Program-made: the position numbers and the translations under genes
Shown: positions 1 through 64,000 of the stretch, one piece after another
Numbering within the stretch: position 1 is the first letter of the stretch
Layout of the letters: every line of letters starts with the position of its first letter
Notes under the pieces: model-generated
The model's input: the letters and a program-made list of their open reading frames with translations, nothing else
Database searches by the model: none
Told to the model about the DNA's origin: nothing
From: Streptomyces sp. TG1A-60
GTDB lineage: Bacteria; Actinomycetota; Actinomycetes; Streptomycetales; Streptomycetaceae
Assembly (NCBI RefSeq): GCF_037201975.1
Contig: NZ_CP147520.1
Coordinates: forward strand, 2,976,001-3,040,000
Length of the DNA stretch: 64,000 bases
Reading direction: 5' to 3'

Positions 1-168
1 CTTGAAGTCGACCTTGCCCATGTGCTTGTTCATGGACTTCATCAGACCCCAGACCGCCAGGGCCATCACCGCGAAGACGATGAAGCCGAGGACACCGGGG
101 GTGACCTTGTCCTTGTCCAGCTCCTTGGCGAGGGGGACGAGGTGTGTGACTGCCAGGCTTACGCTCAT
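1..168 (-). CDS. small membrane protein, C-terminus cut by window edge
   Basis: A 56-codon open frame starts at ATG 168-166 and runs off the left edge of the window. It has a short hydrophilic N-terminus, then one hydrophobic segment at about residues 28-44 (VLGFIVFAVMALAVWGLM), then a basic tail. This is a typical single-span bitopic protein. It lies 21 bp downstream of mca on the same strand, so the two are probably co-transcribed. I know of no function; small membrane proteins next to mca are common in streptomycetes. The true C-terminus is outside the window. Confidence 0.75.
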   Translation of the reverse strand, partial: MSVSLAVTHLVPLAKELDKDKVTPGVLGFIVFAVMALAVWGLMKSMNKHMGKVDFK

Positions 169-189
169 GCCTGGCATTGTCCCCCAGGG

Positions 190-1062
190 CTAGCGGATGC
201 CCGCAAACAGGTCGTCCTCGGGGAGCGAGGTGCCCACCAGGGACTTGACGAGCTCGTACTCCTCGGTGGGCCAGACCTCCTTCTGGAGCTCCAGCGGCAC
301 CCGGAACCAGCCGCCGTCGGGGTCGATCTGCGTGGCGTGGGCGATGAGGGCCTTGTCACGGATCTCGAAGAACTCGGCGCACGGGATGTGCGTGGTGAGC
401 GTGCGGTCCTTGTGCTCGGACTCGTCCCAGCGCTTGAGCCAGTCACCGTACGGGGACTCCAGGCCGCGCGCCACCAGGGCGTTGTGCAGCGCCTCGGTGC
501 GGGGGCGGTTGAAGCCCTGGTTGTAGTACAGCTTCTGCGGCTGGTACACCGGGCCGTACTCGGCCTCGGGGTACTTCTCGGTGTCCGCCGCGCCCTCGAA
601 GGCCACCATCGAGATCTTGTGGGTCATGATGTGGTCGGGGTGGGGGTACCCGCCGTTCTCGTCGTAGGTGGTGATCACCTGGGGGCGGAACGCGCGGATC
701 TTCCTGACCAGCTCGCCGGCCGCCTCGTCGACGTCCTCCAGGGCGAAGCAGCCGTCGGGAAGGGGTGGGAGGGGGTCGCCCTCCGGAAGGCCCGAGTCGA
801 CGAAGCCGAGCCACTCCTGCTCGACGCCGAGGATCTCGCGGGCTTCGTCCATCTCCTTCTTGCGCACCTCGTGGATGTGCTCCTCGACGTACTTGTCGCC
901 CTGCAGTTTCGGATTGAGGATGGAGCCGCGCTCCCCGCCCGTGCAGGTCACGACCAGCACGTCCACCCCCTCGGACACGTACTTCGCCATGGTGGCCGCA
1001 CCCTTGCTCGACTCGTCGTCGGGGTGTGCGTGCACGGCCATCAGTCGCAGCTGGTCGGTCAA
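190..1062 (-). CDS. mca: mycothiol S-conjugate amidase
   Basis: This 290-residue protein belongs to the MshB/Mca LmbE-like zinc amidase family. It cleaves mycothiol S-conjugates in the cytoplasm to glucosaminyl-inositol and a mercapturic acid that is exported, which detoxifies electrophiles. The zinc motif HAHPDDE lies at residues 11-17, and a second metal and substrate motif (YPHPDH) near residue 141. Length is that of the family. The assigned start is TTG at 1062, preceded by GAGGGA; a downstream ATG at residue 9 would keep the zinc motif but has a poorer ribosome site. I favour Mca over the deacetylase MshB because of the C-terminal region (EVWPTEEYELVKS) and the conserved small membrane gene that follows it. 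Confidence 0.95.
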   Translation of the reverse strand: MTDQLRLMAVHAHPDDESSKGAATMAKYVSEGVDVLVVTCTGGERGSILNPKLQGDKYVEEHIHEVRKKEMDEAREILGVEQEWLGFVDSGLPEGDPLPPLPDGCFALEDVDEAAGELVRKIRAFRPQVITTYDENGGYPHPDHIMTHKISMVAFEGAADTEKYPEAEYGPVYQPQKLYYNQGFNRPRTEALHNALVARGLESPYGDWLKRWDESEHKDRTLTTHIPCAEFFEIRDKALIAHATQIDPDGGWFRVPLELQKEVWPTEEYELVKSLVGTSLPEDDLFAGIR

Positions 1063-1290
1063 GACTCATTCCCTCGTAGGTCGGCGCCCTGCCTGAACTT
1101 CGGTGACTCGGCCCGGCGCGATCCGGTGGGCCCCATACTGCCGCCCCCCTCGGACACCCGGCCGGGGCGGCCGTCAGGCGCTGGGCTGGAGGCTTCTATA
1201 GTGACGGCATCGGGAGGCGGGATATTCCCGGTCCAGAGCCTGGACGCCCCTTCCGGGAGGAGACACCCGGCCCCTTTCGAGAGGACGACC

Positions 1291-1689
1291 ATGAGCACGG
1301 CGAGCAGTCAGCTGCCCGAGGGCCGCTACGGCCGCTCCGCCGACGAGCGTGCCGACCGCAGGCTCAAGGCCGTCGGCGCCGTCCTGGGCGCCGCCCTCCT
1401 CGTCCTCATCGGCTGGTTCGCCCACCACTACGTCGCCGGGAACCGGATCAGCGTCGAGATCTACACCTTCGACACCTCGGCCTCCTCGGTGAAGGTGCAC
1501 CTCAGGGGCGACAAGGACGCCGGGGTCGAGGGCTACTGCACCGTCCGCTCCCAGGCCGAGGACGGCGCCGAGGTCGGCCGCGCCGACTTCCGCTTCGGCG
1601 CCGACACCACCGGCATCGACAAGGTCGTCACTCTCCGTACGGCGTCCCGGGGCACCACCGCCGAGCTGGTGGGCTGTCACGCCGACTGA
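1291..1689 (+). CDS. DUF4307-type membrane protein
   Basis: A 132-residue protein with an ATG start preceded by GAGAGGA. A soluble N-terminus of about 27 residues precedes one transmembrane segment (residues about 28-48, VGAVLGAALLVLIGWFAHHY). An extracytoplasmic beta-rich domain follows, with two cysteines (in GYCTVR and VGCHAD) that could form a disulfide. Size, topology and position beside mca match the DUF4307 family of actinobacteria. Function is unknown. It is divergent from mca; a plausible -10 hexamer (TATAGT, 1198-1203) lies about 90 bp upstream. Confidence 0.85.
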   Translation: MSTASSQLPEGRYGRSADERADRRLKAVGAVLGAALLVLIGWFAHHYVAGNRISVEIYTFDTSASSVKVHLRGDKDAGVEGYCTVRSQAEDGAEVGRADFRFGADTTGIDKVVTLRTASRGTTAELVGCHAD

Positions 1690-1904
1690 GCGGCGACGGG
1701 GCGGCGACTGAGCGCCGGACGAGGCACCGGCCCGGGTCCGGCTCTCCGTAACACGGCCCTGACCTGCGTCGACGTAATGCTTGTGGTTTATGTCCTCCCG
1801 CTTCCGCCACTGAATTGTTAGGCTCGTGGTTTCGCCCACTCATGAAGGACCACTCTTCTGGGTAGGGCGATGCTTTGTATTCCCAGTACCTACGAGGAGC
1901 ACCT

Positions 1905-2404
1905 GTGACCCAGACCAGCGAGAACGTCACCTGGCTGACCCAGGAGGCGTACAACCAGCTCAGGGCCGAGCTGGAGTACCTGTCTGGTCCTGCGCGTACG
2001 GAGATCGCCGCGAAGATCGCGGCCGCGCGCGAGGAGGGCGACCTGCGTGAGAACGGCGGGTACCACGCGGCCAAGGAGGAGCAGGGCAAGCAGGAGCTCC
2101 GGGTGCGCCAGCTGACCCAGCTCCTGGAGAACGCCAAGGTCGGCGAGGCGCCGGCGTCGGCGGACGGCGCGGTGGCACCCGGCATGGTCGTGACGATCGC
2201 CTTCGACGGCGACGAGGACGACACGGTCACCTTCCTGCTCGCCTCCCGGGAGTACGCCAGTTCCGACATCGAGACCTACTCCCCCAGTCCCCGCTGGGCT
2301 CGGGTGTGATCGGCAAGAAGGTCGGCCAGGACGCCGAGTACGAGCTGCCGAACGGCAAGTTCGCCTCGGTGAGGATCCTCAAGGCCGAGCCCTACCGGAG
2401 CTGA
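1905..2404 (+). pseudogene. greA: transcription elongation factor GreA, one-base frameshift
   Basis: GreA rescues backtracked RNA polymerase by stimulating transcript cleavage. Translation from GTG 1905 (GAGGAGC just upstream) gives the N-terminal coiled coil with the acidic tip motif (REEGDLRENGGYHAAKEEQ), then the start of the FKBP-like domain. After DIETYSP the frame runs into TGA at 2307-2309. The rest of GreA (VIGKKVGQDAEYELPNGK to KAEPYRS) continues in the next frame and ends at TGA 2402-2404. The run of five C at 2281-2285 would have to be six to restore TYSPQSPLGSGVIGKK. The whole span is 500 bp, one short of a multiple of three. Codon usage is intact on both sides. I think a sequencing deletion is more likely than decay, but the sequence as given encodes no complete GreA. 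Confidence 0.9.
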
Positions 2405-2430
2405 GCGGCGACCCGCCCTCGCCTCAGCGA

Positions 2431-2461
2431 TGCCCCCGGCACCCTCGCGGAGCCGGGGGCA
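2431..2461. terminator. intrinsic terminator between greA and ilvA
   Basis: Perfect 10-bp inverted repeat, TGCCCCCGGC at 2431-2440 and GCCGGGGGCA at 2452-2461, with an 11-nt loop. It lies between the convergent ends of greA and ilvA and can serve both. There is no T-tract, which is usual in Streptomyces. Confidence 0.75.
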
Positions 2462-2487
2462 CCGTCATGCCGAAGCGGGCATCGGCC

Positions 2488-3717
2488 TCAGTCGATGACG
2501 GTGTAGCCCGCCTCGCGGAGGGCGAGGTTGACCTCGGCGCAGTGCGTCGGGCCCCTGGTCTCCAGGTGCAGTTCGACCTCCACCTCGGTGAGCCCGAGCC
2601 GGGGGTCGGTCCGGACATGGCTCACGTCGAGGACGTTGGCGTCGACCGCTGACAGCACCCCGAGGAGCGTCGCGAGGGCGCCCGGGCGGTCGGTCAGGCG
2701 GAGGCGGACCTGAAGGTAGCGGCCCCCGGCGGCCATGCCGTGGCGCAGGATGCGCTGCATCAGCAGCGGGTCGACGTTGCCGCCCGACAGCACCGCGACG
2801 ACCGGGCCCTCGAAGGCCTTCGGGTCGCGCAGCAGGGCCGCGACGGGGCTGGCGCCGGCCGGTTCCACGACCAGTTTGGCCCGCTCCAGGCAGAGCAGGA
2901 GGGCGCTGGAGAGGTTGTACTCCGAGACCGTACGGACCTCGTCCACCAGGTCGGCGACGATTCCGAACGGCACGTCGCCCGGCCGTCCGACCTTGATGCC
3001 GTCGGCCATCGTCGCCGGGTTCTCCACGGCCACCGGCCGCCCGGCGGCGAGCGAGGGCGGGTACGCCGCCGCGCCCTCCGCCTGGACACCGATGAGGCGT
3101 ACGTCCGGCCGCAGCGACTTCACCGCGACCGCGATGCCCGCCGCGAGCCCGCCCCCGCCGATGCCGACGACGATCGTGCGCACCTCGGGGCACTGGTCCA
3201 GGATCTCCAGGCCGACCGTGCCCTGGCCCGCGATGACGTCACGGTGGTCGAAGGGGTGGATGAACACCGCGCCCGTCCGGGCCGCGTACTCCTGGGCCGC
3301 GGTCAGTGTCTCGTCGACCACCGTGCCGTGCAGGCGCACCTCGGCGCCGTACTCCTCGGTCGCGCTGATCTTCGGCAGCGGGGCGCCCTTCGGCATGAAG
3401 ACCGTGGAGCGCACACCGAGGAGCGAGGAGGCGAGGGCGACGCCCTGGGCGTGGTTGCCCGCACTCGCGGCGACGACGCCGGCGGCGCGCTCCTCGGGCA
3501 GCAGGCCCGCGATACGGACGTACGCGCCGCGCAGCTTGAAGGAGCCCGTCCGCTGGAGGTTCTCGCACTTGAGGTGCACCGGGGCGCCGACGAGCTGCGA
3601 CAGATGCCTGCTGCCTTCCATTGCGGTGACACGTGAGACGCCCGTAAGCATCTTCTGGGCACCTCGCACGTCGTCGAGCGTCACCCGTGGAAAGGAGTCG
3701 GCCGTGCTGTAGCTCAT
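2488..3717 (-). CDS. ilvA: threonine ammonia-lyase (threonine dehydratase)
   Basis: This PLP enzyme deaminates threonine to 2-oxobutyrate and ammonia. The fold-type II PLP lysine is in GSFKLRGA at about residues 58-65. The glycine-rich phosphate loop GIGGGGLAAG is near residue 188, and a cofactor serine-glycine (SGGNVD) near residue 311. The last roughly 80 residues (LQVRLRLTDRPGALATLL onward) form one ACT domain. The 409-residue single-ACT architecture is that of the short ilvA/tdcB-like enzymes of actinobacteria, so an anabolic or a catabolic role cannot be decided from sequence. I chose ATG 3717; an in-frame GTG lies two codons upstream. It is divergent from the MarR gene. Confidence 0.9.
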   Translation of the reverse strand: MSYSTADSFPRVTLDDVRGAQKMLTGVSRVTAMEGSRHLSQLVGAPVHLKCENLQRTGSFKLRGAYVRIAGLLPEERAAGVVAASAGNHAQGVALASSLLGVRSTVFMPKGAPLPKISATEEYGAEVRLHGTVVDETLTAAQEYAARTGAVFIHPFDHRDVIAGQGTVGLEILDQCPEVRTIVVGIGGGGLAAGIAVAVKSLRPDVRLIGVQAEGAAAYPPSLAAGRPVAVENPATMADGIKVGRPGDVPFGIVADLVDEVRTVSEYNLSSALLLCLERAKLVVEPAGASPVAALLRDPKAFEGPVVAVLSGGNVDPLLMQRILRHGMAAGGRYLQVRLRLTDRPGALATLLGVLSAVDANVLDVSHVRTDPRLGLTEVEVELHLETRGPTHCAEVNLALREAGYTVID

Positions 3718-3863
3718 GAACACCAGTCTCGCAGTTCACAGTGGCGGAACGCGGGTGTGATCAAGGGCCGGGTCGGGTTTCGACGGGGCCGGTACACCTT
3801 GCGCCCGGTCCGCGTACTCTGTCCCCCAACCCAGCGCCTCACGCACGAATTGAGCCTTTGGTC

Positions 3864-4376
3864 ATGCCCACAACACCTGAAATGTCGATGGAGATGACGA
3901 CCGTCGGTGACGACGGTCTTCTCGACACGCTGCAGCACGAGGTCGCGGTCTTCGCACGCCGTGCCGAACAGACCCGGCTCGGCGGCGTCGGGCAGGTGCG
4001 CAACTCCATGGACCGTGCCGCGTACCTGCTGCTCAACCGCCTCGACAAGGAAGGTCCGATGGGCGTCAAGGCACTCGCGGCGAGCATGGGGATCGACTCC
4101 TCGACGGTCACCCGTCAGGTGGCGCCGCTCGTGGACACCGGTCTCGTCAAGCGCACCTCGCACCCGGAGGACGGCCGCGCGGTGGTGCTTCAGCTGTCGC
4201 CGCGCGGGCTGTCCCGCCTGGAGGAGGTACGTTCCTCCAGGCGCCGGTTGATGGCCGAGCTGACCGAGGAGTGGGCCCCCGGGGAGCGCGAGGTGTTCTG
4301 CTCCCTCCTGACGCGCTTCAACACCGCGCTCTCCGCCCGCATGGCCGCCGCTCCGGAGGCACCGTCCCCGTCCTGA
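3864..4376 (+). CDS. MarR-family transcriptional regulator
   Basis: A 170-residue winged-helix protein. The DNA-binding part spans about residues 55-115 and includes GVKALAASMGIDSSTVTRQV as the helix-turn-helix. The wing follows (LVKRTSHPEDGRAVVLQLSP). Flanking helices for dimerisation lie at both ends. The start is uncertain: ATG 3864 has no clear ribosome site, and ATG codons at 3882, 3888 and 3894 follow in frame; the last has GATGGAG upstream. Its ligand and targets are not evident. It is divergent from ilvA with about 145 bp between them. Confidence 0.85.
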   Translation: MPTTPEMSMEMTTVGDDGLLDTLQHEVAVFARRAEQTRLGGVGQVRNSMDRAAYLLLNRLDKEGPMGVKALAASMGIDSSTVTRQVAPLVDTGLVKRTSHPEDGRAVVLQLSPRGLSRLEEVRSSRRRLMAELTEEWAPGEREVFCSLLTRFNTALSARMAAAPEAPSPS

Positions 4377-4495
4377 CTCTTGACCGCGCACCCTCTTCTG
4401 GCCTCATATGAGACCGGGCCCACGTCGTACGCGGCGGACGGATCCGTAACGGCCGGGCCCGTTCCCCTCACGTTCGGCCTCAGGCGGGAGGCGCG

Positions 4496-4984
4496 GTGCG
4501 AGAACGGCATGCGGTCCGGGGCGCCCGCCGGGACCGGGAGTTCGAGGCGTTCGTCGCGGGTGCGGCGGGGCGGCTGACGCGGACCGCCACCCTGCTCACG
4601 GCGGAGCCGCCGAACGCCAACCCGCGCGCGCGGCGGCTGCTGACCCACGCCCTCGCCCACACCTACGCCACCTGGGACCGGCTGCGCGGCGAGGACCCCT
4701 ACGACCGAACCCGTCAGCACCTGGCCGTCCGCTTCGCGCGCGGTGCCTGGCACCACCACGGTCTCTTCCGCCCCGAGCCCGGCGGTGTACTGGGCGGCCT
4801 CAGCCCTCAGGAGCGCCTGATCCTCGTCCTCAGGCTCTACGAGGGTGTCGCCGAGGAACAGACCGCGGCGCTTCTCGGGCTGCCCGCCGAACGCGTACGG
4901 GCGATCTGTGCGCGCGCGATGGCGACCGTCCTGCATCCCCCGCGCGAGGCCGCGCCCGGGGTGGCGGAGGTGGCACCGTCATGA
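4496..4984 (+). CDS. ECF sigma-like protein (sigma region 4)
   Basis: A 162-residue protein with GTG start at 4496 and GGCGGGAGG upstream. The C-terminal half contains a recognisable sigma-70 region 4: LSPQERLILVLRLYEGVAEE followed by the helix-turn-helix QTAALLGLPAERVRAICARA. The N-terminal half resembles a degenerate region 2 (AGRLTRTATLLT and LTHALAHTYATWDRL). Such SigE-type short sigma-like proteins are common in Streptomyces, and whether they initiate transcription is unclear. Its stop overlaps the ATG of the next gene (ATGA), so the two are translationally coupled. The downstream membrane protein would suit an anti-sigma partner. Confidence 0.7.
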   Translation: MRERHAVRGARRDREFEAFVAGAAGRLTRTATLLTAEPPNANPRARRLLTHALAHTYATWDRLRGEDPYDRTRQHLAVRFARGAWHHHGLFRPEPGGVLGGLSPQERLILVLRLYEGVAEEQTAALLGLPAERVRAICARAMATVLHPPREAAPGVAEVAPS

Positions 4985-5229
4985 GTCTGCGGGACCGGGA
5001 GGCGGCCGTGCGGCGGATCCTGGAGCGGACGCCGCCCGAGGTGCCGCCCGGCCTGTGCGGTGACGCGGTGCGGCGCGGCGGGCGCATGCTGCGGCGCCGG
5101 ACGGCGGCCCGCCGGGTGATGTGGCTGGTGCTGCTGGCCGCCGTGGTGGCGTTCCTGGTGTGGGCGTCGACGGCCCGCCCCTGGGTGGAGCCGCCGTCGG
5201 AGACGACTCCACCGCTGACGGGCTGGTGA
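4981..5229 (+). CDS. small single-span membrane protein
   Basis: An 82-residue protein overlapping the preceding sigma-like gene by four bases. The N-terminal roughly 40 residues are rich in Arg and Glu and cytoplasmic-looking. One transmembrane helix (about residues 46-63, VMWLVLLAAVVAFLVW) follows, then a short proline-rich exterior tail. Coupling to a sigma-like gene suggests a membrane-tethered modulator. I see no zinc-binding HxxxCxxC motif of the ZAS anti-sigma type, so this role is only inferred from position. Confidence 0.65.
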   Translation: MSLRDREAAVRRILERTPPEVPPGLCGDAVRRGGRMLRRRTAARRVMWLVLLAAVVAFLVWASTARPWVEPPSETTPPLTGW

Positions 5230-5286
5230 CCCGGGTCACGCACGCCGCGGACCGGGTCCGGCGCCGCCTCCCGGGACAGAACAGCT

Positions 5287-5325
5287 GGTGCCGCGGCAGG
5301 CGACGTCCGCCCGCGAATGAGCGGC
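5287..5325 (+). repeat. dispersed GC-rich element, copy A
   Basis: The segment beginning GGTGCCGCGGCAGGCGACGT is closely similar to one at 41379-41415 and, inverted, to 5428-5464. The 41379 copy folds into a perfect hairpin, so this looks like a family of short intergenic structured elements. Here the right arm is degenerate. Positions 5295-5312 also form a perfect 18-bp inverted repeat with 5439-5456. Confidence 0.6.
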
Positions 5326-5427
5326 GTCCGGTGCGTGCTCTCGGTGGGCCGGCCGGAAGGCGTCATCCGCCCGAAGCGCCTGGGCGTACTCGGGCTTTTC
5401 GGCCGGTGCGGCGGGAGGGCGTGCCGG

Positions 5428-5464
5428 GCGTCGCGACGGGGCGGACGTCGCCTGCCTCGGCGCT
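5428..5464 (-). repeat. dispersed GC-rich element, copy B (inverted)
   Basis: On the minus strand this reads GCCGAGGCAGGCGACGTCCG, matching copy A at 5287 and the copy at 41379. It abuts the stop codon of metB (5463-5465), so it could act as or near its terminator. Confidence 0.55.
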
Positions 5465-6617
5465 AGCCCAGGGCCTGCTGGAGGTCCGCCAGGAGGTCGT
5501 CGACGTTCTCGATGCCCACGGAGAGGCGTACGAGGTCGGCGGGGACCTCCAGGGCGGAGCCGGCCACGGAGGCGTGCGTCATGCGTCCCGGGTGCTCGAT
5601 CAGGGACTCGACACCGCCCAGGGACTCACCGAGGGTGAACACCTTCGCGCGGTCGCAGACCTCGACGGCCGCCTCCTCGCCGCCGGTTACCCGGAACGAC
5701 ACCATGCCGCCGAACGCCTTCATCTGCTTGGCGGCGACCTCGTGCCCGGGGTGCTCGGGCAGGCCCGGGTAGAGCACGCTGGACACGCGCGGGTGCCGGG
5801 TGAGCATGTCGGCGACCTTGGTGGCGTTCTCGCTGTGCCGGTCCATGCGGACGGCGAGCGTCTTGGTGCCGCGCAGCACCAGCCAGGAGTCGAAGGGCCC
5901 GGCGACCGCGCCCATCGCGTTCTGGTGGTACGCCAGTTCCTCGCCCAGCTCCTGGTCGCCGACGATCAGGGCGCCGCCGACGACGTCGGAGTGGCCGCCC
6001 ATGTACTTGGTGAGCGAGTGCACGACGACGTCCGCGCCGAGCGAGAGCGGCTGCTGGAGGTAGGGGGTGGCGAAGGTGTTGTCGACGACCAGCTTCGCGC
6101 CGGCCTCGCGGGCGACCTGGGCGACGGCCGGGATGTCGGTGATGCCGAGCAGCGGGTTGGAGGGGGTCTCCACCCAGACGGCCTTCGTCTTCGGGGTGAT
6201 GGCGGCCCGTACGGCCGTGGGGTCGCCGGTGTCGGCGACGGACCAGTCCACGCCCCACCGGGAGACGACCTTCGCGAAGAGGCGGAACGTGCCGCCGTAG
6301 GCGTCGTTCGGGATGACCACGTGGTCGCCGGGGCTGAGCAGCGTACGCAGCAGGCAGTCCTCGGCGGCCAGCCCCGACGCGAACGCGAGGCCGCGCCGGC
6401 CGCCCTCCAGGGCGGCGAGGTTCTCCTCCAGGGCGGTGCGGGTGGGGTTGGCGCTGCGGCTGTACTCGTAGCCGCCGCGCAGGCCTCCTACGCCGTCCTG
6501 CTTGTAGGTCGAGACCTGGTAGATCGGCGGGACGACCGCGCCGGTGAGGGGATCCGCGGTGTTGCCCGCGTGGATCGCGAGGGTCTCGAAGTGCTGGCTG
6601 GTGTGGGTGTCGCTCAT
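5463..6617 (-). CDS. metB: cystathionine gamma-synthase
   Basis: A 384-residue Cys/Met-metabolism PLP enzyme. It would condense an O-acylhomoserine with cysteine to cystathionine in methionine biosynthesis by trans-sulfuration. The N-terminal substrate motif YSRSANPTRTALE is near residue 50. The PLP-binding lysine is in SLTKYMGGHSDVVGG near residue 200, and the aspartate contacting the ring in VDNTFATPYLQ. Start is ATG 6617. From sequence alone a cystathionine gamma-lyase cannot be fully excluded, because the two share the fold and motifs. It is a monocistronic-looking gene divergent from the next one. Confidence 0.88.
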   Translation of the reverse strand: MSDTHTSQHFETLAIHAGNTADPLTGAVVPPIYQVSTYKQDGVGGLRGGYEYSRSANPTRTALEENLAALEGGRRGLAFASGLAAEDCLLRTLLSPGDHVVIPNDAYGGTFRLFAKVVSRWGVDWSVADTGDPTAVRAAITPKTKAVWVETPSNPLLGITDIPAVAQVAREAGAKLVVDNTFATPYLQQPLSLGADVVVHSLTKYMGGHSDVVGGALIVGDQELGEELAYHQNAMGAVAGPFDSWLVLRGTKTLAVRMDRHSENATKVADMLTRHPRVSSVLYPGLPEHPGHEVAAKQMKAFGGMVSFRVTGGEEAAVEVCDRAKVFTLGESLGGVESLIEHPGRMTHASVAGSALEVPADLVRLSVGIENVDDLLADLQQALG

Positions 6618-6746
6618 AGGGATCGAGCCTAAGGGGTCCTTGCGCCCGGTGGCCGCGCCGAGTGCCGGGGGGCCTGCCGGCTCAGGAAGAACAGTGGCCT
6701 CCGACCGGGTTGGGCGATTGTCGGTGGCGTCTGGAACCCTTGTCTC

Positions 6747-7865
6747 ATGGAGATTCTCTGGGCCCTGATGGCGATGCTCATGATCGGGTTCGTGATGTGG
6801 CCGATCGTGGCGCGTCGGCGGGCCGGCATTCAGCAGGTGGAGGCGGGGCACCCGGACGCCGCGGACCCGGCGGACTACGGGTTCGTGCGGCAGGAGCTGC
6901 TGGACGTGCGGATGCCGGGTCCGGACCAGGATCTGCTGGACGTGCTGGACGTGGTGCAGCGTTCGCAGGACTACCGGGCGGCGAAGCAGCTGCTGGCCGG
7001 TACGGAGGCGGCCGGAGAGGTCCGGTGGCAGCGGGTGCAGGCGTTCGCGGGCGCGGCGGCGCTGGAGCTGGCGCAGCGGCCCGGCGGGGCGGGCGAGTCG
7101 CCGGGCGGGCAGTGGCTGCGGGTGTGGCGCGCGGAGGCGCCCAAGGACGCGGGCGGCGCGGCGGTGCACGCGGAGTTCCTGGTGCAGCAGGCGTGGCGGA
7201 CGTCGACGCCGGGCACGGACGACTTCCGGATCATCATGGAGGAGGCCAGATCGGCGTGCGGCGACGCGGCGCTGCTGGCCCCGGGCGACCCGGTCCCGTA
7301 CATCATCGAGCTGTCGGTGGCGCGTGGACTGGGGTACCCCCGTGAGGAGTTCGAGCAGCTCTGGCTGAAGATCCTGGACCGGAACCCGGCGCACATGGGA
7401 GCGCATCTGGCCGCCCTGCACTACTGGTGCGAGAAGTGGCACGGCTCGCGGGAGCTGGCCCACTCCTTCGCCGAGGCCGCCGCGGCCCGCGCGCCGCAGG
7501 GGTCGCTCCTCGCGGCCATGCCGCTCTTCGCGGTCCTCGAGCACCTGCCCGAGGTGAACCTGGTGCGGGGCTTCTACGAGAGCGAGGTCGTCACCAAGGC
7601 GGTCCACGGCGCCCTGTTCGCGGTGCACGCGGCACGCCCCGACGACCCGATGCTGGCGCACGTCCGCCATCTGCTGGTCTTCTTCCTGGTCCGCAGTGAA
7701 CGCTGGACCGAGGCCATGCACCAGCTCGTCCACGTCGACGGCCACGTCGGCGCCCTCCCCTGGACCCTCACCTCCGACCCGGCCTCGGACTACGCGCTCT
7801 ACCGCGCTCTGGCGGTGGCGGGGTACGAGGCCAACGGGGGGAACCCGGCCGCGCTGCCGCACTGA
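6747..7865 (+). CDS. membrane-anchored tetratricopeptide-like protein
   Basis: A 372-residue protein with an N-terminal hydrophobic segment (residues 2-22, [20 protein letters not shown]) and then a long all-helical soluble part with TPR-like alternation (for example [20 protein letters not shown]). I do not recognise a catalytic motif. Syntenic genes in streptomycetes are annotated only as conserved hypothetical. It is anchored by the N-terminal helix and likely cytoplasmic. Its frame continues open past the TGA for 43 more codons (see next entry). Confidence 0.8.
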
Positions 7866-7997
7866 GACAAGCTGGTCGGCGGGTACGTCGACGCACTGCC
7901 GTGGCGGTACCGGGGCGGCGGCGAGGCGACGGCCGAGTCCTACCGCCGTATCCGCAGCTCCTGCGCACAGGTGGTGGCGGCAGCCGCGACGGACTGA
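7866..7997 (+). other. in-frame coding-like extension after a stop codon
   Basis: Directly after the TGA of the preceding gene, and in the same frame, 43 sense codons follow ([20 protein letters not shown] to VVAAAATD) before a second TGA at 7995-7997. The third codon position is almost always G or C, as in real genes here. It has no start codon or ribosome site of its own. It may be a remnant of a deleted gene or a former C-terminus. I recognise no family. Confidence 0.4.
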
Positions 7998-8019
7998 GAG
8001 GCGTGAGCGACAGCGGAAT

Positions 8020-8057
8020 GCGGGCGGTACCTGGAACGTTCTCCAGGTACCGCCCGC
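8020..8057. terminator. strong hairpin terminator upstream of msrA
   Basis: Perfect 16-bp stem, GCGGGCGGTACCTGGA (8020-8035) against 8042-8057, with a 6-nt loop ACGTTC. It separates the gene ending at 7865 from msrA. Confidence 0.8.
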
Positions 8058-8119
8058 CCGTTGCGCCCCGCAGGCCTACAAGCCCCAAGCCCCCCAAGCC
8101 CCAAGAAGTAGGAGTCCCG

Positions 8120-8785
8120 ATGCTCTTCGGCCGCACGCCCCAGCTGCCCACCCCCGAGCAGGCGCTGCGTGGCCGCGCCGAGCCGCCGTTCACGGCCCCG
8201 GACCGCCACACCGTCCTCGGCACCCCGCTCCTCGGCCCGTACCCCGAGCACCTGGAGACCGCCGACTTCGGCCTCGGCTGCTTCTGGGGCGCCGAGCGTA
8301 CGTTCTGGCAGCTCCCGGCAGGCGTGTGGACGACCCTCGTCGGCTACCAGGGCGGCTACACGGAGAACCCCACCTACGAAGAGGTCTGCTCCGGCCTGAC
8401 GGGCCACACCGAGGCCGTCCGAGTCGTCCACGACCCCTCCCTGATCTCCTACGAGCGCCTCCTCCAGGTCTTCTGGGAGTCCCACAACCCCACGCAGGGC
8501 TACCGCCAGGGCAACGACGTCGGCACGCAGTACCGCTCCGCCGTCTACACCCACACCCCGGCCCAGGCCGCAGCCGCCGAAGCCTCCCGCGAGGCCTACC
8601 AGAAGGTCCTCACCACCGCCGGCCACGGCGACATCACCACCGAGATCCTCCCGGCCGAGGGCCGCCCCTTCTACCCTGCCGAGGCGCACCACCAGCAGTA
8701 CCTGGACAAGAACCCGGCGGGCTACTGCGGCATCGGCGGCACGGGGGTGTCCTGCCCGATCGGCGTGGCCAGGGCCGATGGCTGA
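8120..8785 (+). CDS. msrA: peptide methionine sulfoxide reductase MsrA
   Basis: A 221-residue enzyme that reduces methionine-S-sulfoxide in proteins. The catalytic motif GCFWG is at about residues 52-56, and the substrate pocket region ([18 protein letters not shown]) follows. The C-terminal tail carries Cys residues in [13 protein letters not shown] that would be the recycling cysteines. Start is ATG 8120 with AGGAG six bases upstream. The N-terminal extension of about 45 residues before the catalytic core ([18 protein letters not shown]) is typical of the long actinobacterial MsrA. It appears monocistronic. Confidence 0.93.
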
Positions 8786-9142
8786 GCCACTGTCGCCGGA
8801 AGCCGCGGCGACTCTGCGGGCGCTGCTGACCGGCCCGGATCCGGTGAGCGGCGCCCTGCTGGCAGATTCCACACACGCGGGTGGTGGGCAGGTGTGGCTG
8901 CGGCTGTGCGACGGTCGATCTGGAGGATCGTACGGCGGCACCGCCTGCGCCGTCGCAGGACAATCCGGCCGTGGACGCCGGGTACGACGCTCCGCACTCG
9001 GCCGGTGTCATGCCATCGCGCAGGACACCGGCGATGCGCCGGGCGGCCACAGGTCAAACCGGCCCTGGAGCACCAGGCCGTGGCCCCACGCCCCTGAGAA
9101 GGCGGGGGCGAGTGCTCCCCGCCGTCGTCAGACGGTCGTCGG
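8786..9142. other. intergenic region with a possible small gene remnant
   Basis: This 357-bp stretch has no convincing gene. An ATG at 8778, overlapping the end of msrA, opens a frame ([19 protein letters not shown]) that looks coding for about 30 codons, but then becomes arginine-rich and atypical. It may be the 5' remnant of a lost gene. No tRNA or strong terminator was seen. Confidence 0.35.
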
Positions 9143-10186
9143 TCAGATCGTCGCCGTGTCGATCACGAACCGGTAGCGGACATCGCTCGCCAGCACCCGC
9201 TCGTACGCCTCGTTGATCTGGTCCGCGCGGATGAGTTCGATCTCTGCGCCGAGGCCGTGCGCGGCGCAGAAGTCGAGCATCTCCTGGGTTTCCCGGATGC
9301 CGCCGATGCCGGAGCCCGCGAGGGTCTTGCGGCCGGCGATGAGGGAGAAGAGGTTGAGGGCGACGGGCTCCTCGGGGCCGCCGACGTTCACGAAGGTGCC
9401 GTCCGTCTTCAGCAGGGACAGGTAGAGGTCCAGGTTCAGCGGGGCCGAGACCGTCGAGAGGATCAGGTCGAAGGAGCCGCGCAGTTCCTCGAAGGTCGCC
9501 TCGTCGCTGGTCGCGTAGTAGTGGCTCGCGCCCAGCCTGAGGCCGTCGTCCTTCTTTCGGAGGGACTGGGAGAGGACCGTCACCTCGGCGCCGAGGGCGG
9601 CGGCGAGCTTCACGCCCATGTGGCCGAGGCCCCCGAGACCGACGACGGCGACCTTCCTGCCCGGCCCGACGTTCCAGTGCCTGAGCGGGGAGTACGTGGT
9701 GATGCCGGCGCACAGCAGGGGCGCGGCCTCGTCGAGGGATATGCCGTCGGGGACGCGTACGGTGAATGCCTCGTCGACGACGATCTTCTCCGCGTAGCCG
9801 CCGTAGGTGGGCTCGCCGTCCTTTCCGATGGCGTTGTACGTGCCGACGTTGCCCTTGAGGCAGTACTGCTCCAGGCCCGCCTCGCAGTTCTCGCACGCAC
9901 GGCAGGAGTCGACCATGCAGCCGACGCCGACGTTGTCGCCGACGGTGAACTTGGTGACGCCGGAACCGACGGCCTCGACGACACCGGCGATCTCGTGGCC
10001 CGGGACCATCGGGAAGATCGCCTCACCCCAGCCCTCGCGGGCCTGGTGGATGTCGGAGTGACAGATACCGGCGTACTTGATGTCGATCAGAACATCGAAC
10101 TCACCGACTTCACGGCGCTCGATGGTGGTGCGCTCCAGCGGGGCCTTGGCGGCGGGGGCAGCGTAGGCGGCAACAGTGGTGGTCAT
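9143..10186 (-). CDS. zinc-dependent alcohol dehydrogenase
   Basis: A 347-residue medium-chain dehydrogenase/reductase of the cinnamyl-alcohol-dehydrogenase or YahK type, oxidising alcohols or reducing aldehydes with NAD(P). The catalytic zinc ligands are in GICHSDIH near residue 46 and in PGHEIAG near residue 68. The four structural-zinc cysteines lie in [19 protein letters not shown]. The Rossmann motif is [11 protein letters not shown] near residue 184. Start is ATG 10186. The physiological substrate cannot be read from sequence. It is divergent from the XRE regulator that probably controls it. Confidence 0.88.
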
Positions 10187-10357
10187 GCCGGGGTTCTCCT
10201 GATCGTCGTCCGTGGTCCGGCCTGCCTTCCGGCCGGGCACGGCCATGAGCCTGCCCGAAGTCCCAGGGTTCACCCAGGTCCCGGTCCGGCCTACGTCCGC
10301 TGGTCCTACCACTGACGGGATCAGGCTCAGGGGCGTACAGCCGTGAATACTTGCCGT

Positions 10358-11293
10358 ATGGACGAACAGCCCGAAGCCGTACAGAGGCCGCCGTCGCTCG
10401 GCGAGGCCGGAGGTGCCGGGGCCCTGGACCGGCGTGCCGAGCTCAGCGAGTTCCTGCGTTCCCGGCGGGCCCGGCTGAAGCCGGAGGACGTGGGGCTGCC
10501 GGCCTTCGGGCGGCAGCGCCGGGTACCCGGGCTGCGCCGCGAGGAACTGGCGCAGCTCGCGGGGGTGTCGGTGGCGTACTACACGCGGCTGGAGCAGGGC
10601 AACGGGCGCAATGTGTCGGCGGAGGTGCTCGACGCCATCGCGCGCGCCCTCCGGCTGAACGACGCCGAGCACGCCCATCTCACGCACCTCGCGAAGCCGA
10701 AGTCCCACAAGAAGAAGCGGTCGGCCCGTCCGCAGCAGGTGCGGGGGGCGCTGCGGCAGCTGATCGACGCGCTGGACGGCGTCCCGGCGTACGTCACGGG
10801 CCGCCGCTCGGACATCCTCGTCTGGAACCGGATGGCGGCGGCGGTGTTCGGGGACTGGTCGGAGCTGCCGGCGCAGGAACGGAACTGGGCGCGGCTGGTG
10901 TTCCTGCGGCCCGCCTACCGGGATCTGTATGTCGACTGGGACCAGAAGGCGGCCGACATCGTCAGCCATCTGCGGATGGACGCGGGCTGCCATCCGGACG
11001 ACCCGCTGCTGTCGGCGTTGGTGGGCGAGTTGTCGGTGAAGAGCGAGGAGTTCCGGCGACTGTGGGCGACCCACGACGTGAAGGAGAAGAGCCACGGGCT
11101 GAAGCGCATGCGCCACCCCCTGGTCGGTGACCTCACCCTCTCCTTCGAGACGCTCCGCCTGCCCGACGACCAGGAACAGGCCCTGATCACCTACCACGCC
11201 GAACCCGGCTCCCCGTCCGCCGACGCCCTGCGGCTGCTGGCGAGCTGGGGCACGGACGCGTCCCGCTCGGGCTCGGTCACGCCCCGGCTCTAG
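10358..11293 (+). CDS. XRE regulator with MmyB-like ligand domain
   Basis: A 311-residue protein. An N-terminal Cro/C1 helix-turn-helix (about residues 60-100, [23 protein letters not shown]) is followed by a roughly 170-residue MmyB-like PAS-type ligand domain ([21 protein letters not shown] region). This architecture is expanded in Streptomyces, and members usually repress an adjacent divergent oxidoreductase. Here that is the alcohol dehydrogenase ending at 9143, with 171 bp between the starts. I chose ATG 10358; a GTG at 10343 is also in frame. Confidence 0.85.
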
Positions 11294-11569
11294 AAGTGCC
11301 CTGAAGATCTTGTAAATCGCACCCGGCTTGCACCCATTCACGCCGATTGACATCTACCGGCGATCCGGGGCGAGCCGGGCGGCCGGAGCAAGATCTTCAT
11401 CGGCCTTCCAGTGTGACCACTTGCCCACGCTCGGAATTTCTGGCGCGGCACACCAGCCGGGGCATGACGGGCTGAAGATCCCGCTTCGCCCGCCAGGTGA
11501 CGGTCAGGTCTGCCCCCAGACCGTACAGGGGTTCGGGTAGGTGCCTGATGAAAATCCTGTGCGCAGACC
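11294..11569. other. atypical intergenic segment with inverted repeat
   Basis: No intact gene is seen. An 11-bp inverted repeat, TGAAGATCTTG at 11302-11312 and CAAGATCTTCA at 11389-11399, brackets about 76 bp. The rest has lower GC than its neighbours. On the minus strand a short open frame between about 11397 and 11570 (LPEPLYGLGADLTVTWRAKR) looks more protein-like than chance but has no start signal. It could be the relic of a mobile element or a lost gene. Confidence 0.4.
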
Positions 11570-11614
11570 TGTGAACACCGATGCCGCCCCCCGGGGGCGG
11601 CATCGGTGTTCACA
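11570..11614. terminator. large bidirectional terminator hairpin
   Basis: A near-perfect palindrome: the 22-base arm 11570-11591 (starting TGTGAACACCGATGCCGCCC) pairs with 11593-11614. It sits 31 bp beyond the stop codon of the L,D-transpeptidase gene and would terminate it. Confidence 0.85.
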
Positions 11615-11644
11615 GCTGACGGTGGATCGGAGGCGACGGGCGGG

Positions 11645-12898
11645 TCAGACCGCCGAGCCGGCCTTCCAGTCGGCCCAGCTCAGGTTCCAGCCGTTGAGAC
11701 CGTTGTCGGGGGCGACCGTCCTGTCGCCGGTGTTCTCGACGACCACGACGTCACCGACGATCGAGTTGCTGTAGAACCACGCGCCCTCGGTGCCGGGGTC
11801 GTCGGCGCCCTTGGTGTCGTTCAGACCGACACAGCCGTGGCTGGTGTTGACGTTGCCGAAGACGGAGTCGGCGCCCCAGTAGTTGCCGTGGATGAACGTC
11901 CCGGAGGTGGTGAGGCGGATGGCGTGGGGCACGTCCTTGATGTCGTACTCGCCCTCGCCGTCGTCGTCGGTGAAGCCCACGGTCGCGCCGTTCATGCGCG
12001 TCTCCTTGAACTTCTCCGACATCACCATGATGCCTTCGTAGGTCTTGTTCTCGGGCGAACCGGCGGATATCGGGATGGTCTTGACGACCTTGCCGTCCTG
12101 CATGACCTTCATCTGCTTGGTCTTGGCGTCGACGACCGAGATCTGGTTGCGGCCGATCTTGAAGGACACCGTCTTCTGCTGCACACCGTAGACACCCTCG
12201 GCGCCCTCGACCCCGTCGAGCGCGAGCTTCAGGGTGACGGTGGAGCCCTCCTGCCAGTAGTCCTCGGGACGGAAGTCGAGGCGGTTGGTGTTGAACCAGT
12301 GCCCGACGACCTCCTGGCCGGAGCTGGTGGAGACGGTGATCCCCTTCTGGACGGCGACCTTGTCGGTGATCGCCTTGTCGAAGTTGATCGAGACCGGCAT
12401 GCCCACGCCGACGGTGGAGCCGTCCTCGGGCGTGAAGTTGCCGATGAAGCTGTTGGCGGGCGAGACCGTGGTGAACGCCGCGTTCTCGTGGGCCTTACGG
12501 CCCTCGGAGTCCTGGGCGGTGGCGGTGATCTTGTAGTTGGTGGACCGCTCCAGCTGCACGCTCGGCGCCCAGCTCTTCTTGTCCGCGGATATCTCGCCCT
12601 CGACGGCGGTCCCCTCGGAGGTGGTCATCTTCACCTCCGTGAGCGTGCCCTTGCTCACGGTGACCTTGGCCGAGTTGTTGATGGAGGCGTTGTCGGAGCC
12701 GTCCTTCGGGGTGATCTTGATGTCGGCCTCGGAGGTCTTCCTGGCCGCCGCCTCGTCGACCTTGGCCTGCGAGGAGTCCCCGCCGTCGTTCCCGGACGCG
12801 TTGTCGCCGCCGCCTCCGCTGCACGCAGAGAGCACCAGCACCCCGCCGAGCAGTGCGGACGCGACCGACAGGCCCCTGCGCCGCCTACTGTTCGTCAT
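11645..12898 (-). CDS. L,D-transpeptidase lipoprotein with Ig-like domains
   Basis: A 417-residue secreted lipoprotein that would form 3-3 cross-links in peptidoglycan outside the cell. The basic N-terminus and hydrophobic stretch end in the lipobox LSAC (about residues 20-23). A Ser/Gly/Asp linker, two bacterial Ig-like domains (about 60-250) and the YkuD catalytic domain follow. The catalytic motif is IHGNYWGADSVFGN with TSHGCVGL supplying the active cysteine. A short C-terminal Trp-rich tail closes the protein. I chose ATG 12898, with GGAG nine bases upstream; ATG 12913 is in frame but lacks a ribosome site. Confidence 0.93.
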   Translation of the reverse strand: MTNSRRRRGLSVASALLGGVLVLSACSGGGGDNASGNDGGDSSQAKVDEAAARKTSEADIKITPKDGSDNASINNSAKVTVSKGTLTEVKMTTSEGTAVEGEISADKKSWAPSVQLERSTNYKITATAQDSEGRKAHENAAFTTVSPANSFIGNFTPEDGSTVGVGMPVSINFDKAITDKVAVQKGITVSTSSGQEVVGHWFNTNRLDFRPEDYWQEGSTVTLKLALDGVEGAEGVYGVQQKTVSFKIGRNQISVVDAKTKQMKVMQDGKVVKTIPISAGSPENKTYEGIMVMSEKFKETRMNGATVGFTDDDGEGEYDIKDVPHAIRLTTSGTFIHGNYWGADSVFGNVNTSHGCVGLNDTKGADDPGTEGAWFYSNSIVGDVVVVENTGDRTVAPDNGLNGWNLSWADWKAGSAV

Positions 12899-13133
12899 CA
12901 CACGCTTCTCCATCGTTGCCGAATCCCCAAAACCCCGAAGATCCCCGTGAGCACTTAAACACCACCACGGCACCGAGCCGTTCCGCCCGGCGCGGATATG
13001 TGGGATACGCCACTCCACCGGCATCGGATCGACAGCGACCCGGCGGCGGCGCACACGTGACTGATGCTCCCCGTGAGACGACAGAACCCCGGGCGGCGGT
13101 TGCCACCCGGGGCCAGTGAATCTCCCGAGCCGC

Positions 13134-13478
13134 TCAGCCGAGGCCGTCTTCCTCTTCGTCCTCCCGGTCATCATCCTCGTCCAGGTCCCACTCCGGCGAA
13201 TCGGGGTCGTAGTCGATGCCCTCGCTGCTCCACGAGGCCTGGGCGAGTTCGACCCCGGGCACCTCGCCGACCAGGTCGAACGGGTCGACCAGGTAGGCGA
13301 GCGCCTCCGCCGTGTCCTTCGTCACCGCACTCTCGGCGTGTACCCGCTCGCCGTTCGGCATATCGGAGTCGTCCGCGATCCGCCGCAGAGCGGCGCCCGT
13401 GACGGCCTCCACGTTCTCGACCTCCACCACCAACTCGACCCGAAGCCGGACAAACTGTGATGTCTCAGTTGCGCTCAT
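13134..13478 (-). CDS. conserved hypothetical protein with acidic tail
   Basis: A 114-residue protein starting at ATG 13478 (MSATETSQFVRLRVELVVEV). The first about 75 residues look like an alpha/beta domain. The C-terminus is extremely acidic (DLDEDDDREDEEEDGLG). I recognise no family and no export signal, so it is probably cytoplasmic. It is divergent from the sortase-substrate gene. Confidence 0.75.
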   Translation of the reverse strand: MSATETSQFVRLRVELVVEVENVEAVTGAALRRIADDSDMPNGERVHAESAVTKDTAEALAYLVDPFDLVGEVPGVELAQASWSSEGIDYDPDSPEWDLDEDDDREDEEEDGLG

Positions 13479-13588
13479 GCTCCGGAGCGTACGGCGCACA
13501 GGTCACGCGACTTTCCCACGACCCGCGCCTTTCACTAGCATCGCTCCCTACGGCCAATTCGCCAGCGCCACAAGGGGATCGATATTCC

Positions 13589-13912
13589 GTGTCCGTCGCA
13601 CGTCGCGCGTCGCCCACCGCCCGCCGGTCCCTGCTGACCGCCACCGCCGCGGGCGCCCTCCTGGGTGCCCTGTGGTTCGTGCCGTCCGCGAACGCGACGC
13701 AGGACGCCCCGGCCCCACGCCGGCAGACGACCACGACGGCCGACACGACTCCTCCGGGCGGCACGACTTCTTCGGGCAACCCCAGCACCGCCCAACTCGC
13801 CGACACCGGCAGCCCCAACACCACCCCCTACGTCATCGGTGGCACCGCCCTCCTGGGCCTGGGCGGGGGTTTCGTCGCGTACTCGATCCGCCGCGAACGC
13901 GAGGTGTACTGA
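13589..13912 (+). CDS. small cell-wall protein with LAxTG sorting signal
   Basis: A 107-residue protein starting at GTG 13589 after AAGGGGATC. It has a signal peptide (basic ARRASPTARRS, then a hydrophobic stretch with a likely cleavage after SANA), a Thr/Pro/Gly-rich low-complexity middle, and a C-terminal sorting signal. The sorting signal is LADTG followed by a hydrophobic helix (YVIGGTALLGLGGGFVAYSI) and the basic tail RRERE. LAxTG is the motif recognised by class E sortases in streptomycetes, so covalent attachment to peptidoglycan is likely. The mature protein would be only about 45 residues. Confidence 0.85.
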   Translation: MSVARRASPTARRSLLTATAAGALLGALWFVPSANATQDAPAPRRQTTTTADTTPPGGTTSSGNPSTAQLADTGSPNTTPYVIGGTALLGLGGGFVAYSIRREREVY

Positions 13913-14033
13913 CCACCGTGGGGTGACCGGGGCCCCCGTACCGCTGAGGAGCGGGGGAACCGCGCGAGCAACCACACACCCCGCACCCGCCGAGCAAGCC
14001 CGCATCCTCCGCCGGCGGAGGCGAAAGGCCCCC

Positions 14034-15586
14034 TCACGCCAGTGGCCCGGTCACCCCCTCCGCCGCCGCGACCAACCGCCCGTCCCGAACGAACGCCTCG
14101 GCCGACGCCAGATCAGGCGCGAGGAACCGATCCCCCCGGCCCCCTCGACCCCGGCCTCCCGTACGGCCTCCACGACCGCCCGAGTGGCCGCCGCGGCCAC
14201 CAGCCCCTCCCGCAGCTCGACCGCCCGCGTCCCGGCGTACAACTCGACCGCCAGCACCCGCGTGAGATGGTCCACGGCGGTACGCAGCTTCCGGGCGGCC
14301 GACCACCCCATCGACACGTGATCCTCCTGCATCGCGGAGGACGGAATCGAGTCGGCGGAAGCCGGCACGGCGAGCCGCTTCAGCTCACTCACCAGAGCCG
14401 CCTGCGTGTACTGGGCGATCATGAGCCCGGAGTCCACCCCGGCGTCGTCCGCGAGGAACGGCGGCAACCCGTGCGACCGGTTCTTGTCGAGCAGCCGGTC
14501 GGTACGCCGCTCGGCGATCGAGGCCAGGTCCGCCACGGCGATCGCCAGGAAGTCGAGGACGTACGCGACCGGCGCCCCGTGGAAGTTGCCGTTGGACTCC
14601 ACCCGGCCGTCCGGCAGGACGACGGGGTTGTCGACCGCCGCCGCCAGCTCCCGCTGGGCGACGAGCCGCGCGTGCGCGACGGTGTCGCGTCCGGCCCCGG
14701 CCACCTGCGGAGCGCACCGCACGGAGTACGCGTCCTGCACGCGCGGCGCGTCGTCCTGGTGGTGCCCGGTGAGCCCGGAGCCCTTCAGCACGGCGAGCAT
14801 GTTGGCGGCGGAGGCCGCCTGCCCCGGGTGCGGGCGGATGGCGTGCAGTTCGGGCGCGAGGACCTTGGCGGTGCCGAGCAGCGCCTCCAGGGTGATGGCG
14901 GCGGTGATGTCGGCCGACGTGTACAGCCTCTCCAGGTCGGCCAGCGCCATGACCAGCATGCCGAGCATGCCGTCGGTGCCGTTGAGGAGGGCCAGCCCCT
15001 CCTTCTCGCGCAGCTCGACGGGCGCGATGCCGTGTGCGGCGAGCAGCTCGCCGGCCGGCCGTACGACACCGTCCGGGCCCTCGGCGTCACCCTCACCCAT
15101 GAGCGTGAGCGCGCAGTGGGACAGCGGCGCCAGGTCGCCGGAGCAGCCGAGGGAGCCGTACTCGTGCACGACGGGAGTGATCCGGGCGTTGAGGACGTCG
15201 GCCATGGTCTGCGCGACTTCGGGCCGTACGCCCGTGCGCCCGGAACACACCGTCTTCAGCCGCAGGAACATCAGCGCGCGGACGACCTCGCGCTCCACTC
15301 TCGGCCCCATGCCGGCCGCGTGCGAGCGGACGATGTTGCGCTGGAGCCGGGCGCGCAGCTCCTGGCTGATGTGCCGGGTCGCGAGGGCGCCGAAGCCGGT
15401 GGAGACCCCGTAGACGGGGTCCGGCTTGGCCGCCAGCGCGTCCACGATCTCGCGGGCCGCGGCGAGGGCCGCCACCGCCTCGTCGGAGAGCTCGACCCGG
15501 GCGCCGGCGCGCGCCACGGCGAGGACGTCGGCCGCGGTGACCCCGGACGTCCCGAGCATCACCGTGTCCACAGAGTGCATATTCAT
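14034..15586 (-). pseudogene. hutH: histidine ammonia-lyase, frameshift near C-terminus
   Basis: HutH deaminates histidine to urocanate. Translation from ATG 15586 (or 15580; the ATG codons are two codons apart) gives an almost complete aromatic ammonia-lyase. The MIO-forming region reads GSLGCSGDLAPLSH, a Cys-Ser-Gly triad instead of the more usual Ala-Ser-Gly. After AGVEGAGG the frame goes astray and ends at 14051. The expected C-terminus (DRFLAPDLASAEAFVRDGR to VTGPLA) continues in the next frame to 14034. A run of six C (14132-14137, plus strand) would have to be seven. The span of 1553 bp is one short of a multiple of three. Only about 30 residues are affected, so the product might still fold, but I suspect a sequence error. 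Confidence 0.88.
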
Positions 15587-15952
15587 ATTCAGGATCGTAG
15601 GGACTGAATCGTCGAATGTCACGACCGAACGGGGAGAGGACTCCTTACCCGCGCGTACGGAGCAGTTCGGGCCGCTGGTGCCCGCCGACGAGGCTATCCG
15701 CGTAGATCGGAAGCAGATCGGAGAACGATCGGAGAAGCATCCGAGGTTGATCAGATTCCGGCAGCCCAGAGCATTGACGGCACCTGCTCGCCCTTAGGGT
15801 CGAAGCATCGGATGACGCGATGGCCCCCTCCTTTCCCGGTCGCGCTTTCCGCCGGGTCCTCCGGACCACCACAGACCCGCCTACGGCCCACTCCCCCCTT
15901 GGCCGTGGGCAGCCCAGGGCAGCGCGGCGACCCGACCCGCGCGCGGCCCGCC
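15587..15952. other. hutH upstream region
   Basis: A 366-bp stretch without a convincing gene between the 5' end of hutH and the end of the GGDEF gene. It holds the three 11-bp tandem repeats described separately and several unstructured GC-rich tracts. Confidence 0.5.
15705..15737. repeat. three 11-bp tandem repeats upstream of hutH
   Basis: Three consecutive 11-mers, GATCGGAAGCA, GATCGGAGAAC and GATCGGAGAAG, share GATCGGA at exactly one helical turn spacing. They end about 120 bp upstream of the hutH start. The phasing suggests a protein-binding array, possibly controlling hutH. Confidence 0.5.
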
Positions 15953-17122
15953 CTAGGACCGGCGCCCGCGAATGCGGCGCCGGTCCCCCGGGCGCGCGGG
16001 GTCGACCGGCGGGGGCGGCCGGTCGGCGAGGCTGACCACGGGGTCCTCCTCACCGTCGCCTTCCCGCCCGGCGACGACCGGCTCGACGGAACCGGCGGCC
16101 TTGGCCCGGTACTGCGCGGCGTCGGCGAGCCGGAACAGCCGCCGGGCCGAGCGCAGCGGCCCGATCGGGTCCCCGGTGGAGGCGACCCCGCAGGCGACCC
16201 CGTCGCCCGGCTCCAGCGCCCGCGCCCGTACGCAGAGGTCCCCGGCGACCCGTACCACCTCGTCCGCCGACGGCCCGACGGCGAGCAGACAGAACTCGTC
16301 GCCGCCGAGCCGCGCGGCCAGCACCTTCGGCAGTTCGGCCGCGCAGCGCGAGAGCACCGAGCCGAACCGTTCCAGCAACTGGTCGCCCATCGCGTGCCCG
16401 TAGGTGTCGTTGACCTTCTTCAGGCCGTTGAGGTCGCAGACGACGAGGCTGATCACCGTGCCGTCGCGCCGGTGCGCCTCCATCGCCTCGTCCAGTCGCA
16501 GGTCGACCGCGCGCCGGTTGCCCAGCCCCGTGAGAGAGTCGGTGAAGGCCAGCCGCCGGGCCTCCTCCAGCCGCTCGGACTGCGCGATCCCGGCCGCCAC
16601 GACCGAGGCGAGCACGGTGGCGAACGCCGCGTCGTCACCGTGGAAGACGGGCTCTCCGGCGGGCCGGGCCACATACAGCTCGCCCCACGCCCTGCCGTTC
16701 AGCACGACGGGCGCCACCACGCAGCAGCCGCGCCCGCGCCGGCGCAGCGCCGCGACCCGCTGATGGCAGTAGCCGCCGGGGCGCCGCCCGGCGGCCGGTC
16801 CGGCCGCCGTCTCCACCCAGGCGTTGGGCTCACCGCCCTCCAGCCACCGCTCGTGCAGGAACTCCGCGATCTCCGGGAACTGGTGCACCGGGTACGTCTC
16901 GTCCTCGGGGAACTCCTCCTCGTCCGCCGCCAGGTTCCCCACGTTGACCAGCACCCGCAGCACCCCCCGCTCCCGCTCCCACACGGACAGCGCGGCGAAG
17001 CTCCCGGACAGCGCCCGGCACGCCCCGTCCGCCGCCGCCCGCCACGACTCGCGCGGCGTGTGCGCCCCCGCCATCCCCCGCGCCAACGCCACCACGGCCC
17101 TCAGCCGTCTGTCCTCACCCAT
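15953..17122 (-). CDS. cdgE: GAF-GGDEF diguanylate cyclase
   Basis: A 389-residue cytoplasmic protein. A GAF-like sensor domain (about residues 10-175) precedes a GGDEF domain (about 190-345) with the intact active-site motif RLGGDEFCLL and the entry motif DSLTGLGNRR. The enzyme would make cyclic di-GMP, which in Streptomyces controls development through BldD. No RxxD inhibitory site is visible five residues before GGDEF, so product inhibition at that site is not expected. The C-terminal about 40 residues are charged and proline-rich. The symbol rests on domain order and position between hutH and the enoyl-CoA hydratase and cya, as I recall for S. coelicolor CdgE. Start is ATG 17122 or GTG 17125. 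Confidence 0.85.
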   Translation of the reverse strand: MGEDRRLRAVVALARGMAGAHTPRESWRAAADGACRALSGSFAALSVWERERGVLRVLVNVGNLAADEEEFPEDETYPVHQFPEIAEFLHERWLEGGEPNAWVETAAGPAAGRRPGGYCHQRVAALRRRGRGCCVVAPVVLNGRAWGELYVARPAGEPVFHGDDAAFATVLASVVAAGIAQSERLEEARRLAFTDSLTGLGNRRAVDLRLDEAMEAHRRDGTVISLVVCDLNGLKKVNDTYGHAMGDQLLERFGSVLSRCAAELPKVLAARLGGDEFCLLAVGPSADEVVRVAGDLCVRARALEPGDGVACGVASTGDPIGPLRSARRLFRLADAAQYRAKAAGSVEPVVAGREGDGEEDPVVSLADRPPPPVDPARPGDRRRIRGRRS

Positions 17123-17387
17123 CACTCCAGGCTAGGGAGCTTTGAGGGTATTTGAGATGTTAGTGGAGCGAACAGGGGTACGGGTGGGTGCGGGCGGTGG
17201 TCTGATGCCTGTCGGGATGGGCCGAGAGGAGGCTGGTGCCGGTACCGGAGGGTCTGGCGCCGACCGAGGGAGAGGGCCTGCCGCCGACCGAGGCGGGCAA
17301 GCCTGGGGCCGACCGGCCGAGGCGGGCCCCGTCACTCCCCGGGCGGCCGGGGTCCCGCGCCGTGAGGTCACCCGGCCGCCCCATGAC

Positions 17388-18206
17388 TCACTCCCCCGGC
17401 CAGTCGGGCTTCCGCTTCTCGTTGAAGGCGGCCACGCCCTCCGTCCGGTCTCCCGAGAAGGCCACCGAACGCCATGCCGCGTCCTCGACGTCCAGCCCGG
17501 CGCGCAGGTCGAGCCCGTGGCCGAGCCGGAGCGCGCGCTTGGCCGCACGCAGCCCGACGGGCGAGTTCGCGGCGATGCGCGCGGCCAGCGCCAAGGCCTC
17601 CGCCCGGTCCCGCCCCTCCTCCACCACCTGGTCCACGAGCCCCAGCTCCCCCGCCTCGACCGCCTCCAGCCGCCGCGCCGTGAAGATCAGCTCGGCGGCC
17701 CGCGCGGCCCCCACCCGACGCGGCAGCAACTGCGTGCCCCCGCCGCCGGGAATCACCCCCACCGACACCTCCGGCAGCCCCACCACCGCCGTACGGTCGG
17801 CCACGATCAGGTCGCAGGACAGGGCCAGTTCGAAGCCGCCGCCCAGCGCGAAGCCGTGCACGGCGGCGATGGCGGGCATCGGCAGCTCCAGCACGCCGGT
17901 GTACGCCGCCCGCGCCACGGGCCGCTGCCGCACCAGGTCGGCGTCGCTGAACGAGTTCCGCTCCTTCAGATCCGCCCCCACGCAGAACGCCCGCTCATGC
18001 GTCGACGTCACCACGACCACGCGTACGTCCCGGTCGGCGGCCAGCGCCGCGCACGCCGCCGCGACGGAACGGGCCATCTCCGTCGACACGGCGTTCATGG
18101 CCTTGGGCCGGTCGAGGACCAGCTCGGCGACATACTCGTGCCGCCGTACGACGACGAACTCCCCGTACCGCCGCCCGTCCCGCCCCACTGCCGCGCCGTC
18201 ACCCAT
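17388..18206 (-). CDS. enoyl-CoA hydratase/isomerase family protein
   Basis: A 272-residue crotonase-fold protein of fatty acid or amino acid acyl-CoA metabolism. Oxyanion-hole segments are in FCVGADLKER near residue 75 and in HGFALGGGFELALSCDLIVA near residue 120. The second catalytic Glu position is in GLPEVSVGVIPGGGGTQLLP. Both Glu positions of hydratases (GFE and PEV) are present, so hydratase activity is plausible. Start is ATG 18206 with GGGAGGG upstream. The exact acyl-CoA cannot be deduced. Confidence 0.88.
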   Translation of the reverse strand: MGDGAAVGRDGRRYGEFVVVRRHEYVAELVLDRPKAMNAVSTEMARSVAAACAALAADRDVRVVVVTSTHERAFCVGADLKERNSFSDADLVRQRPVARAAYTGVLELPMPAIAAVHGFALGGGFELALSCDLIVADRTAVVGLPEVSVGVIPGGGGTQLLPRRVGAARAAELIFTARRLEAVEAGELGLVDQVVEEGRDRAEALALAARIAANSPVGLRAAKRALRLGHGLDLRAGLDVEDAAWRSVAFSGDRTEGVAAFNEKRKPDWPGE

Positions 18207-18217
18207 GACACCCTCCC

Positions 18218-18234
18218 GGTTAACGTCGGTTAAC
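18218..18234. promoter_or_regulatory. direct repeat GGTTAAC-N3-GGTTAAC before enoyl-CoA hydratase gene
   Basis: Two copies of GGTTAAC with a 10-bp period lie just upstream of the ribosome site. GTTAAC is itself palindromic, so this may be an operator covering the transcription start. No AT-rich sequence of this kind occurs elsewhere near it. Confidence 0.4.
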
Positions 18235-18651
18235 TACTGCCGCCCCGATCATCGCAGCCGGGCCCTTCCGGGGAAAGCCGTGGTCGGCTGTGGGTGCTGC
18301 CGCCGGCGGCTGGGTGGGCGCCGGACGGGGCGGGGCGGGGGCTTCGGGCGTGCGGGCCGTCGAGGGCGCGGGAGGGGCACGTCGGCGGCGGGGCCCCACA
18401 CAAGCGACACGGTGCGGCGGGGCCCGGCGGGCAAGCCGGCGACCTCACCGGTACCTCAGCCCATCGCCACTCGACCCACGGGCCATGACCGGCGCGTCAC
18501 TCAAGCTCACCCGTCCCGAGCCACGCTCTCCGCACCACACACCCTCGGCCCGCCGGTCCGCCGCCCCGCCACGCCGCTCACGGGCTTCAGCGCCTCAGGG
18601 CCACCCGACCCGCACCCCACACGCCCGAGGCGCCCGACGCGCGTCGGGCCC
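18235..18651. other. intergenic region, no gene seen
   Basis: A 417-bp very GC-rich segment between the enoyl-CoA hydratase promoter and the end of cya. The open frames here are arginine/glycine/proline-rich without start signals, and I do not accept any of them. Confidence 0.5.
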
Positions 18652-19779
18652 TCACGCCCTCCCCGGCCTGCGCGTCAGCAGCCACGGCTGGACCACGCCC
18701 AACCCGCGCACGGGCCGTTGCCACATCGGCTGGAGGGCGAAGCGGTAGGTGGGAAGCTCCTCGCCCTCCTTCTCGGCGGCAGCAGCGGCCTCGGCGGCAT
18801 CGGCCTCGGATGCGGGGGCCTCACCGGTGCGGGTGAGTTCCTCGGCGAAGGCGCCGTCGACGAGGACCGCGTCCTTGGGCGCTATCGAGGTGAGCCGGCT
18901 CGCGAGGTTCACGGTCGAACCGAAGACGTCGCCCATCCGGGTCGTCACCGTGCCGAAGGCCATGCCGACGCGCAGCTCGGGCATGGTCTCGTCGTTTGCC
19001 ATGGTCTCGATGAGCCGCAGGGCGATCTCCGCGGCCACGCCGGCGTCATCGGTGGCGTACAGGACCTCGTCGCCCAGGGTCTTGACGAGCCGGCCGCCGT
19101 TCGCGGCCACCAGGTCCGCCGCCGTCGTCTCGAAGGCCTCGACGAGTTCACCGAGCTCCTCCTCCTCCATGCGCCGGGTCAGGCGCGTGAAGCCGACGAG
19201 ATCGGCGAAGCAGACCGCCAGCCGCCGGTCGACCATCTCCTCGTCGTCGGCCGCCTGCACGACCCGCCCCGTCGCGGCGGCGAGCTGCCGCCGCCAGACG
19301 TAGACGAGGAACTCCTCCAGCTCCGGCAGCAACAGCTCGACCAGGGGGTACGTCACCTCGGTACGGGTCATGCCCGGCTCCGGCGGCTCGGTCAGGCCCT
19401 CCAGGAAGGAGTCGATCTGCCACTCGGCGAGCCGCGCCGTGGTCTGCCCGGTGGAACGGGCCACCTGTACCGCCATGGCCTCACTCAGCAGCCCCGCCTC
19501 GACGAGACCGGCGAGCCGTCGCAGCGCCAGCACGTCCGCCTCGGTCAGCGCCTTGGCCTGGCCGATGTCCGCGAAGCCCATCGCCCGCCAGAAGCGGGAC
19601 GCCAGCTCCATGGAGACGCCCGCGCTGCGCGCCGCCTGGAAAGGGGTGTAGCGGCGCTCGGCACCGAGGATGAGCCCTTCGAGCCGCAGCGCCAGCGGGT
19701 CCTCCTCGCCGGCGTCCGCGCCCGGCGGGTCGACTCGGCCGTGCGCGTCCGTGCCGGAGCCCGTGTCCTCGACGCTCAC
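18652..19779 (-). CDS. cya: class III adenylate cyclase
   Basis: A 375-residue cytoplasmic cyclase making cAMP, which in S. coelicolor is needed for proper spore germination. The N-terminal about 190 residues form a helical domain (RRYTPFQAARSAGVSMELAS) of the kind seen in actinobacterial Cya. The CHD domain follows with the first metal aspartate in VCFADLVGFTRL, the second in KTLGDEVLYAT and the transition-state asparagine in FGSTVNLASRL. The C-terminal tail is Ala/Glu-rich. Size and neighbours agree with the Streptomyces cya gene. It has no membrane segment. Confidence 0.92.
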   Translation of the reverse strand: MSVEDTGSGTDAHGRVDPPGADAGEEDPLALRLEGLILGAERRYTPFQAARSAGVSMELASRFWRAMGFADIGQAKALTEADVLALRRLAGLVEAGLLSEAMAVQVARSTGQTTARLAEWQIDSFLEGLTEPPEPGMTRTEVTYPLVELLLPELEEFLVYVWRRQLAAATGRVVQAADDEEMVDRRLAVCFADLVGFTRLTRRMEEEELGELVEAFETTAADLVAANGGRLVKTLGDEVLYATDDAGVAAEIALRLIETMANDETMPELRVGMAFGTVTTRMGDVFGSTVNLASRLTSIAPKDAVLVDGAFAEELTRTGEAPASEADAAEAAAAAEKEGEELPTYRFALQPMWQRPVRGLGVVQPWLLTRRPGRA

Positions 19780-19987
19780 GCCTGCTGCCCTTCCGATCTC
19801 CCGCGGTCACGTACTCGACCGGCCTCAACTCTACGGCAGGTGTGCGCCAGCTCACTCCGTCAGGTGGGCCGAAGGGCGCGTACCCCCTTTCCGGTGCCTG
19901 TATCCAGCATCAATGTCCGGCATCCCCACGGGCCACCCGAAGGAGCGACGTCCCCGGACCCCGCCGCAGCCCTCCGGAGCGGGGCCG

Positions 19988-20872
19988 TCACACAGGCCGC
20001 AGGTGCACGATGTCCCCCGCTCCCACCGGTTCCTGCATGCCGTCCTCCGTCGCGAGCACGAGCCGCCCGTCCCCGTCCACCGCCACGGCCTCCCCCACGA
20101 CCGACCGGTCTCCGGGCAGCTCGGCCCGCACCTTCCGTCCCAGGGTCGCGCACCCGGCGGCGTACGCCTCCTGAAGACCGCTCACCGACGGATCACCGCC
20201 GGCGGCCCGCCACCGCCCATACCAGCCCTCCAGGGACCGCAGCACGGCCCGCAGCAGCGGATCGCGGTCGGTGGTCAGCGCGCCCGCGAGCACCAGCGAC
20301 CCGGCCCCGGGGACCGGCAGCTCGTCCTCCCGCAGGCTGACGTTGACACCGATACCGATCACCACGCCCTCCGCGCCGGCGCGCTCCGCGAGGACACCGC
20401 CGGCCTTGCGCTCCTCGCCGCCCACGGTCACCAGCAGGTCGTTGGGCCACTTGAGTGCCGTGTCGACCCCGGCGGCGCGGGACAGCCCGGTCGCCACGGC
20501 GACGCCGGTGAGGAGCGGCAGCCAGCCCCAGCGCTCGACGGGCACCTCGCCCGGCTTGAGGAGGACGGAGAAGAAGAGTCCGGAACGCGCGGGCGCGGTC
20601 CACGTCCGGTCGAGGCGCCCGCGCCCCGCGTCCTGCTTCTCGGCGACGAGCACGGCCCCCTCGGGCAGCCGGTCGGCGCGCCCCGCGAGGTCGGTGTTGG
20701 TGGAGCCGATGGCCGACACGACGTCCAGGGAACTCCACAGCCCGCCCTGCCGGACCAGCGCCCGGCGCAGCGCGGCGGAGTTGAGGGGCGGCCGGTCCAG
20801 GTCGGACCACCGGCTGCCGCTGGAGTCGTCGGAGTGGCCGGGCTTGTCGTCTGAGGCATCTCGCGGCGTCAT
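19988..20872 (-). CDS. birA: biotin--[acetyl-CoA-carboxylase] ligase
   Basis: A 294-residue biotin protein ligase that attaches biotin to the carboxyl carrier domain of acyl-CoA carboxylases such as AccA2 encoded nearby. The biotinyl-AMP loop GRGRLDRTW is at about residue 85 and the active-site motif LKWPNDLLV at about 140. A small C-terminal SH3-like domain follows. It lacks the N-terminal DNA-binding domain of E. coli BirA, so it is a group I ligase with no repressor role. Start is ATG 20872. It is divergent from pccB, a functional pairing. Confidence 0.93.
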   Translation of the reverse strand: MTPRDASDDKPGHSDDSSGSRWSDLDRPPLNSAALRRALVRQGGLWSSLDVVSAIGSTNTDLAGRADRLPEGAVLVAEKQDAGRGRLDRTWTAPARSGLFFSVLLKPGEVPVERWGWLPLLTGVAVATGLSRAAGVDTALKWPNDLLVTVGGEERKAGGVLAERAGAEGVVIGIGVNVSLREDELPVPGAGSLVLAGALTTDRDPLLRAVLRSLEGWYGRWRAAGGDPSVSGLQEAYAAGCATLGRKVRAELPGDRSVVGEAVAVDGDGRLVLATEDGMQEPVGAGDIVHLRPV

Positions 20873-21109
20873 GCAACCCACCCTAGGTGTGGTAAACGCC
20901 GCACTGCCGAACGGTAGGCGCAGCACTACGCTACGGATGAGTAACCGCCGCCACTTCTGAGCACGTACTGATACGACCCGATACGCCCCGTTCCCTCGAC
21001 GTCCGCCGCACGCCCCGCAGGTCCCGCACGTCCCCGCACGACCCTCACGTCCCCGCACCGCCCTCACCACCCTCACGTCCCCATTGAGCAGGCAGGGAGC
21101 CGCATCCCG

Positions 21110-22699
21110 ATGTCCGAGCCGGAAGAGATCGACATTCACACGACCGCGGGGAAGCTCGCGGACCTGCAGCGCCGTATCCATGAGGCGACGCACGCCGGCT
21201 CCGAGCGCGCGGTGGAGAAGCAGCACGCCAAAGGCAAGTTGACTGCCCGTGAGCGGATCGGCCTGCTGCTCGACGAGGACTCGTTCGTCGAGTTCGACGA
21301 GTTCGCCCGGCACCGCTCCACCGACTTCGGCATGGAGCACAACCGCCCCTACGGCGACGGCGTCGTGACCGGCTACGGCACCGTCGACGGCCGCCCGGTC
21401 GCGGTCTTCTCCCAGGACTTCACCGTCCTCGGCGGCTCCCTGGGCGAGGTCTTCGGCCAGAAGATCATGAAGGTGATGGACTTCGCCCTCAAGACGGGCT
21501 GCCCGGTCGTCGGCATCAACGACTCCGGCGGTGCCCGCATCCAGGAGGGCGTCATGGCGCTGGGCATGTACGGCGAGATCTTCCGCCGCAACACCCACGC
21601 CTCCGGCGTGATCCCCCAGATCTCCCTCGTCGTCGGCCCGTGCGCGGGCGGCGCGGTCTACTCCCCCGCGATCACCGACTTCACGGTCATGGTCGACCAG
21701 ACCTCGCACATGTTCATCACCGGCCCCGACGTCATCAAGACGGTCACCGGCGAGGACGTCGGCTTCGAGGAACTGGGCGGCGCCCGCACCCACAACGCGA
21801 CATCGGGCGTGGCGCACCACATGGCGGGCGACGAGAAGGACGCCGTCGAATACGTCAAGCAGCTCCTGTCCTACCTCCCGTCGAACAACCTCAGCGAGCC
21901 CCCGGCCTTCCCGGACCAAGCCGATCTCGCCGTCACCGACGAGGACCGCGAGCTGGACGTGCTGGTTCCCGACAGCGCGAACCAGCCGTACGACATGCAC
22001 ACGGTCATCGAGCACGTCCTGGACGACTTCGAGTTCTTCGAGACCCAGCCTCTGTTCGCGCCGAACATCCTCACCGGCTTCGGCCGCGTCGAGGGCCACC
22101 CGGTCGGCATCGTCGCCAACCAGCCGATGCAGTTCGCCGGCTGCCTGGACATCGACGCCTCCGAGAAGGCGGCTCGTTTCGTCCGCACCTGCGACGCCTT
22201 CAACGTCCCGGTGCTGACCTTCGTCGACGTCCCCGGCTTCCTTCCGGGCGTCGGCCAGGAACACGAGGGCATCATCCGCCGCGGCGCCAAGCTGATCTAC
22301 GCCTACGCCGAAGCCACCGTCCCCCTCATCACGGTGATCACCCGCAAGGCCTTCGGCGGCGCCTACGACGTCATGGGCTCCAAGCACCTCGGCGCGGACC
22401 TCAACCTCGCCTGGCCCACCGCCCAGATCGCCGTCATGGGTGCCCAGGGCGCGGTCAACATCCTCCACCGCCGCACCATCGCCGCCGCCCCCGACGCCGA
22501 ACGCGAGGACGTCCGCGCCCGCCTCGTCCAGGCATACGAGGACACCCTCCTCAACCCCTACACGGCGGCCGAACGCGGCTACGTCGACGCGGTCATCACC
22601 CCCTCCGACACCCGCCGCCACCTCGTCCGCGGCCTGCGTCAACTGCGTACCAAGCGGGAATCCCTTCCCCCGAAGAAGCACGGCAACATCCCCCTCTAG
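21110..22699 (+). CDS. pccB: acyl-CoA (propionyl-CoA) carboxylase beta subunit
   Basis: A 529-residue carboxyltransferase subunit. It transfers CO2 from carboxybiotin to propionyl-CoA, giving methylmalonyl-CoA, an extender unit for polyketides. Both crotonase-like halves are present: the acyl-CoA oxyanion region [13 protein letters not shown] and [16 protein letters not shown] in the first half, and [20 protein letters not shown] with [15 protein letters not shown] in the second. An Asp in the second half selects propionyl over acetyl in this family; I did not verify that residue. Start is ATG 21110 after GGGAG. The epsilon gene follows 17 bp later. Confidence 0.95.
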
Positions 22700-22716
22700 G
22701 TCTGCTGGGAGCCGAC

Positions 22717-22926
22717 ATGACCATCAAGGTCGTACGGGGCAATCCGACCCCGGAGGAGCTGGCCGCCGCACTGGCGGTGGTCCGCGCCCGCGCCGCGGCG
22801 GCTGCCGCCGAGCCGCCCGGCGCGCCCGACACCCGGGACTCCTGGTCCGACCCGTCCCGCATCGCCGCCCACCGCCTCCCGGCCCCGGGCCCCACCACGT
22901 GGAGCCGCACCTACTGGCCCGGCTGA
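22717..22926 (+). CDS. pccE: acyl-CoA carboxylase epsilon subunit
   Basis: A 69-residue protein. The N-terminal [22 protein letters not shown] segment (here [20 protein letters not shown]) and the C-terminal [21 protein letters not shown] are the two conserved parts of the actinobacterial epsilon subunit. An Ala-rich helix joins them. The epsilon subunit stabilises the carboxylase holoenzyme and raises its activity. It lies directly after pccB and is surely co-transcribed. The ribosome site is CTGGGAG. Confidence 0.92.
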
Positions 22927-22947
22927 GCGGAACCTCTGCCACCGACT

Positions 22948-22963
22948 TGAGTACGCGTACTCA
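22948..22963. promoter_or_regulatory. 16-bp perfect palindrome, possible operator
   Basis: TGAGTACGCGTACTCA is a perfect palindrome lying 22 bp after the pccE stop and 35 bp before the next small gene. It is too short for a terminator stem with a loop and looks like an operator overlapping a promoter. Confidence 0.5.
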
Positions 22964-22998
22964 GGCGCCCGGCCCCCAGGGCGACGCACCATCGCAGC

Positions 22999-23127
22999 AT
23001 GCTCTGGTCCGACCCCGAGAACGAGCCGCCGAAGGAACTGCGCGACACGCAGGACATGCTTCGGCGGCTCGGCATCCTCATGGCCTGCGCCATGCTCGTG
23101 GCCATGCTCGTCCTGGGCATCCTCTGA
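22999..23127 (+). CDS. 42-residue single-span membrane protein
   Basis: ATG 22999 opens a 42-codon gene ([20 protein letters not shown]) that ends with a transmembrane helix ([19 protein letters not shown]). The acidic/basic N-terminus and C-terminal helix suggest a small bitopic or tail-anchored protein. The third position is GC-biased as in genes. Similar tiny genes occur beside pccE in other streptomycetes as I recall. The ribosome site is not obvious and the start lies close to the palindrome at 22948, so a leaderless or short-leader transcript is likely. Confidence 0.65.
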
Positions 23128-23136
23128 CCGAAGGCC

Positions 23137-23167
23137 GGGGGCCGGGGGCTGGGGGCTGGGGGCTGGG
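23137..23167 (+). repeat. G-run tandem array, potential G-quadruplex
   Basis: Four runs of five G separated by CC, CT and CT, followed by CTGGG, in the 182-bp space between the small membrane gene and maf. The regular GGGGGCT spacing suits an intramolecular G-quadruplex on the plus strand, in the leader or promoter of maf. Confidence 0.5.
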
Positions 23168-23309
23168 CAGCGGTAGGCCGCGCGACTCGGCGCTCACCAG
23201 GTGCCGCCGCGCCCACCGTGGCCGCCTCAGCGGCACGACTGCACGCCGGCCGGGGAGGGCGGCACGGGACCGACGCCGGCACCCGCAGCCACGCCGATAC
23301 CCTGGCCCC

Positions 23310-23933
23310 ATGACCGATCCGCAGCCCCGCCGCCGCCTCGTCCTCGCCTCGCAGTCCCCCGCCCGCCTCAACCTGCTCCGCCAGGCCGGCCTGTCCCCCG
23401 AGGTGATCGTCAGCGGCGTGGACGAGGACGCCGTGACGGCCCCCACCCCCGCCGACCTCGCCCTCGCCCTCGCCGAGGCGAAGGCCTCCGTCGTGGCGGC
23501 GAAGCCGGAGGTCAAGGGCGCCCTCGTCATCGGCTGCGACTCGGTCCTCGACCTCGACGGCGAAGCGCTCGGCAAGCCCGCCGACGCCGAGGAGGCCACC
23601 GCCCGCTGGAAGTCCATGCGGGGTCGCGCCGGCACCCTCCAGACCGGCCACTGCGTCTACGACACCGCCACCGGCCACCACACCTCCGCCACCGCCTCCA
23701 CGGTCGTCCACTTCGGCGACCCCAGCGACGAGGAGATCGCCGCGTACGTCGCCTCCGGCGAACCCCTCCATGTGGCAGGCGCGTTCACCCTCGACGGCCG
23801 CTCGGCCCCGTTCATCAACGGCATCGAGGGCGACAACGGCAACGTCATCGGGATCAGCCTTCCCCTCGTCCGCCGCCTGCTGGACCGACTGGGCGTGGGG
23901 ATCACGGAGTTGTGGACGCCGCGCACGAACTGA
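23310..23933 (+). CDS. maf: Maf nucleoside triphosphate pyrophosphatase
   Basis: A 207-residue Maf/YhdE-family pyrophosphatase that hydrolyses dTTP, UTP or modified nucleotides to monophosphates. The N-terminal signature [19 protein letters not shown] binds the phosphates. The acidic catalytic motif is in [16 protein letters not shown], and a late motif is in [20 protein letters not shown]. Start is ATG 23310. Placement within the acyl-CoA carboxylase cluster is a conserved actinobacterial arrangement without a known functional link. Confidence 0.9.
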
Positions 23934-23960
23934 CCTGCGAGCGTGAGCCGATCCGCGGCG

Positions 23961-24407
23961 TCACGAAGCGCTGGACGCCGAGGACACGACCGCGTCGGAC
24001 GGTTCGCCCGCCCCGTCCCGCCGCTCGTACGTCATCAGTGTGAGCAGCACCAGCCCCAGCACCACCATCATGAACGCGAACGCCCCCCACCCCACCAGCC
24101 CGACGGTGAGCGCCCCGAGCAGCCCGTGCACGACGGCCACGCTGATGAGCAGGATCCGTCCGAGCCCGGCGGCGGGCCGGTTGCGTACCGCGACGAGCAG
24201 GGCGACCACCCCGCAGAGGACGAAGTAGAGGCCGAAGACCAGCCCCCCGGCCTTCGTCGAGACGGACATCGCGTCCGGATCGAGCCCGGCGAGCGACATC
24301 TTCTGCCGGTCGACGACGGTGCCGAGGAACCACTGCAGCCCGGCGATCCCGAGCCCCTCCGCGATCAGCACGATCGCCGTGACCACCGCCACCGGTCTGC
24401 GGATCAC
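23961..24407 (-). CDS. four-helix membrane protein
   Basis: A 148-residue protein with four predicted transmembrane helices: about residues 6-30, 52-72, 84-100 and 103-126 (for example VVTAIVLIAEGLGIAGLQWF). A short charged and Ser-rich C-terminal tail follows. I recognise no family. Start is GTG 24407. It lies convergent with maf, with only 27 bp between the stops, and divergent from accA2. Confidence 0.8.
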   Translation of the reverse strand: MIRRPVAVVTAIVLIAEGLGIAGLQWFLGTVVDRQKMSLAGLDPDAMSVSTKAGGLVFGLYFVLCGVVALLVAVRNRPAAGLGRILLISVAVVHGLLGALTVGLVGWGAFAFMMVVLGLVLLTLMTYERRDGAGEPSDAVVSSASSAS

Positions 24408-24760
24408 CGGCCCCCACCCACTTCCACTTACCCCAGGTACACCTTCGAGACATCGCGAACGCTACTAACGGGTAAACCCGGGGACAAGGGTTATCCCGAG
24501 AGCAAAGAATCGTTGGGCCATTAGTAGGGACTCCACAAAGAAACCCGACCTGCCGCAGCGCTGCCACACAGAGACCTTGACCACATCAGAGGGCTAGGGT
24601 TTGGCCGTGGTGTCCTACGCCATGCTGTGCGACAAGGGATTTCGCCGGTCGAGCGAGCCTCTGCTAACGCTGCGTGTGGGCAAGCTCACCATTGTGGACG
24701 GGTCGAAACGCCGTGTCGGCAGTCCCTAAACTCGGCTTGTTTCAAGGAGAGGGAGCCATC
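24408..24760. other. long AT-richer leader/promoter region before accA2
   Basis: This 353-bp stretch has clearly lower GC than its surroundings and no gene. It probably contains promoters for both flanking genes. A candidate -10 (TAAACT) lies at 24726-24731, and AAGGAGAGGGA is the ribosome site of accA2. I did not recognise a riboswitch. Confidence 0.5.
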
Positions 24761-26533
24761 GTGCGCAAGGTGTTGATCGCCAACCGAGGCGAAATCGCTG
24801 TCCGCGTCGCCCGGGCGTGCCGGGACGCCGGGATCGCGAGCGTGGCCGTGTACGCCGATCCGGACCGGGACGCGCCACACGTGCGGGCCGCGGACGAGGC
24901 GTTCGCCCTGGGCGGTGACACTCCGGCGACCAGCTACCTGGACATGGGCAAGGTGCTGCAGGCCGCGAAGGACTCCGGCGCGGACGCGATCCACCCGGGT
25001 TACGGCTTCCTCTCGGAGAACGCGGACTTCGCGCAGGCGGTCCTGGACGCGGGCCTGATCTGGATCGGTCCACCCCCGCAGGCCATCCGCGACCTGGGTG
25101 ACAAGGTGGCGGCCCGTCATATCGCCCAGCGCGCGGGCGCCCCGCTCGTCGCGGGCACCCCGGACCCGGTCTCGGGCGCCGAGGAGGTCGTGGCGTTCGC
25201 CGGGCAGCACGGTCTGCCGATCGCCATCAAGGCGGCGTTCGGCGGCGGCGGCCGTGGTCTGAAAGTCGCCCGCACCCTGGAGGAGGTCCCGGAGCTGTAC
25301 GACTCCGCCGTCCGCGAGGCCGTGGCGGCCTTCGGCCGGGGCGAGTGCTTCGTGGAGCGCTACCTGGACAGGCCCCGCCACGTCGAGACCCAGTGCCTGG
25401 CCGACAGCCACGGCAACGTGGTCGTCGTCTCCACCCGCGACTGCTCCCTCCAGCGCCGCCACCAGAAACTGGTCGAGGAGGCGCCGGCCCCGTTCCTGTC
25501 CGAGGCGCAGAACGCCGAGCTGTACGCGGCGTCGAAGGCCATCCTCAAGGAGGCCGGCTACGTCGGTGCCGGCACCGTCGAGTTCCTGGTCGGCCTGGAC
25601 GGCACGATCTCCTTCCTGGAGGTCAACACCCGCCTCCAGGTGGAGCACCCGGTCACCGAGGAGGTCACCGGCATCGACCTGGTGCGCGAGATGTTCCGCA
25701 TCGCCGACGGCGAGGAACTGGGCTACGACGACCCGCCGCTGCGCGGCCACTCCTTCGAGTTCCGCATCAACGGCGAGGACCCGGGCCGCAACTTCCTCCC
25801 GGCCCCCGGCACGGTCACCACGTTCACCCCGCCCGCCGGCCCCGGTGTCCGTCTGGACGCGGGTGTGGAGTCCGGCAGCGTGATCGGCCCGGCCTGGGAC
25901 TCCCTCCTCGCCAAGCTGATCGTCACCGGCGCCACCCGCCGGCAGGCCCTGCAGCGCGCCGCCCGCGCTCTGGAGGAGTTCACCGTCGAGGGCATGGCGA
26001 CGGCCATCCCCTTCCACCGGGCGGTCGTCAGGGACCCTGCGTTCGCCCCCGAACTGACCGGTTCGACGGACCCGTTCACGGTCCACACCCGCTGGATCGA
26101 GACCGGGTTCGTCAACGAGATCAAGCCCTTCGCCGTCCCCGCCGACACCGACGCCGAGGACGAGACGGACCGCGAGACGATCGTCGTCGAGGTCGGCGGC
26201 AAGCGCCTGGAGGTCTCCCTCCCCGCCGCCCTCGGCATGACCCTGGCCCGCACGGGCCTCGCGGCGGGCGCCAAACCCAAGCGCCGCGCGGCGAAGAAGT
26301 CGGGCCCGGCCGCCTCCGGTGACACCCTCGCCTCCCCGATGCAGGGCACGATCGTCAAGGTCGCCGTCGAGGAGGGCCAGGAGGTCAAGGAGGGCGACCT
26401 CATCGTCGTCCTGGAGGCCATGAAGATGGAGCAGCCCCTCAACGCCCACCGCTCCGGCACCGTCAAGGGCCTGAGCGCCGAGATCGGCGCCTCCGTCACC
26501 TCCGGCGCGTCGATCTGCGAGATCAAGGACTGA
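24761..26533 (+). CDS. accA2: acyl-CoA carboxylase alpha subunit (biotin carboxylase-BCCP)
   Basis: A 590-residue fusion. The biotin carboxylase part covers residues about 1-450 ([21 protein letters not shown]-grasp motif [24 protein letters not shown] near the active site). A linker follows, and the biotin carboxyl carrier domain is at the C-terminus with the biotinylation motif EAMKM near residue 551. It carboxylates biotin with ATP and bicarbonate and hands the carboxyl to PccB or AccB. Start is GTG 24761 with AAGGAGAGGGA upstream. I place it as AccA2 because of its position and full-length BCCP. Confidence 0.94.
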
Positions 26534-26548
26534 GGACCGCAGGACACA

Positions 26549-26582
26549 GCCCCGCGCCCCTCGGCTTCCAGGGGCGCGGGGC
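26549..26582. terminator. terminator of accA2
   Basis: 13-bp perfect stem GCCCCGCGCCCCT (26549-26561) with 26570-26582 and an 8-nt loop, 16 bp after the accA2 stop. Confidence 0.8.
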
Positions 26583-26671
26583 GCCGCGCGGACACCGCAC
26601 CCGCGGAAATTCCCCCGTCACCCGAGCTCCCAGTCTGCAGAGACCCCGGCGAAGAGAGCAGGTGACGCTTG

Positions 26672-27280
26672 GTGAGCACCCTCCCGGCCCGGCCCCCCGC
26701 GGGGGCCCGCCCGATGCGGGCCGACGCCCGCCGCAACCATGAGCGCCTGCTCACGGAAGCCCGCCTCGCCTTCGCGGCCCACGGCACCAACGCCTCCCTG
26801 GAGGACATCGCCCGCCGCGCGGACGTGGGCATCGGCACCCTCTACCGCCACTTCCCCAACCGCCAGGCGCTGCTGAGCGCGGTCTTCGAAGAAGCCGTGG
26901 GCGACCTCCTGGCCCGCGCCCGGACACAACTCGGCGCGGCCCGGCCCTGCTCCGCGCTGATCTCGTGGCTGCGCGACATCATCACCCACGCGGGTGAATA
27001 CCGCGGTCTCGCCCAGGCCCTGATGACGGTCTCCTACACGGACTCCCGCACCGAGGCGGAACACCCGTCGGACCTGGCCAGGTGCTGCGCCCCCATCCGG
27101 GAGGCGGGCACCGCCCTGCTCCAGCGGGCGCAGCAGGCGCACGCCGTACGCGACGACGTGTCCATCGGCGATCTGCTCCAGCTCACCCACGCGATCGCGC
27201 TGGCGGCCGAGGAGAGCCCGGACGACCCGGAGTTGGCCGACCGCCTGCTGACGCTGACCCTGCGCGGCCTGAGACCGTGA
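26672..27280 (+). CDS. TetR-family transcriptional regulator
   Basis: A 202-residue repressor-type protein. The N-terminal helix-turn-helix is NASLEDIARRADVGIGTLYRHFPNRQALL (about residues 40-66, quoted in parts: LEDIARRADVGIGTLYRHF). The C-terminal ligand domain is all-helical and of the SACE_7040/TetR_C type. I chose GTG 26672; TTG 26669 is also in frame. No divergent partner lies close by, so its target is unknown. Confidence 0.85.
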   Translation: MSTLPARPPAGARPMRADARRNHERLLTEARLAFAAHGTNASLEDIARRADVGIGTLYRHFPNRQALLSAVFEEAVGDLLARARTQLGAARPCSALISWLRDIITHAGEYRGLAQALMTVSYTDSRTEAEHPSDLARCCAPIREAGTALLQRAQQAHAVRDDVSIGDLLQLTHAIALAAEESPDDPELADRLLTLTLRGLRP

Positions 27281-27440
27281 CGGTGTGCCTCCAGGGTCCG
27301 TCGCGCGGGCCGTGCCGGCTTCGGCCCGCGGCGCCTGATGGCCGCCGGTCAGCGGGGCTCGGTGCGGGCGGCTGCGAGGCGGAGGAGAGCGTCGACGTGA
27401 CGGGGGTCCCCACGCCTGCAAGGAACAGTCGACGCGATGG

Positions 27441-27471
27441 GGTCCCCCACGCCTTCAAGGAGTGGGGGAAC
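27441..27471. terminator. possible terminator after the TetR gene
   Basis: GGTCCCCCAC at 27441-27450 pairs with GTGGGGGAAC at 27462-27471 with one mismatch. An upstream segment (27401-27422, GGGTCCCCACGCCTGCAAGG) repeats most of the same sequence. It lies about 160 bp beyond the TetR stop. Confidence 0.4.
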
Positions 27472-27517
27472 GCGCACCAAGCCCCGCGGCCCGGGAGTGA
27501 TCCGAACGACAGGCTTT

Positions 27518-27715
27518 GGGGTCCTTGCGCTATGAGCGCCCGGGTCGCGTGGTCTGGCACCGCACCTCGCCGCGTCGCCGAAAAGCCCTGGTAGCTCCTC
27601 CCCACGCTCGACTTCGCCCGCGCGGGAGGGGCCCCCGTCGAGGGCCCTCCGACGCCTTGCGACGCACGGCACCAGACCACGCGACCTCATCGGGCGCTCA
27701 AAGTGCAAGGACCCC
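27518..27715. mobile_element. MITE-like element, copy 1
   Basis: A 198-bp non-coding element with terminal inverted repeats. The left end is GGGGTCCTTGCGCTATGAGC; the right end, read inward on the other strand, is GGGGTCCTTGCACTTTGAGC. The repeats continue imperfectly for about 55 bp (GGTCGCGTGGTCTGG in both arms). A second copy in the opposite orientation lies at 31986-32184 and is roughly 90% identical by eye. It ends exactly at the base before the stop codon of the DeoR gene (27716-27718). No target-site duplication is obvious, and no transposase with these ends lies in the window. Confidence 0.75.
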
Positions 27716-28723
27716 TCAGCGGCGCCGCAGGTCCGCGACCCGGGCCGCGCGCTCCCTCTCCCGCTCACCGGCCGCCGACTGCTCCCCCAGGACCGCGGCG
27801 CTGCGCAGTTGCGGTGCCGAGCCGTGGACCTGGTTGCGGCGGGGGCCCGGCAGGGGCATGTCCCGGCGCGGCTGGCGCGCCGGGACGGGATCGCCTCCCG
27901 TACCACCGCCGCCGGCCGCCCCGGCCACGGAGATCTGCACGCCCTGGTCGGCCAGGGCCTGCAACTCGGTGACGGCACGGTCGTCGTTGCCCGGCGGGTC
28001 GTCGGTGACCAGGCGGGTGATCACATCGGTCGGCACCGTCTGGAACATCGTGTCGGTGCCGAGCTTGGTGTGATCGGCGAGGACGACGACTTCGGCGGCG
28101 GCCTGGACCAGCGCGCGGTCGACGGACGCCGACAGCATGTTGGACGTGGACAGGCCGCGCTCGGCGGTCAGTCCGCTCCCGGAGAGGAACGCCTTGGAGA
28201 CGCGCAGCCCCTGGAGGGACTGCTCCGCGCCGGAGCCGACCAGGGCGTAGTTGGAACCGCGCAGGGTGCCGCCGGTCATCACGACCTCCACACGGTTGGC
28301 ATGGGCCAACGCCTGGGCCACCAACAGGGAGTTGGTGACGACGGTCAGTCCGGGGACCCGCGCGAGCCGGCGTGCCAGCTCCTGCGTGGTGGTCCCCGCC
28401 CCGACCACGATGGCCTCGCCTTCTTCGACGAGGCTCGCGGCGAGGTCGGCGATGGCCGTCTTCTCGGCGGTCGCGAGATGAGACTTCTGCGGAAAGCCGG
28501 ACTCCCGCGTGAACCCGCCCGGCAATACCGCACCGCCATGCCGGCGGTCGAGGAGTCCTTCTGCCTCCAGAGCGCGCACGTCCCGCCGTACGGTCACTTC
28601 GGAGGTCTGGACGACGCGGGCGAGCTCACGGAGCGACACGGCTCCATTGGCCCGCACCATTTCGAGGATCAATTGGCGACGTTCTGCAGCGAACACGAAA
28701 CTGACAGTAACGCCAACGACCAT
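27716..28723 (-). CDS. DeoR-family transcriptional regulator
   Basis: A 335-residue regulator. The N-terminal DeoR helix-turn-helix is VSLRELARVVQTSEVTVRRD, followed by the typical wing (LDRRHGGAVLPGG). The sugar-phosphate-binding DeoRC domain (about residues 85-240) contains GAGTTTQELARRL and NSLLVAQAL. The C-terminal about 80 residues are low-complexity and Arg/Pro-rich. DeoR regulators sense phosphorylated sugars, so regulation of the nearby nucleoside genes is conceivable, but nothing in the sequence proves it. The start is ambiguous: ATG 28723 abuts AGGAG, and GTG 28696 is also possible. The MITE touches its 3' end. Confidence 0.85.
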   Translation of the reverse strand: MVVGVTVSFVFAAERRQLILEMVRANGAVSLRELARVVQTSEVTVRRDVRALEAEGLLDRRHGGAVLPGGFTRESGFPQKSHLATAEKTAIADLAASLVEEGEAIVVGAGTTTQELARRLARVPGLTVVTNSLLVAQALAHANRVEVVMTGGTLRGSNYALVGSGAEQSLQGLRVSKAFLSGSGLTAERGLSTSNMLSASVDRALVQAAAEVVVLADHTKLGTDTMFQTVPTDVITRLVTDDPPGNDDRAVTELQALADQGVQISVAGAAGGGGTGGDPVPARQPRRDMPLPGPRRNQVHGSAPQLRSAAVLGEQSAAGERERERAARVADLRRR

Positions 28724-28846
28724 CTCCTTTCAGCAGTTTGCGCCGAATAACAGAAGTTGTTCGCACGGTAGGTCGAGAGGTGATATAGGAGCCGTCGGGG
28801 GCGGAAACGTGGGCAGTCCCGGGGCCCGGACCCGCCCGCGTGCGCG

Positions 28847-30295
28847 TCAGGCGCCGTCGCCGGACTTCCGGGTGTGCAGCTGTCGCGCGACCTCGGCGAT
28901 CGATCCCGACAGGGACGGGTACACGGTGAAGGCCTTCGCGATCTGCTCGACGGTCAGGTTGTTGTCGACCGCGATCGAGATCGGATGGATGAGTTCGGAG
29001 GCGCGCGGGGAGACCACCACACCACCGACCACGATGCCGGTGCCCGGCCGGCAGAAGATCTTGACGAAGCCGTCCCGGATGCCCTGCATCTTGGCGCGCG
29101 GGTTGCGCAGCAGCGGCAGCTTCACCCCGACGGCGTCGATGACCCCGGCGTCCAGGTCGGCCTGGGTGTAGCCGACGGTGGCGATCTCGGGGTCGGTGAA
29201 GACGTTCGAGGAGACGGTCTTCAGGTTGAGCGGGGCCACGGCGTCGCCGAGGAAGTGGTACATCGCGATACGGCCCTGCATGGCGGCCACGGAGGCGAGA
29301 GCGAAGACCCCGGTCACGTCACCGGCGGCGTACACGCCGGGCGCCGTCGTCCGGGAAACCTTGTCGGTCCAGATGTGCCCGGACTCCTTGACCTTGACCC
29401 CGGCCTCCTCCAGCCCCATCCCCGCGCTGTTGGGGATGGCGCCGACGGCCATCAGGCAGTGCGTCCCGCTGATGACCCGTCCGTCGGCGAGCGTCACCTC
29501 GACCCGGTCCCCCACCCGCTTGGCGGACTGGGCCCGGGACCGCGCCATGACGTTCATGCCACGCCGCCGGAAGACGTCTTCGAGGACCGCGGCGGCGTCC
29601 GGGTCCTCGCCCGGCAGCACGCGGTCACGGCTGGACACGAGCGTGACACGCGACCCGAGCGCCTGATAGGCACCGGCGAACTCGGCGCCGGTCACACCGG
29701 ACCCGACCACGATCAGCTCTTCCGGCAGCTCGTCGAGGTCGTAGACCTGCGTCCAGTTGAGGATCCGCTCCCCGTCCGGCTGCGCGTCGGGCAGCTCCCG
29801 CGGATGACCGCCGGTGGCGATGAGCACGGCGTCGGCGGTCAGCGTCTCCTCGGACCCGTCGGCCACCCGTACGACGACCTTGCGCGACCCGTCCAGGTCC
29901 TGCTGCCCGTCCAGCCGCCCGCGCCCGCGCATGACCCGCGCGCCGGCGCGCGTCACGGAAGCGGTGATGTCGTGCGACTGCGCCAGCGCGAGCCGCTTCA
30001 CACGCCGGTTGACCTTGCCGAGGTCCACCCCGACGACACGCGCGGGCGTGTCGATGTGCGGGGTGTCGTCGGCGACGATGATCCCCAGCTCCTCGTACGA
30101 GGAGTCGAAGGTCGTCATCACCTCGGCCGTGGCGATGAGGGTCTTCGACGGCACGCAGTCGGTCAGCACCGACGCGCCACCCAGACCGTCGCAGTCCACG
30201 ACGGTCACCTCCGCGCCGAGCTGCGCGGCCACCAACGCCGCTTCATATCCGCCGGGTCCGCCACCGATGATCACGATCCGAGTCACATGTTCCAT
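28847..30295 (-). CDS. lpdA: NAD(P)H-quinone dehydrogenase (LpdA-type flavoprotein)
   Basis: A 482-residue flavoprotein of the disulfide reductase fold. The FAD motif is VIIGGGPGGYEAAL at residues about 8-21. The NAD(P) motif is VVGSGVTGAEFAGAYQ, and the second FAD motif GVYAAGDVTG. The segment aligned to the redox disulfide of lipoamide dehydrogenase reads GGASVLTDCVPSK: the first cysteine is replaced, so no CxxxxC pair exists. This matches the Mycobacterium LpdA (Rv3303c) type, which reduces quinones rather than lipoamide. Start is ATG 30295. It is an oxidative-stress type enzyme, cytoplasmic or membrane-associated. Confidence 0.9.
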   Translation of the reverse strand: MEHVTRIVIIGGGPGGYEAALVAAQLGAEVTVVDCDGLGGASVLTDCVPSKTLIATAEVMTTFDSSYEELGIIVADDTPHIDTPARVVGVDLGKVNRRVKRLALAQSHDITASVTRAGARVMRGRGRLDGQQDLDGSRKVVVRVADGSEETLTADAVLIATGGHPRELPDAQPDGERILNWTQVYDLDELPEELIVVGSGVTGAEFAGAYQALGSRVTLVSSRDRVLPGEDPDAAAVLEDVFRRRGMNVMARSRAQSAKRVGDRVEVTLADGRVISGTHCLMAVGAIPNSAGMGLEEAGVKVKESGHIWTDKVSRTTAPGVYAAGDVTGVFALASVAAMQGRIAMYHFLGDAVAPLNLKTVSSNVFTDPEIATVGYTQADLDAGVIDAVGVKLPLLRNPRAKMQGIRDGFVKIFCRPGTGIVVGGVVVSPRASELIHPISIAVDNNLTVEQIAKAFTVYPSLSGSIAEVARQLHTRKSGDGA

Positions 30296-30327
30296 TGTCC
30301 CGTACGAGCGCGGGTGGCACTTCCCCG

Positions 30328-30365
30328 GGGGTTCCCCGCGCCCCCTCAGGGGCGCGGGGAACCCC
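30328..30365. repeat. 17-bp-stem hairpin in a divergent promoter region
   Basis: GGGGTTCCCCGCGCCCC (30328-30344) pairs perfectly with 30349-30365 around a CTCA loop. It is the common Streptomyces palindrome family with GTTCCCCGCGCCCC arms. Unusually, it lies between two divergent starts (30295 and 30463) rather than downstream of a gene. Confidence 0.7.
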
Positions 30366-30462
30366 GCGACCAGCCCCGACGAGCCCGCAGCCGCCACACG
30401 ACAGTGCCCCCGACCCCTCAGGCACCCGACCTCATCCCACCCCCTCCCGTACTCTCTCCCCC

Positions 30463-30900
30463 ATGTCGCTCTACGCCGCCTACTCCGGCAACATGGACGC
30501 GCGGCTGATGTCCCGCCGCGCCCCCCACTCCCCGCTGCGCGCAACCGGCTGGCTGAACGACTGGCGGCTGACCTTCGGCGGCGAGCACATGGGCTGGGAG
30601 GGCGCCCTGGCCACGGTCGTCGAGGCGCCGCGCTCCCAGGTCTTCGTGGCGCTGTACGACATCGCCCCCATGGACGAGGAGGCGATGGACCGCTGGGTCG
30701 GCGTCGGCCTGGACATATACCGCCGGATGCGGGTCCGCGTCCACACACTGGAGGGCGAGGAACCCGCCTGGGTCTACGTCCTCAACGGCTACGAGGGCGG
30801 CCTGCCCTCGGCCCGCTACCTGGGTGAGATCGCGGACGCGGCGGAGTCGGCGGGCGCGCCCCACGACTACGTGATGGAACTGCGCAAGCGCCCCTGCTGA
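30463..30900 (+). CDS. gamma-glutamylcyclotransferase-like protein
   Basis: A 145-residue protein beginning MSLYAAYSGNMDARLMSRRA. The early LYAAYSGNMD motif and overall length resemble the gamma-glutamylcyclotransferase/AIG2 fold, where YGSN binds the glutamyl moiety. Here the canonical YGSN is YSGN, so activity is uncertain. The second half (GEEPAWVYVLNGYEGGLPSARYL) is typical of family members. Start is ATG 30463. A TACTCT hexamer ends seven bases upstream, so the mRNA may be leaderless. Confidence 0.7.
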   Translation: MSLYAAYSGNMDARLMSRRAPHSPLRATGWLNDWRLTFGGEHMGWEGALATVVEAPRSQVFVALYDIAPMDEEAMDRWVGVGLDIYRRMRVRVHTLEGEEPAWVYVLNGYEGGLPSARYLGEIADAAESAGAPHDYVMELRKRPC

Positions 30901-30965
30901 GAAAGCCCCCGTGGGAACTGTCGGAAACGACAAGACAACGATCCCGATGCCGTGAGCCCCGCCAT

Positions 30966-30977
30966 CTACGCGCGTAG
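30966..30977. promoter_or_regulatory. palindromic operator CTACGCGCGTAG at punA
   Basis: A perfect 12-bp palindrome found identically upstream of deoC (36967) and add (48638) and, by eye, nowhere else in the window. It lies 12 bp before a -10-like TACCCT (30990-30995), covering the -35 position. That hexamer ends six bases before the GTG start of punA. Confidence 0.75.
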
Positions 30978-31001
30978 GCTCGCACCGGCTACCCTCATCG
31001 C

Positions 31002-31826
31002 GTGAACGCATCTCTTCTTCCGGACGACATCCAGGGCGACCCCTACGCCGCCGCCGACGCCGCCGCCGCGCGCCTGCGCGAGCTGACGGGCTCCGAGACC
31101 CACGACGTCGCCCTTGTGATGGGCTCCGGCTGGGCTCCGGCCGTGGACGCCCTCGGCGCCCCCGAGGCCGAGTTCCAGGTCACCGAGCTGCCCTGTTTCC
31201 CTCCGCCGGCGGTCGAGGGGCACGGCGGCAAGGTCCGCTCGTACAAGATCGGTGACAAGCGCGCGCTCGTCTTCCTGGGGCGCACCCACTACTACGAGGG
31301 CCGCGGCGTCGCCGCCGTCGCACACGGTGTCCGTACGGCCGTCGCCGCGGGCGTGAAGACGATCGTGCTCACCAACGGCTGCGGCGGTCTCCGCGACGGC
31401 ATGCGCCCCGGCCAGCCGGTCCTCATCAGCGACCACCTGAACCTGACGGCCACGTCGCCGATCGTCGGCGCGAACTTCGTCGACCTCACGGACCTCTACT
31501 CCCCGCGCCTGCGCACCCTGTGCAAGGAGATCGACCCGACCCTCGAAGAGGGCGTCTACGCGCAGTTCACCGGCCCCCACTACGAGACCCCGGCGGAGAT
31601 CCGCATGGCCCGCGTCATCGGCGCGGACCTGGTCGGCATGTCGACGGTCCTTGAGGCCATCGCCGCGCGTGAGGCGGGCGCGGAGGTCCTGGGCATCTCC
31701 CTGGTCACCAACCTGGCCGCAGGCATGACCGGCGAACCCCTCAACCACGAGGAGGTCCTCCAGGCGGGCCGCGACTCGGCCACCCGGATGGGCGCGCTGC
31801 TGACGCAGGTACTGGGTCGCCTGTAG
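31002..31826 (+). CDS. punA: purine nucleoside phosphorylase
   Basis: A 274-residue trimeric-type PNP that cleaves inosine and guanosine (and their deoxy forms) with phosphate to the base and (deoxy)ribose-1-phosphate. Phosphate and sugar motifs include VALVMGSGW near residue 36, [11 protein letters not shown] near residue 92 and [11 protein letters not shown] near residue 124. The base pocket region is [15 protein letters not shown] and the late motif [12 protein letters not shown]. The start is GTG 31002, with no ribosome site but a -10 hexamer six bases upstream, so the mRNA is probably leaderless. It carries the shared nucleoside operator. The mutase gene downstream is separated from it by a MITE. 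Confidence 0.93.
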
Positions 31827-31985
31827 ACGCGGGTACTGGGTCGCCTGCGCGAGGGGCGCGGGAGGACCCGGGACTTCCCGCGCGTCGGCGGATGCGGGTG
31901 AGTGAGGGCCTGTCGCGCAGTTCCCCGCGCCCCTGGAGGGGGGCCTCGGGCCCTTCCGGACCGGCCCGCCGGGCCCGGTCCTTCA
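31827..31985. other. punA 3' region with palindrome arm
   Basis: This contains the left arm CGCGCAGTTCCCCGCG (31914-31929) of a palindrome whose right arm lies at 32192-32207, on the far side of the second MITE copy. No clear single terminator for punA is visible. Confidence 0.45.
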
Positions 31986-32184
31986 GGGGTCCTTGCGCTA
32001 TGAGCACCCGATGAGGTCGCGTGGTCTGGTGCCGTGCGTCGCAAGGCGTCGGAGGGCCCTTGACGGGGGCCACTCCCGCGCGAGCGAAGTCGAGCGTGGG
32101 AGAGGAGCCACCAGGACTCTCCGGCGACGCGGCGAGGCGCGGTGCCAGACCGCTCGCCCCGGGCGCTCACAGTGCAAGGACCCC
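31986..32184. mobile_element. MITE-like element, copy 2
   Basis: A 199-bp element, the inverse-orientation relative of 27518-27715. Its ends are GGGGTCCTTGCGCTATGAGC (left) and GGGGTCCTTGCACTGTGAGC (right, other strand). It contains no gene. It lies between punA and the mutase, apparently inside an older palindromic intergenic element. Confidence 0.75.
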
Positions 32185-32373
32185 TTAGGACCGCGGGGAA
32201 CTGCGCGATCCACCACAACCCGCCCGCACCCGCCGACGCGTCACCGCCCCGAGCTCTCCGGCGCCCCCGGAGGCCGAAGGGGCGCCGCCCCTGAGACGGG
32301 TCGGGGCGGCGGGGGCGGCGGCGGGGGCGAGCACAATCGGACCCACCACCAAAAGACGAGAGGTTGACTCCCC

Positions 32374-34005
32374 GTGCACGACGACCTGATCGCCCGCGCC
32401 CACGCGTGGCTGGCCGAGGACCCCGACCCGGAGACCCGCGACGAACTCTCCGAACTGATCGACACGGCGGACACGGCAGAACTCACCGCCCGCTTCTCCG
32501 GCACCCTCCAGTTCGGCACAGCCGGCCTCCGCGGCGAACTCGGCGCCGGCCCCATGCGCATGAACCGCTCGGTCGTCATCCGCGCCGCCGCGGGCCTCGC
32601 CGCGTACCTGGGCAAGAAGGGCGAGACCGGCGGCCTGGTAGTCATCGGCTACGACGCCCGTCACAAGTCCGCCGACTTCGCCCGCGACACCGCCGCCGTC
32701 ATGACCGGCGCCGGCCTCCGTGCGGCCGTCCTCCCCCGCCCCCTGCCCACGCCCGTCCTCGCCTTCGCCATAAGGCACCTGGGCGCGGTGGCCGGCGTGG
32801 AGGTCACGGCCAGCCACAACCCGCCGCGCGACAACGGCTACAAGGTGTACCTGGGCGACGGCTCCCAGATCGTGCCCCCGGCCGACGCCGAGATCGCGGC
32901 CGAGATCGACGCCGTACGGTCCCTCGACGACGTCCCCCGTCCGGACGGCGGCTGGGACATCCTCGACGACACCGTCCTGGACGCCTATCTGGCCCGTACG
33001 GACGCGGTTCTCGCCCCCGGCTCGCCCCGTACCGCCCGCACGGTCTACACGGCCATGCACGGCGTCGGCAGGGACACCCTCCTCGCCGCGTTCGCCCGCG
33101 CGGGCTTCCCGGAGCCCGTCCTCGTCGCCGAACAGGCCGAGCCGGACCCGGACTTCCCGACGGTCGCCTTCCCCAACCCGGAAGAGCCCGGCGCGATGGA
33201 CCTCGCCTTCGCGAAGGCCCGCGAGACCGACCCGGACCTGATCGTCGCGAACGACCCGGACGCCGACCGCTGCGCGGTGGCCGTCAAGGACGGCGCCGAC
33301 TGGCGGATGCTGCGCGGTGACGAGGTGGGCGCGCTCCTCGCCACCCATCTGGTCCGGCGCGGCGCGCGAGGCACCTTCGCCGAATCCATCGTCTCCTCCT
33401 CGCTCCTCGGCCGGATCGCCGAGAAGGCGGGCCTCCCCTACGAGGAGACCCTGACCGGCTTCAAGTGGATCGCCCGCGTCGAGGACCTGCGCTACGGCTA
33501 CGAGGAGGCCCTCGGCTACTGCGTCGACCCCGGGGGTGTACGCGACAAGGACGGCATCACGGCGGCCCTCGCCGTCACCGAACTGGCGTCCCGGCTCAAG
33601 GAAGAGGGCCGCACGCTCCTCGACCTCCTCGACGACATCGCCGTCGAGCACGGGCTGCACGCCACCGACCAGCTCTCGGTCCGGGTCCAGGACCTCTCGG
33701 TCATCGCCCGCGCCATGGAACAGCTCCGTGAGCAGCCCCCGACCGTCCTCGCCGGCCTGCCCATCACCAAGGCGGAGGACCTCACCCGGGGCACGGACAG
33801 GCTCCCGCCCACGAACGGCCTCCGCTACACCCTCGACGGCGCCCGAGTGATCGTCCGCCCCAGCGGCACGGAACCCAAGCTCAAGTGCTACCTGGAGGTG
33901 GTCGTCCCGGTGGCCGCCCACGCCGGCCTCCCCGCCGCCCGCGCCAAGGCGACGGAGCTCCTGGCCACGATCAAGCGGGACCTGTCGACGGCAGCGGGCA
34001 TCTGA
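32374..34005 (+). CDS. phosphosugar mutase (likely phosphopentomutase/phosphoglucomutase)
   Basis: A 543-residue alpha-D-phosphohexomutase-family enzyme. The phosphoserine loop is VTASHNPPRDNGYK near residue 148. The magnesium loop is NDPDADR near residue 293, the sugar-binding segment VDPGGVRDKDGI near residue 386, and the phosphate loop IVRPSGTEPKLK near the C-terminus. Length and features fit the PGM2/phosphopentomutase branch. Lying between punA and deoC, it would convert (deoxy)ribose-1-phosphate into the 5-phosphate, although it is often annotated as phosphomannomutase. Start is GTG 32374 with GAGAGG upstream. Confidence 0.88.
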   Translation: MHDDLIARAHAWLAEDPDPETRDELSELIDTADTAELTARFSGTLQFGTAGLRGELGAGPMRMNRSVVIRAAAGLAAYLGKKGETGGLVVIGYDARHKSADFARDTAAVMTGAGLRAAVLPRPLPTPVLAFAIRHLGAVAGVEVTASHNPPRDNGYKVYLGDGSQIVPPADAEIAAEIDAVRSLDDVPRPDGGWDILDDTVLDAYLARTDAVLAPGSPRTARTVYTAMHGVGRDTLLAAFARAGFPEPVLVAEQAEPDPDFPTVAFPNPEEPGAMDLAFAKARETDPDLIVANDPDADRCAVAVKDGADWRMLRGDEVGALLATHLVRRGARGTFAESIVSSSLLGRIAEKAGLPYEETLTGFKWIARVEDLRYGYEEALGYCVDPGGVRDKDGITAALAVTELASRLKEEGRTLLDLLDDIAVEHGLHATDQLSVRVQDLSVIARAMEQLREQPPTVLAGLPITKAEDLTRGTDRLPPTNGLRYTLDGARVIVRPSGTEPKLKCYLEVVVPVAAHAGLPAARAKATELLATIKRDLSTAAGI

Positions 34006-34089
34006 CCCCACCCCGAAAGCCCCTGTGCAGCAGGAGAAGCGACAGGAGAAACAGGAGCGGCAGAGCGGCAGAGCGACAGGAGAAGGCGC

Positions 34090-34124
34090 AGCCCCGGCCC
34101 CGGCGAATTCCCCCGGCCGGGGCT
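34090..34124. terminator. terminator between convergent genes
   Basis: AGCCCCGGCC (34090-34099) pairs with GGCCGGGGCT (34115-34124), followed by TT. It is preceded by a purine-rich tract with repeated CAGGAGAA and GGCAGAGC units (34030-34085). It serves the mutase and/or the opposite membrane-protein gene. Confidence 0.75.
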
Positions 34125-34158
34125 TTCTCCTGCTCAGCCCCAACGGCACGTTCAGCCC

Positions 34159-35883
34159 CTACGGCACGAACACCAGCGCCGCCAGCCACAGCACGGCCAG
34201 CACCGCGCCCAGCGGCCACAGGGCCCCGCCCCGCCCACGGTCGGGGCTCACCCCGGTGGGCCGCAGCGCCGGGTCCCGCCACATGGCGGTGATCTCGGCG
34301 GCGACCTTCTCGTACGGGTGGATCAGGCCGAGGCGCCGCTCCAGCCGCGCCCACCGGGGCGCGTGCGCCGTCCACGCGCCGCCGAACCGCGTCCGGCGGC
34401 TGTCCACCTTCAGTTCGCCGCCCTCGCACTTCACCGTCATGAGGTGCTCCCAGGGGATGTGCCGCCCGCCGAGCATCCCGTTGAACCAGAGCCCGTCCCG
34501 GTCGGCGGTGATCCGCCACGCGGCCATGCCGGGCAGCAGCAGCGCCCCGATCAGTCCCACCACTGCACCCGGGACGTACCTCCAGCCGCCTCCCTCGCTC
34601 AGCACCATGAGGGCCGCCCAGAGCAGGGCCACCAGGCAGACGGCCCAGTCCGGCCACCCGGCCCGCCATCGCCGTACCGCCCCCGGCTCCAGCCGCCCGG
34701 CGGTCAGGACGGCGGCGGCCTCCCGCCGGTCGGCGAAGGCGGCGCTGCGCCGGGCCCGGGCCTTCTCCGCCGCGGTCCGAGCGCGCACGGCCCGGTCGGA
34801 CAACGGCCGCACCGGCCCGATGGAGGCCTCCACGACCAGTTCCTCCGCCGCGCCCTCCGCCCCCTTGGGATCCTCGTCCTCGGAGTCCTCGGGCGCGCTG
34901 ACGATCACGATCTCGCCACCCTCGTAAGGCGTCCCGTACAGGACCGCCTCCCGCAGCGGTCCGGGTCGGCCGTCGTCCTCCTCGTCGTTCTCGATCGAGT
35001 CGAGAAGGGCGTCCATCTCCTCCTCGCTGAGACCGCCGGCGTCCTCGTCCCCCTCATCCCCGGCGCCGTCGTCGTACCACTCCTCGGCCGAGACGGTGAA
35101 CACCGGTCGCAGCGCGACCACGTCGTCGGCGGCGAAGACCTCGACGTCGCCGCCCGCGCCGTCGCGCACGAGCACGCGGAGCACGGGGACGGGCGCCCGG
35201 CGCAGAGCGGCGGCCCTGCGGCGTCCGAGCCACCCGGAGAGCAGCGCGGTGAGCCCGCACCCGATCACGAACCACCCGGCCATCGCCCCCTCGCGCCGGT
35301 CCCCGGCGACCGGCCAGTTGGACGCGGAACACACGAACAGTCCGCCGACGAGGGCCAGTCCCGTTCCCAGGGCGATGAGGAACCGCCCGCGCCGCAGTGG
35401 CCCGACCCCGTCCGGCATCGCGGCCGTGACGCCCTGGGAGGCCGCCAGGGCCCACCGCTTCTGCGTCCGGCCGGCGCTCAGCCGGAACTCGGCCATCGCC
35501 CAGACGGTGTTCACGGCGAGGAAGCCGACCAGGGTGACGGGGTCGCGGCTGTCGCCGTACCAGGCGAGTACGAGGGTCAGCAGGGGCGACGTGACCCGGA
35601 CGACCTCGGGCCGCACCAGCAGCCACACCAGTTGCAGCGGGACCAGCGTGGCGAGGACCGGTGGCACACCCGCGAAGGCGGCCAGCCAGAAGCCGACCAT
35701 CAGGCCGACCATGGCGACGGCGAGACGGTGCACGGGCCGCGTCCGCACCGGCACCCACATCGGCGGTCGCGACCGCGTCCACACCCGCGCCTGCTCCTCG
35801 CTCCAGGCGGCGCACCCCTCGGGCACGGTGGACTCGGGCAGCCGCCGCAACGGCTGCCCCGGGGACTGGAGATTCGTGCTCAT
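34159..35883 (-). CDS. multi-span membrane protein with PH-like C-terminal region
   Basis: A 574-residue protein. Hydrophobic helices cluster at residues about 55-95, 105-130, 165-190 and 203-222. A long acidic soluble insert follows (for example EEMDALLDSIENDEEDD), then two more helices at about 433-480. A PH-like segment (WRITADRDGLWFNGMLGGRH to IPWEHLMTVKCEGGE) follows them, and a last helix closes the C-terminus. Function is unknown. The next gene downstream in the other direction encodes a second PH-domain membrane protein, so the two may act together. Start is ATG 35883. Confidence 0.8.
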   Translation of the reverse strand: MSTNLQSPGQPLRRLPESTVPEGCAAWSEEQARVWTRSRPPMWVPVRTRPVHRLAVAMVGLMVGFWLAAFAGVPPVLATLVPLQLVWLLVRPEVVRVTSPLLTLVLAWYGDSRDPVTLVGFLAVNTVWAMAEFRLSAGRTQKRWALAASQGVTAAMPDGVGPLRRGRFLIALGTGLALVGGLFVCSASNWPVAGDRREGAMAGWFVIGCGLTALLSGWLGRRRAAALRRAPVPVLRVLVRDGAGGDVEVFAADDVVALRPVFTVSAEEWYDDGAGDEGDEDAGGLSEEEMDALLDSIENDEEDDGRPGPLREAVLYGTPYEGGEIVIVSAPEDSEDEDPKGAEGAAEELVVEASIGPVRPLSDRAVRARTAAEKARARRSAAFADRREAAAVLTAGRLEPGAVRRWRAGWPDWAVCLVALLWAALMVLSEGGGWRYVPGAVVGLIGALLLPGMAAWRITADRDGLWFNGMLGGRHIPWEHLMTVKCEGGELKVDSRRTRFGGAWTAHAPRWARLERRLGLIHPYEKVAAEITAMWRDPALRPTGVSPDRGRGGALWPLGAVLAVLWLAALVFVP

Positions 35884-35982
35884 CGCTACCTAGACACTCG
35901 GACCGCCACGGTGGTTGTCGCTCGCAGGACGGTACGGCCCGAACCCGGGAAAGCCCTCAACCGAGCCACCGGGCGCCCCGGC

Positions 35983-36837
35983 TCAGCCCAGCGCGACCAG
36001 CACCGCCAGCAACACGGCCCCCGCCGCCGCGGGCCCCATGATCTCCCAGGCCCACCGTACACTCGGCTCCCCCTGCGACCCGGCCGCCCTGGCCCGCATC
36101 TCGCACAGTTCTCGCAGGTCAGCCATGAACTGGTCGGTCTCGGAAGCAGGCACCGGCCGCGCGACCAGGGAGGTACGGCCGCTGCTGTCCCCCTTGGCCA
36201 CCCGATGGGCGTCCCGGGCCTGAATCCGGGCGGCCTTCTTGCGGGCCCGCAGCGAAACGGGAATCGCCCACAGCTGATACTTGGCGCCGCTGGAGTCGAT
36301 CACCTCGTTGGTGTAGCCGGAGCGCAGGGACACGATGCTCGCCCAGGGCAGCTCGATCACCCGGAACGGATTGCGCACCCGCAGCCGCTCGTCATTGGCG
36401 AAGACGGCCGGCCGGACGGAGAAGGCGGCCACCAGCGGCACGGCCACCAGCAACAACGCCAGGGCCAGCCAGGGCGTACGCCCGTCCCCCGACACCAACG
36501 CGTCCCCGCCGAGCCACCCGCCCAGCGCCAGCAGCAACACCCCGCCCGCCAGTCCGGCGGGCGACCGGTACACCCGGTCCTTGTACGCGGGCTCGGCGGG
36601 CGTCGGAGCCTTGGTGGTCTTCTCCGCCTGCTCCGCCTGCTGAGGTTTCTCGGCCTGCTGAGGTTTCTCGGCCTGCTGAGGCTTCTCGGCCTGCTGAGGC
36701 TTCTCGGCCTGGTCGGCGTGGTCGGCCGTCGGAGGCTTCTCGGCCTTCGGGGTCTCCGAAGCCGACGAGGCCTCCGCGCGCTCGCGAGCCGCCGACGCGT
36801 TCTCCGGCTCGGGCGACGATTGATCCGGGGTGCTCAT
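35983..36837 (-). CDS. PH-domain membrane protein with AEKPQQ repeats
   Basis: A 284-residue protein. The N-terminal about 85 residues are disordered and contain four tandem AEKPQQ hexapeptides, encoded by nearly identical 18-bp DNA repeats at 36642-36712. Two transmembrane helices follow (GLAGGVLLLALGGWLGG and LALALLLVAVPLVAAF). A PH-like domain (RNPFRVIELPWASIVSLRSG) comes next, and a last helix near the C-terminus. Start is ATG 36837. It precedes the related 574-residue gene on the same strand by about 100 bp, probably as one operon. Function is unknown. Confidence 0.8.
   Translation of the reverse strand: MSTPDQSSPEPENASAARERAEASSASETPKAEKPPTADHADQAEKPQQAEKPQQAEKPQQAEKPQQAEQAEKTTKAPTPAEPAYKDRVYRSPAGLAGGVLLLALGGWLGGDALVSGDGRTPWLALALLLVAVPLVAAFSVRPAVFANDERLRVRNPFRVIELPWASIVSLRSGYTNEVIDSSGAKYQLWAIPVSLRARKKAARIQARDAHRVAKGDSSGRTSLVARPVPASETDQFMADLRELCEMRARAAGSQGEPSVRWAWEIMGPAAAGAVLLAVLVALG
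36642..36712. repeat. four 18-bp tandem repeats within a gene
   Basis: Four copies of GAGG(T/C)TTCTCGGCCTGCT in direct tandem, in frame within the PH-domain gene. The copies are almost identical, so copy-number variation between strains is likely. Confidence 0.8.
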
Positions 36838-36966
36838 GCCTCCGATTCTGCCCGACGCCCCGAACACCACGACGGCCGGCAGACGGCTGGAGACCGGGGT
36901 GCGCGCGGTACTTCCGCGCCCCTTCCGGTCCGGCCGCGCACATCCATGTCCGGGGCTGTACACCCG

Positions 36967-36978
36967 CTACGCGCGTAG
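36967..36978. promoter_or_regulatory. palindromic operator CTACGCGCGTAG at deoC
   Basis: Identical to the sites at punA and add. It ends one base before the -10-like TATGCT (36980-36985), which is six bases before GTG 36992. The site therefore lies inside the promoter spacer. Confidence 0.75.
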
Positions 36979-36991
36979 ATATGCTCGTCTG

Positions 36992-37951
36992 GTGACCATG
37001 TCCACAGCTGCACCCCACGCTCTCGCCGACGTCACCGCGTCCGACAGCACGCTGCGCCGCTTCCTGCACGGGCTGCCCGGCGTCGACCCGGTCGGCCTGG
37101 AGGCGCGCGCCGCCTCCCTCGGCACCCGTTCCATCAAGACGACCGCCAAGGCGTACGCCATCGACCTGGCCATCTCCATGGTCGACCTGACGACCCTGGA
37201 AGGCGCGGACACCCCGGGCAAAATCCGGTCCCTCGGCGCCAAGGCGGTCCTACCCGACCCCACCGACCGGACGGCCCCCGCCACGGCCGCGGTCTGCGTC
37301 TACCCGGACATGGTGCCCGCCGCCAAGGCGGCCGTCGCCGGCTCCACCGTCAAGGTCGCCTCCGTCGCCACCGCCTTCCCGGCCGGCCGCGCCCCCCTCG
37401 CCGTGAAGCTTGCCGACGTCCACGAGGCCGTCACCGCCGGCGCCGACGAGATCGACATGGTCATCGACCGGGGCGCGTTCCTCGCGGGGAACTACCTCAA
37501 GGTCCACGACGAGATCACCGCCGTGAAGGACGCCTGCGGCTCCACGGCCCGCCTGAAGGTCATCTTCGAGACCGGCGAGCTCTCGACGTACGACAACATC
37601 CGCCGGGCCGGCTGGCTCGGCATGCTCGCGGGCGCGGACTTCATCAAGACCTCGACCGGCAAGGTCGCGGTGAACGCCACCCCCGCCAACACCCTCCTGA
37701 TGCTGGAAGCAGTTCGCGACTTCCGCGCCCAGACCGGTGTGCAGATCGGCGTGAAGCCGGCCGGCGGCATCCGCACCACCAAGGACGCGATCAAGTTCCT
37801 CGTCCTGGTCAACGAGACCGTCGGCGAGGACTGGCTGGACAACCACTGGTTCCGCTTCGGCGCGTCCTCGCTCCTCAACGACCTGCTGATGCAGCGCCAG
37901 AAGCTGGCCACCGGCCGCTACTCCGGCCCCGACTACGTGACGGTGGACTGA
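36992..37951 (+). CDS. deoC: deoxyribose-phosphate aldolase
   Basis: A 319-residue class I aldolase that splits 2-deoxyribose-5-phosphate into glyceraldehyde-3-phosphate and acetaldehyde. The Schiff-base lysine is in ADFIKTSTGK near residue 228. The second catalytic lysine is in VGVKPAGGIRT-like GVKPAGGIRTTKDA near residue 258. An acidic partner lies in GADEIDMVIDRGAF. I chose GTG 36992 because it follows the -10 hexamer by six bases with no ribosome site (leaderless); ATG 36998 is the alternative. The aldehyde dehydrogenase gene begins five bases after its stop and would remove the acetaldehyde. Confidence 0.94.
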   Translation: MTMSTAAPHALADVTASDSTLRRFLHGLPGVDPVGLEARAASLGTRSIKTTAKAYAIDLAISMVDLTTLEGADTPGKIRSLGAKAVLPDPTDRTAPATAAVCVYPDMVPAAKAAVAGSTVKVASVATAFPAGRAPLAVKLADVHEAVTAGADEIDMVIDRGAFLAGNYLKVHDEITAVKDACGSTARLKVIFETGELSTYDNIRRAGWLGMLAGADFIKTSTGKVAVNATPANTLLMLEAVRDFRAQTGVQIGVKPAGGIRTTKDAIKFLVLVNETVGEDWLDNHWFRFGASSLLNDLLMQRQKLATGRYSGPDYVTVD

Positions 37952-37956
37952 TCCCC

Positions 37957-39393
37957 ATGGCATCCGCATTCGACTACGCCCCGGCACCCGAGTCCCGCGC
38001 GGTCGTCGACATCGCACCCTCGTACGGCCTGTTCGTCGACGGCGAGTTCACCGAGGCCGCCGACGGCAAGGTCTTCAAGACGGTCAGCCCCGCCTCCGAG
38101 GAGGTCCTCTCCGAGATCGCGCGGGCGGGCGAGGCGGACGTGGACCGCGCGGTGAAGGCGGCCCGCAGGGCCTTCGAGAAGTGGTCGGCCCTCCCCGGCG
38201 CGGAGCGCGCGAAGTACCTCTTCCGCATCGCCCGCATCGTCCAGGAGCGCTCCCGCGAACTGGCCGTCCTGGAAACCCTCGACAACGGCAAGCCGATCAA
38301 GGAGACCCGCGACGCCGACCTCCCCCTGGTCGCCGCGCACTTCTTCTACTACGCGGGCTGGGCCGACAAGCTCGACCACGCCGGGTTCGGCGCGGACCCC
38401 ACGCCGCTCGGCGTGGCGGGCCAGGTCATCCCCTGGAACTTCCCGCTCCTCATGCTCGCCTGGAAGATCGCCCCGGCGCTCGCGACCGGCAACACGGTCG
38501 TCCTGAAGCCCGCCGAGACGACCCCCCTCTCCGCGCTCTTCTTCGCGGACATCTGCCGCCAGGCGGGCCTCCCGAAGGGCGTCGTCAACATCCTCCCCGG
38601 CTACGGCGACACGGGCGCGGCCCTGGTCGCGCACCCGGACGTCGACAAGGTCGCCTTCACCGGCTCCACGGCGGTCGGCAAGGAGATCGCGAAGACGGTC
38701 GCGGGCACCCGCAAGAAGCTCACCCTCGAACTGGGCGGCAAGGGCGCCAACATCGTCTTCGACGACGCCCCGATCGACCAGGCCGTCGAGGGCATCGTGA
38801 ACGGCATCTTCTTCAACCAGGGCCAGGTCTGCTGCGCGGGCTCCCGCCTCCTGGTCCAGGAGTCGATCCAGGACGAGCTGCTCGACTCCCTGAAGCGCCG
38901 CCTCTCCACGCTCCGCCTCGGCGACCCGCTGGACAAGAACACGGACATCGGCGCGATCAACTCCGAGGAGCAGCTCACCCGTATCACCTCGCTCGTCGAG
39001 CGCGGCGAGTCGGAGGGCGCCGAGCGCTGGTCCCCGGCCTGTGAACTGCCCTCCGCCGGCTACTGGTTCGCCCCGACGCTCTTCACGAACGTCACCCAGG
39101 CGCACACCGTCGCCCGTGACGAGATCTTCGGCCCGGTCCTGTCGGTCCTCACCTTCCGTACCCCGGACGAGGCCGTCGCCAAGGCCAACAACACCCAGTA
39201 CGGCCTCTCGGCGGGCATCTGGACCGAGAAGGGCTCCCGGATCCTGGCCGTGGCGAACAAGCTCCGTGCGGGCGTCGTCTGGTCCAACACGTTCAACAAG
39301 TTCGACCCGACGTCGCCGTTCGGCGGTTACAAGGAGTCGGGCTTCGGCCGCGAAGGCGGTCGCCACGGCCTGGAGGCGTACCTCGATGTCTGA
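37957..39393 (+). CDS. aldehyde dehydrogenase, full length
   Basis: A 478-residue NAD(P)-dependent aldehyde dehydrogenase. The general-base glutamate is in LELGGKGANIVF near residue 254 and the nucleophilic cysteine in FFNQGQVCCAGSRLL near residue 289. The cofactor fold includes FTGSTAVGKEIAKTV. The C-terminus has the usual PFGGYKESGFGREGG. It is the second gene of the deoC operon, so oxidation of acetaldehyde from DeoC is the likely job. Start is ATG 37957. Its end overlaps the next gene by eight bases. Confidence 0.93.
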   Translation: MASAFDYAPAPESRAVVDIAPSYGLFVDGEFTEAADGKVFKTVSPASEEVLSEIARAGEADVDRAVKAARRAFEKWSALPGAERAKYLFRIARIVQERSRELAVLETLDNGKPIKETRDADLPLVAAHFFYYAGWADKLDHAGFGADPTPLGVAGQVIPWNFPLLMLAWKIAPALATGNTVVLKPAETTPLSALFFADICRQAGLPKGVVNILPGYGDTGAALVAHPDVDKVAFTGSTAVGKEIAKTVAGTRKKLTLELGGKGANIVFDDAPIDQAVEGIVNGIFFNQGQVCCAGSRLLVQESIQDELLDSLKRRLSTLRLGDPLDKNTDIGAINSEEQLTRITSLVERGESEGAERWSPACELPSAGYWFAPTLFTNVTQAHTVARDEIFGPVLSVLTFRTPDEAVAKANNTQYGLSAGIWTEKGSRILAVANKLRAGVVWSNTFNKFDPTSPFGGYKESGFGREGGRHGLEAYLDV

Positions 39394-40273
39394 CCGTCTC
39401 AGTGTGTTCAAGACCTACAAGCTGTACGTCGGCGGGAAGTTCCCGCGTTCCGAGAGCGGCCGGGTGTACGAGGTGACTGACTCGAAGAACAAGTGGCTGG
39501 CCAACGCCCCGCTCTCCTCCCGCAAGGACGCCCGTGACGCGGTCGTCGCCGCCCGCAAGGCGTTCGGTGCCTGGTCCGGCGCGACGGCGTACAACCGGGG
39601 CCAGGTCCTCTACCGCGTCGCGGAGATGCTGGAGGGCCGCAAGGGGCAGTTCGTCCACGAGGTCGCCGACGCCGAGGGCCTGTCGAAGTCGAAGGCCGCC
39701 GCCCAGGTGGAGGCGACGATCGACCGCTGGGTCTGGTACGCGGGCTGGACCGACAAGATCGCCCAGGTGGTCGGCGGCGGAAACCCGGTCGCGGGCCCGT
39801 ACTTCAACCTCTCCACCCCCGAACCGACGGGCGTGGTGGCCGTCCTGGCCCCCCAGGAGTCGTCCTTCCTGGGCCTGGTCTCCGTCCTCGCCCCGGTGAT
39901 CGCCACGGGCAACACGGCGGTCGTGATCGCTAGCGAGAAGTCCCCCCTCCCGGCACTGTCGTTGGGCGAGGTGCTGGCCACCTCCGACGTACCCGGCGGT
40001 GTGGTCAACGTCCTCTCCGGCCGTACGGCGGAGATCGCGGCCCCCCTCGCCGCCCACCAGGACGTCAACGCGATCGACCTGGCCGGCGCGGACGACGTGC
40101 TGGCGAAGGAACTGGAGATCGCCGCGGCCGACAACCTCAAGCGCGTCCTGCGTCCACAGCCTGTGGACGACTGGACGGCCGCGCCGGGCATCGACCGCAT
40201 GACGGCGTTCCTGGAGACGAAGACGGTGTGGCACCCGACGGGGTCGCTGGGCGCGTCGGGTTCGGCGTACTGA
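39386..40273 (+). CDS. aldehyde dehydrogenase-like protein lacking the catalytic domain
   Basis: A 295-residue paralogue of the preceding enzyme. It keeps the N-terminal oligomerisation and cofactor-domain parts (YKLYVGGKFPRSESGRVYEV, then GVVAVLAPQESSFLGLVSVL and IATGNTAVVIASEKSPLPAL). After ADDVLAKELEIAAADN it jumps to a short tail (RMTAFLETKTVWHPTG). The middle part with the catalytic Glu and Cys is missing. Codon usage is normal and the ATG at 39386 overlaps the upstream stop, so it is made together with the full enzyme. It is more likely a conserved non-catalytic subunit than a fresh truncation. Confidence 0.85.
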   Translation: MSDRLSVFKTYKLYVGGKFPRSESGRVYEVTDSKNKWLANAPLSSRKDARDAVVAARKAFGAWSGATAYNRGQVLYRVAEMLEGRKGQFVHEVADAEGLSKSKAAAQVEATIDRWVWYAGWTDKIAQVVGGGNPVAGPYFNLSTPEPTGVVAVLAPQESSFLGLVSVLAPVIATGNTAVVIASEKSPLPALSLGEVLATSDVPGGVVNVLSGRTAEIAAPLAAHQDVNAIDLAGADDVLAKELEIAAADNLKRVLRPQPVDDWTAAPGIDRMTAFLETKTVWHPTGSLGASGSAY

Positions 40274-40600
40274 GGAGCGCCCCGTAAGGGGGTCGGCTGC
40301 GTCCCGGCGCCGTTGTCGAGAGGATCGGCCCCCGTGCCCGCGAGCGGGTCGGGCCTGGGGCCGGCTGCCGGGCCGGTGACGTAGCCGACGGTGCCGGCGA
40401 GTGCCTGGAGGCCCGCCCGCGGGGCGACGTCGCCGAGCGAGGCGGGCCGGGTGCGCGTCACGTCGAGGACCGGGGGCCGCGCCGTCCGCCGCCGCGGCCG
40501 TACCGGCGCGCGCGCCGAGGGCGGCGGCCCCCGCGCCGGTGACGGCCGGCAGCGTGCGCCGGGCGGCGCAGTTCCGGGGGGCCGAGTGGCGAGCCGTCAG
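40274..40600 (-). pseudogene. decayed secreted-protein gene
   Basis: Minus-strand remnant in the gap after the deoC operon. After GGAGGAGG a non-standard start (CTG, 40600) opens a signal-peptide-like sequence (ARRTLPAVTGAGAAALGARA, then TAAAADGAAP). The frame must shift by one base near 40465-40475, in a run of five C, to continue as VLDVTRTRPASLGDVAPRAG to GTGADPLDNGAGTQ. No stop is found before it runs into the 3' end of the neighbouring gene. The DPLDNGAGTQ region resembles a family of small secreted Streptomyces proteins, from memory. A sequencing error could explain the frameshift but not the missing start and end. Confidence 0.4.
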
Positions 40601-40736
40601 CGGTGCCGCCTCCTCCTGTCGATTCCCGCCGCGGAAAGTAGTCACAGAGACACGTACGGCGGTTGAGGTGTGATGTGCGCTCCAAGGGCGACCCGCCGCT
40701 CGGCGAGAGCCGCGTGATGCCTCACACTGGACTCTC

Positions 40737-41366
40737 GTGAGTTCGCATCCCCCGATACCGACCCGGGTCGTCCTGCTGTCCGGTCCGTCCGGCTCAGGCA
40801 AATCCCTCCTCGCCGCCCGCTCCGGCCTGCCCGCGCTGCGGCTCGACGACTTCTACAAGGAGGGCGACGACCCGACGCTGCCTCAGGTGGCGGGCAGCGC
40901 GGACATCGACTGGGACCACCCGCTGTCCTGGGACGCGGACGCCGCCGTCGCGGCGATCGAGGAGCTGTGCCGCACGGGCCGTACGACCGTGCCGACGTAC
41001 GACATCTCCCTGAGCGCGCGCACCGGCGCGGAGGCCCTGCACATCGAGCGGACGCCGGTGTTCATCGCCGAGGGCATCTTCGCCGCCGAGATCGTGGGGC
41101 GCTGCCGTGAACTCGGTGTCCTCGCGGACGCCCTGTGCCTGACCCGTGGTCCGGTGAAGACCTTCCGCCGCCGCTTCCTGCGCGATCTGCGGGAGGGCCG
41201 CAAGTCCGTGCCCTTCCTGCTGCGGCGCGGCTGGCGGCTGATGCGCCTGGAGCGCTCGATCGTGGCCCGCCAGACGGAGTTGGGCGCCCACCCCTGCGAC
41301 AGGGACGAGGCCCTGGGCCGACTGGCCGCGGCCACCCCGGGCCGCTCCGCGACGGCTACGGCGTAG
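40737..41366 (+). CDS. uridine kinase-like P-loop kinase
   Basis: A 209-residue P-loop protein. The Walker A motif is LLSGPSGSGKSLLAARSG near residues 13-30. A nucleoside-kinase-type LRLDDFYKEGDD follows, as does a Walker B-like VFIAEGIFAAEIV. Uridine kinases carry the same DDFY and lid arrangement, so phosphorylation of uridine or cytidine is the likely reaction. The setting downstream of the nucleoside operon agrees. Start is GTG 40737 with no ribosome site, again suggesting a short or absent leader. Confidence 0.82.
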   Translation: MSSHPPIPTRVVLLSGPSGSGKSLLAARSGLPALRLDDFYKEGDDPTLPQVAGSADIDWDHPLSWDADAAVAAIEELCRTGRTTVPTYDISLSARTGAEALHIERTPVFIAEGIFAAEIVGRCRELGVLADALCLTRGPVKTFRRRFLRDLREGRKSVPFLLRRGWRLMRLERSIVARQTELGAHPCDRDEALGRLAAATPGRSATATA

Positions 41367-41378
41367 ACGGCAGAAGCC

Positions 41379-41415
41379 GGTGCCGCGGCAGGCAACGTTC
41401 GCCCGTCGCGGCACC
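41379..41415. repeat. dispersed GC-rich element, copy C (hairpin)
   Basis: GGTGCCGCG (41379-41387) pairs perfectly with CGCGGCACC (41407-41415). The loop GCAGGCAACGTTCGCCCGT contains the core that also occurs at 5287 and, inverted, at 5428. It begins 12 bp after the kinase stop codon. Confidence 0.65.
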
Positions 41416-41445
41416 AGCCGGACAGAACACGGGCCGGCGCGAACA

Positions 41446-41488
41446 GAAGCGGGACTGGACGGACCCCCCGGCCCTCCAGTCCCGCTTC
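41446..41488. terminator. terminator between the kinase gene and sigQ
   Basis: GAAGCGGGACTGGA (41446-41459) pairs perfectly with TCCAGTCCCGCTTC (41475-41488), loop 15 nt. It is placed between the two convergent genes. Confidence 0.8.
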
Positions 41489-41632
41489 CCCCGTATCCCC
41501 CGGTTTCCACCGTCGTGGTCCCCCCGGACCCCCGCCGCTCTCCCCCGGTTGTCGCGGCGGCGCTCCCCCGCACCACCGCGATCTTCCCCGCTCCCCCGTT
41601 CTTCCCCCGCTTACTTGCTCCCCCACAGACCT

Positions 41633-42411
41633 TCAGGCGACAAGCTCCCCGAAGGACTCCTCCTCGTCACGGCCGAAGCTGAGGACCTCGTCGTCGCGCA
41701 GCCGGCGGAGGGACCGCCAGATGCTGGACTTCACCGTGCCGACACTGATGTCGAGGATCTCCGCGATCTCCGGGTCGGTGTGGCCCTCGTAGTAACGGAG
41801 GACCAGCATCGTCCGCTGGAGTTCGGGGAGCCGGGCGAGCGCCTGCCACAGGACGGCGCGCAGCTCGGTGCCGCGCATCGCGTCCGTGTCGCCGGCGGTC
41901 TCCGGCAGCTCCTCGGTCGGGTACTCGTTCAGCTTGCGGCGGCGCCACGCGCTGATGTGCAGATTGGTCATGGTGCGGCGGAGGTAGCCCCCGACCGCGG
42001 CCTTGTCGCTGATCCTGTCCCAGGCCCGGTACGTCGAGAAGAGGGCGCTCTGGAGCAGGTCCTCGGCCTCGAAGCGGTCTCCGGTCAGGTGGTAGGCGGT
42101 TGCGTACAGGGAGGCACGACGCTCCTTGACGTAGGCGGTGAACTCCGCCTCCGACCCGGACCGGCGCTCCCCCGTGCTCTCCCCGTACGCGGTCCCCGTT
42201 GCCCCGGCAGTGCCGACGGCGGTTGCCGCCGCGGACCCCGTGGTGCTTCCCCCACATGGGCGTCGACCACCGACATGTACGTCGTGTGCTGACGCCCGGC
42301 ACCGCGAGCGCACCCCCGCCCGCTCCCAACACCGGACTTCTCCGTGTTCCGGATGACGTCGTGGAGACGCGTGACAACTGCGCCAGTGCTGGTGCTGTGC
42401 AGCGTGTTCAT
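41633..42411 (-). pseudogene. sigQ: ECF sigma factor SigQ, frameshift in N-terminal extension
   Basis: An ECF sigma factor encoded divergently from afsQ1-afsQ2, as sigQ is in S. coelicolor, where it acts with the AfsQ system on antibiotic production. Sigma region 2 (AYHLTGDRFEAEDLLQSALF) and region 4 (RTMLVLRYYEGHTDPEIAEI, then SVGTVKSSIWRSLRRL) are intact from about 42220 to 41636. The likely N-terminus starts at ATG 42411 (MNTLHSTSTGAVVTRLHDVI) in another frame. The switch falls at a run of five C at 42249-42253, which would have to be six. The span of 779 bp is one short of a multiple of three. A shorter protein from an internal start in the main frame is possible, but none has a good ribosome site. 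Confidence 0.82.
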
Positions 42412-42720
42412 CTCGCGCCCCCCGTCGTGGAGTTCCGGTTGCGGTGCCGTGCCGTGGTGCTCGTCCGCGCTTCTCCGGCTCCGCCCCTTCGTGCTGTCGG
42501 GCGGTGTTTCCTTGCCTGTGCCGAAAAGACTGCCCGCCCACTTTCATGGCCGTGTCCGCCGTCTGTCACAGACCTGTCACAGGGGTCGTGCCCAGGCGGG
42601 ACACAGGTTGATCACAGAGAAGAGTCGTGCGGCTACGCGATCGGCACGATCGTGTGCGCGTGAGGGGTGGGAGCGCTCCAACGGTCGATTCGGCGCCATG
42701 CCATGGGCCAGAATGAGCCC
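42412..42720. other. sigQ-afsQ1 divergent regulatory region
   Basis: A 309-bp region with no gene. It holds the AfsQ1 box described separately. A CAGAAT hexamer (42709-42714) lies six bases before the afsQ1 start. Confidence 0.6.
42565..42580. promoter_or_regulatory. AfsQ1 box GTCAC-N6-GTCAC
   Basis: GTCAC, AGACCT, GTCAC fits exactly the published AfsQ1 consensus GTnAC-n6-GTnAC. It lies 154 bp upstream of the sigQ start and 141 bp upstream of afsQ1, suiting activation of sigQ and autoregulation. Confidence 0.8.
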
Positions 42721-43398
42721 GTGCCTTCCCTGTTGCTGATCGAGGACGACGACGCCATCCGCACGGCCCTGGAGCTCTCACTGACGCGCCAGGGGCACCG
42801 TGTCGCCACCGCCGCCACCGGCGAGGATGGCCTCAAGCTGCTGCGCGAACAGCGGCCTGATCTGATCGTTTTGGACGTGATGCTGCCTGGAATCGACGGC
42901 TTCGAGGTGTGCCGGCGGATCCGGCGCACCGACCAGCTGCCGATCATCCTGCTGACCGCGCGCAGCGACGACATCGACGTCGTGGTGGGCCTGGAGTCCG
43001 GCGCGGACGACTACGTGGTCAAGCCCGTGCAGGGGCGGGTGCTGGACGCCCGTATCCGCGCGGTGCTGCGGCGCGGTGAGCGCGAGGCCAACGACGCGGC
43101 GACCTTCGGCAGCCTGGTGATCGACCGCGCGGCGATGACCGTGACGAAGAACGGCGAGGACCTCCAACTGACACCCACCGAGCTGCGGCTGCTCCTGGAG
43201 CTGAGCCGCCGTCCCGGACAGGCTCTGTCCCGGCAGCAGTTGCTGCGGCTGGTGTGGGAGCACGACTATCTGGGCGACTCCCGTCTGGTGGACGCGTGCG
43301 TGCAGCGGCTGCGCGCCAAGGTCGAGGACGTACCGTCGTCGCCGACCCTGATCCGTACCGTGCGCGGCGTGGGTTACCGGCTGGACGTTCCTCAGTGA
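42721..43398 (+). CDS. afsQ1: two-component response regulator AfsQ1
   Basis: A 225-residue OmpR-type regulator. The receiver domain (residues 1-118) has the acidic pocket LLIEDDD, the phosphoacceptor Asp in LIVLDVMLPGIDGF near residue 52 and the conserved lysine in VVKPVQG. The C-terminal winged helix (about 130-225) contains LTPTELRLLLELSRRPGQAL and VDACVQRLRAKVED. AfsQ1 responds to nitrogen (glutamate) conditions and controls antibiotic and development genes in S. coelicolor. Start is GTG 42721; the -10-like CAGAAT six bases upstream and no ribosome site suggest a leaderless mRNA. It is coupled to afsQ2 by a GTGA overlap. Confidence 0.95.
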   Translation: MPSLLLIEDDDAIRTALELSLTRQGHRVATAATGEDGLKLLREQRPDLIVLDVMLPGIDGFEVCRRIRRTDQLPIILLTARSDDIDVVVGLESGADDYVVKPVQGRVLDARIRAVLRRGEREANDAATFGSLVIDRAAMTVTKNGEDLQLTPTELRLLLELSRRPGQALSRQQLLRLVWEHDYLGDSRLVDACVQRLRAKVEDVPSSPTLIRTVRGVGYRLDVPQ

Positions 43399-44975
43399 CG
43401 AAGGCCCAAGGGGGGATCCGCGGCTGGTCCGCGGCGCGCAGGCAAGTTCAGTCCCGTATCCGTTTCACCAGTCTTCGGCTGCGTCTGGTCGTCGTCTTCG
43501 GGCTGGTGGCGCTCACCGCGGCCGTGTCGGCGTCCGGTATCGCGTACTGGCTCAACCGCGAGGCCGTGCTGACCCGCGCTCAGGACGCGGCGCTGGAGGA
43601 CTTCGAGCGGGAGATGCAGAGCCATGTGAGCACGCTGCGCCCGCATCCGACACAGGATCAACTGCGCCTCGCGGCACGTCAGATGGCGGACGGGGGCGAG
43701 CGGTTCAGTGTGCTGCTCATCGCCGAGGACGCCGACGGCAGGACGGTGTACGGCTCGTCGACCGACAACTCCCTGGACGGCTTCGCGCCGACGGACGTGC
43801 CCGCGTCCCTGCAGAAGGCCGTCGGCAAGCGGCAGAAGCTCACCTCGGGCAACCAGCACGCCCACCACCTGTACTGGCAGCGGGTCATCGAGAACGACGA
43901 GCCGTATCTGGTGGGCGGCGCGAAGATGATCGGCGGTGGGCCGACCGGTTACATGCGCAAGTCCCTGGAGTTGGAGGCGAAGGACCTCAACTCGCTGGCC
44001 TGGTCGCTCGGTATCGCGACGGGTCTGTCGCTGATCGGCTCGGCGCTGCTCGCACAGGCCGCCGCGACGACCGTGCTGAAGCCGGTGCAGCGCCTCGGTG
44101 TCGCCGCCCGGCGCCTCGGCGAGGGCAAGCTCGACACCCGGCTCCGGGTGTCCGGAACGGACGAACTGGCCGATCTCTCCCGGACGTTCAACCTGGCGGC
44201 GGAGTCCCTGGAGAAGAAGGTCGACGACATGAGCGCCCGCGAGGAGGCGTCCCGCCGCTTCGTCGCCGACATGTCCCATGAGCTCCGCACGCCGCTGACG
44301 GCGATCACCGCTGTCACGGAGGTGCTGGAGGAGGAGCTGGACGCCGACACGGGCAGCCTCGATCCCATGATCGAACCGGCGGTGCGGCTCGTCGTCAGCG
44401 AGACGCGGCGCCTGAACGACCTGGTCGAGAACCTGATGGAGGTCACCCGCTTCGACGCGGGCACGGCCCGGCTGGTCCTCGACGACGTGGACATCGCCGA
44501 CCAGATCACCGCCTGCGTCGACGCCCGCGCCTGGCTGGACGCGGTGGAGCTGGACGCCGAGCGCGGCATCATGGCCAACCTCGACCCGCGCCGCCTGGAC
44601 GTGATCCTCGCGAACCTGATCGGCAACGCGCTCAAGCACGGCGGTTCCCCGGTGCGTGTGTCGGTGCGCGACGAGGGCGAGGACCTGCTGATCGAGGTGC
44701 AGGACCACGGGCCCGGCATCCCCGAGGACGTTCTCCCGCACGTCTTCGACCGTTTCTACAAGGCGAGCGCCTCCCGCCCGCGCTCCGAGGGCAGCGGCCT
44801 CGGCCTGTCCATCGCGCTGGAGAACGCCCACATCCACGGCGGCGGGATCACCGCCGCCAACTCCCCCGAGGGCGGCGCCGTCTTCACGCTCCGCCTGCCC
44901 CGTGACGCGGCCTCGCTGATCGCGCGCGAACGGGACGAGGACGGCACGGAGGACACCGAGGGGGACGGGCAGTGA
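43395..44975 (+). CDS. afsQ2: sensor histidine kinase AfsQ2
   Basis: A 526-residue membrane kinase. The first transmembrane helix is at about residues 29-50 (RLVVVFGLVALTAAVSASGI). An extracytoplasmic sensor of about 150 residues follows, with a second helix at about 200-220. The HAMP domain (AAATTVLKPVQRLGVAARRL) comes next. The phosphoacceptor histidine is in ADMSHELRTPLTAI near residue 294, followed by the N box (NLIGNALKHG) and G boxes (DHGPGIPEDV, GSGLGLSIALENAH). It phosphorylates AfsQ1. The GTG start overlaps the afsQ1 stop. Confidence 0.95.
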   Translation: MTKAQGGIRGWSAARRQVQSRIRFTSLRLRLVVVFGLVALTAAVSASGIAYWLNREAVLTRAQDAALEDFEREMQSHVSTLRPHPTQDQLRLAARQMADGGERFSVLLIAEDADGRTVYGSSTDNSLDGFAPTDVPASLQKAVGKRQKLTSGNQHAHHLYWQRVIENDEPYLVGGAKMIGGGPTGYMRKSLELEAKDLNSLAWSLGIATGLSLIGSALLAQAAATTVLKPVQRLGVAARRLGEGKLDTRLRVSGTDELADLSRTFNLAAESLEKKVDDMSAREEASRRFVADMSHELRTPLTAITAVTEVLEEELDADTGSLDPMIEPAVRLVVSETRRLNDLVENLMEVTRFDAGTARLVLDDVDIADQITACVDARAWLDAVELDAERGIMANLDPRRLDVILANLIGNALKHGGSPVRVSVRDEGEDLLIEVQDHGPGIPEDVLPHVFDRFYKASASRPRSEGSGLGLSIALENAHIHGGGITAANSPEGGAVFTLRLPRDAASLIARERDEDGTEDTEGDGQ

Positions 44976-45631
44976 CGATGCGAGGCACACGCGGACGAGA
45001 CGTACGCGCAGGCGGCATACGGGCGCGGGGCGTACGGACCCTGGTCGCGACCGGGGCGCTCGCCGGGCTGCTCGCCGGCTGCGGTATCCGGGCCACGCAG
45101 GTGCCGACGGACTTCGGGCCGGCCCCGTCGATGGTGCCCTGTGAGCTGTCGGTGACGGACATCGCGCCGCAGGCGACCCCGTCCGGGATTCCCGTCGAAG
45201 TGTTCCTGCTCTGTTCCGGGGCGCTGGTGCGGGTCGACCGCACGGTGCGGGCGGCTGAGGGTGTCGCGGAGGCCGAGCGGCGCGTCGTCGTCGCACAGGG
45301 GCTCCTGGACGCGCTGGCCGGGAACCCCTCCGACGTCGAGGACGAGGCCGGCTACGACACGGCCGTACCGACCGGCCTCACGGTGACCGGCCCCCGCCCC
45401 GGCGACCCCGAGGACGCCCTCCACCTGTCCATAGCCCCCGACGCCCTCCCCGAGTACGCCCTCGCCCAGATCGTCTGCACCTTCGCCGGCTCCGCCGCCG
45501 CCGGCGACAACGGCTCGGTTGTCCTCGGCAGCACGAGCACCGAGCCCCTGCGACGCTACGACTGCACCCCGGACGTCCAGTCGAACCCGGGCGCGGAGAC
45601 ACCGCCGTCGACGGAGATCGCGGCTCCCTGA
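44972..45631 (+). CDS. afsQ3: lipoprotein of the AfsQ operon
   Basis: A 219-residue secreted lipoprotein. The basic N-terminus (TMRGTRGRDVRAGGIRARGV) leads to a hydrophobic segment ending in the lipobox LLAGC near residue 37. A single mature domain follows; cysteines in VPCELS, LLCSGA, IVCTFA and YDCTPD could form two disulfides. It resembles a GerMN-like fold by length and pattern, but I am not certain. Its GTG start overlaps the afsQ2 stop (GTGA), so it is part of the signalling unit and may modulate the sensor outside the membrane. I use afsQ3 as recalled for the S. coelicolor operon. Confidence 0.85.
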   Translation: MTMRGTRGRDVRAGGIRARGVRTLVATGALAGLLAGCGIRATQVPTDFGPAPSMVPCELSVTDIAPQATPSGIPVEVFLLCSGALVRVDRTVRAAEGVAEAERRVVVAQGLLDALAGNPSDVEDEAGYDTAVPTGLTVTGPRPGDPEDALHLSIAPDALPEYALAQIVCTFAGSAAAGDNGSVVLGSTSTEPLRRYDCTPDVQSNPGAETPPSTEIAAP

Positions 45632-45666
45632 CCCTGTCGCCGCTCCCCACGCGGCCCGCTGTACGG

Positions 45667-45889
45667 GAGGCCGGCGAGTGAGCCGAGGGGGCCCACCTCT
45701 CCTGACCTGCCCAAGCGAGACTCCCTGCCTGCTCCACTGCAACCGGTCGGCGAGTGACCCGAAGGTCCCATGAGGCGGCGGACGCCCTTCGACAGCAACC
45801 ACCTCCTCCCGAACTGCTGAAGCAGCCCTCCACTGCAACCGGGCCGGCGGGTGAGCCGAAGGGGCGTGCCTGTGGTGAGGCGGCGGACG
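45667..45889. repeat. three interspersed repeats between afsQ3 and the VanZ gene
   Basis: The core CCGGCGAGTGAGCCGAGGGG at 45671-45690 recurs at about 45747-45768 and 45843-45864. The last two copies are longer, beginning CCACTGCAACCGG (45734, 45830) and ending AGGCGGCGGACG (45773, 45878). No gene is carried. It fills most of the 386-bp gap 45632-46017. Confidence 0.6.
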
Positions 45890-46017
45890 TGCGCACCGCC
45901 CGCCGAAGGAGGGCCGAGCACGATCGCCGCCTCACCACAGGCTTCTGCGCCCCGGAGGCGAACCGAGCCACGAAGCAGGGGGGAACCGATCGTGGCGGGG
46001 GCCGCGTCTTGGGGGGC

Positions 46018-46569
46018 GTGCAGCGTCAAGGTACGAACGGCGGTAGTGCCGGAATCCGTGTCCGTGCGGCGGGGGGTGTCCTCCTCGCCGCGCATCTCGC
46101 GGTCGTCGCCTGGATCACGCTGCGTCCGCTGGATGTCACCTGGATGAGTCCCGCGAATCTGCGGCCGCTCGCGGGGATCAGAGCGGATCTGTCTCTGGGC
46201 TGGCCGGAGGCCGCCCGCAGGATCGGTGAGGGGCTGGCGCTGCTGGCGCCGTTGGGTGTGCTCCTGCCGATGGCGCACGGCAGACTGGCGGCGTCGCCGC
46301 TGGCCTCGCTGGCCAGGTCGGTCGCGGTGGGGGCACTGTTGTCGCCGGCGATCGAGCTGTTGCAGACGGGGGTGCCCGGTCAGGTCGTCGACATCGACTC
46401 GATCCTGCTGAACACGGTCGGGGTGGGCCTCGCCCATCTCGCGGTGGTGCCCACGGTCAGGGCGGCGCTGCGGCGCAGGGCCGAGACGCGGGTGCGGACG
46501 AGTCTCCGCCGGGAGGAGCCGTCTCAGGGTCGCACCCCGACGATTCCCAGGGTCGGCATGGCTCCGTAG
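46018..46569 (+). CDS. VanZ-family membrane protein
   Basis: A 183-residue protein with four or five hydrophobic helices: AAGGVLLAAHLAVVAWITL, RIGEGLALLAPLGVLLPM, SLARSVAVGALLSPAIELLQ and LLNTVGVGLAHLAVV. The motif LLPMAHG and the late ELLQTGVPGQVVDIDSILLN are typical of VanZ-like proteins. Some members confer low-level teicoplanin resistance in other bacteria; in Streptomyces the role is unknown. I chose GTG 46018, where the hydrophobic protein begins. The frame is open further upstream but reads as repeat sequence. Confidence 0.78.
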   Translation: MQRQGTNGGSAGIRVRAAGGVLLAAHLAVVAWITLRPLDVTWMSPANLRPLAGIRADLSLGWPEAARRIGEGLALLAPLGVLLPMAHGRLAASPLASLARSVAVGALLSPAIELLQTGVPGQVVDIDSILLNTVGVGLAHLAVVPTVRAALRRRAETRVRTSLRREEPSQGRTPTIPRVGMAP

Positions 46570-46693
46570 AGGGACGCTTCGTCCGGTTCGTCACCGTAGT
46601 GTCGAAGGTGTGGAAACGAGAGCGGAGGCCGTCAGGAGGCCCCGCCCCACCGTCGGCCCGGGGCCGACGTCCTACGCTGACGAAGGAGCCCTC

Positions 46694-46894
46694 ATGAGCC
46701 GCCTCGCCCGCCCCTCGGAAGGCCGGATGATCGGCGGAGTCTGCGCAGCGCTGGCACGGCGCTTCGGCACCTCCGCGACCACGATGCGCGTGATCTTCCT
46801 GGTGTCGTGCCTGCTTCCGGGACCGCAGTTCCTGCTCTACATAGCCTTGTGGATCCTGCTCCCCTCGGAGAGCAAGGCCCGCACGGCCTGGTGA
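46694..46894 (+). CDS. PspC-domain small membrane protein
   Basis: A 66-residue protein. The N-terminal MSRLARPSEGRMIGGVCAAL and ARRFGTSATTMRVIF are the classic PspC signature. One long hydrophobic segment follows (LVSCLLPGPQFLLYIALWIL). PspC-like proteins react to membrane stress, but this minimal one has no partner here. Start is ATG 46694 with GAAGGAG upstream. Confidence 0.88.
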   Translation: MSRLARPSEGRMIGGVCAALARRFGTSATTMRVIFLVSCLLPGPQFLLYIALWILLPSESKARTAW

Positions 46895-46905
46895 CGCGTA
46901 CACCG

Positions 46906-46937
46906 ACGGGGCGCCCCCTTCGCAGGGGGCGCCCCGT
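46906..46937. terminator. bidirectional terminator
   Basis: ACGGGGCGCCCCCT (46906-46919) pairs perfectly with 46924-46937 around a TCGC loop. It is placed between the convergent PspC gene and the secreted-protein gene. Confidence 0.85.
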
Positions 46938-46956
46938 ACGGGTGGAGCGGTCCGGC

Positions 46957-47322
46957 TCAGGCGGCGCCGCCGCCGAGCGGCAGGCCGTTCACGCCGAGGC
47001 CGTTGGCCGGGAGGGTCTTGCCGACGGGGACGCCGCCGAGCAGTCCGGCGACGGGGGCGGCCGGGCCCTCGGCGAGGACGTTGGTGGCGGCGGGCTGAGC
47101 GGATTCCAGACCGGCGCCGAGCGCACTCTGCCCCTGGGTGACGGCCTCGGTGGCCGGCAGCGACTTCGAGACGTTCTCCACGGGCAGCGACTGGGTGACG
47201 GTGCCCAGGGCCTGGGAGGCGTCGGGTGCGCTCGGGGCGGCGTTCGCGGCGCCCGCGCCCGCAGCGGCGATGGCGGTACCGAAGACGGCGACACCGAGGG
47301 TCTTGACAGCAGACTGCTTCAT
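46957..47322 (-). CDS. small secreted protein
   Basis: A 121-residue protein with a clear signal peptide: MKQSAVKTLGVAVFGTAIAA and a likely AxA cleavage near residue 28 (GAANA/AP). The mature part is Ala/Gly/Val/Pro/Ser-rich and lacks cysteine (for example LPVENVSKSLPATEAVTQGQ). No catalytic motif is visible. It belongs to the broad group of small secreted proteins of streptomycetes with unknown function. ATG 47322. Confidence 0.8.
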   Translation of the reverse strand: MKQSAVKTLGVAVFGTAIAAAGAGAANAAPSAPDASQALGTVTQSLPVENVSKSLPATEAVTQGQSALGAGLESAQPAATNVLAEGPAAPVAGLLGGVPVGKTLPANGLGVNGLPLGGGAA

Positions 47323-47454
47323 GTTGAATGCGTCCTTGGAATGCGTTTGACGGGTGGTGAGCGGTACCGAAACGTAAACACCAAAGTCCCGCCGGAGGCA
47401 AACATCGAAAAGCGGTCGCGTCGCCGTCCGTGCAACCGCTTCCCGAGCCGCCGT

Positions 47455-48621
47455 TCAGTTCCGGTCGTTGGCAGAACCACTGGTGGAGGCCGTCTGCCGG
47501 AACAGCCATTCGGATTTCAACTCGGCGTATCCGGGCTTGATCACGTCATTGATCATGGCCAGTCGTTCATCGAAAGGAATGAATGCTGACTTCATAGCAT
47601 TGACGGAGAACCACTGCATGTCGTCGAGCGTGTAACCGAAGGCATCGACAAGGTGCTCGAATTCGCGGCTCATTCCGGTGTGGGACATCAGCCGGTTGTC
47701 GGTGTTCACGGTGGCCCGGAAGTGCAGTCGCCGCAGCAGTCCGATGGGGTGCTCGGCGTACGAACGGGCGGCGCCGGTCTGGAGGTTGGAGCTGGGGCAC
47801 AGCTCCAGCGGAATGCGCTTGTCGCGCACATAGGAGGCGAGGCGGCCGAGTTTCACGGAGCCGTCCTCGTGGACCTGGATGTCGTCGATGATGCGGACGC
47901 CGTGGCCGAGCCGGTCGGCGCCGCACCACTGCAGCGCCTGCCAGATGGAGGGCAGTCCGAAGGCTTCCCCGGCGTGGATGGTGAAGTGGTTGTTCTCGCG
48001 CTTGAGGTACTCGAAGGCGTCGAGGTGCCGGGTGGGCGGGTAGCCGGCCTCCGCGCCGGCGATGTCGAAGCCGACGACGCCGAGGTCGCGGTAGCGGTTG
48101 GCGAGTTCGGCGATCTCCAGGGCCCGGGCCGCGTGCCGCATGGCGGTGAGCAGGGCGCCGACCCGGATGCGGTGGCCGTTGTCCCGGGCGCGCCGCTCGC
48201 CCTGCCGGAATCCCTCGTTGACGGCCTCGACGACCTCTTCGAGGCCGAGCCCGCCGTCGAGGTGCTGTTCGGGTGCGTAGCGGACCTCGGCGTAGACGAC
48301 GCCGTCCGCCGCGAGGTCCTCGGCGCACTCGGCGGCGACCCGGACGAGCGCGTCGCGGGTCTGCATGACGGCGACGGTGTGGGAGAAGGTCTCCAAGTAC
48401 CGCTCCAGGGAACCGGAGTCGGCGGCCTCGCGGAACCACGCGCCGAGCCGGTCGGGGTCCGTTTCCGGGAGCCGGGGGGTGTAGCCGGAGGTGTGGGCGA
48501 GCTCGACGATCGTGCCGGGGCGCAGTCCGCCGTCGAGGTGGTCGTGCAGCAGAACCTTGGGCGCCCGGCGGATCTGGTCCGGGTCCGGGGTGCTTCCGGT
48601 CCGGTCGGTCTGGTTCGTCAT
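47455..48621 (-). CDS. add: adenosine deaminase
   Basis: A 388-residue zinc enzyme converting (deoxy)adenosine to (deoxy)inosine, which feeds PunA. The zinc motif is HDHLDGG near residue 27. The catalytic region is [10 protein letters not shown] near residue 216 with HG in RLGHGVRI near residue 240. The metal aspartate is in [10 protein letters not shown] near residue 308, where the family usually has NTDDP. Start is ATG 48621. A -10-like TATCGT ends six bases upstream and no ribosome site exists, so the mRNA is probably leaderless. The shared palindromic operator lies just upstream. Confidence 0.94.
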
Positions 48622-48637
48622 TTTCGCACGATAAAGC

Positions 48638-48649
48638 CTACGCGCGTAG
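48638..48649. promoter_or_regulatory. palindromic operator CTACGCGCGTAG at add
   Basis: Same 12-bp palindrome as at punA and deoC. On the minus strand it is followed after four bases by TATCGT (48633-48628), then six bases and the add start codon. Confidence 0.75.
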
Positions 48650-48733
48650 AGCGCCTGTCGGGCGGTGCCGTCGATACCCAACGGTGACCCGCAGACGGGT
48701 GGCGCACACCCTCTCTTCTGACACTGTTCTGTC

Positions 48734-49504
48734 ATGGCGCAGCAAGCAATGCCGGTCCGTACGCCCCGACTTGGGCGGACGCTCGGACCGGAGCCGAGCA
48801 CGGTCAGCGGAGTCGTCCTGCTGCTTCCGGCCGGCGACGAGGCATCCACCCGCAGACCCTCCTCCATGAGGGCCGCCGCCTCCGTGCGCGCCCTCGGCCG
48901 CCGGCTCGCCCGCGCGGGCCGCACCGACGGGCTGGCGACCCATGTCGTGCACTACCGCTACCGGGGCTGGAACGGCACGGAGGCGAGGCTCGCGCGGGAC
49001 GCCGAGTGGGCCGCCGACGAGGTGGTGCGGCGCTACGGCGACGTGCCGGTGTGTCTCGCCGGGCTCCACATGGGTGCGCGGGCCGCGCTGCACGCGGGCG
49101 GCCACGATGCCGTCAACTCCGTGCTGGCCATCGCTCCCTGGCTGCCTCAGGAGGATGTGGCCTCGCCGCCCGAACCGGTGAAGCAGTTGGCCGGGCGGCG
49201 GGTGCTGATCGTGCACGGTACGAACGACGAGCGGGTGGATCCCGAGCTGTCGTTCCGGTTCGCCGCGCGGGCGAAGAAGACGAACCCCGGCATCTGCCGG
49301 TTCGAGGTGCATGCGGCTCGGCATGGGTTGACGCAGTACCGGGACGAGGTGCATGCGCTGGCTTCGGATTTCGTGATGGGGGTTCTGTTCGGGAGGGCTT
49401 TCTCCCGGCCCGTGGAGGACGCGCTTGCCGCGCCGCCGCCGCTGGGGTTGCGTATGCCGCTTGCTTCCGGGTTCGGGGTGGCTCGCGCTCGGAGGCGTGG
49501 CTGA
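48734..49504 (+). CDS. alpha/beta hydrolase-like protein with altered nucleophile elbow
   Basis: A 256-residue alpha/beta-hydrolase fold protein. The N-terminal strand and oxyanion region are [20 protein letters not shown]. The nucleophile elbow reads [12 protein letters not shown], so the usual serine of G-x-S-x-G is a histidine. The later acid and histidine are present ([14 protein letters not shown] and [14 protein letters not shown]). As given it may lack hydrolase activity. Start is ATG 48734. It is divergent from add with 112 bp between the starts, so the operator could affect both. Confidence 0.82.
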
Positions 49505-49604
49505 GGGTTTCCGCGCGGCTGCGGGTGAGTGGGTGGGGGCTGGTCGCGCCCACGCGACGCAACCGCATGCCGACGCAGTCCCGCGCCTCTGGCTCCCCCG
49601 GCGC

Positions 49605-50597
49605 TCAACTGCCCAGCAGGTTGCCCCTTCTCGACAGCAGGAACCTCTTGAAAGCCGCCACGGGGGGTGTGTCCGGGTGGCCGTCGAGCCACGCCACGCC
49701 GATTTCCCGGGCGGCTCGGGGAGCGGTGACCGTCAGTTCCACGACGCCTGGTCGCGGGACGGCCGGTGGGGGCAGGAGGGCCACCCCCAGCCCGGCCGCC
49801 ACCAGGCCCCGCAGCGTCTCCGCCTCCTCGCCCTCGAAGGCGATGCGGGGTGTGAAGCCGGCCTCCTTGCAGAGGTCGTCGGTGATGCGGCGCATGCCGT
49901 AGCCGGGTTCGAGGGTCACGAAGGTCTCGTCGGAGGCCTCGGCGAGGCGGACGCGTTTGCGGGCGGCGAGGCGGTGGTCGGCGGGGACGACGAGACGGAG
50001 TTTCTGTTCGTCGAGGCGGCGGGCCACCAGGTCGGGGGCGTCCGGGACGGGGGACGTGAGGCAGAGGTCGAGTTCGCCGGCGCGGAGGCGTTCGAGCATG
50101 GCCTCGCCGTAGTTCTGGACCAGGCTGAAGCGGACGCGGGGATGTTCGGCGCGGAAGGCCTGGAGGAGGCCGGGGACCGTCTCGGCGCCCATGGTGTGCA
50201 GGAAGCCGAAGGCGACCTTGCCGGTGGCGGGGTCGGCGTCGGCGCGGACCTCGTCGGCGGCGCGCTCGATCTCGGCGAGGGCACGTTCGACGGATGCGTG
50301 GAAGGTGCGCCCGGCGTGGGTCAGGGAGACCGTGCGGCCCCGGCGGGCGAACAGGTCGACGCCGAGGTCCTGTTCGAGGCGGACCATCGCCCGGGAGAGC
50401 GTCGACTGGGGGACCCGCATCTCCTGCGCGGCCCGGGTGACGTGTTCGGTGCGGGCGACGCCGGCGAAGTAGGCGAGGCGCGGGGCCAGGCGCAGGACGA
50501 TGTCCTCGATCGCCTCGGAGTCATCGATGGCATAGCCATCGATCTGTTCTGTGTCACTGGACTGTGACAGCCGCCGCCCTGACCTCTGCTCATGCAT
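49605..50597 (-). CDS. LysR-family transcriptional regulator
   Basis: A 330-residue regulator. The N-terminal helix-turn-helix is near residues 45-75 (HVTRAAQEMRVPQSTLSRAM). The two-lobed inducer domain follows (GKVAFGFLHTMGAETVPGLL onward, with YGMRRITDDLCKEAGF). It is divergent from an MFS exporter and typically would activate it. ATG 50597 was chosen because it precedes the conserved part most reasonably; an ATG ten codons further upstream is also open. Confidence 0.87.
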   Translation of the reverse strand: MHEQRSGRRLSQSSDTEQIDGYAIDDSEAIEDIVLRLAPRLAYFAGVARTEHVTRAAQEMRVPQSTLSRAMVRLEQDLGVDLFARRGRTVSLTHAGRTFHASVERALAEIERAADEVRADADPATGKVAFGFLHTMGAETVPGLLQAFRAEHPRVRFSLVQNYGEAMLERLRAGELDLCLTSPVPDAPDLVARRLDEQKLRLVVPADHRLAARKRVRLAEASDETFVTLEPGYGMRRITDDLCKEAGFTPRIAFEGEEAETLRGLVAAGLGVALLPPPAVPRPGVVELTVTAPRAAREIGVAWLDGHPDTPPVAAFKRFLLSRRGNLLGS

Positions 50598-50663
50598 CAC
50601 GGGAACGATTATGGGGGTTCCGTGCATTGGACGGATGAGTCACGGCGTCCGTACTTTCGAGGC

Positions 50664-51941
50664 ATGCCTTCCGTCAGTACCGAGGCGTCCACCACCGTGG
50701 GCGCCGAATCGACCACGTCCAGCCGTTCGAACGCCACCGACTCCCGAGTGACCCCCGGCGGGCCCGGCTACCGCCGGATGAGTCTGGCGCTGTTCCTCGC
50801 GGGTGTCGCGACCTTCGCCCTCCTCTACTCCACCCAGGCTCTGCTGCCGCTGATCTCGGACGGCTTCGGGAGTACGGCGAGCGCGGCGAGCTGGACGGTG
50901 TCGGCGGCGACCGGTGCGCTGGCGCTGTTCGTGCTGCCGATGAGCGCGCTGTCGGAGCGGTTCGGGCGGCGTACGTTGATGACGGCGTCGCTGGCGGTCG
51001 CGGTCACGGTCGGGCTCCTGGTCCCCTTCGCGCCGTCGCTGGGCGCGCTGGTGGTGTTGCGGGCGGTGCAGGGCGCGGCGCTGGCGGGGGTGCCCGCCTC
51101 GGCCACCGCCTACCTCGCCGAGGAGGTCCGGCCCGAGGCCCTCATCACCGCGATCGGTCTCTTCGTCGCCGGCAACAGCGTCGGCGGCATGAGCGGGCGC
51201 GTCGTCACCGGGTGGGTCGCGCAGGAGTGGGGCTGGCGGGTCGCGCTGGGTGTGCTCGGGCTGATCGCCGTGGGGTGTGCGGCGGCGTTCCGGCTGCTGC
51301 TGCCGGCGCCGAAGCACTTCGCGGCGGGTTCGCTGCGGCCGGCTGTGCTGGGGCGGACGGTCCGGGCGCATCTGGCGGATCCGCTGCTGCGGCGGCTGTA
51401 CGCCGTCGGTGCGCTGTTCATGACGGTGTTCGGCGCGGTCTACACCGTGATCGGCTACCGCCTGACCGACGCGCCCTTCTCCCTTCCACAGGGGGTCATC
51501 GGTTCGGTCTTCCTCGTGTATCTGGTGGGCACGGTGTCCGCGTCGACCGCCGGGAAGCTGGTGGGGCGGCTCGGGCGGCGGGGGGCGCTGTATCTCGCGG
51601 GCGGTACGACGACCGCGGGGCTGCTGGTGTCGCTGTCCGGTTCACTGGTGCTGGTGCTGGTGGGGCTGGTGCTCATCACCGCGGGGTTCTTCGCGGGCCA
51701 CGCCGTGGCGTCGTCGGCGGTCAGTCACACGGCGAAGCGGGGGCGGGCGCAGGCTTCCGCCTTGTACCAGTCGGCGTACTACGTGGGGTCCAGTGCGGGC
51801 AGCACGCTGGGGGCGGTGGCCTTCCACGCGGGGGGTTGGAGCGCGACCGTCTCGCTCGGAATGCTCGCCGTGGCGGGGGTTGTGGGGATCACTGTGGTGG
51901 GGTCGCGGGCGGCTCGGCGGGGACCCGTGACTGTGCGTTGA
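50664..51941 (+). CDS. MFS transporter (drug/metabolite exporter type)
   Basis: A 425-residue membrane protein with about 12 hydrophobic helices. The loop 2-3 motif is present (SALSERFGRRTLMTA). A hydrophilic N-terminus of about 35 residues precedes the first helix. Members with this length and an adjacent LysR regulator are often exporters of the YnfM or CynX kind, but the substrate is not determinable. Start is ATG 50664. It borders the accessory region that begins after its stop. Confidence 0.88.
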   Translation: MPSVSTEASTTVGAESTTSSRSNATDSRVTPGGPGYRRMSLALFLAGVATFALLYSTQALLPLISDGFGSTASAASWTVSAATGALALFVLPMSALSERFGRRTLMTASLAVAVTVGLLVPFAPSLGALVVLRAVQGAALAGVPASATAYLAEEVRPEALITAIGLFVAGNSVGGMSGRVVTGWVAQEWGWRVALGVLGLIAVGCAAAFRLLLPAPKHFAAGSLRPAVLGRTVRAHLADPLLRRLYAVGALFMTVFGAVYTVIGYRLTDAPFSLPQGVIGSVFLVYLVGTVSASTAGKLVGRLGRRGALYLAGGTTTAGLLVSLSGSLVLVLVGLVLITAGFFAGHAVASSAVSHTAKRGRAQASALYQSAYYVGSSAGSTLGAVAFHAGGWSATVSLGMLAVAGVVGITVVGSRAARRGPVTVR

Positions 51942-52021
51942 GTTGTTCGCCCCCGCCGCCCTTACCCGTCCCCTTACCAACAGCGTCGTCCCGGCATCCC
52001 GGTGCCTGTTCTGCGTTTGGT

Positions 52022-53368
52022 CTATTGGACGGGCAACAGGGATGGCGGAGTGACCAGCCGCGCGCGTTCATAGAGGCCCCGCGCTGTTGGGTTGCCCAGG
52101 TGCGGGCGAATCATTTTGAACATGTTCTGTACCCGCTGTTCTGCCCGCCCGGATTGGACGAGTGGGTAATCATCCAATACGAGATTCCACGTGGCGCAGG
52201 CGGCTTCCAAGTACCCAATGGAAAGTTGACGTTCAGCAAGAATCCCGCGATGGTGGACGCGCGTACGCCGGTAAACCTTGTACCGCAACTTGTCGGCCTG
52301 CTGCATTGCCTCGACGGCGCCCGCCGTGTCCCCCAATTCGTACCGCACTTGACTTGTGTGATAATTGAGGGCGGCAGGATCGTACGAACCAAAGATCTTC
52401 GCTCGGGATTCCGCCTTATCCATTGCAACTTCGGCTTCCCGGAGGTACAGGAGAGCTTTATTGCGTTCACCGGTTTGAGCGGCAGCGTGCGCCTGTTGGC
52501 CAGCGAGGAAGGCGCGCATTCGAGGACCCGCATTCGGAGAGACGGCAGCGGCAGCATCGGCTAGGCGCATTGCCTCTTGTCCATGCCCTAGTTCTACGGC
52601 TTGAACGCTCATTCCTCGTAGCGTTGTGCAGTACGTCAAGTGATCCTCTGACGCTCCGGCAAGTTCCAACGCTTTGAGGTAATACTGCTGAGCCAATCCG
52701 TGAACTCCCTCGTCTGCGGCCATGTAACCAGTGAGATAGCAGAGGTCAGAAGCCGCCGCCATCATCGCTTTACGAACGTGGTCGGGAGCATCCGCCCGAA
52801 GGTAGGGGGCTACTGTATTCACGAGAAATGCGGCAGCCATTGGGCGCGCATGGCGCCCGCCGAATTGGTCGTCAAGTTCAGAAACCCGTTCCGTCATGGC
52901 AATGACCATGTCCACTTCGGGCATTCCCACCCGCTGCGTCTGGCCTTTCTGAACAGCTTCCATCCGGCCAACGACGTCGGGCCAATTGGGCACGGTGAGG
53001 GCAACGGAGAATAGACCTGCGCCTAGTATGCTGCGGCGGGACGGGTCCATATCGTTTCTCCCAAGATCCATGAGCCCTTCCACTGTACTCGGATGGGCGT
53101 TCAACTGATCCTGGGGTGCGGGAAACCCGGCTTGGGCGTGCGTGATAGGGCGGTGTAGTCGGCGGGACAAGGATTCCAAGACCAACGGCCGCACAGCCTC
53201 TCTCGGCATGTGCCCCTTTAGCCACTGGTGAACGGACGGTTCCCGATAGTTGAGGGGCGTGCCTCGCTCCGTGCCTACGCGGTTCACATCCTGGGCGAAC
53301 TGGCGCAGTGTCCAGCCGGTCTCGCAGTACAGCCGCTCTAGATCAGCGTTCGGTTCCGGCGTGCTCAC
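52022..53368 (-). CDS. XRE-type regulator with TPR-like domain
   Basis: A 448-residue protein. The N-terminal region is helix-turn-helix-like (LRQFAQDVNRVGTERG, then SVHQWLKGHMP). After a linker with RRSILGAG, a helical repeat domain (about residues 190-430) shows TPR periodicity (LAQQYYLKALELAGASEDHL, AMRLADAAAAVSPNAG). This layout is common for Streptomyces regulators next to small accessory gene clusters. GC content is clearly lower than in the core genes on either side, pointing to horizontal acquisition. It is divergent from a three-gene cluster it may control. Confidence 0.85.
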   Translation of the reverse strand: MSTPEPNADLERLYCETGWTLRQFAQDVNRVGTERGTPLNYREPSVHQWLKGHMPREAVRPLVLESLSRRLHRPITHAQAGFPAPQDQLNAHPSTVEGLMDLGRNDMDPSRRSILGAGLFSVALTVPNWPDVVGRMEAVQKGQTQRVGMPEVDMVIAMTERVSELDDQFGGRHARPMAAAFLVNTVAPYLRADAPDHVRKAMMAAASDLCYLTGYMAADEGVHGLAQQYYLKALELAGASEDHLTYCTTLRGMSVQAVELGHGQEAMRLADAAAAVSPNAGPRMRAFLAGQQAHAAAQTGERNKALLYLREAEVAMDKAESRAKIFGSYDPAALNYHTSQVRYELGDTAGAVEAMQQADKLRYKVYRRTRVHHRGILAERQLSIGYLEAACATWNLVLDDYPLVQSGRAEQRVQNMFKMIRPHLGNPTARGLYERARLVTPPSLLPVQ

Positions 53369-53534
53369 TGGGTTTCAACTCCTCGTGCTGGCGTGGCACT
53401 TAAAGCTCTTAAGTCCTGCTGCCGCTTCAACGGTACCGCTGTGTGTAGCCGTGGAGTTGCCTAGAGCAGCAAGGACCCCCGCGCCGTGCGACCGGCCGGG
53501 GGCGTGGACCACCTGAGAGAGCAGGCAGTCACCC

Positions 53535-53900
53535 ATGGGTCTATCACGAACGCTCGAACGAGTGAGAGCCGCATTCCGGCGACGCAACCCCGACAGGCAC
53601 GCCCGCACCGCTACGCCCCAGGAAGCGCCCCAGGTACCCAGTAACGGGCCGTCGCCGGACGTGTGGGGCGCGAGGCCGGTCACCACGCGGAGGAACCGCA
53701 GGGACAGGCATGCTCTGGGCGAGGCATGGCAGCCTCAACCGCAGGCGGGCGCCGAGTGGTTCCCGCCCCGTGACTGGGAGGCAGAGGAAGCCTGGGCACA
53801 CATGGGCGCCCTTGTCCGCCCCTGCCTCGTGGCACCGGGCGAGGCGCCCAGGACGGCCCGGACAGGCGCCCAGCGCGCGCCCTGGGGGAATGCCCAGTGA
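53535..53900 (+). CDS. small hydrophilic hypothetical protein
   Basis: A 121-residue protein (MGLSRTLERVRAAFRRRNPD) rich in Arg, Pro and Trp with no hydrophobic segment. I recognise no domain. Its GTGA overlap with the next gene shows translational coupling. It is the first gene of a three-gene unit divergent from the XRE-TPR regulator. Confidence 0.65.
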   Translation: MGLSRTLERVRAAFRRRNPDRHARTATPQEAPQVPSNGPSPDVWGARPVTTRRNRRDRHALGEAWQPQPQAGAEWFPPRDWEAEEAWAHMGALVRPCLVAPGEAPRTARTGAQRAPWGNAQ

Positions 53901-54109
53901 TGACACTCGCTGTCTACAAGATCAATCCGCAGACGGGCGCCCGGACCCTCGTACGCGCTGAGCACACCGTGAAACCGTCGAGCGTGCCGGATCTCTCCAG
54001 CGAATACCCGCCCTGCGCGTGCCCGCGCCACAAGGGCAGCGACCAGCGCGCGAACAAGCTCCGCGCCCTGTTGGCCGAAGCAAACCGACGCAGCAGGGGG
54101 ACACTGTGA
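53897..54109 (+). CDS. small hypothetical protein
   Basis: A 70-residue protein (MMTLAVYKINPQTGARTLVR) starting at GTG 53897 and overlapping both neighbours by four bases. The CACPRHKGSD segment carries two cysteines and a histidine that could bind zinc. No family was recognised. It is the middle gene of the coupled unit. Confidence 0.65.
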   Translation: MMTLAVYKINPQTGARTLVRAEHTVKPSSVPDLSSEYPPCACPRHKGSDQRANKLRALLAEANRRSRGTL

Positions 54110-54243
54110 CGCGCTCGATCGTCAAAGCGGCCGAGTGGACGCTAGGGCCGGAAACGGCCCAGGGCGCAACGCAGGGCATCTACTCCGCCGAGTGCATCAC
54201 GTGCGGGGCTCAGGCTCAGCCAACTGACAATGAGTGCTTGCTA

Positions 54244-55474
54244 GTGCCGGATCAGGCAATGTTTGCCCTGTCGACGACGGCGCGTAGGCGTCGGTCGTCG
54301 GCATGGCGGTTTCGCCAGATGATGTAGCGGCGGATCATGCTGCCCTGTTCCTTGTGGTCGGCATGGTCGGTGCCGTCGAGGGTGAAGTAGCGCAAAGCGG
54401 TGAACTGGGCCTCGACGCGGTTGAGCCACGAGGAGTTCGTCGGGGTGTAGGCGATCTCGACGTTGTTCGCCGCCGCCCAGGTGCCGACCCGCTGGCACTT
54501 CTTCGTGGTCAGATGCGGGGAAAAGTTGTCGCAGACGATCGCGATGCGGACACCGGCCGGGTAGAGGGTGCGCAGGTAGCGGCAGAACTCCAGGAACTGA
54601 GTGCGTCGCTTGATGGGCTTGATGTGGCCGTAGAGCTTGTCCTTGGCCAGGTCCAGAGCGGCGAACAGGTGCCGCACCCCGCCGTAGCGGTTGTAGGTCG
54701 CCCGCCGACGACGACGTGGTTCACGGTCGGGGTCCTTGTACTTGCCGCCGCGTTCGGCCCACTGCCGGCCAGGGTGGGGCATCAGGTTGAGCGGCCCGAA
54801 CTCGTCCAGACAGAAGACGACTTCGGGCTCGCCCTCCTCGGGTATGACCTCGCCGTCGGCGATGGCATACAGGTGCTCGACGCGTGCCTTCTTGGCCGCG
54901 TAGTCCGGGTCGCGGGAGGTCTTCCAGGTCTTCAGGCGTTGAAAGGAGACGCCTTCCTCGCGGAGCAGGATGCGAAGGCCCTCGTGGCTGATGTCGTCGA
55001 CCACCCCCTCGGCGACCAGGAAGTCCGCCAGCTTGGTCAGACTCCAGGTCGAGAACGGCAGGTCGTGCTCGGCGGGCTTGGACTTGGCGATCTTCTTGAT
55101 CTCGCGACGCTCGGGCAATGTGAACGTCTTGGGCCGGCCGCCCTTGTACTTCGGATACAGCGACTCGAAGCCGTCGGTGTTGAAGTTGTGGATCACATCG
55201 CGGACCCGGTCGTCGCTGGTGAACGACACCTCGGCAATCTTCGCCACCGGCATGCCCTGCGCGGACAGCAGCACCATCTGGGCCCGCCGCCAGGTCACCA
55301 CCGACCCAGTCCCCCTGCGGATGATCCGCAGCAGCCGTCTGCCCTCGTCGTCATCGATCTCACGCACGCGTACTCGTTCTGCCACCCGGACAGAGTGACG
55401 GACACGCGCCGCCCGACACAGCACCCGGACGACGCGTCACATCACAACAGGGCAAACGTTCCCTGCTACGGCAC
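54244..55474. mobile_element. IS630-family insertion sequence
   Basis: A 1231-bp element. The terminal inverted repeats are about 30 bp, 25 of 30 matching: GTGCCGGATCAGGCAATGTT at the left and GTGCCGTAGCAGGGAACGTT at the right (other strand), both followed by TGCCCTGT. It is flanked by a TA duplication (54242-54243 and 55475-55476), the IS630/Tc1 hallmark. One transposase fills it. Confidence 0.92.
54252..55385 (-). CDS. IS630-family transposase
   Basis: A 377-residue DDE transposase. The N-terminal helix-turn-helix region (VAKIAEVSFTSDDRVRDVIH) is followed by a winged-helix-like part. The catalytic domain has Asp in VFCLDEFGPL, Asp in IVCDNFSPHLT and Glu in SSWLNRVEAQF. I chose GTG 55385, giving VAERVRVREIDDDEGRRLL; the frame is open further upstream. 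Its stop codon lies inside the terminal inverted repeat. It appears intact, so the element may still move. Confidence 0.9.
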   Translation of the reverse strand: MAERVRVREIDDDEGRRLLRIIRRGTGSVVTWRRAQMVLLSAQGMPVAKIAEVSFTSDDRVRDVIHNFNTDGFESLYPKYKGGRPKTFTLPERREIKKIAKSKPAEHDLPFSTWSLTKLADFLVAEGVVDDISHEGLRILLREEGVSFQRLKTWKTSRDPDYAAKKARVEHLYAIADGEVIPEEGEPEVVFCLDEFGPLNLMPHPGRQWAERGGKYKDPDREPRRRRRATYNRYGGVRHLFAALDLAKDKLYGHIKPIKRRTQFLEFCRYLRTLYPAGVRIAIVCDNFSPHLTTKKCQRVGTWAAANNVEIAYTPTNSSWLNRVEAQFTALRYFTLDGTDHADHKEQGSMIRRYIIWRNRHADDRRLRAVVDRANIA

Positions 55475-55716
55475 TAGTTGAGGTATGGGCGCTGAAACAC
55501 ACGGGCCTGCATCCGACGCATCGACAGTTCAAGGCGACGGCGGAAACCTTCTGGCGGGTGACCCCTGCGGAGGGCAATCCCTACCGCGAGCACGACGCCC
55601 AGGGCGCCTAGGACCCGCAGCACCAAACCCGATGGCTGCCGCTTCCGGGGCGCTGCGAGGCGCAAGGGCAGCATGCGTGACCCCCGTACCGGCCTCCCCC
55701 GTCCGGTGCGGGTGGC

Positions 55717-55753
55717 GCCCCCGACTGCACACGCCTCGGCCGCAGTCGGGGGC
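55717..55753. terminator. terminator after the interrupted cluster
   Basis: GCCCCCGACTGC (55717-55728) pairs perfectly with GCAGTCGGGGGC (55742-55753), loop 13 nt. It lies 105 bp after the end of the split gene. Confidence 0.75.
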
Positions 55754-55819
55754 CATCTCATGCCCTCAGCACGGTTCAATGGGCGCAGAGAAGCAAGCGG
55801 GGGAGAGGACGGCGGCACG

Positions 55820-56221
55820 ATGCGGGAATGGCTGTACCCGGTGGACCCGAAGACGGCGGACAGGGACGGGGAACCGCTCAGGCCGGACCGCTATTTGATG
55901 TTCGCCGAGGCGGGGCGCACGCAGTTCTGGGGGCTCAGGGTGAGACGTCACATCAAGCTCGGTGACCGCCTCTGGGTGTACTTCAGACTCCCACTTGGCA
56001 TCGTCGCTGCCATGGCCGAAGTGGAGGACGAACCGTACGAGATCCAGGACGACCCTGACGGGTTTCTGTGGGAGTTCCCCGCCGTGCCGAACCTCGACGC
56101 GACGCGTGCACTGAACCGCAATCCCGTCCCGCTTTCGGCCCTCAGCAACCAGCGGCCCCAAGGGGTTGGTGGAGTCCCTGACGCGGACCTGGTGACCTTT
56201 CTCAGGCATGCGGGCGTGTGA
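55820..56221 (+). CDS. hypothetical protein, possible PUA/EVE-like domain
   Basis: A 133-residue protein (MREWLYPVDPKTADRDGEPL). The pattern of TQFWGLRVRRHIKLGDRLWV, then YFRLPLGIVAAMAEVEDEPY, resembles EVE/ASCH PUA-like domains that bind modified nucleic acid bases, where I-K-x-G-D-x-V precedes an aromatic strand. The similarity is only by eye. Start is ATG 55820 with GGGAGAGGA somewhat far upstream. It belongs to the accessory segment, and a role in nucleic-acid recognition or defence is speculative. Confidence 0.6.
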   Translation: MREWLYPVDPKTADRDGEPLRPDRYLMFAEAGRTQFWGLRVRRHIKLGDRLWVYFRLPLGIVAAMAEVEDEPYEIQDDPDGFLWEFPAVPNLDATRALNRNPVPLSALSNQRPQGVGGVPDADLVTFLRHAGV

Positions 56222-56753
56222 CCGACTGTAAGAGGTCGACCATGTGTCGGCTGGTTACCCCGGTCACCGCTCTGCAACTCTGCCAGAGCCCAGAAGTTTG
56301 GCCTGAAACTCTATGTTTCTGCAGGTCAGCGACCCAGGGCGGCTTCGCCGCTCGCCGTGGGGGTGGGTAAATGGCAGCACGAATGCCCCGTAGCCATTGA
56401 TCAACACCGCGCCGCGGGGTGGCAACGCAGGAGGCGAGGTCAGCTACCTGCGGTTTTGCCCGCGCCGGTTGGTATTTACGCGTCAGAGCCTAACCACACC
56501 GTGAAAGGGTCCCGCCCCTTCGACCTCCTTGGGGGCCTGAGGCTCGGGGGATGGGGCGTATTGGCGGGTGCGGGTTCGTTGAAGGTTGATCGCGCGGCTC
56601 CCCGCGCCCCTGAAAGGCCTACCGCCCCCCACCCACAGACGGCGCACCCGCCCCTGACCTGCCGCTTTCTCGACTCAGCGGGCCATTGTCAGTGGCCTGC
56701 GGTAGCTTCCGAAGTGTTGGTACGCACAGGTATGCCACAGGGGTGGGTTGGCC
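56222..56753. other. intergenic region at the right edge of the accessory segment
   Basis: A 532-bp stretch without a gene. The first half has lower GC, like the accessory segment. The second half returns to core composition and ends with the PafBC-type promoter. I saw no tRNA or attachment-site repeat. Confidence 0.5.
56687..56708 (+). promoter_or_regulatory. PafBC/RecA-NDp-type DNA-damage promoter
   Basis: TGTCAGTG (56687-56694), eight bases, then TAGCTT (56703-56708) fits the TGTCAGTG-N8-TAnnnT signature of the PafBC-dependent (LexA-independent) damage promoters of mycobacteria. It lies 45 bp upstream of the sigma factor start. Confidence 0.75.
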
Positions 56754-57761
56754 ATGAGTGAGGGTACGGCGACGGCTACGGCGGAGCTGGACGTTCGGTT
56801 GGAGAGGCACCGGGTCGAGCTGACCGGGTACTGCTACCGGATGCTCGGTTCGTCCTTCGAGGCGGAGGACGCCGTGCAGGACACGATGATCCGGGCCTGG
56901 CGGAGTTACGGGAAGTTCGAGGGGCGGTCGTCCCTGCGGTCGTGGCTCTATCGGATCGCGACGAACGTGTGCCTGGACATGCTCAACGCCGGGAACAAGC
57001 GGGCCCGGCCCATGGACCTGACCGAGTCCACGCCGCTCGCGCAGGCCGCCCTCGCCCCCCGCCCCGACAACACCTGGCTGGAGCCCGTGCCCGACGCCCG
57101 TGTCCTGCCCGCCACGTCCGACCCTGCGGAGGCCGCCGTGGCGAAGGAGTCGGTGCGGCTGGCGTTCGTGGCGGCGCTGCAGAAGCTGCCCTCGAAGCAG
57201 CGGGCCGTGCTGATCCTGCGGGAGGTGCTGGCGTGGAAGGCGAGCGAGGTCGCCGAACTGCTGGGCACCTCGGTCGCCTCGGTGAACAGCGCGCTGCAGC
57301 GGGCCCGCGCGACCCTCGCCGAGCGCGAGGGTCAGGCGGCGGCCGATGTCTCGGACCCGCTGGACCAGGAGCAGCAGAAGCTGCTGGAGCGCTATGTGGC
57401 CGCCTTCGAGGGGTACGACATGGCGGCGCTGACGGTCCTGCTGCACGAGGACGCGGTCATGACGATGCCGCCGTTCGACCTGTGGCTGACCGGGACGAGC
57501 GACATCACCGGATTCATGACCACGCTCGGCGCGCCCTGCGCCGGGTCGCACCTCGTGCCGGTCGCGGTGAACGGCCTGCCGGGCTTCGCGCAGTACAAGC
57601 CGGACCCGGAGAAGGGCGGCTTCAGCGCCTGGGCCGTGCAGGTGCTGGAGATATCAGCGGGCCGGATCGCCGGGTTCCACTGCTTCCTCGACACCGCCCG
57701 CTGGTTCCCCCTCTTCGACCTGCCCCTCCACATCGAGGGCAAGCCCGACCAGGCCCAGTAG
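56754..57761 (+). CDS. ECF sigma factor with SnoaL-like C-terminal domain (SigG-like)
   Basis: A 335-residue sigma factor. Region 2 (LTGYCYRMLGSSFEAEDAVQ, then IRAWRSYGKFEGRSSL) and region 4 (LPSKQRAVLILREVLAWKAS, then LLGTSVASVNSALQRARATL) are followed by a SnoaL/NTF2-like domain (about residues 220-330, LLERYVAAFEGYDMAALTVL). This architecture is that of mycobacterial SigG and SigJ. No anti-sigma gene lies next to it; the C-terminal domain may take that role. Start is ATG 56754. The PafBC-type promoter upstream predicts induction by DNA damage, as for M. tuberculosis sigG. Confidence 0.9.
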   Translation: MSEGTATATAELDVRLERHRVELTGYCYRMLGSSFEAEDAVQDTMIRAWRSYGKFEGRSSLRSWLYRIATNVCLDMLNAGNKRARPMDLTESTPLAQAALAPRPDNTWLEPVPDARVLPATSDPAEAAVAKESVRLAFVAALQKLPSKQRAVLILREVLAWKASEVAELLGTSVASVNSALQRARATLAEREGQAAADVSDPLDQEQQKLLERYVAAFEGYDMAALTVLLHEDAVMTMPPFDLWLTGTSDITGFMTTLGAPCAGSHLVPVAVNGLPGFAQYKPDPEKGGFSAWAVQVLEISAGRIAGFHCFLDTARWFPLFDLPLHIEGKPDQAQ

Positions 57762-58040
57762 GGCGCGCAGCGCCGGGTCGGGGTCCCGGAGCCGTATCCG
57801 CCCCCCGGCCCGCCGGGCCGCCAGCTGCAGCCGGGCCAGTACGTCGATGACGCCCAGCCCCGGCGGTCCGATCCCGGCGACGTCACACACCAGCACCCCG
57901 CCCCCGGCCCCCTCCAGTCGCGCTCGTACCTCGTCACAGAGCCGAGGCACCTCGTCCCGGGTGACAGGGCCTGGCAGTACGAGTACGGCGGGTGTCGTCG
58001 CGTCCACGGTCTGTAGACCGCGAGGAGCCGCGTAATTCAT
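57654..58040 (-). CDS. STAS-domain protein overlapping the sigma gene 3' end
   Basis: A 128-residue protein starting at ATG 58040 (MNYAAPRGLQTVDATTPAVL). STAS-like features are LPGPVTRDEVPRLCDEVRAR and VLVCDVAGIGPPGLGVIDVL, where the usual phosphorylatable Ser position appears to be Gly-Pro-Pro-Gly. Its last 108 bp lie antisense to the 3' end of the sigma factor gene, and its C-terminal tail is Glu/Gly-rich. It may be an anti-anti-sigma relative. The overlap is long for a genuine pair, but both frames have coding-like codon use. Confidence 0.7.
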   Translation of the reverse strand: MNYAAPRGLQTVDATTPAVLVLPGPVTRDEVPRLCDEVRARLEGAGGGVLVCDVAGIGPPGLGVIDVLARLQLAARRAGGRIRLRDPDPALRALLGLVGLALDVEGQVEEGEPAGGVEEAVEPGDPAR

Positions 58041-58170
58041 CGGCGAGCGAGCAGGCCGCCGCGTGAGCGGATGAGCTGGCGCCCCTACTCGTCGGGGAAG
58101 ACGCTGGGCGTGGTCGACAGTGAGTGCGCTCATGGCGCTCCAATCGTCGCGTCACCGACCACAGCATGCC

Positions 58171-58204
58171 GAACGGGACCGGTACCGGTCCACCGGTCCC
58201 GTTC
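58171..58204. terminator. terminator of the nucleoside operon
   Basis: GAACGGGACCGGT (58171-58183) pairs perfectly with 58192-58204, loop 8 nt. It lies 22 bp beyond the deoA stop. Confidence 0.8.
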
Positions 58205-58226
58205 ACCCGAAGGGGAGGGACGCAGG

Positions 58227-59519
58227 TCAGGCGATACGTTCCAACACCACCGGCGACGCCGTGAACGCCGTGCCCGGGGCCGCGATGTCGTACGAGCCCG
58301 TCACCGCCTCCAGGGCGTACCCGAAGCGCTCCGGGGTGTCGGTGTGCAGCGTGAGGAGGGGCTGGCCCTCCGTCACCGTGTCGCCGGGTTTGGCGTGCAT
58401 CTCGACGCCCGCGGCGGCCTGCACCGGGTCCTCCTTGCGGGCGCGGCCGGCGCCGAGGCGCCAGGCGGCGATGCCGATGTCGTACGCGTCGAGGCGGGTC
58501 AGGACGCCGGAGGCGGTCGCCTTCACCACATGCTGCTCGCGGGAGGTCGGCAGTTCGGCGTCCGGGTCGCCGCCCTGGGCGGCGATCATGCGGCGCCAGG
58601 TGTCCATCGCCGAGCCGTCGGCCAGGGCCTTCGCCGGGTCGGCGTCCTTCACGCCCGCCGCGTCGAGCATCTCGCGGGCCAGGGCGACGGTGAGTTCCAC
58701 GATGTCCGCCGGGCCGCCGCCCGCCAGGACCTCGACCGACTCCCGGACCTCCAGGGCGTTGCCCGCCGTCAGTCCCAGCGGGGTCGACATGTCCGTCAGG
58801 AGGGCGACCGTCCGCACGTCGTGGTCGGTGCCCAGGCCCACCATCGTGGAGGCCAGCTCGCGCGCGTCCTCGATCGTCTTCATGAAGGCTCCGCTGCCCA
58901 CCTTCACGTCCAGGACCAGCGAGCCGGTGCCCTCCGCGATCTTCTTCGACATGATCGAGGAAGCGATGAGCGGGATCGCCTCCACCGTGCCCGTGACGTC
59001 GCGGAGCGCGTAGAGCTTCTTGTCCGCCGGGGCAAGGCCGTCGCCCGCCGCGCAGATGACCGCGCCGACCTCGTCCAGGACGTTCAGCATCTCCTCGTTG
59101 GAGAGGAGGGCGCGCCAGCCCGGGATGGACTCCAGCTTGTCGAGGGTGCCACCCGTGTGGCCGAGGCCCCGGCCCGAGAGCTGGGGGACGGCCGCGCCGC
59201 AGGCGGCGACCAGGGGGGCCAGCGGGAGAGTGATCTTGTCGCCGACGCCGCCCGTGGAGTGCTTGTCGGCGGTGGGGCGGGACAGGGACGAGAAGTCCAT
59301 GCGCTCGCCGGAGGCGATCATCGCGGCCGTCCAGCGGGCGATCTCACGGCGGTCCATGCCGTTGAGGAGGATCGCCATGTTGAGGGCGGCCATCTGGTAG
59401 TCGGCGACCTCGCCGCGGGTGTACGCGTCGATGACCCAGTCGATCTGCTCGTCGCTGAGCGCGCCGCGGTCCCGCTTGGTGCGGATGACGGAGATGGCAT
59501 CCATCGACAACAGCGTCAT
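58227..59519 (-). CDS. deoA: thymidine phosphorylase
   Basis: A 430-residue pyrimidine nucleoside phosphorylase that splits thymidine or deoxyuridine with phosphate. The phosphate motif is KHSTGGVGDKITL near residue 84. The signature LSGRGLGHTGGTLDKLES is near residue 116, and SSIMSKKIAEGTGSLVLDVK near residue 180. The C-terminal domain (VVKATASGVLTRLDAYDIG) is of the pyrimidine-phosphorylase type. Start is ATG 59519 with GAAAGGA upstream. It is the last gene of the transporter-cdd-deoA operon, separated from cdd by a hairpin. Confidence 0.93.
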   Translation of the reverse strand: MTLLSMDAISVIRTKRDRGALSDEQIDWVIDAYTRGEVADYQMAALNMAILLNGMDRREIARWTAAMIASGERMDFSSLSRPTADKHSTGGVGDKITLPLAPLVAACGAAVPQLSGRGLGHTGGTLDKLESIPGWRALLSNEEMLNVLDEVGAVICAAGDGLAPADKKLYALRDVTGTVEAIPLIASSIMSKKIAEGTGSLVLDVKVGSGAFMKTIEDARELASTMVGLGTDHDVRTVALLTDMSTPLGLTAGNALEVRESVEVLAGGGPADIVELTVALAREMLDAAGVKDADPAKALADGSAMDTWRRMIAAQGGDPDAELPTSREQHVVKATASGVLTRLDAYDIGIAAWRLGAGRARKEDPVQAAAGVEMHAKPGDTVTEGQPLLTLHTDTPERFGYALEAVTGSYDIAAPGTAFTASPVVLERIA

Positions 59520-59545
59520 GGCTTTCCTTTCAAGGGTTCCACAAG

Positions 59546-59585
59546 CGTGCGGCCCCTCCGACCATTCGGCAGGAGGGGCCGCACG
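59546..59585. terminator. hairpin between cdd and deoA
   Basis: CGTGCGGCCCCTCC (59546-59559) pairs perfectly with 59572-59585, loop 12 nt. It lies four bases after the cdd stop and before deoA on the same strand, so it may attenuate or stabilise expression within the operon. Confidence 0.75.
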
Positions 59586-59589
59586 GGAG

Positions 59590-60003
59590 TCACTTGGTGA
59601 GATGGTCCGGGCCGAAGGCCTGGGGCAGCATCTCCGCGAGGGTGCGGATGCCCGCCGGGGTCTCCAGCAGCAGTTCCGGGCCGCCGAACTCGTAGAGCAG
59701 TTGCCGGCAGCGACCGCACGGGACGAGGATCTCGCCCCTGCCGTCCACACAGGTGAAGTGCGTGAGCCGGCCGCCGCCGCTGTTCTGCAGTTCCGAGACC
59801 AGCCCGCACTCCGCGCACAGGCCGATGCCGTAGGAGGCGTTCTCCACGTTGCAGCCGGAGACGGTCCGCCCGTCGTCGACGAGGGCCGCCACGCCGACCG
59901 GGTAGCCGGAGTACGGGGCGTACGCCCGGGACATGGCGTCCCGGGCCACCGTACGCAGCTTCTCCCAGTCGATGTCCACGGAGGCGGCGGGGGCGGAGTT
60001 CAC
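59590..60003 (-). CDS. cdd: cytidine deaminase
   Basis: A 137-residue tetrameric-type enzyme converting (deoxy)cytidine to (deoxy)uridine. The zinc cysteine and catalytic Glu are in LCAECGLVSELQ, and the other zinc cysteines in VPCGRCRQLLYE. The substrate segment is GCNVENASYGIGL. The GTG start at 60003 overlaps the upstream permease stop (GTGA), so it is translationally coupled to the transporter genes. Confidence 0.94.
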   Translation of the reverse strand: MNSAPAASVDIDWEKLRTVARDAMSRAYAPYSGYPVGVAALVDDGRTVSGCNVENASYGIGLCAECGLVSELQNSGGGRLTHFTCVDGRGEILVPCGRCRQLLYEFGGPELLLETPAGIRTLAEMLPQAFGPDHLTK

Positions 60004-61265
60004 TTGCCCTGTCCCTTCCGGTACGGCACACCGTTGGCCTTCGGCATCCGCAGCCGCTGCGCGGAGAGCGCGAGGACGATCAGTGTGATGACGTACGGCG
60101 TGGCGGCGACGACCTGGTTGGGGACCTCGTCGGTGGTGGCGTACCAGGCGAAGACGAGGGCGCCGACGACGAAGGTGATCGCGGCGGTGACGTACTTCTT
60201 GCGGACGGCCTGCCAGATCGCGCCGATGATCAGCAGCAGGGCACCGAGCAGCAGCAGGGCGTGGACGTTCCCGGAGCCGCCGCGCAGGTTGAGGCTGTCG
60301 GTGTAGCCGAAGAGGCCGGCGCCGAGGGCGAGGCCGCCCGGCATCCAGTTGCCGAAGATCATCGCGGCGAGGCCGATGAAGCCTCGTCCGCTGGTCTGGC
60401 CCTCCAGGTAGAAGGGGTTGGCGACGATGGAGAGGAAGACGCCGCCGAGGCCGGCCAGACCACCGGAGATGATCACGGCGAGGTACTTGTACCTGTAGAC
60501 GTTGACGCCGAGGGACTCGGCGGCCACCGGGTTCTCGCCGCAGGAGCGCAGCCGCAGACCGAAGGCGGTGCGCCACAGGATCCACCAGCTGGCGGGGATC
60601 AGCGCGACGGCGAGGAGGGTCAGCCAGGAGACGCTGGTGACCAGGCCGCCGAGCAGGCCCGCTATGTCGGAGACGAAGAACCAGCCCTTGGCGTTCAGGT
60701 CCCGCAGCGCGTCCGAGAGACCCGGCACCGTGAAGTTCCCGAGGGACTCCACCGGCGGGGACTGCTTGGCCGAGCCGCCCTGATGGCCCTCGAAGGCGAG
60801 GGGGGCGAGGTAGCGGGTGGCGCCGAGGGCGAGGATGTTGATGGCCACACCGGAGACGATGTGGTTGACGTTGAAGGTGACGGTGACGAAGGCGTGCAGC
60901 AGGCCGCCGATCGCGCCGCCGGCGATGCCGACCAGGACGCCGGTCCACGGGCCCCACTGGAAGCCGGCCCAGGCGCCGAACCAGGTGCCGAGGATCATCA
61001 TGCCTTCGAGGCCGATGTTGACCACGCCCGCGCGCTCGGCCCACAGACCGCCCAGGCCGGCGAGGCCGATCGGCACGGCGAGCTGGAGCGCGGTGGACAT
61101 CTGGCTGACGTTGGTGATGCCGTCGGCGCCGGTGATGATGCGGACGATCGAGGTGAGTGCCAGGACGCCGGCGATGACCAGCAGCAGCACGGGCAGCGAC
61201 AGCTTGCGGCCGGTCGGGGCGGCCGGCTGCAGCGTGGGCTGGTTGACGTCGGTTGCGGTGGTCAT
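60000..61265 (-). CDS. nucleoside ABC transporter permease (second)
   Basis: A 421-residue permease of the BMP-type nucleoside/ribose ABC family. About ten hydrophobic helices are visible. The conserved GLWAERAGVVNIGLEGMMIL at about residues 79-98 is a fingerprint of this permease group, as is RSCGENPVAAESLGVNVYRY, the coupling-helix region. Start is ATG 61265, overlapping the upstream permease stop (ATGA). It would form a heterodimeric channel with the product of the next gene upstream. Confidence 0.92.
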   Translation of the reverse strand: MTTATDVNQPTLQPAAPTGRKLSLPVLLLVIAGVLALTSIVRIITGADGITNVSQMSTALQLAVPIGLAGLGGLWAERAGVVNIGLEGMMILGTWFGAWAGFQWGPWTGVLVGIAGGAIGGLLHAFVTVTFNVNHIVSGVAINILALGATRYLAPLAFEGHQGGSAKQSPPVESLGNFTVPGLSDALRDLNAKGWFFVSDIAGLLGGLVTSVSWLTLLAVALIPASWWILWRTAFGLRLRSCGENPVAAESLGVNVYRYKYLAVIISGGLAGLGGVFLSIVANPFYLEGQTSGRGFIGLAAMIFGNWMPGGLALGAGLFGYTDSLNLRGGSGNVHALLLLGALLLIIGAIWQAVRKKYVTAAITFVVGALVFAWYATTDEVPNQVVAATPYVITLIVLALSAQRLRMPKANGVPYRKGQGK

Positions 61266-62388
61266 CGGCCAGCCACCTCCTTCTTGGCGTTGTTGTTGTC
61301 CGCGCCGAGGACGTGACCTGCGGCGAGCTCGGCGCCGACCCGGCGCTGCTGGCGGCGCAGACCCCACTCGCGCACGGTCTCGTACGAGACGACGACCGAC
61401 AGCACGATCAGGCCCTGCATGATGACCGCGATCTCCTTGTCGTAGCCGTGGAAGTCCAGCTCCGGCGAGGCCTTGTCGAGCCAGGCCCACAGCAGGGCGG
61501 CGAAGGCGATGCCGACCGGGCTGTTACGGCCGAGGAGGGCGATGCCGATACCGAGGAAGCCGATGCCGGTGGGGAAGTTGAGGCTGTAGGTGTGGGTGTC
61601 GCCGAGCAGGATCGGCAGGCCCGCGAGGCCCGCGACACCGCCGGAGATCAGCATGGCGGTGAGGACCATACGCCTGGGGTCGACACCGCTGGCCGCGGCG
61701 GCCGTCTGCGAGGCGCCGGAGGCGCGCAGGTCGAAGCCGAAGCGGGTGCGGCTGATGACGACCCAGTAGCCGACGCCGAGCAGGACGGCGAGGAAGACCA
61801 GGCCGTAGATCTCGCCGGCCTTGCCCATGTCGATGCCGGACACCCAGCCGGACTCGGCCATCTCGCCGGTGGTGTTGTTGTTGCCGACCTTCACGCCGAA
61901 GACGTTCGGCAGCCAGAGGTAGCCGATGACGGAGGTCGCGACCGCGTTCAGCATGATCGACGAGACGACCTCGCTGACCCCCCGGGTGACCTTGAGGACA
62001 CCGACGATGCCGGCCCAGAAGGCGCCGGTGAAGACCGCGGTGAGCAGCAGCAGCGGGATCTGGATGACCGCGGGCAGGTCCATGTGGGCGCCGACGATCG
62101 CGGTGATCATGGCGCCGAGGAGGTACTGGCCGTCGACACCGATGTTGAACAGGTTCATCCGGAAGCCGATGGCCACCGCGAGGGCCGCGATGTAGTACAG
62201 CGAGGCCTGGTTGATGATCCGGACCTGGATGTCGGAGAACGTGGCCTGCTCGAACATGATCGTGAACGGCTCGACCGGGTTCTTGCCGGAGGCGAGCAGC
62301 ACGATCGTGGTCAGCGCGAAGGCCACGGCGAGCGCGAGGACCGGTCCGGCCACCGCGAGGAGCACGCGCTCCCTGTCGAACTTCTTCA

Positions 62389-62389
<1 letters not shown>
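61262..62389 (-). CDS. nucleoside ABC transporter permease (first)
   Basis: A 375-residue permease with about ten hydrophobic helices. The segment GFRMNLFNIGVDGQYLLGAM near residue 75 and the loop RTRFGFDLRASGASQTAAAA near residue 215 match the YufP/NupP permease type. Start is ATG 62389, which overlaps the ATPase stop (TGATG). The order ATPase, permease, permease is typical of BMP-family nucleoside importers. Confidence 0.92.

Positions 62390-64000
<1,611 letters not shown>

Follow-up and report, generated by a model that had tools for sequence, protein, structure and literature searches.

A near-invariant 12-letter palindrome before nucleoside uptake and breakdown genes of Streptomycetaceae points to a predicted common regulator

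The 12-bp palindrome CTACGCGCGTAG stands as a near-invariant sign before genes for nucleoside uptake and breakdown in Streptomyces and its relatives, which points to a predicted regulator and to nucleic-acid recycling run as a unit. We consider it likely that the palindrome is the operator of one dimeric factor, probably a repressor, that acts in trans on a regulon for nucleoside scavenging. The DNA analysed (the window) is a stretch of 64,000 nucleotides from Streptomyces sp. TG1A-60 (genome G000), and the operator, promoter and gene features that enter the argument are listed here in window coordinates.

30966-30977, punA operator CTACGCGCGTAG, over the -35 position
30990-30995, plus strand, punA -10 hexamer TACCCT, from sequence, 12 nt after the palindrome
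31002-31826, plus strand, punA, purine nucleoside phosphorylase (PF01048), with a leaderless-looking GTG 6 nt past the -10
36957-36962, plus strand, deoC -35-like TGTACA, from sequence, 17 bp from the -10
36967-36978, deoC operator, filling the -35/-10 spacer
36980-36985, plus strand, deoC -10 hexamer TATGCT, from sequence, 1 nt after the palindrome
36992-37951, plus strand, deoC, deoxyribose-phosphate aldolase (PF01791), with a leaderless-looking GTG 6 nt past the -10
37957-39393, plus strand, aldehyde dehydrogenase (PF00171), 5 nt past deoC and probably in its operon
39404-40273, plus strand, second aldehyde dehydrogenase homologue (PF00171 in ORF 39041-40273; gene call), probably in the deoC operon
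48638-48649, add operator, in the spacer
48628-48633, minus strand, add -10 hexamer TATCGT, from sequence, 4 nt after the palindrome
47455-48621, minus strand, add, adenosine deaminase (PF00962), with a leaderless-looking ATG (48621) 6 nt past the -10
62389-63969, minus strand, ABC ATPase of the nucleoside transporter (PF00005), with its operator at 64046-64057 beyond the window
61262-62389, minus strand, ABC permease 1 (PF02653)
60000-61265, minus strand, ABC permease 2 (PF02653 in ORF 60000-61490; gene call)
59590-60003, minus strand, cdd, cytidine deaminase (PF00383 in a longer ORF; gene call)
58227-59519, minus strand, deoA, pyrimidine nucleoside phosphorylase (PF00591, PF02885 and PF07831 in a longer ORF; gene call)

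The original prediction held that the palindrome occurs identically upstream of punA, deoC and add, with no fourth copy seen. A search of the window reproduces the exact copies at 30966, 36967 and 48638 and adds no one-mismatch and two two-mismatch copies; the total of five sites with up to two mismatches is unremarkable beside a shuffle mean of 3.65, and it is the exact copies that are outliers. That no fourth copy is seen holds within the window only. Across the G000 genome (7,826,501 bases, one contig) there are exactly four exact copies, all inside 33 kb and in one pathway, and the fourth, the sole other exact copy in 7.83 Mb, lies at 64046-64057 in window-equivalent numbering, beginning 46 nt beyond the window edge. 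It stands before a row of genes for the ABC ATPase, both permeases, cdd and deoA, and upstream are two BMP lipoprotein genes; together with variant sites at the BMP genes, it bears out the guess that the motif would recur near the BMP lipoprotein operon to the right of the window. The reversed pattern, searched as a control, has no exact copy in the same 7.83 Mb. At one mismatch no excess is seen (16 further sites for CTACGCGCGTAG versus 23 for the reversed control), and from these counts about 0.6 exact copies per genome would be expected by chance. With four copies observed, the worry that the motif might be frequent at random is answered, and the shared site is confirmed as real and far above chance.

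Two further observations concern this region. Ahead of the ABC ATPase reading frame stands an AGGAG, followed after 8 nt by ATC or ATA in place of ATG or GTG (about 64015-64017; 4016-4018 in L025), and this stretch is kept in five distinct sequences, which hints at a rare AUC/AUA start codon. A DDE_3/HTH_32 transposase-like gene lies at 54252-55424, amid the nucleoside gene neighbourhood.

Conservation was assessed in 16 clusters from the family Streptomycetaceae, with genes incomplete in some, by taking the best match between -200 and +30 of each aligned gene start. (One M20 row, whose zero mismatches were an indexing artefact at a stretch edge, was excluded from these counts and from those for the BMP genes.) The site was present at the orthologous promoters: at punA in 16 of 16 clusters at no more than two mismatches (13 exact, the others with one, one and two), at deoC in 15 of 15 at no more than one mismatch (11 exact), at add in 13 of 13, always exact, and at the ABC ATPase in 9 of 9 at no more than one mismatch (7 exact). 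Ten other genes of the cluster served as controls in the same test, namely those for the phosphomannomutase-like protein, aldehyde dehydrogenase, cdd, deoA, permease 1, the DeoR and LysR regulators and a putative kinase, the gene before punA and the response-regulator gene at 42703-43398; their best match always had at least three mismatches. The arrangement in G012 is informative, as there a punA gene lies about 264 kb and a deoC gene about 4.1 Mb away from add and the site is found at each gene, twice at deoC. The add and transporter genes of this genome adjoin, both with sites, and the 19 kb left of add, the side where G000 has both, contain neither punA nor deoC. Since the dispersed genes each keep the site, a factor acting in trans is indicated. 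The same site thus recurs at several separate promoters of one pathway and is conserved across species, the pattern sought as the mark of a single regulon. The proposal of a nucleoside-catabolism regulon common to punA, deoC and add is therefore strongly supported, and the set of genes is larger than was claimed.

The exact site is a Streptomycetaceae trait in the samples drawn. All of the 21 Streptomyces genomes of a genus draw (G000 and 20 others) carry it, in three to six copies each, and a family draw of 81 genomes has it in 80, and in 16 of the 17 genera. In the one genome without it (G323), deoC has a form with one mismatch, and a form with two lies near punA. Of the 296 genomes in a class-wide draw, each of the 31 from Streptomyces (G000 included) has two to six exact copies, while only 10 of the 265 outside the genus have any, 12 copies altogether. 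Nine of the 12 non-family copies were examined, and no reference gene begins in the 800 nt downstream of any of them. When a 19-base string joining the palindrome to the deoC -10 was compared with 84,980 species, all 80 matches listed were in records named Streptomyces or Kitasatospora.

We now turn to the position of the site within the promoters. A TANNNT hexamer lies six bases before the GTG, GTG and ATG of punA, deoC and add, as had been described, and by this spacing of -10 and start codon all three promoters appear leaderless. If the transcription starts so inferred hold, the palindrome would span about -25 to -14 at deoC, about -28 to -17 at add and about -36 to -25 at punA. The prediction that it lies in or next to the -35/-10 spacer is accurate for deoC and add, where it is in the spacer, and not for punA, where it covers the -35 position. 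At the transporter the site is just upstream of the ribosome site. The distance from palindrome to -10 varies among promoters (1, 4, 12 and about 14 nt), and even at add it is usually 4 nt and about 12 nt in G010. Within the 80 deoC promoters among the matches listed, the search string itself fixes the palindrome one base ahead of TATGCT; at the -35 position, 17 bp from the -10, TGTACA is the most frequent hexamer (30/80), and a GTG follows six bases past the -10 in 71.

Leaderlessness was taken to be part of the regulon's character. The starts do look as described, but as a hallmark the feature is not supported. Outside the family punA was found in 36 of 38 genomes, and of the 30 loci examined 20 look leaderless and none has the palindrome at two mismatches or fewer; leaderless-looking punA genes being common without the palindrome, we regard leaderlessness as incidental. 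At the transporter and at purSQL the site stands before genes that do have leaders. In G004, G006 and G171, all Streptomyces genomes, the aligned punA start lies 61-115 nt past the palindrome, versus 22-26 nt elsewhere, with palindrome and -10 retained despite the distant start. Partial text of two transcriptome papers puts the leaderless share of primary transcripts in S. coelicolor at about 21% (PMC4895711) and reports that leaderless mRNAs of S. griseus are enriched in purine nucleotide metabolism (PMC8914203); none of the four S. griseus motifs described in the accessible part of the latter is this palindrome.

These positions bear on how the site would work. The varying offsets over the core promoter favour a repressor that acts by occlusion: a dimer on the site would sit over the -35 element, the -35/-10 spacer or the transcript start and so block RNA polymerase, and a metabolite derived from nucleosides or nucleic acids would release it. 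The geometry accordingly fits the dedicated repressor first proposed, repression itself being our reading of that geometry. MerR-type activators bind between -35 and -10, where the site also lies at deoC and add, and the factor could instead be an activator. We judge this improbable, as the deoC spacer has a normal length of 17 bp, the distance to the -10 differs among genes and even at add, and at the transporter the site comes immediately before the ribosome site. Nor is the palindrome at all likely to be a core-promoter element or an RNA hairpin. It does lie close to the inferred transcription start at punA, deoC and add, but an element or hairpin is opposed by the variable distance to the -10 and by the 30 non-family punA promoters that lack it, and at these three genes a hairpin is further disfavoured because the site would be upstream of the inferred +1 and hence untranscribed.

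Variant forms of the site occur at further genes. Three of the one-mismatch sites of G000 lie a short way before purS (about 58 nt), a gene for a secreted 5'-nucleotidase (about 70 nt) and a carbon-nitrogen hydrolase gene (36 nt), the last heading a row that encodes an aminotransferase, a PucR regulator, a second such hydrolase, an amidohydrolase and a cytosine/uracil-type permease. The make-up of this row suggests an operon for reductive pyrimidine breakdown; in NCBIfam the first hydrolase matches N-carbamoylputrescine amidase best, with a score under the cut-off. Orthologues were sought in 30 family genomes for each gene (found in 30 for purS, 21 for the 5'-nucleotidase and 27 for the hydrolase), and a site with at most one mismatch was scored between -250 and +30 of the start. 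Such a site precedes purS at 25 of 30 loci (shuffled-palindrome mean 0), three of these matches (L213, L217 and L218) having another flank and position and perhaps arising by chance, while G318, G322 and G328 have no purS site within two mismatches. It precedes the secreted 5'-nucleotidase gene at 20 of 21 loci (shuffled mean 0.02) and the pyrimidine operon in 22 of 30 rows (shuffled mean 0), these rows representing 27 genomes and including three second copies without the site among the eight rows that lack a one-mismatch site. The form CTACGCGCGTTA is present at all 12 BMP lipoprotein genes in eight genomes, at distances of 41 to 282 nt upstream of the aligned start. It is therefore strongly supported that the regulon is wider than proposed, taking in the BMP/ABC transporter and, by variant sites, purSQL, the 5'-nucleotidase and the pyrimidine operon.

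Of the further one-mismatch sites of G000, two are at a second secreted 5'-nucleotidase gene and one is at a secreted nuclease-like gene, where it falls within the first codons and was discounted. The remaining ten include one before rpoB and one before an M23 peptidase gene, and several inside coding sequence; the rpoB site is about 30 nt before the called start (L187, 1501-1512). The second 5'-nucleotidase gene (L398, 1-1750) has its two CTACGCGCGTTG sites 67 bp apart, and in G000 it seems frameshifted between the signal sequence and the catalytic domain.

We presume that all of the variants are bound by the same protein. It strikes us as rather unlikely that similar sites are read by separate factors (two or more), with the exact palindrome recognised by one and the purSQL and pyrimidine variants by another. 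Each gene class keeps its own variant: mostly CTAC[TC]CGCGTAG at purS, mostly CTACG[GT]GCGTAG at the pyrimidine operon, CTACGCGCGTTG at the 5'-nucleotidase and CTACGCGCGTTA at the BMP genes. Moreover, the pyrimidine operon holds a PucR-type regulator of its own, and an XRE-type gene lies within about 5 kb of it in all eight Streptomyces genomes compared (G000 and seven others). However, no XRE-type gene was found within about 6 kb of the operon in four of four other genera, and three of these keep the site. The exact form also stands in place of the variant at purS in G135 and at the 5'-nucleotidase in G232, as expected if one protein reads both. Because purine synthesis and nucleoside breakdown need not be co-repressed, another role or a second factor is possible at purSQL. 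Regarding the XRE-type gene itself, it is small and lies beside a methionine-aminopeptidase-like gene near the pyrimidine operon (L396, 10811-11086), and in G105 an XRE-type gene is close to an unlinked exact palindrome (L091).

Outside the punA-to-transporter cluster, 20 exact copies were collected from family genomes: four at a second adenosine deaminase gene, one at a 5'-nucleotidase, one at purS, three at purN, three at a secreted hydrolase family and eight elsewhere with no evident nucleotide role (L015, L086, L087, L088, L091, L146, L150 and L151). The purN copies lie 150 to 250 nt before the called start, beside purH (G328, G378 and G380), and those of the hydrolase family just upstream of the gene (G011, G339 and G378). 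At the second, unlinked adenosine deaminase gene of four genomes (L065, L082, L090 and L093) the exact palindrome occupies codons 3-7 and, being inside the first codons, is possibly a coding coincidence. The secreted hydrolase family (L089, 2220-3653; L148, 247-1974; L149, 2050-3804) has no function assigned, and of 8000 candidates scored for it 4041 are relatives at E<=1e-20; we regard it as a candidate for extracellular nucleic-acid breakdown.

Three genes of the neighbourhood encode possible regulators.

27716-28723, minus strand, DeoR-family regulator (PF08220 and PF00455), the best local candidate
49605-50597, minus strand, LysR-family regulator
26714-27280, plus strand, TetR-like gene, named from sequence alone

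The LysR protein was rejected on co-occurrence: G320, a genome with four exact sites, gave no LysR match at E<=1e-40, and in G323 and G330 the top matches share only 44% and 52% identity with it. The TetR-like gene was likewise set aside, as just 6 of 24 family genomes have it next to the DeoR match, and G162, with two exact sites, has only 43-46% TetR matches, on contigs other than that of its DeoR gene. With both local competitors disfavoured, the DeoR-family protein might tentatively be taken for the regulator, as a repressor sensing (deoxy)ribose phosphates like E. coli DeoR. Its gene lies about 2.3 kb from punA and is near punA in all ten further Streptomyces clusters, a match 75-100% identical is present in 24 of 24 family genomes searched, and the recognition helix is unchanged in the family rows shown. 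The protein has the DeoR helix-turn-helix and DeoRC sensor (PF08220 and PF00455) that mark the E. coli type, and its sole sequence relative in the PDB at E<=1e-3 is a deoxyribose operon repressor. Against this, three non-family genomes have relatives, 69-72% identical, that keep the SEVTVRRD helix core with no palindrome at their loci, and these (L134-L136) adjoin sugar-ABC genes with GATCG-like repeats upstream. The DeoR gene's own promoter has at least three mismatches in 16 of 16 family clusters, and the protein scores under every NCBIfam cut-off shown (75.1 bits versus 244 for the DeoR equivalog NF007961). We take SCO4920 to be the counterpart of the gene at 27716. SCO4920 is a DeoR-family regulator according to partial text of PMC4848846, and the accessible part of a 2010 network study (PMC3224704) places it in a module with bldN and sigma-factor genes and not in a nucleotide module. 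Considered by themselves, the GATCG-like repeats may mark a different operator. We therefore find the DeoR protein a doubtful regulator and give the larger share to an unlinked, unnamed factor. Self-control is not seen in the sites: none of the four exact G000 copies stands before a regulator gene, and no regulator promoter appears among those neighbours of the 20 exact copies outside the cluster that are annotated.

The regulon predicted for this factor would have as its core the import of nucleosides (BMP lipoproteins and ABC transporter), their deamination (add, cdd), phosphorolysis (punA, deoA) and the breakdown of deoxyribose phosphate (deoC and the aldehyde dehydrogenases), and the variant sites would extend it to the secreted 5'-nucleotidase, the pyrimidine-catabolic operon and purSQL. 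A bolder reading, to which we give an even chance, is that one Streptomycetaceae factor runs nucleic-acid recycling end to end and couples the salvage of DNA and RNA from dying hyphae to the supply of purines; its reach would extend from secreted nucleotidases and the secreted hydrolase through the import of nucleosides and the breakdown of purines and pyrimidines to purine biosynthesis (purSQL and, in some genomes, purNH). During development Streptomyces reuse nucleic acids from hyphae that lyse, and many of them produce nucleoside antibiotics. The open literature searched, which left out most subscription journals, yielded no description of the site or regulon and no regulator for the nucleoside recycling pathway. 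Two papers of that literature contain the 12 letters of CTACGCGCGTAG; by their titles they concern DNA structure and GapR. As for deoC, SCO4914 is a deoxyribose-phosphate aldolase whose protein is under-represented in an argR mutant (partial text of PMC3293853), and its promoter is occupied and repressed by WblC under erythromycin (partial text of PMC7157823). The strictness of the site should make the regulator directly findable, by affinity capture with a short bait. The site also predicts regulon members, including the hydrolase family of unassigned function, and offers a compact operator for studying the control of leaderless Streptomyces promoters.

Compared with known systems, punA, deoC and add share with the leaderless Streptomyces promoters described in the accessible part of PMC4895711 a TANNNT about 6 nt before the initiator codon. 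The difference is that this arrangement occurs without the palindrome and outside the regulon signal. In E. coli, DeoR and CytR place nucleoside uptake and catabolic genes under a common palindromic operator. The likeness lies in such an operator and in a local candidate from the DeoR protein family; the GC-rich 12-bp operator found here presumably does not match that of E. coli DeoR, and the set of genes, unlike that of DeoR/CytR, also includes purSQL, a secreted nucleotidase and pyrimidine breakdown. Bacterial PurR regulons have their site before de novo purine genes and salvage genes, and the system described here resembles them in having a site at de novo purine as well as salvage genes, but differs in that the genes with exact sites nearly everywhere are those for catabolism and uptake.
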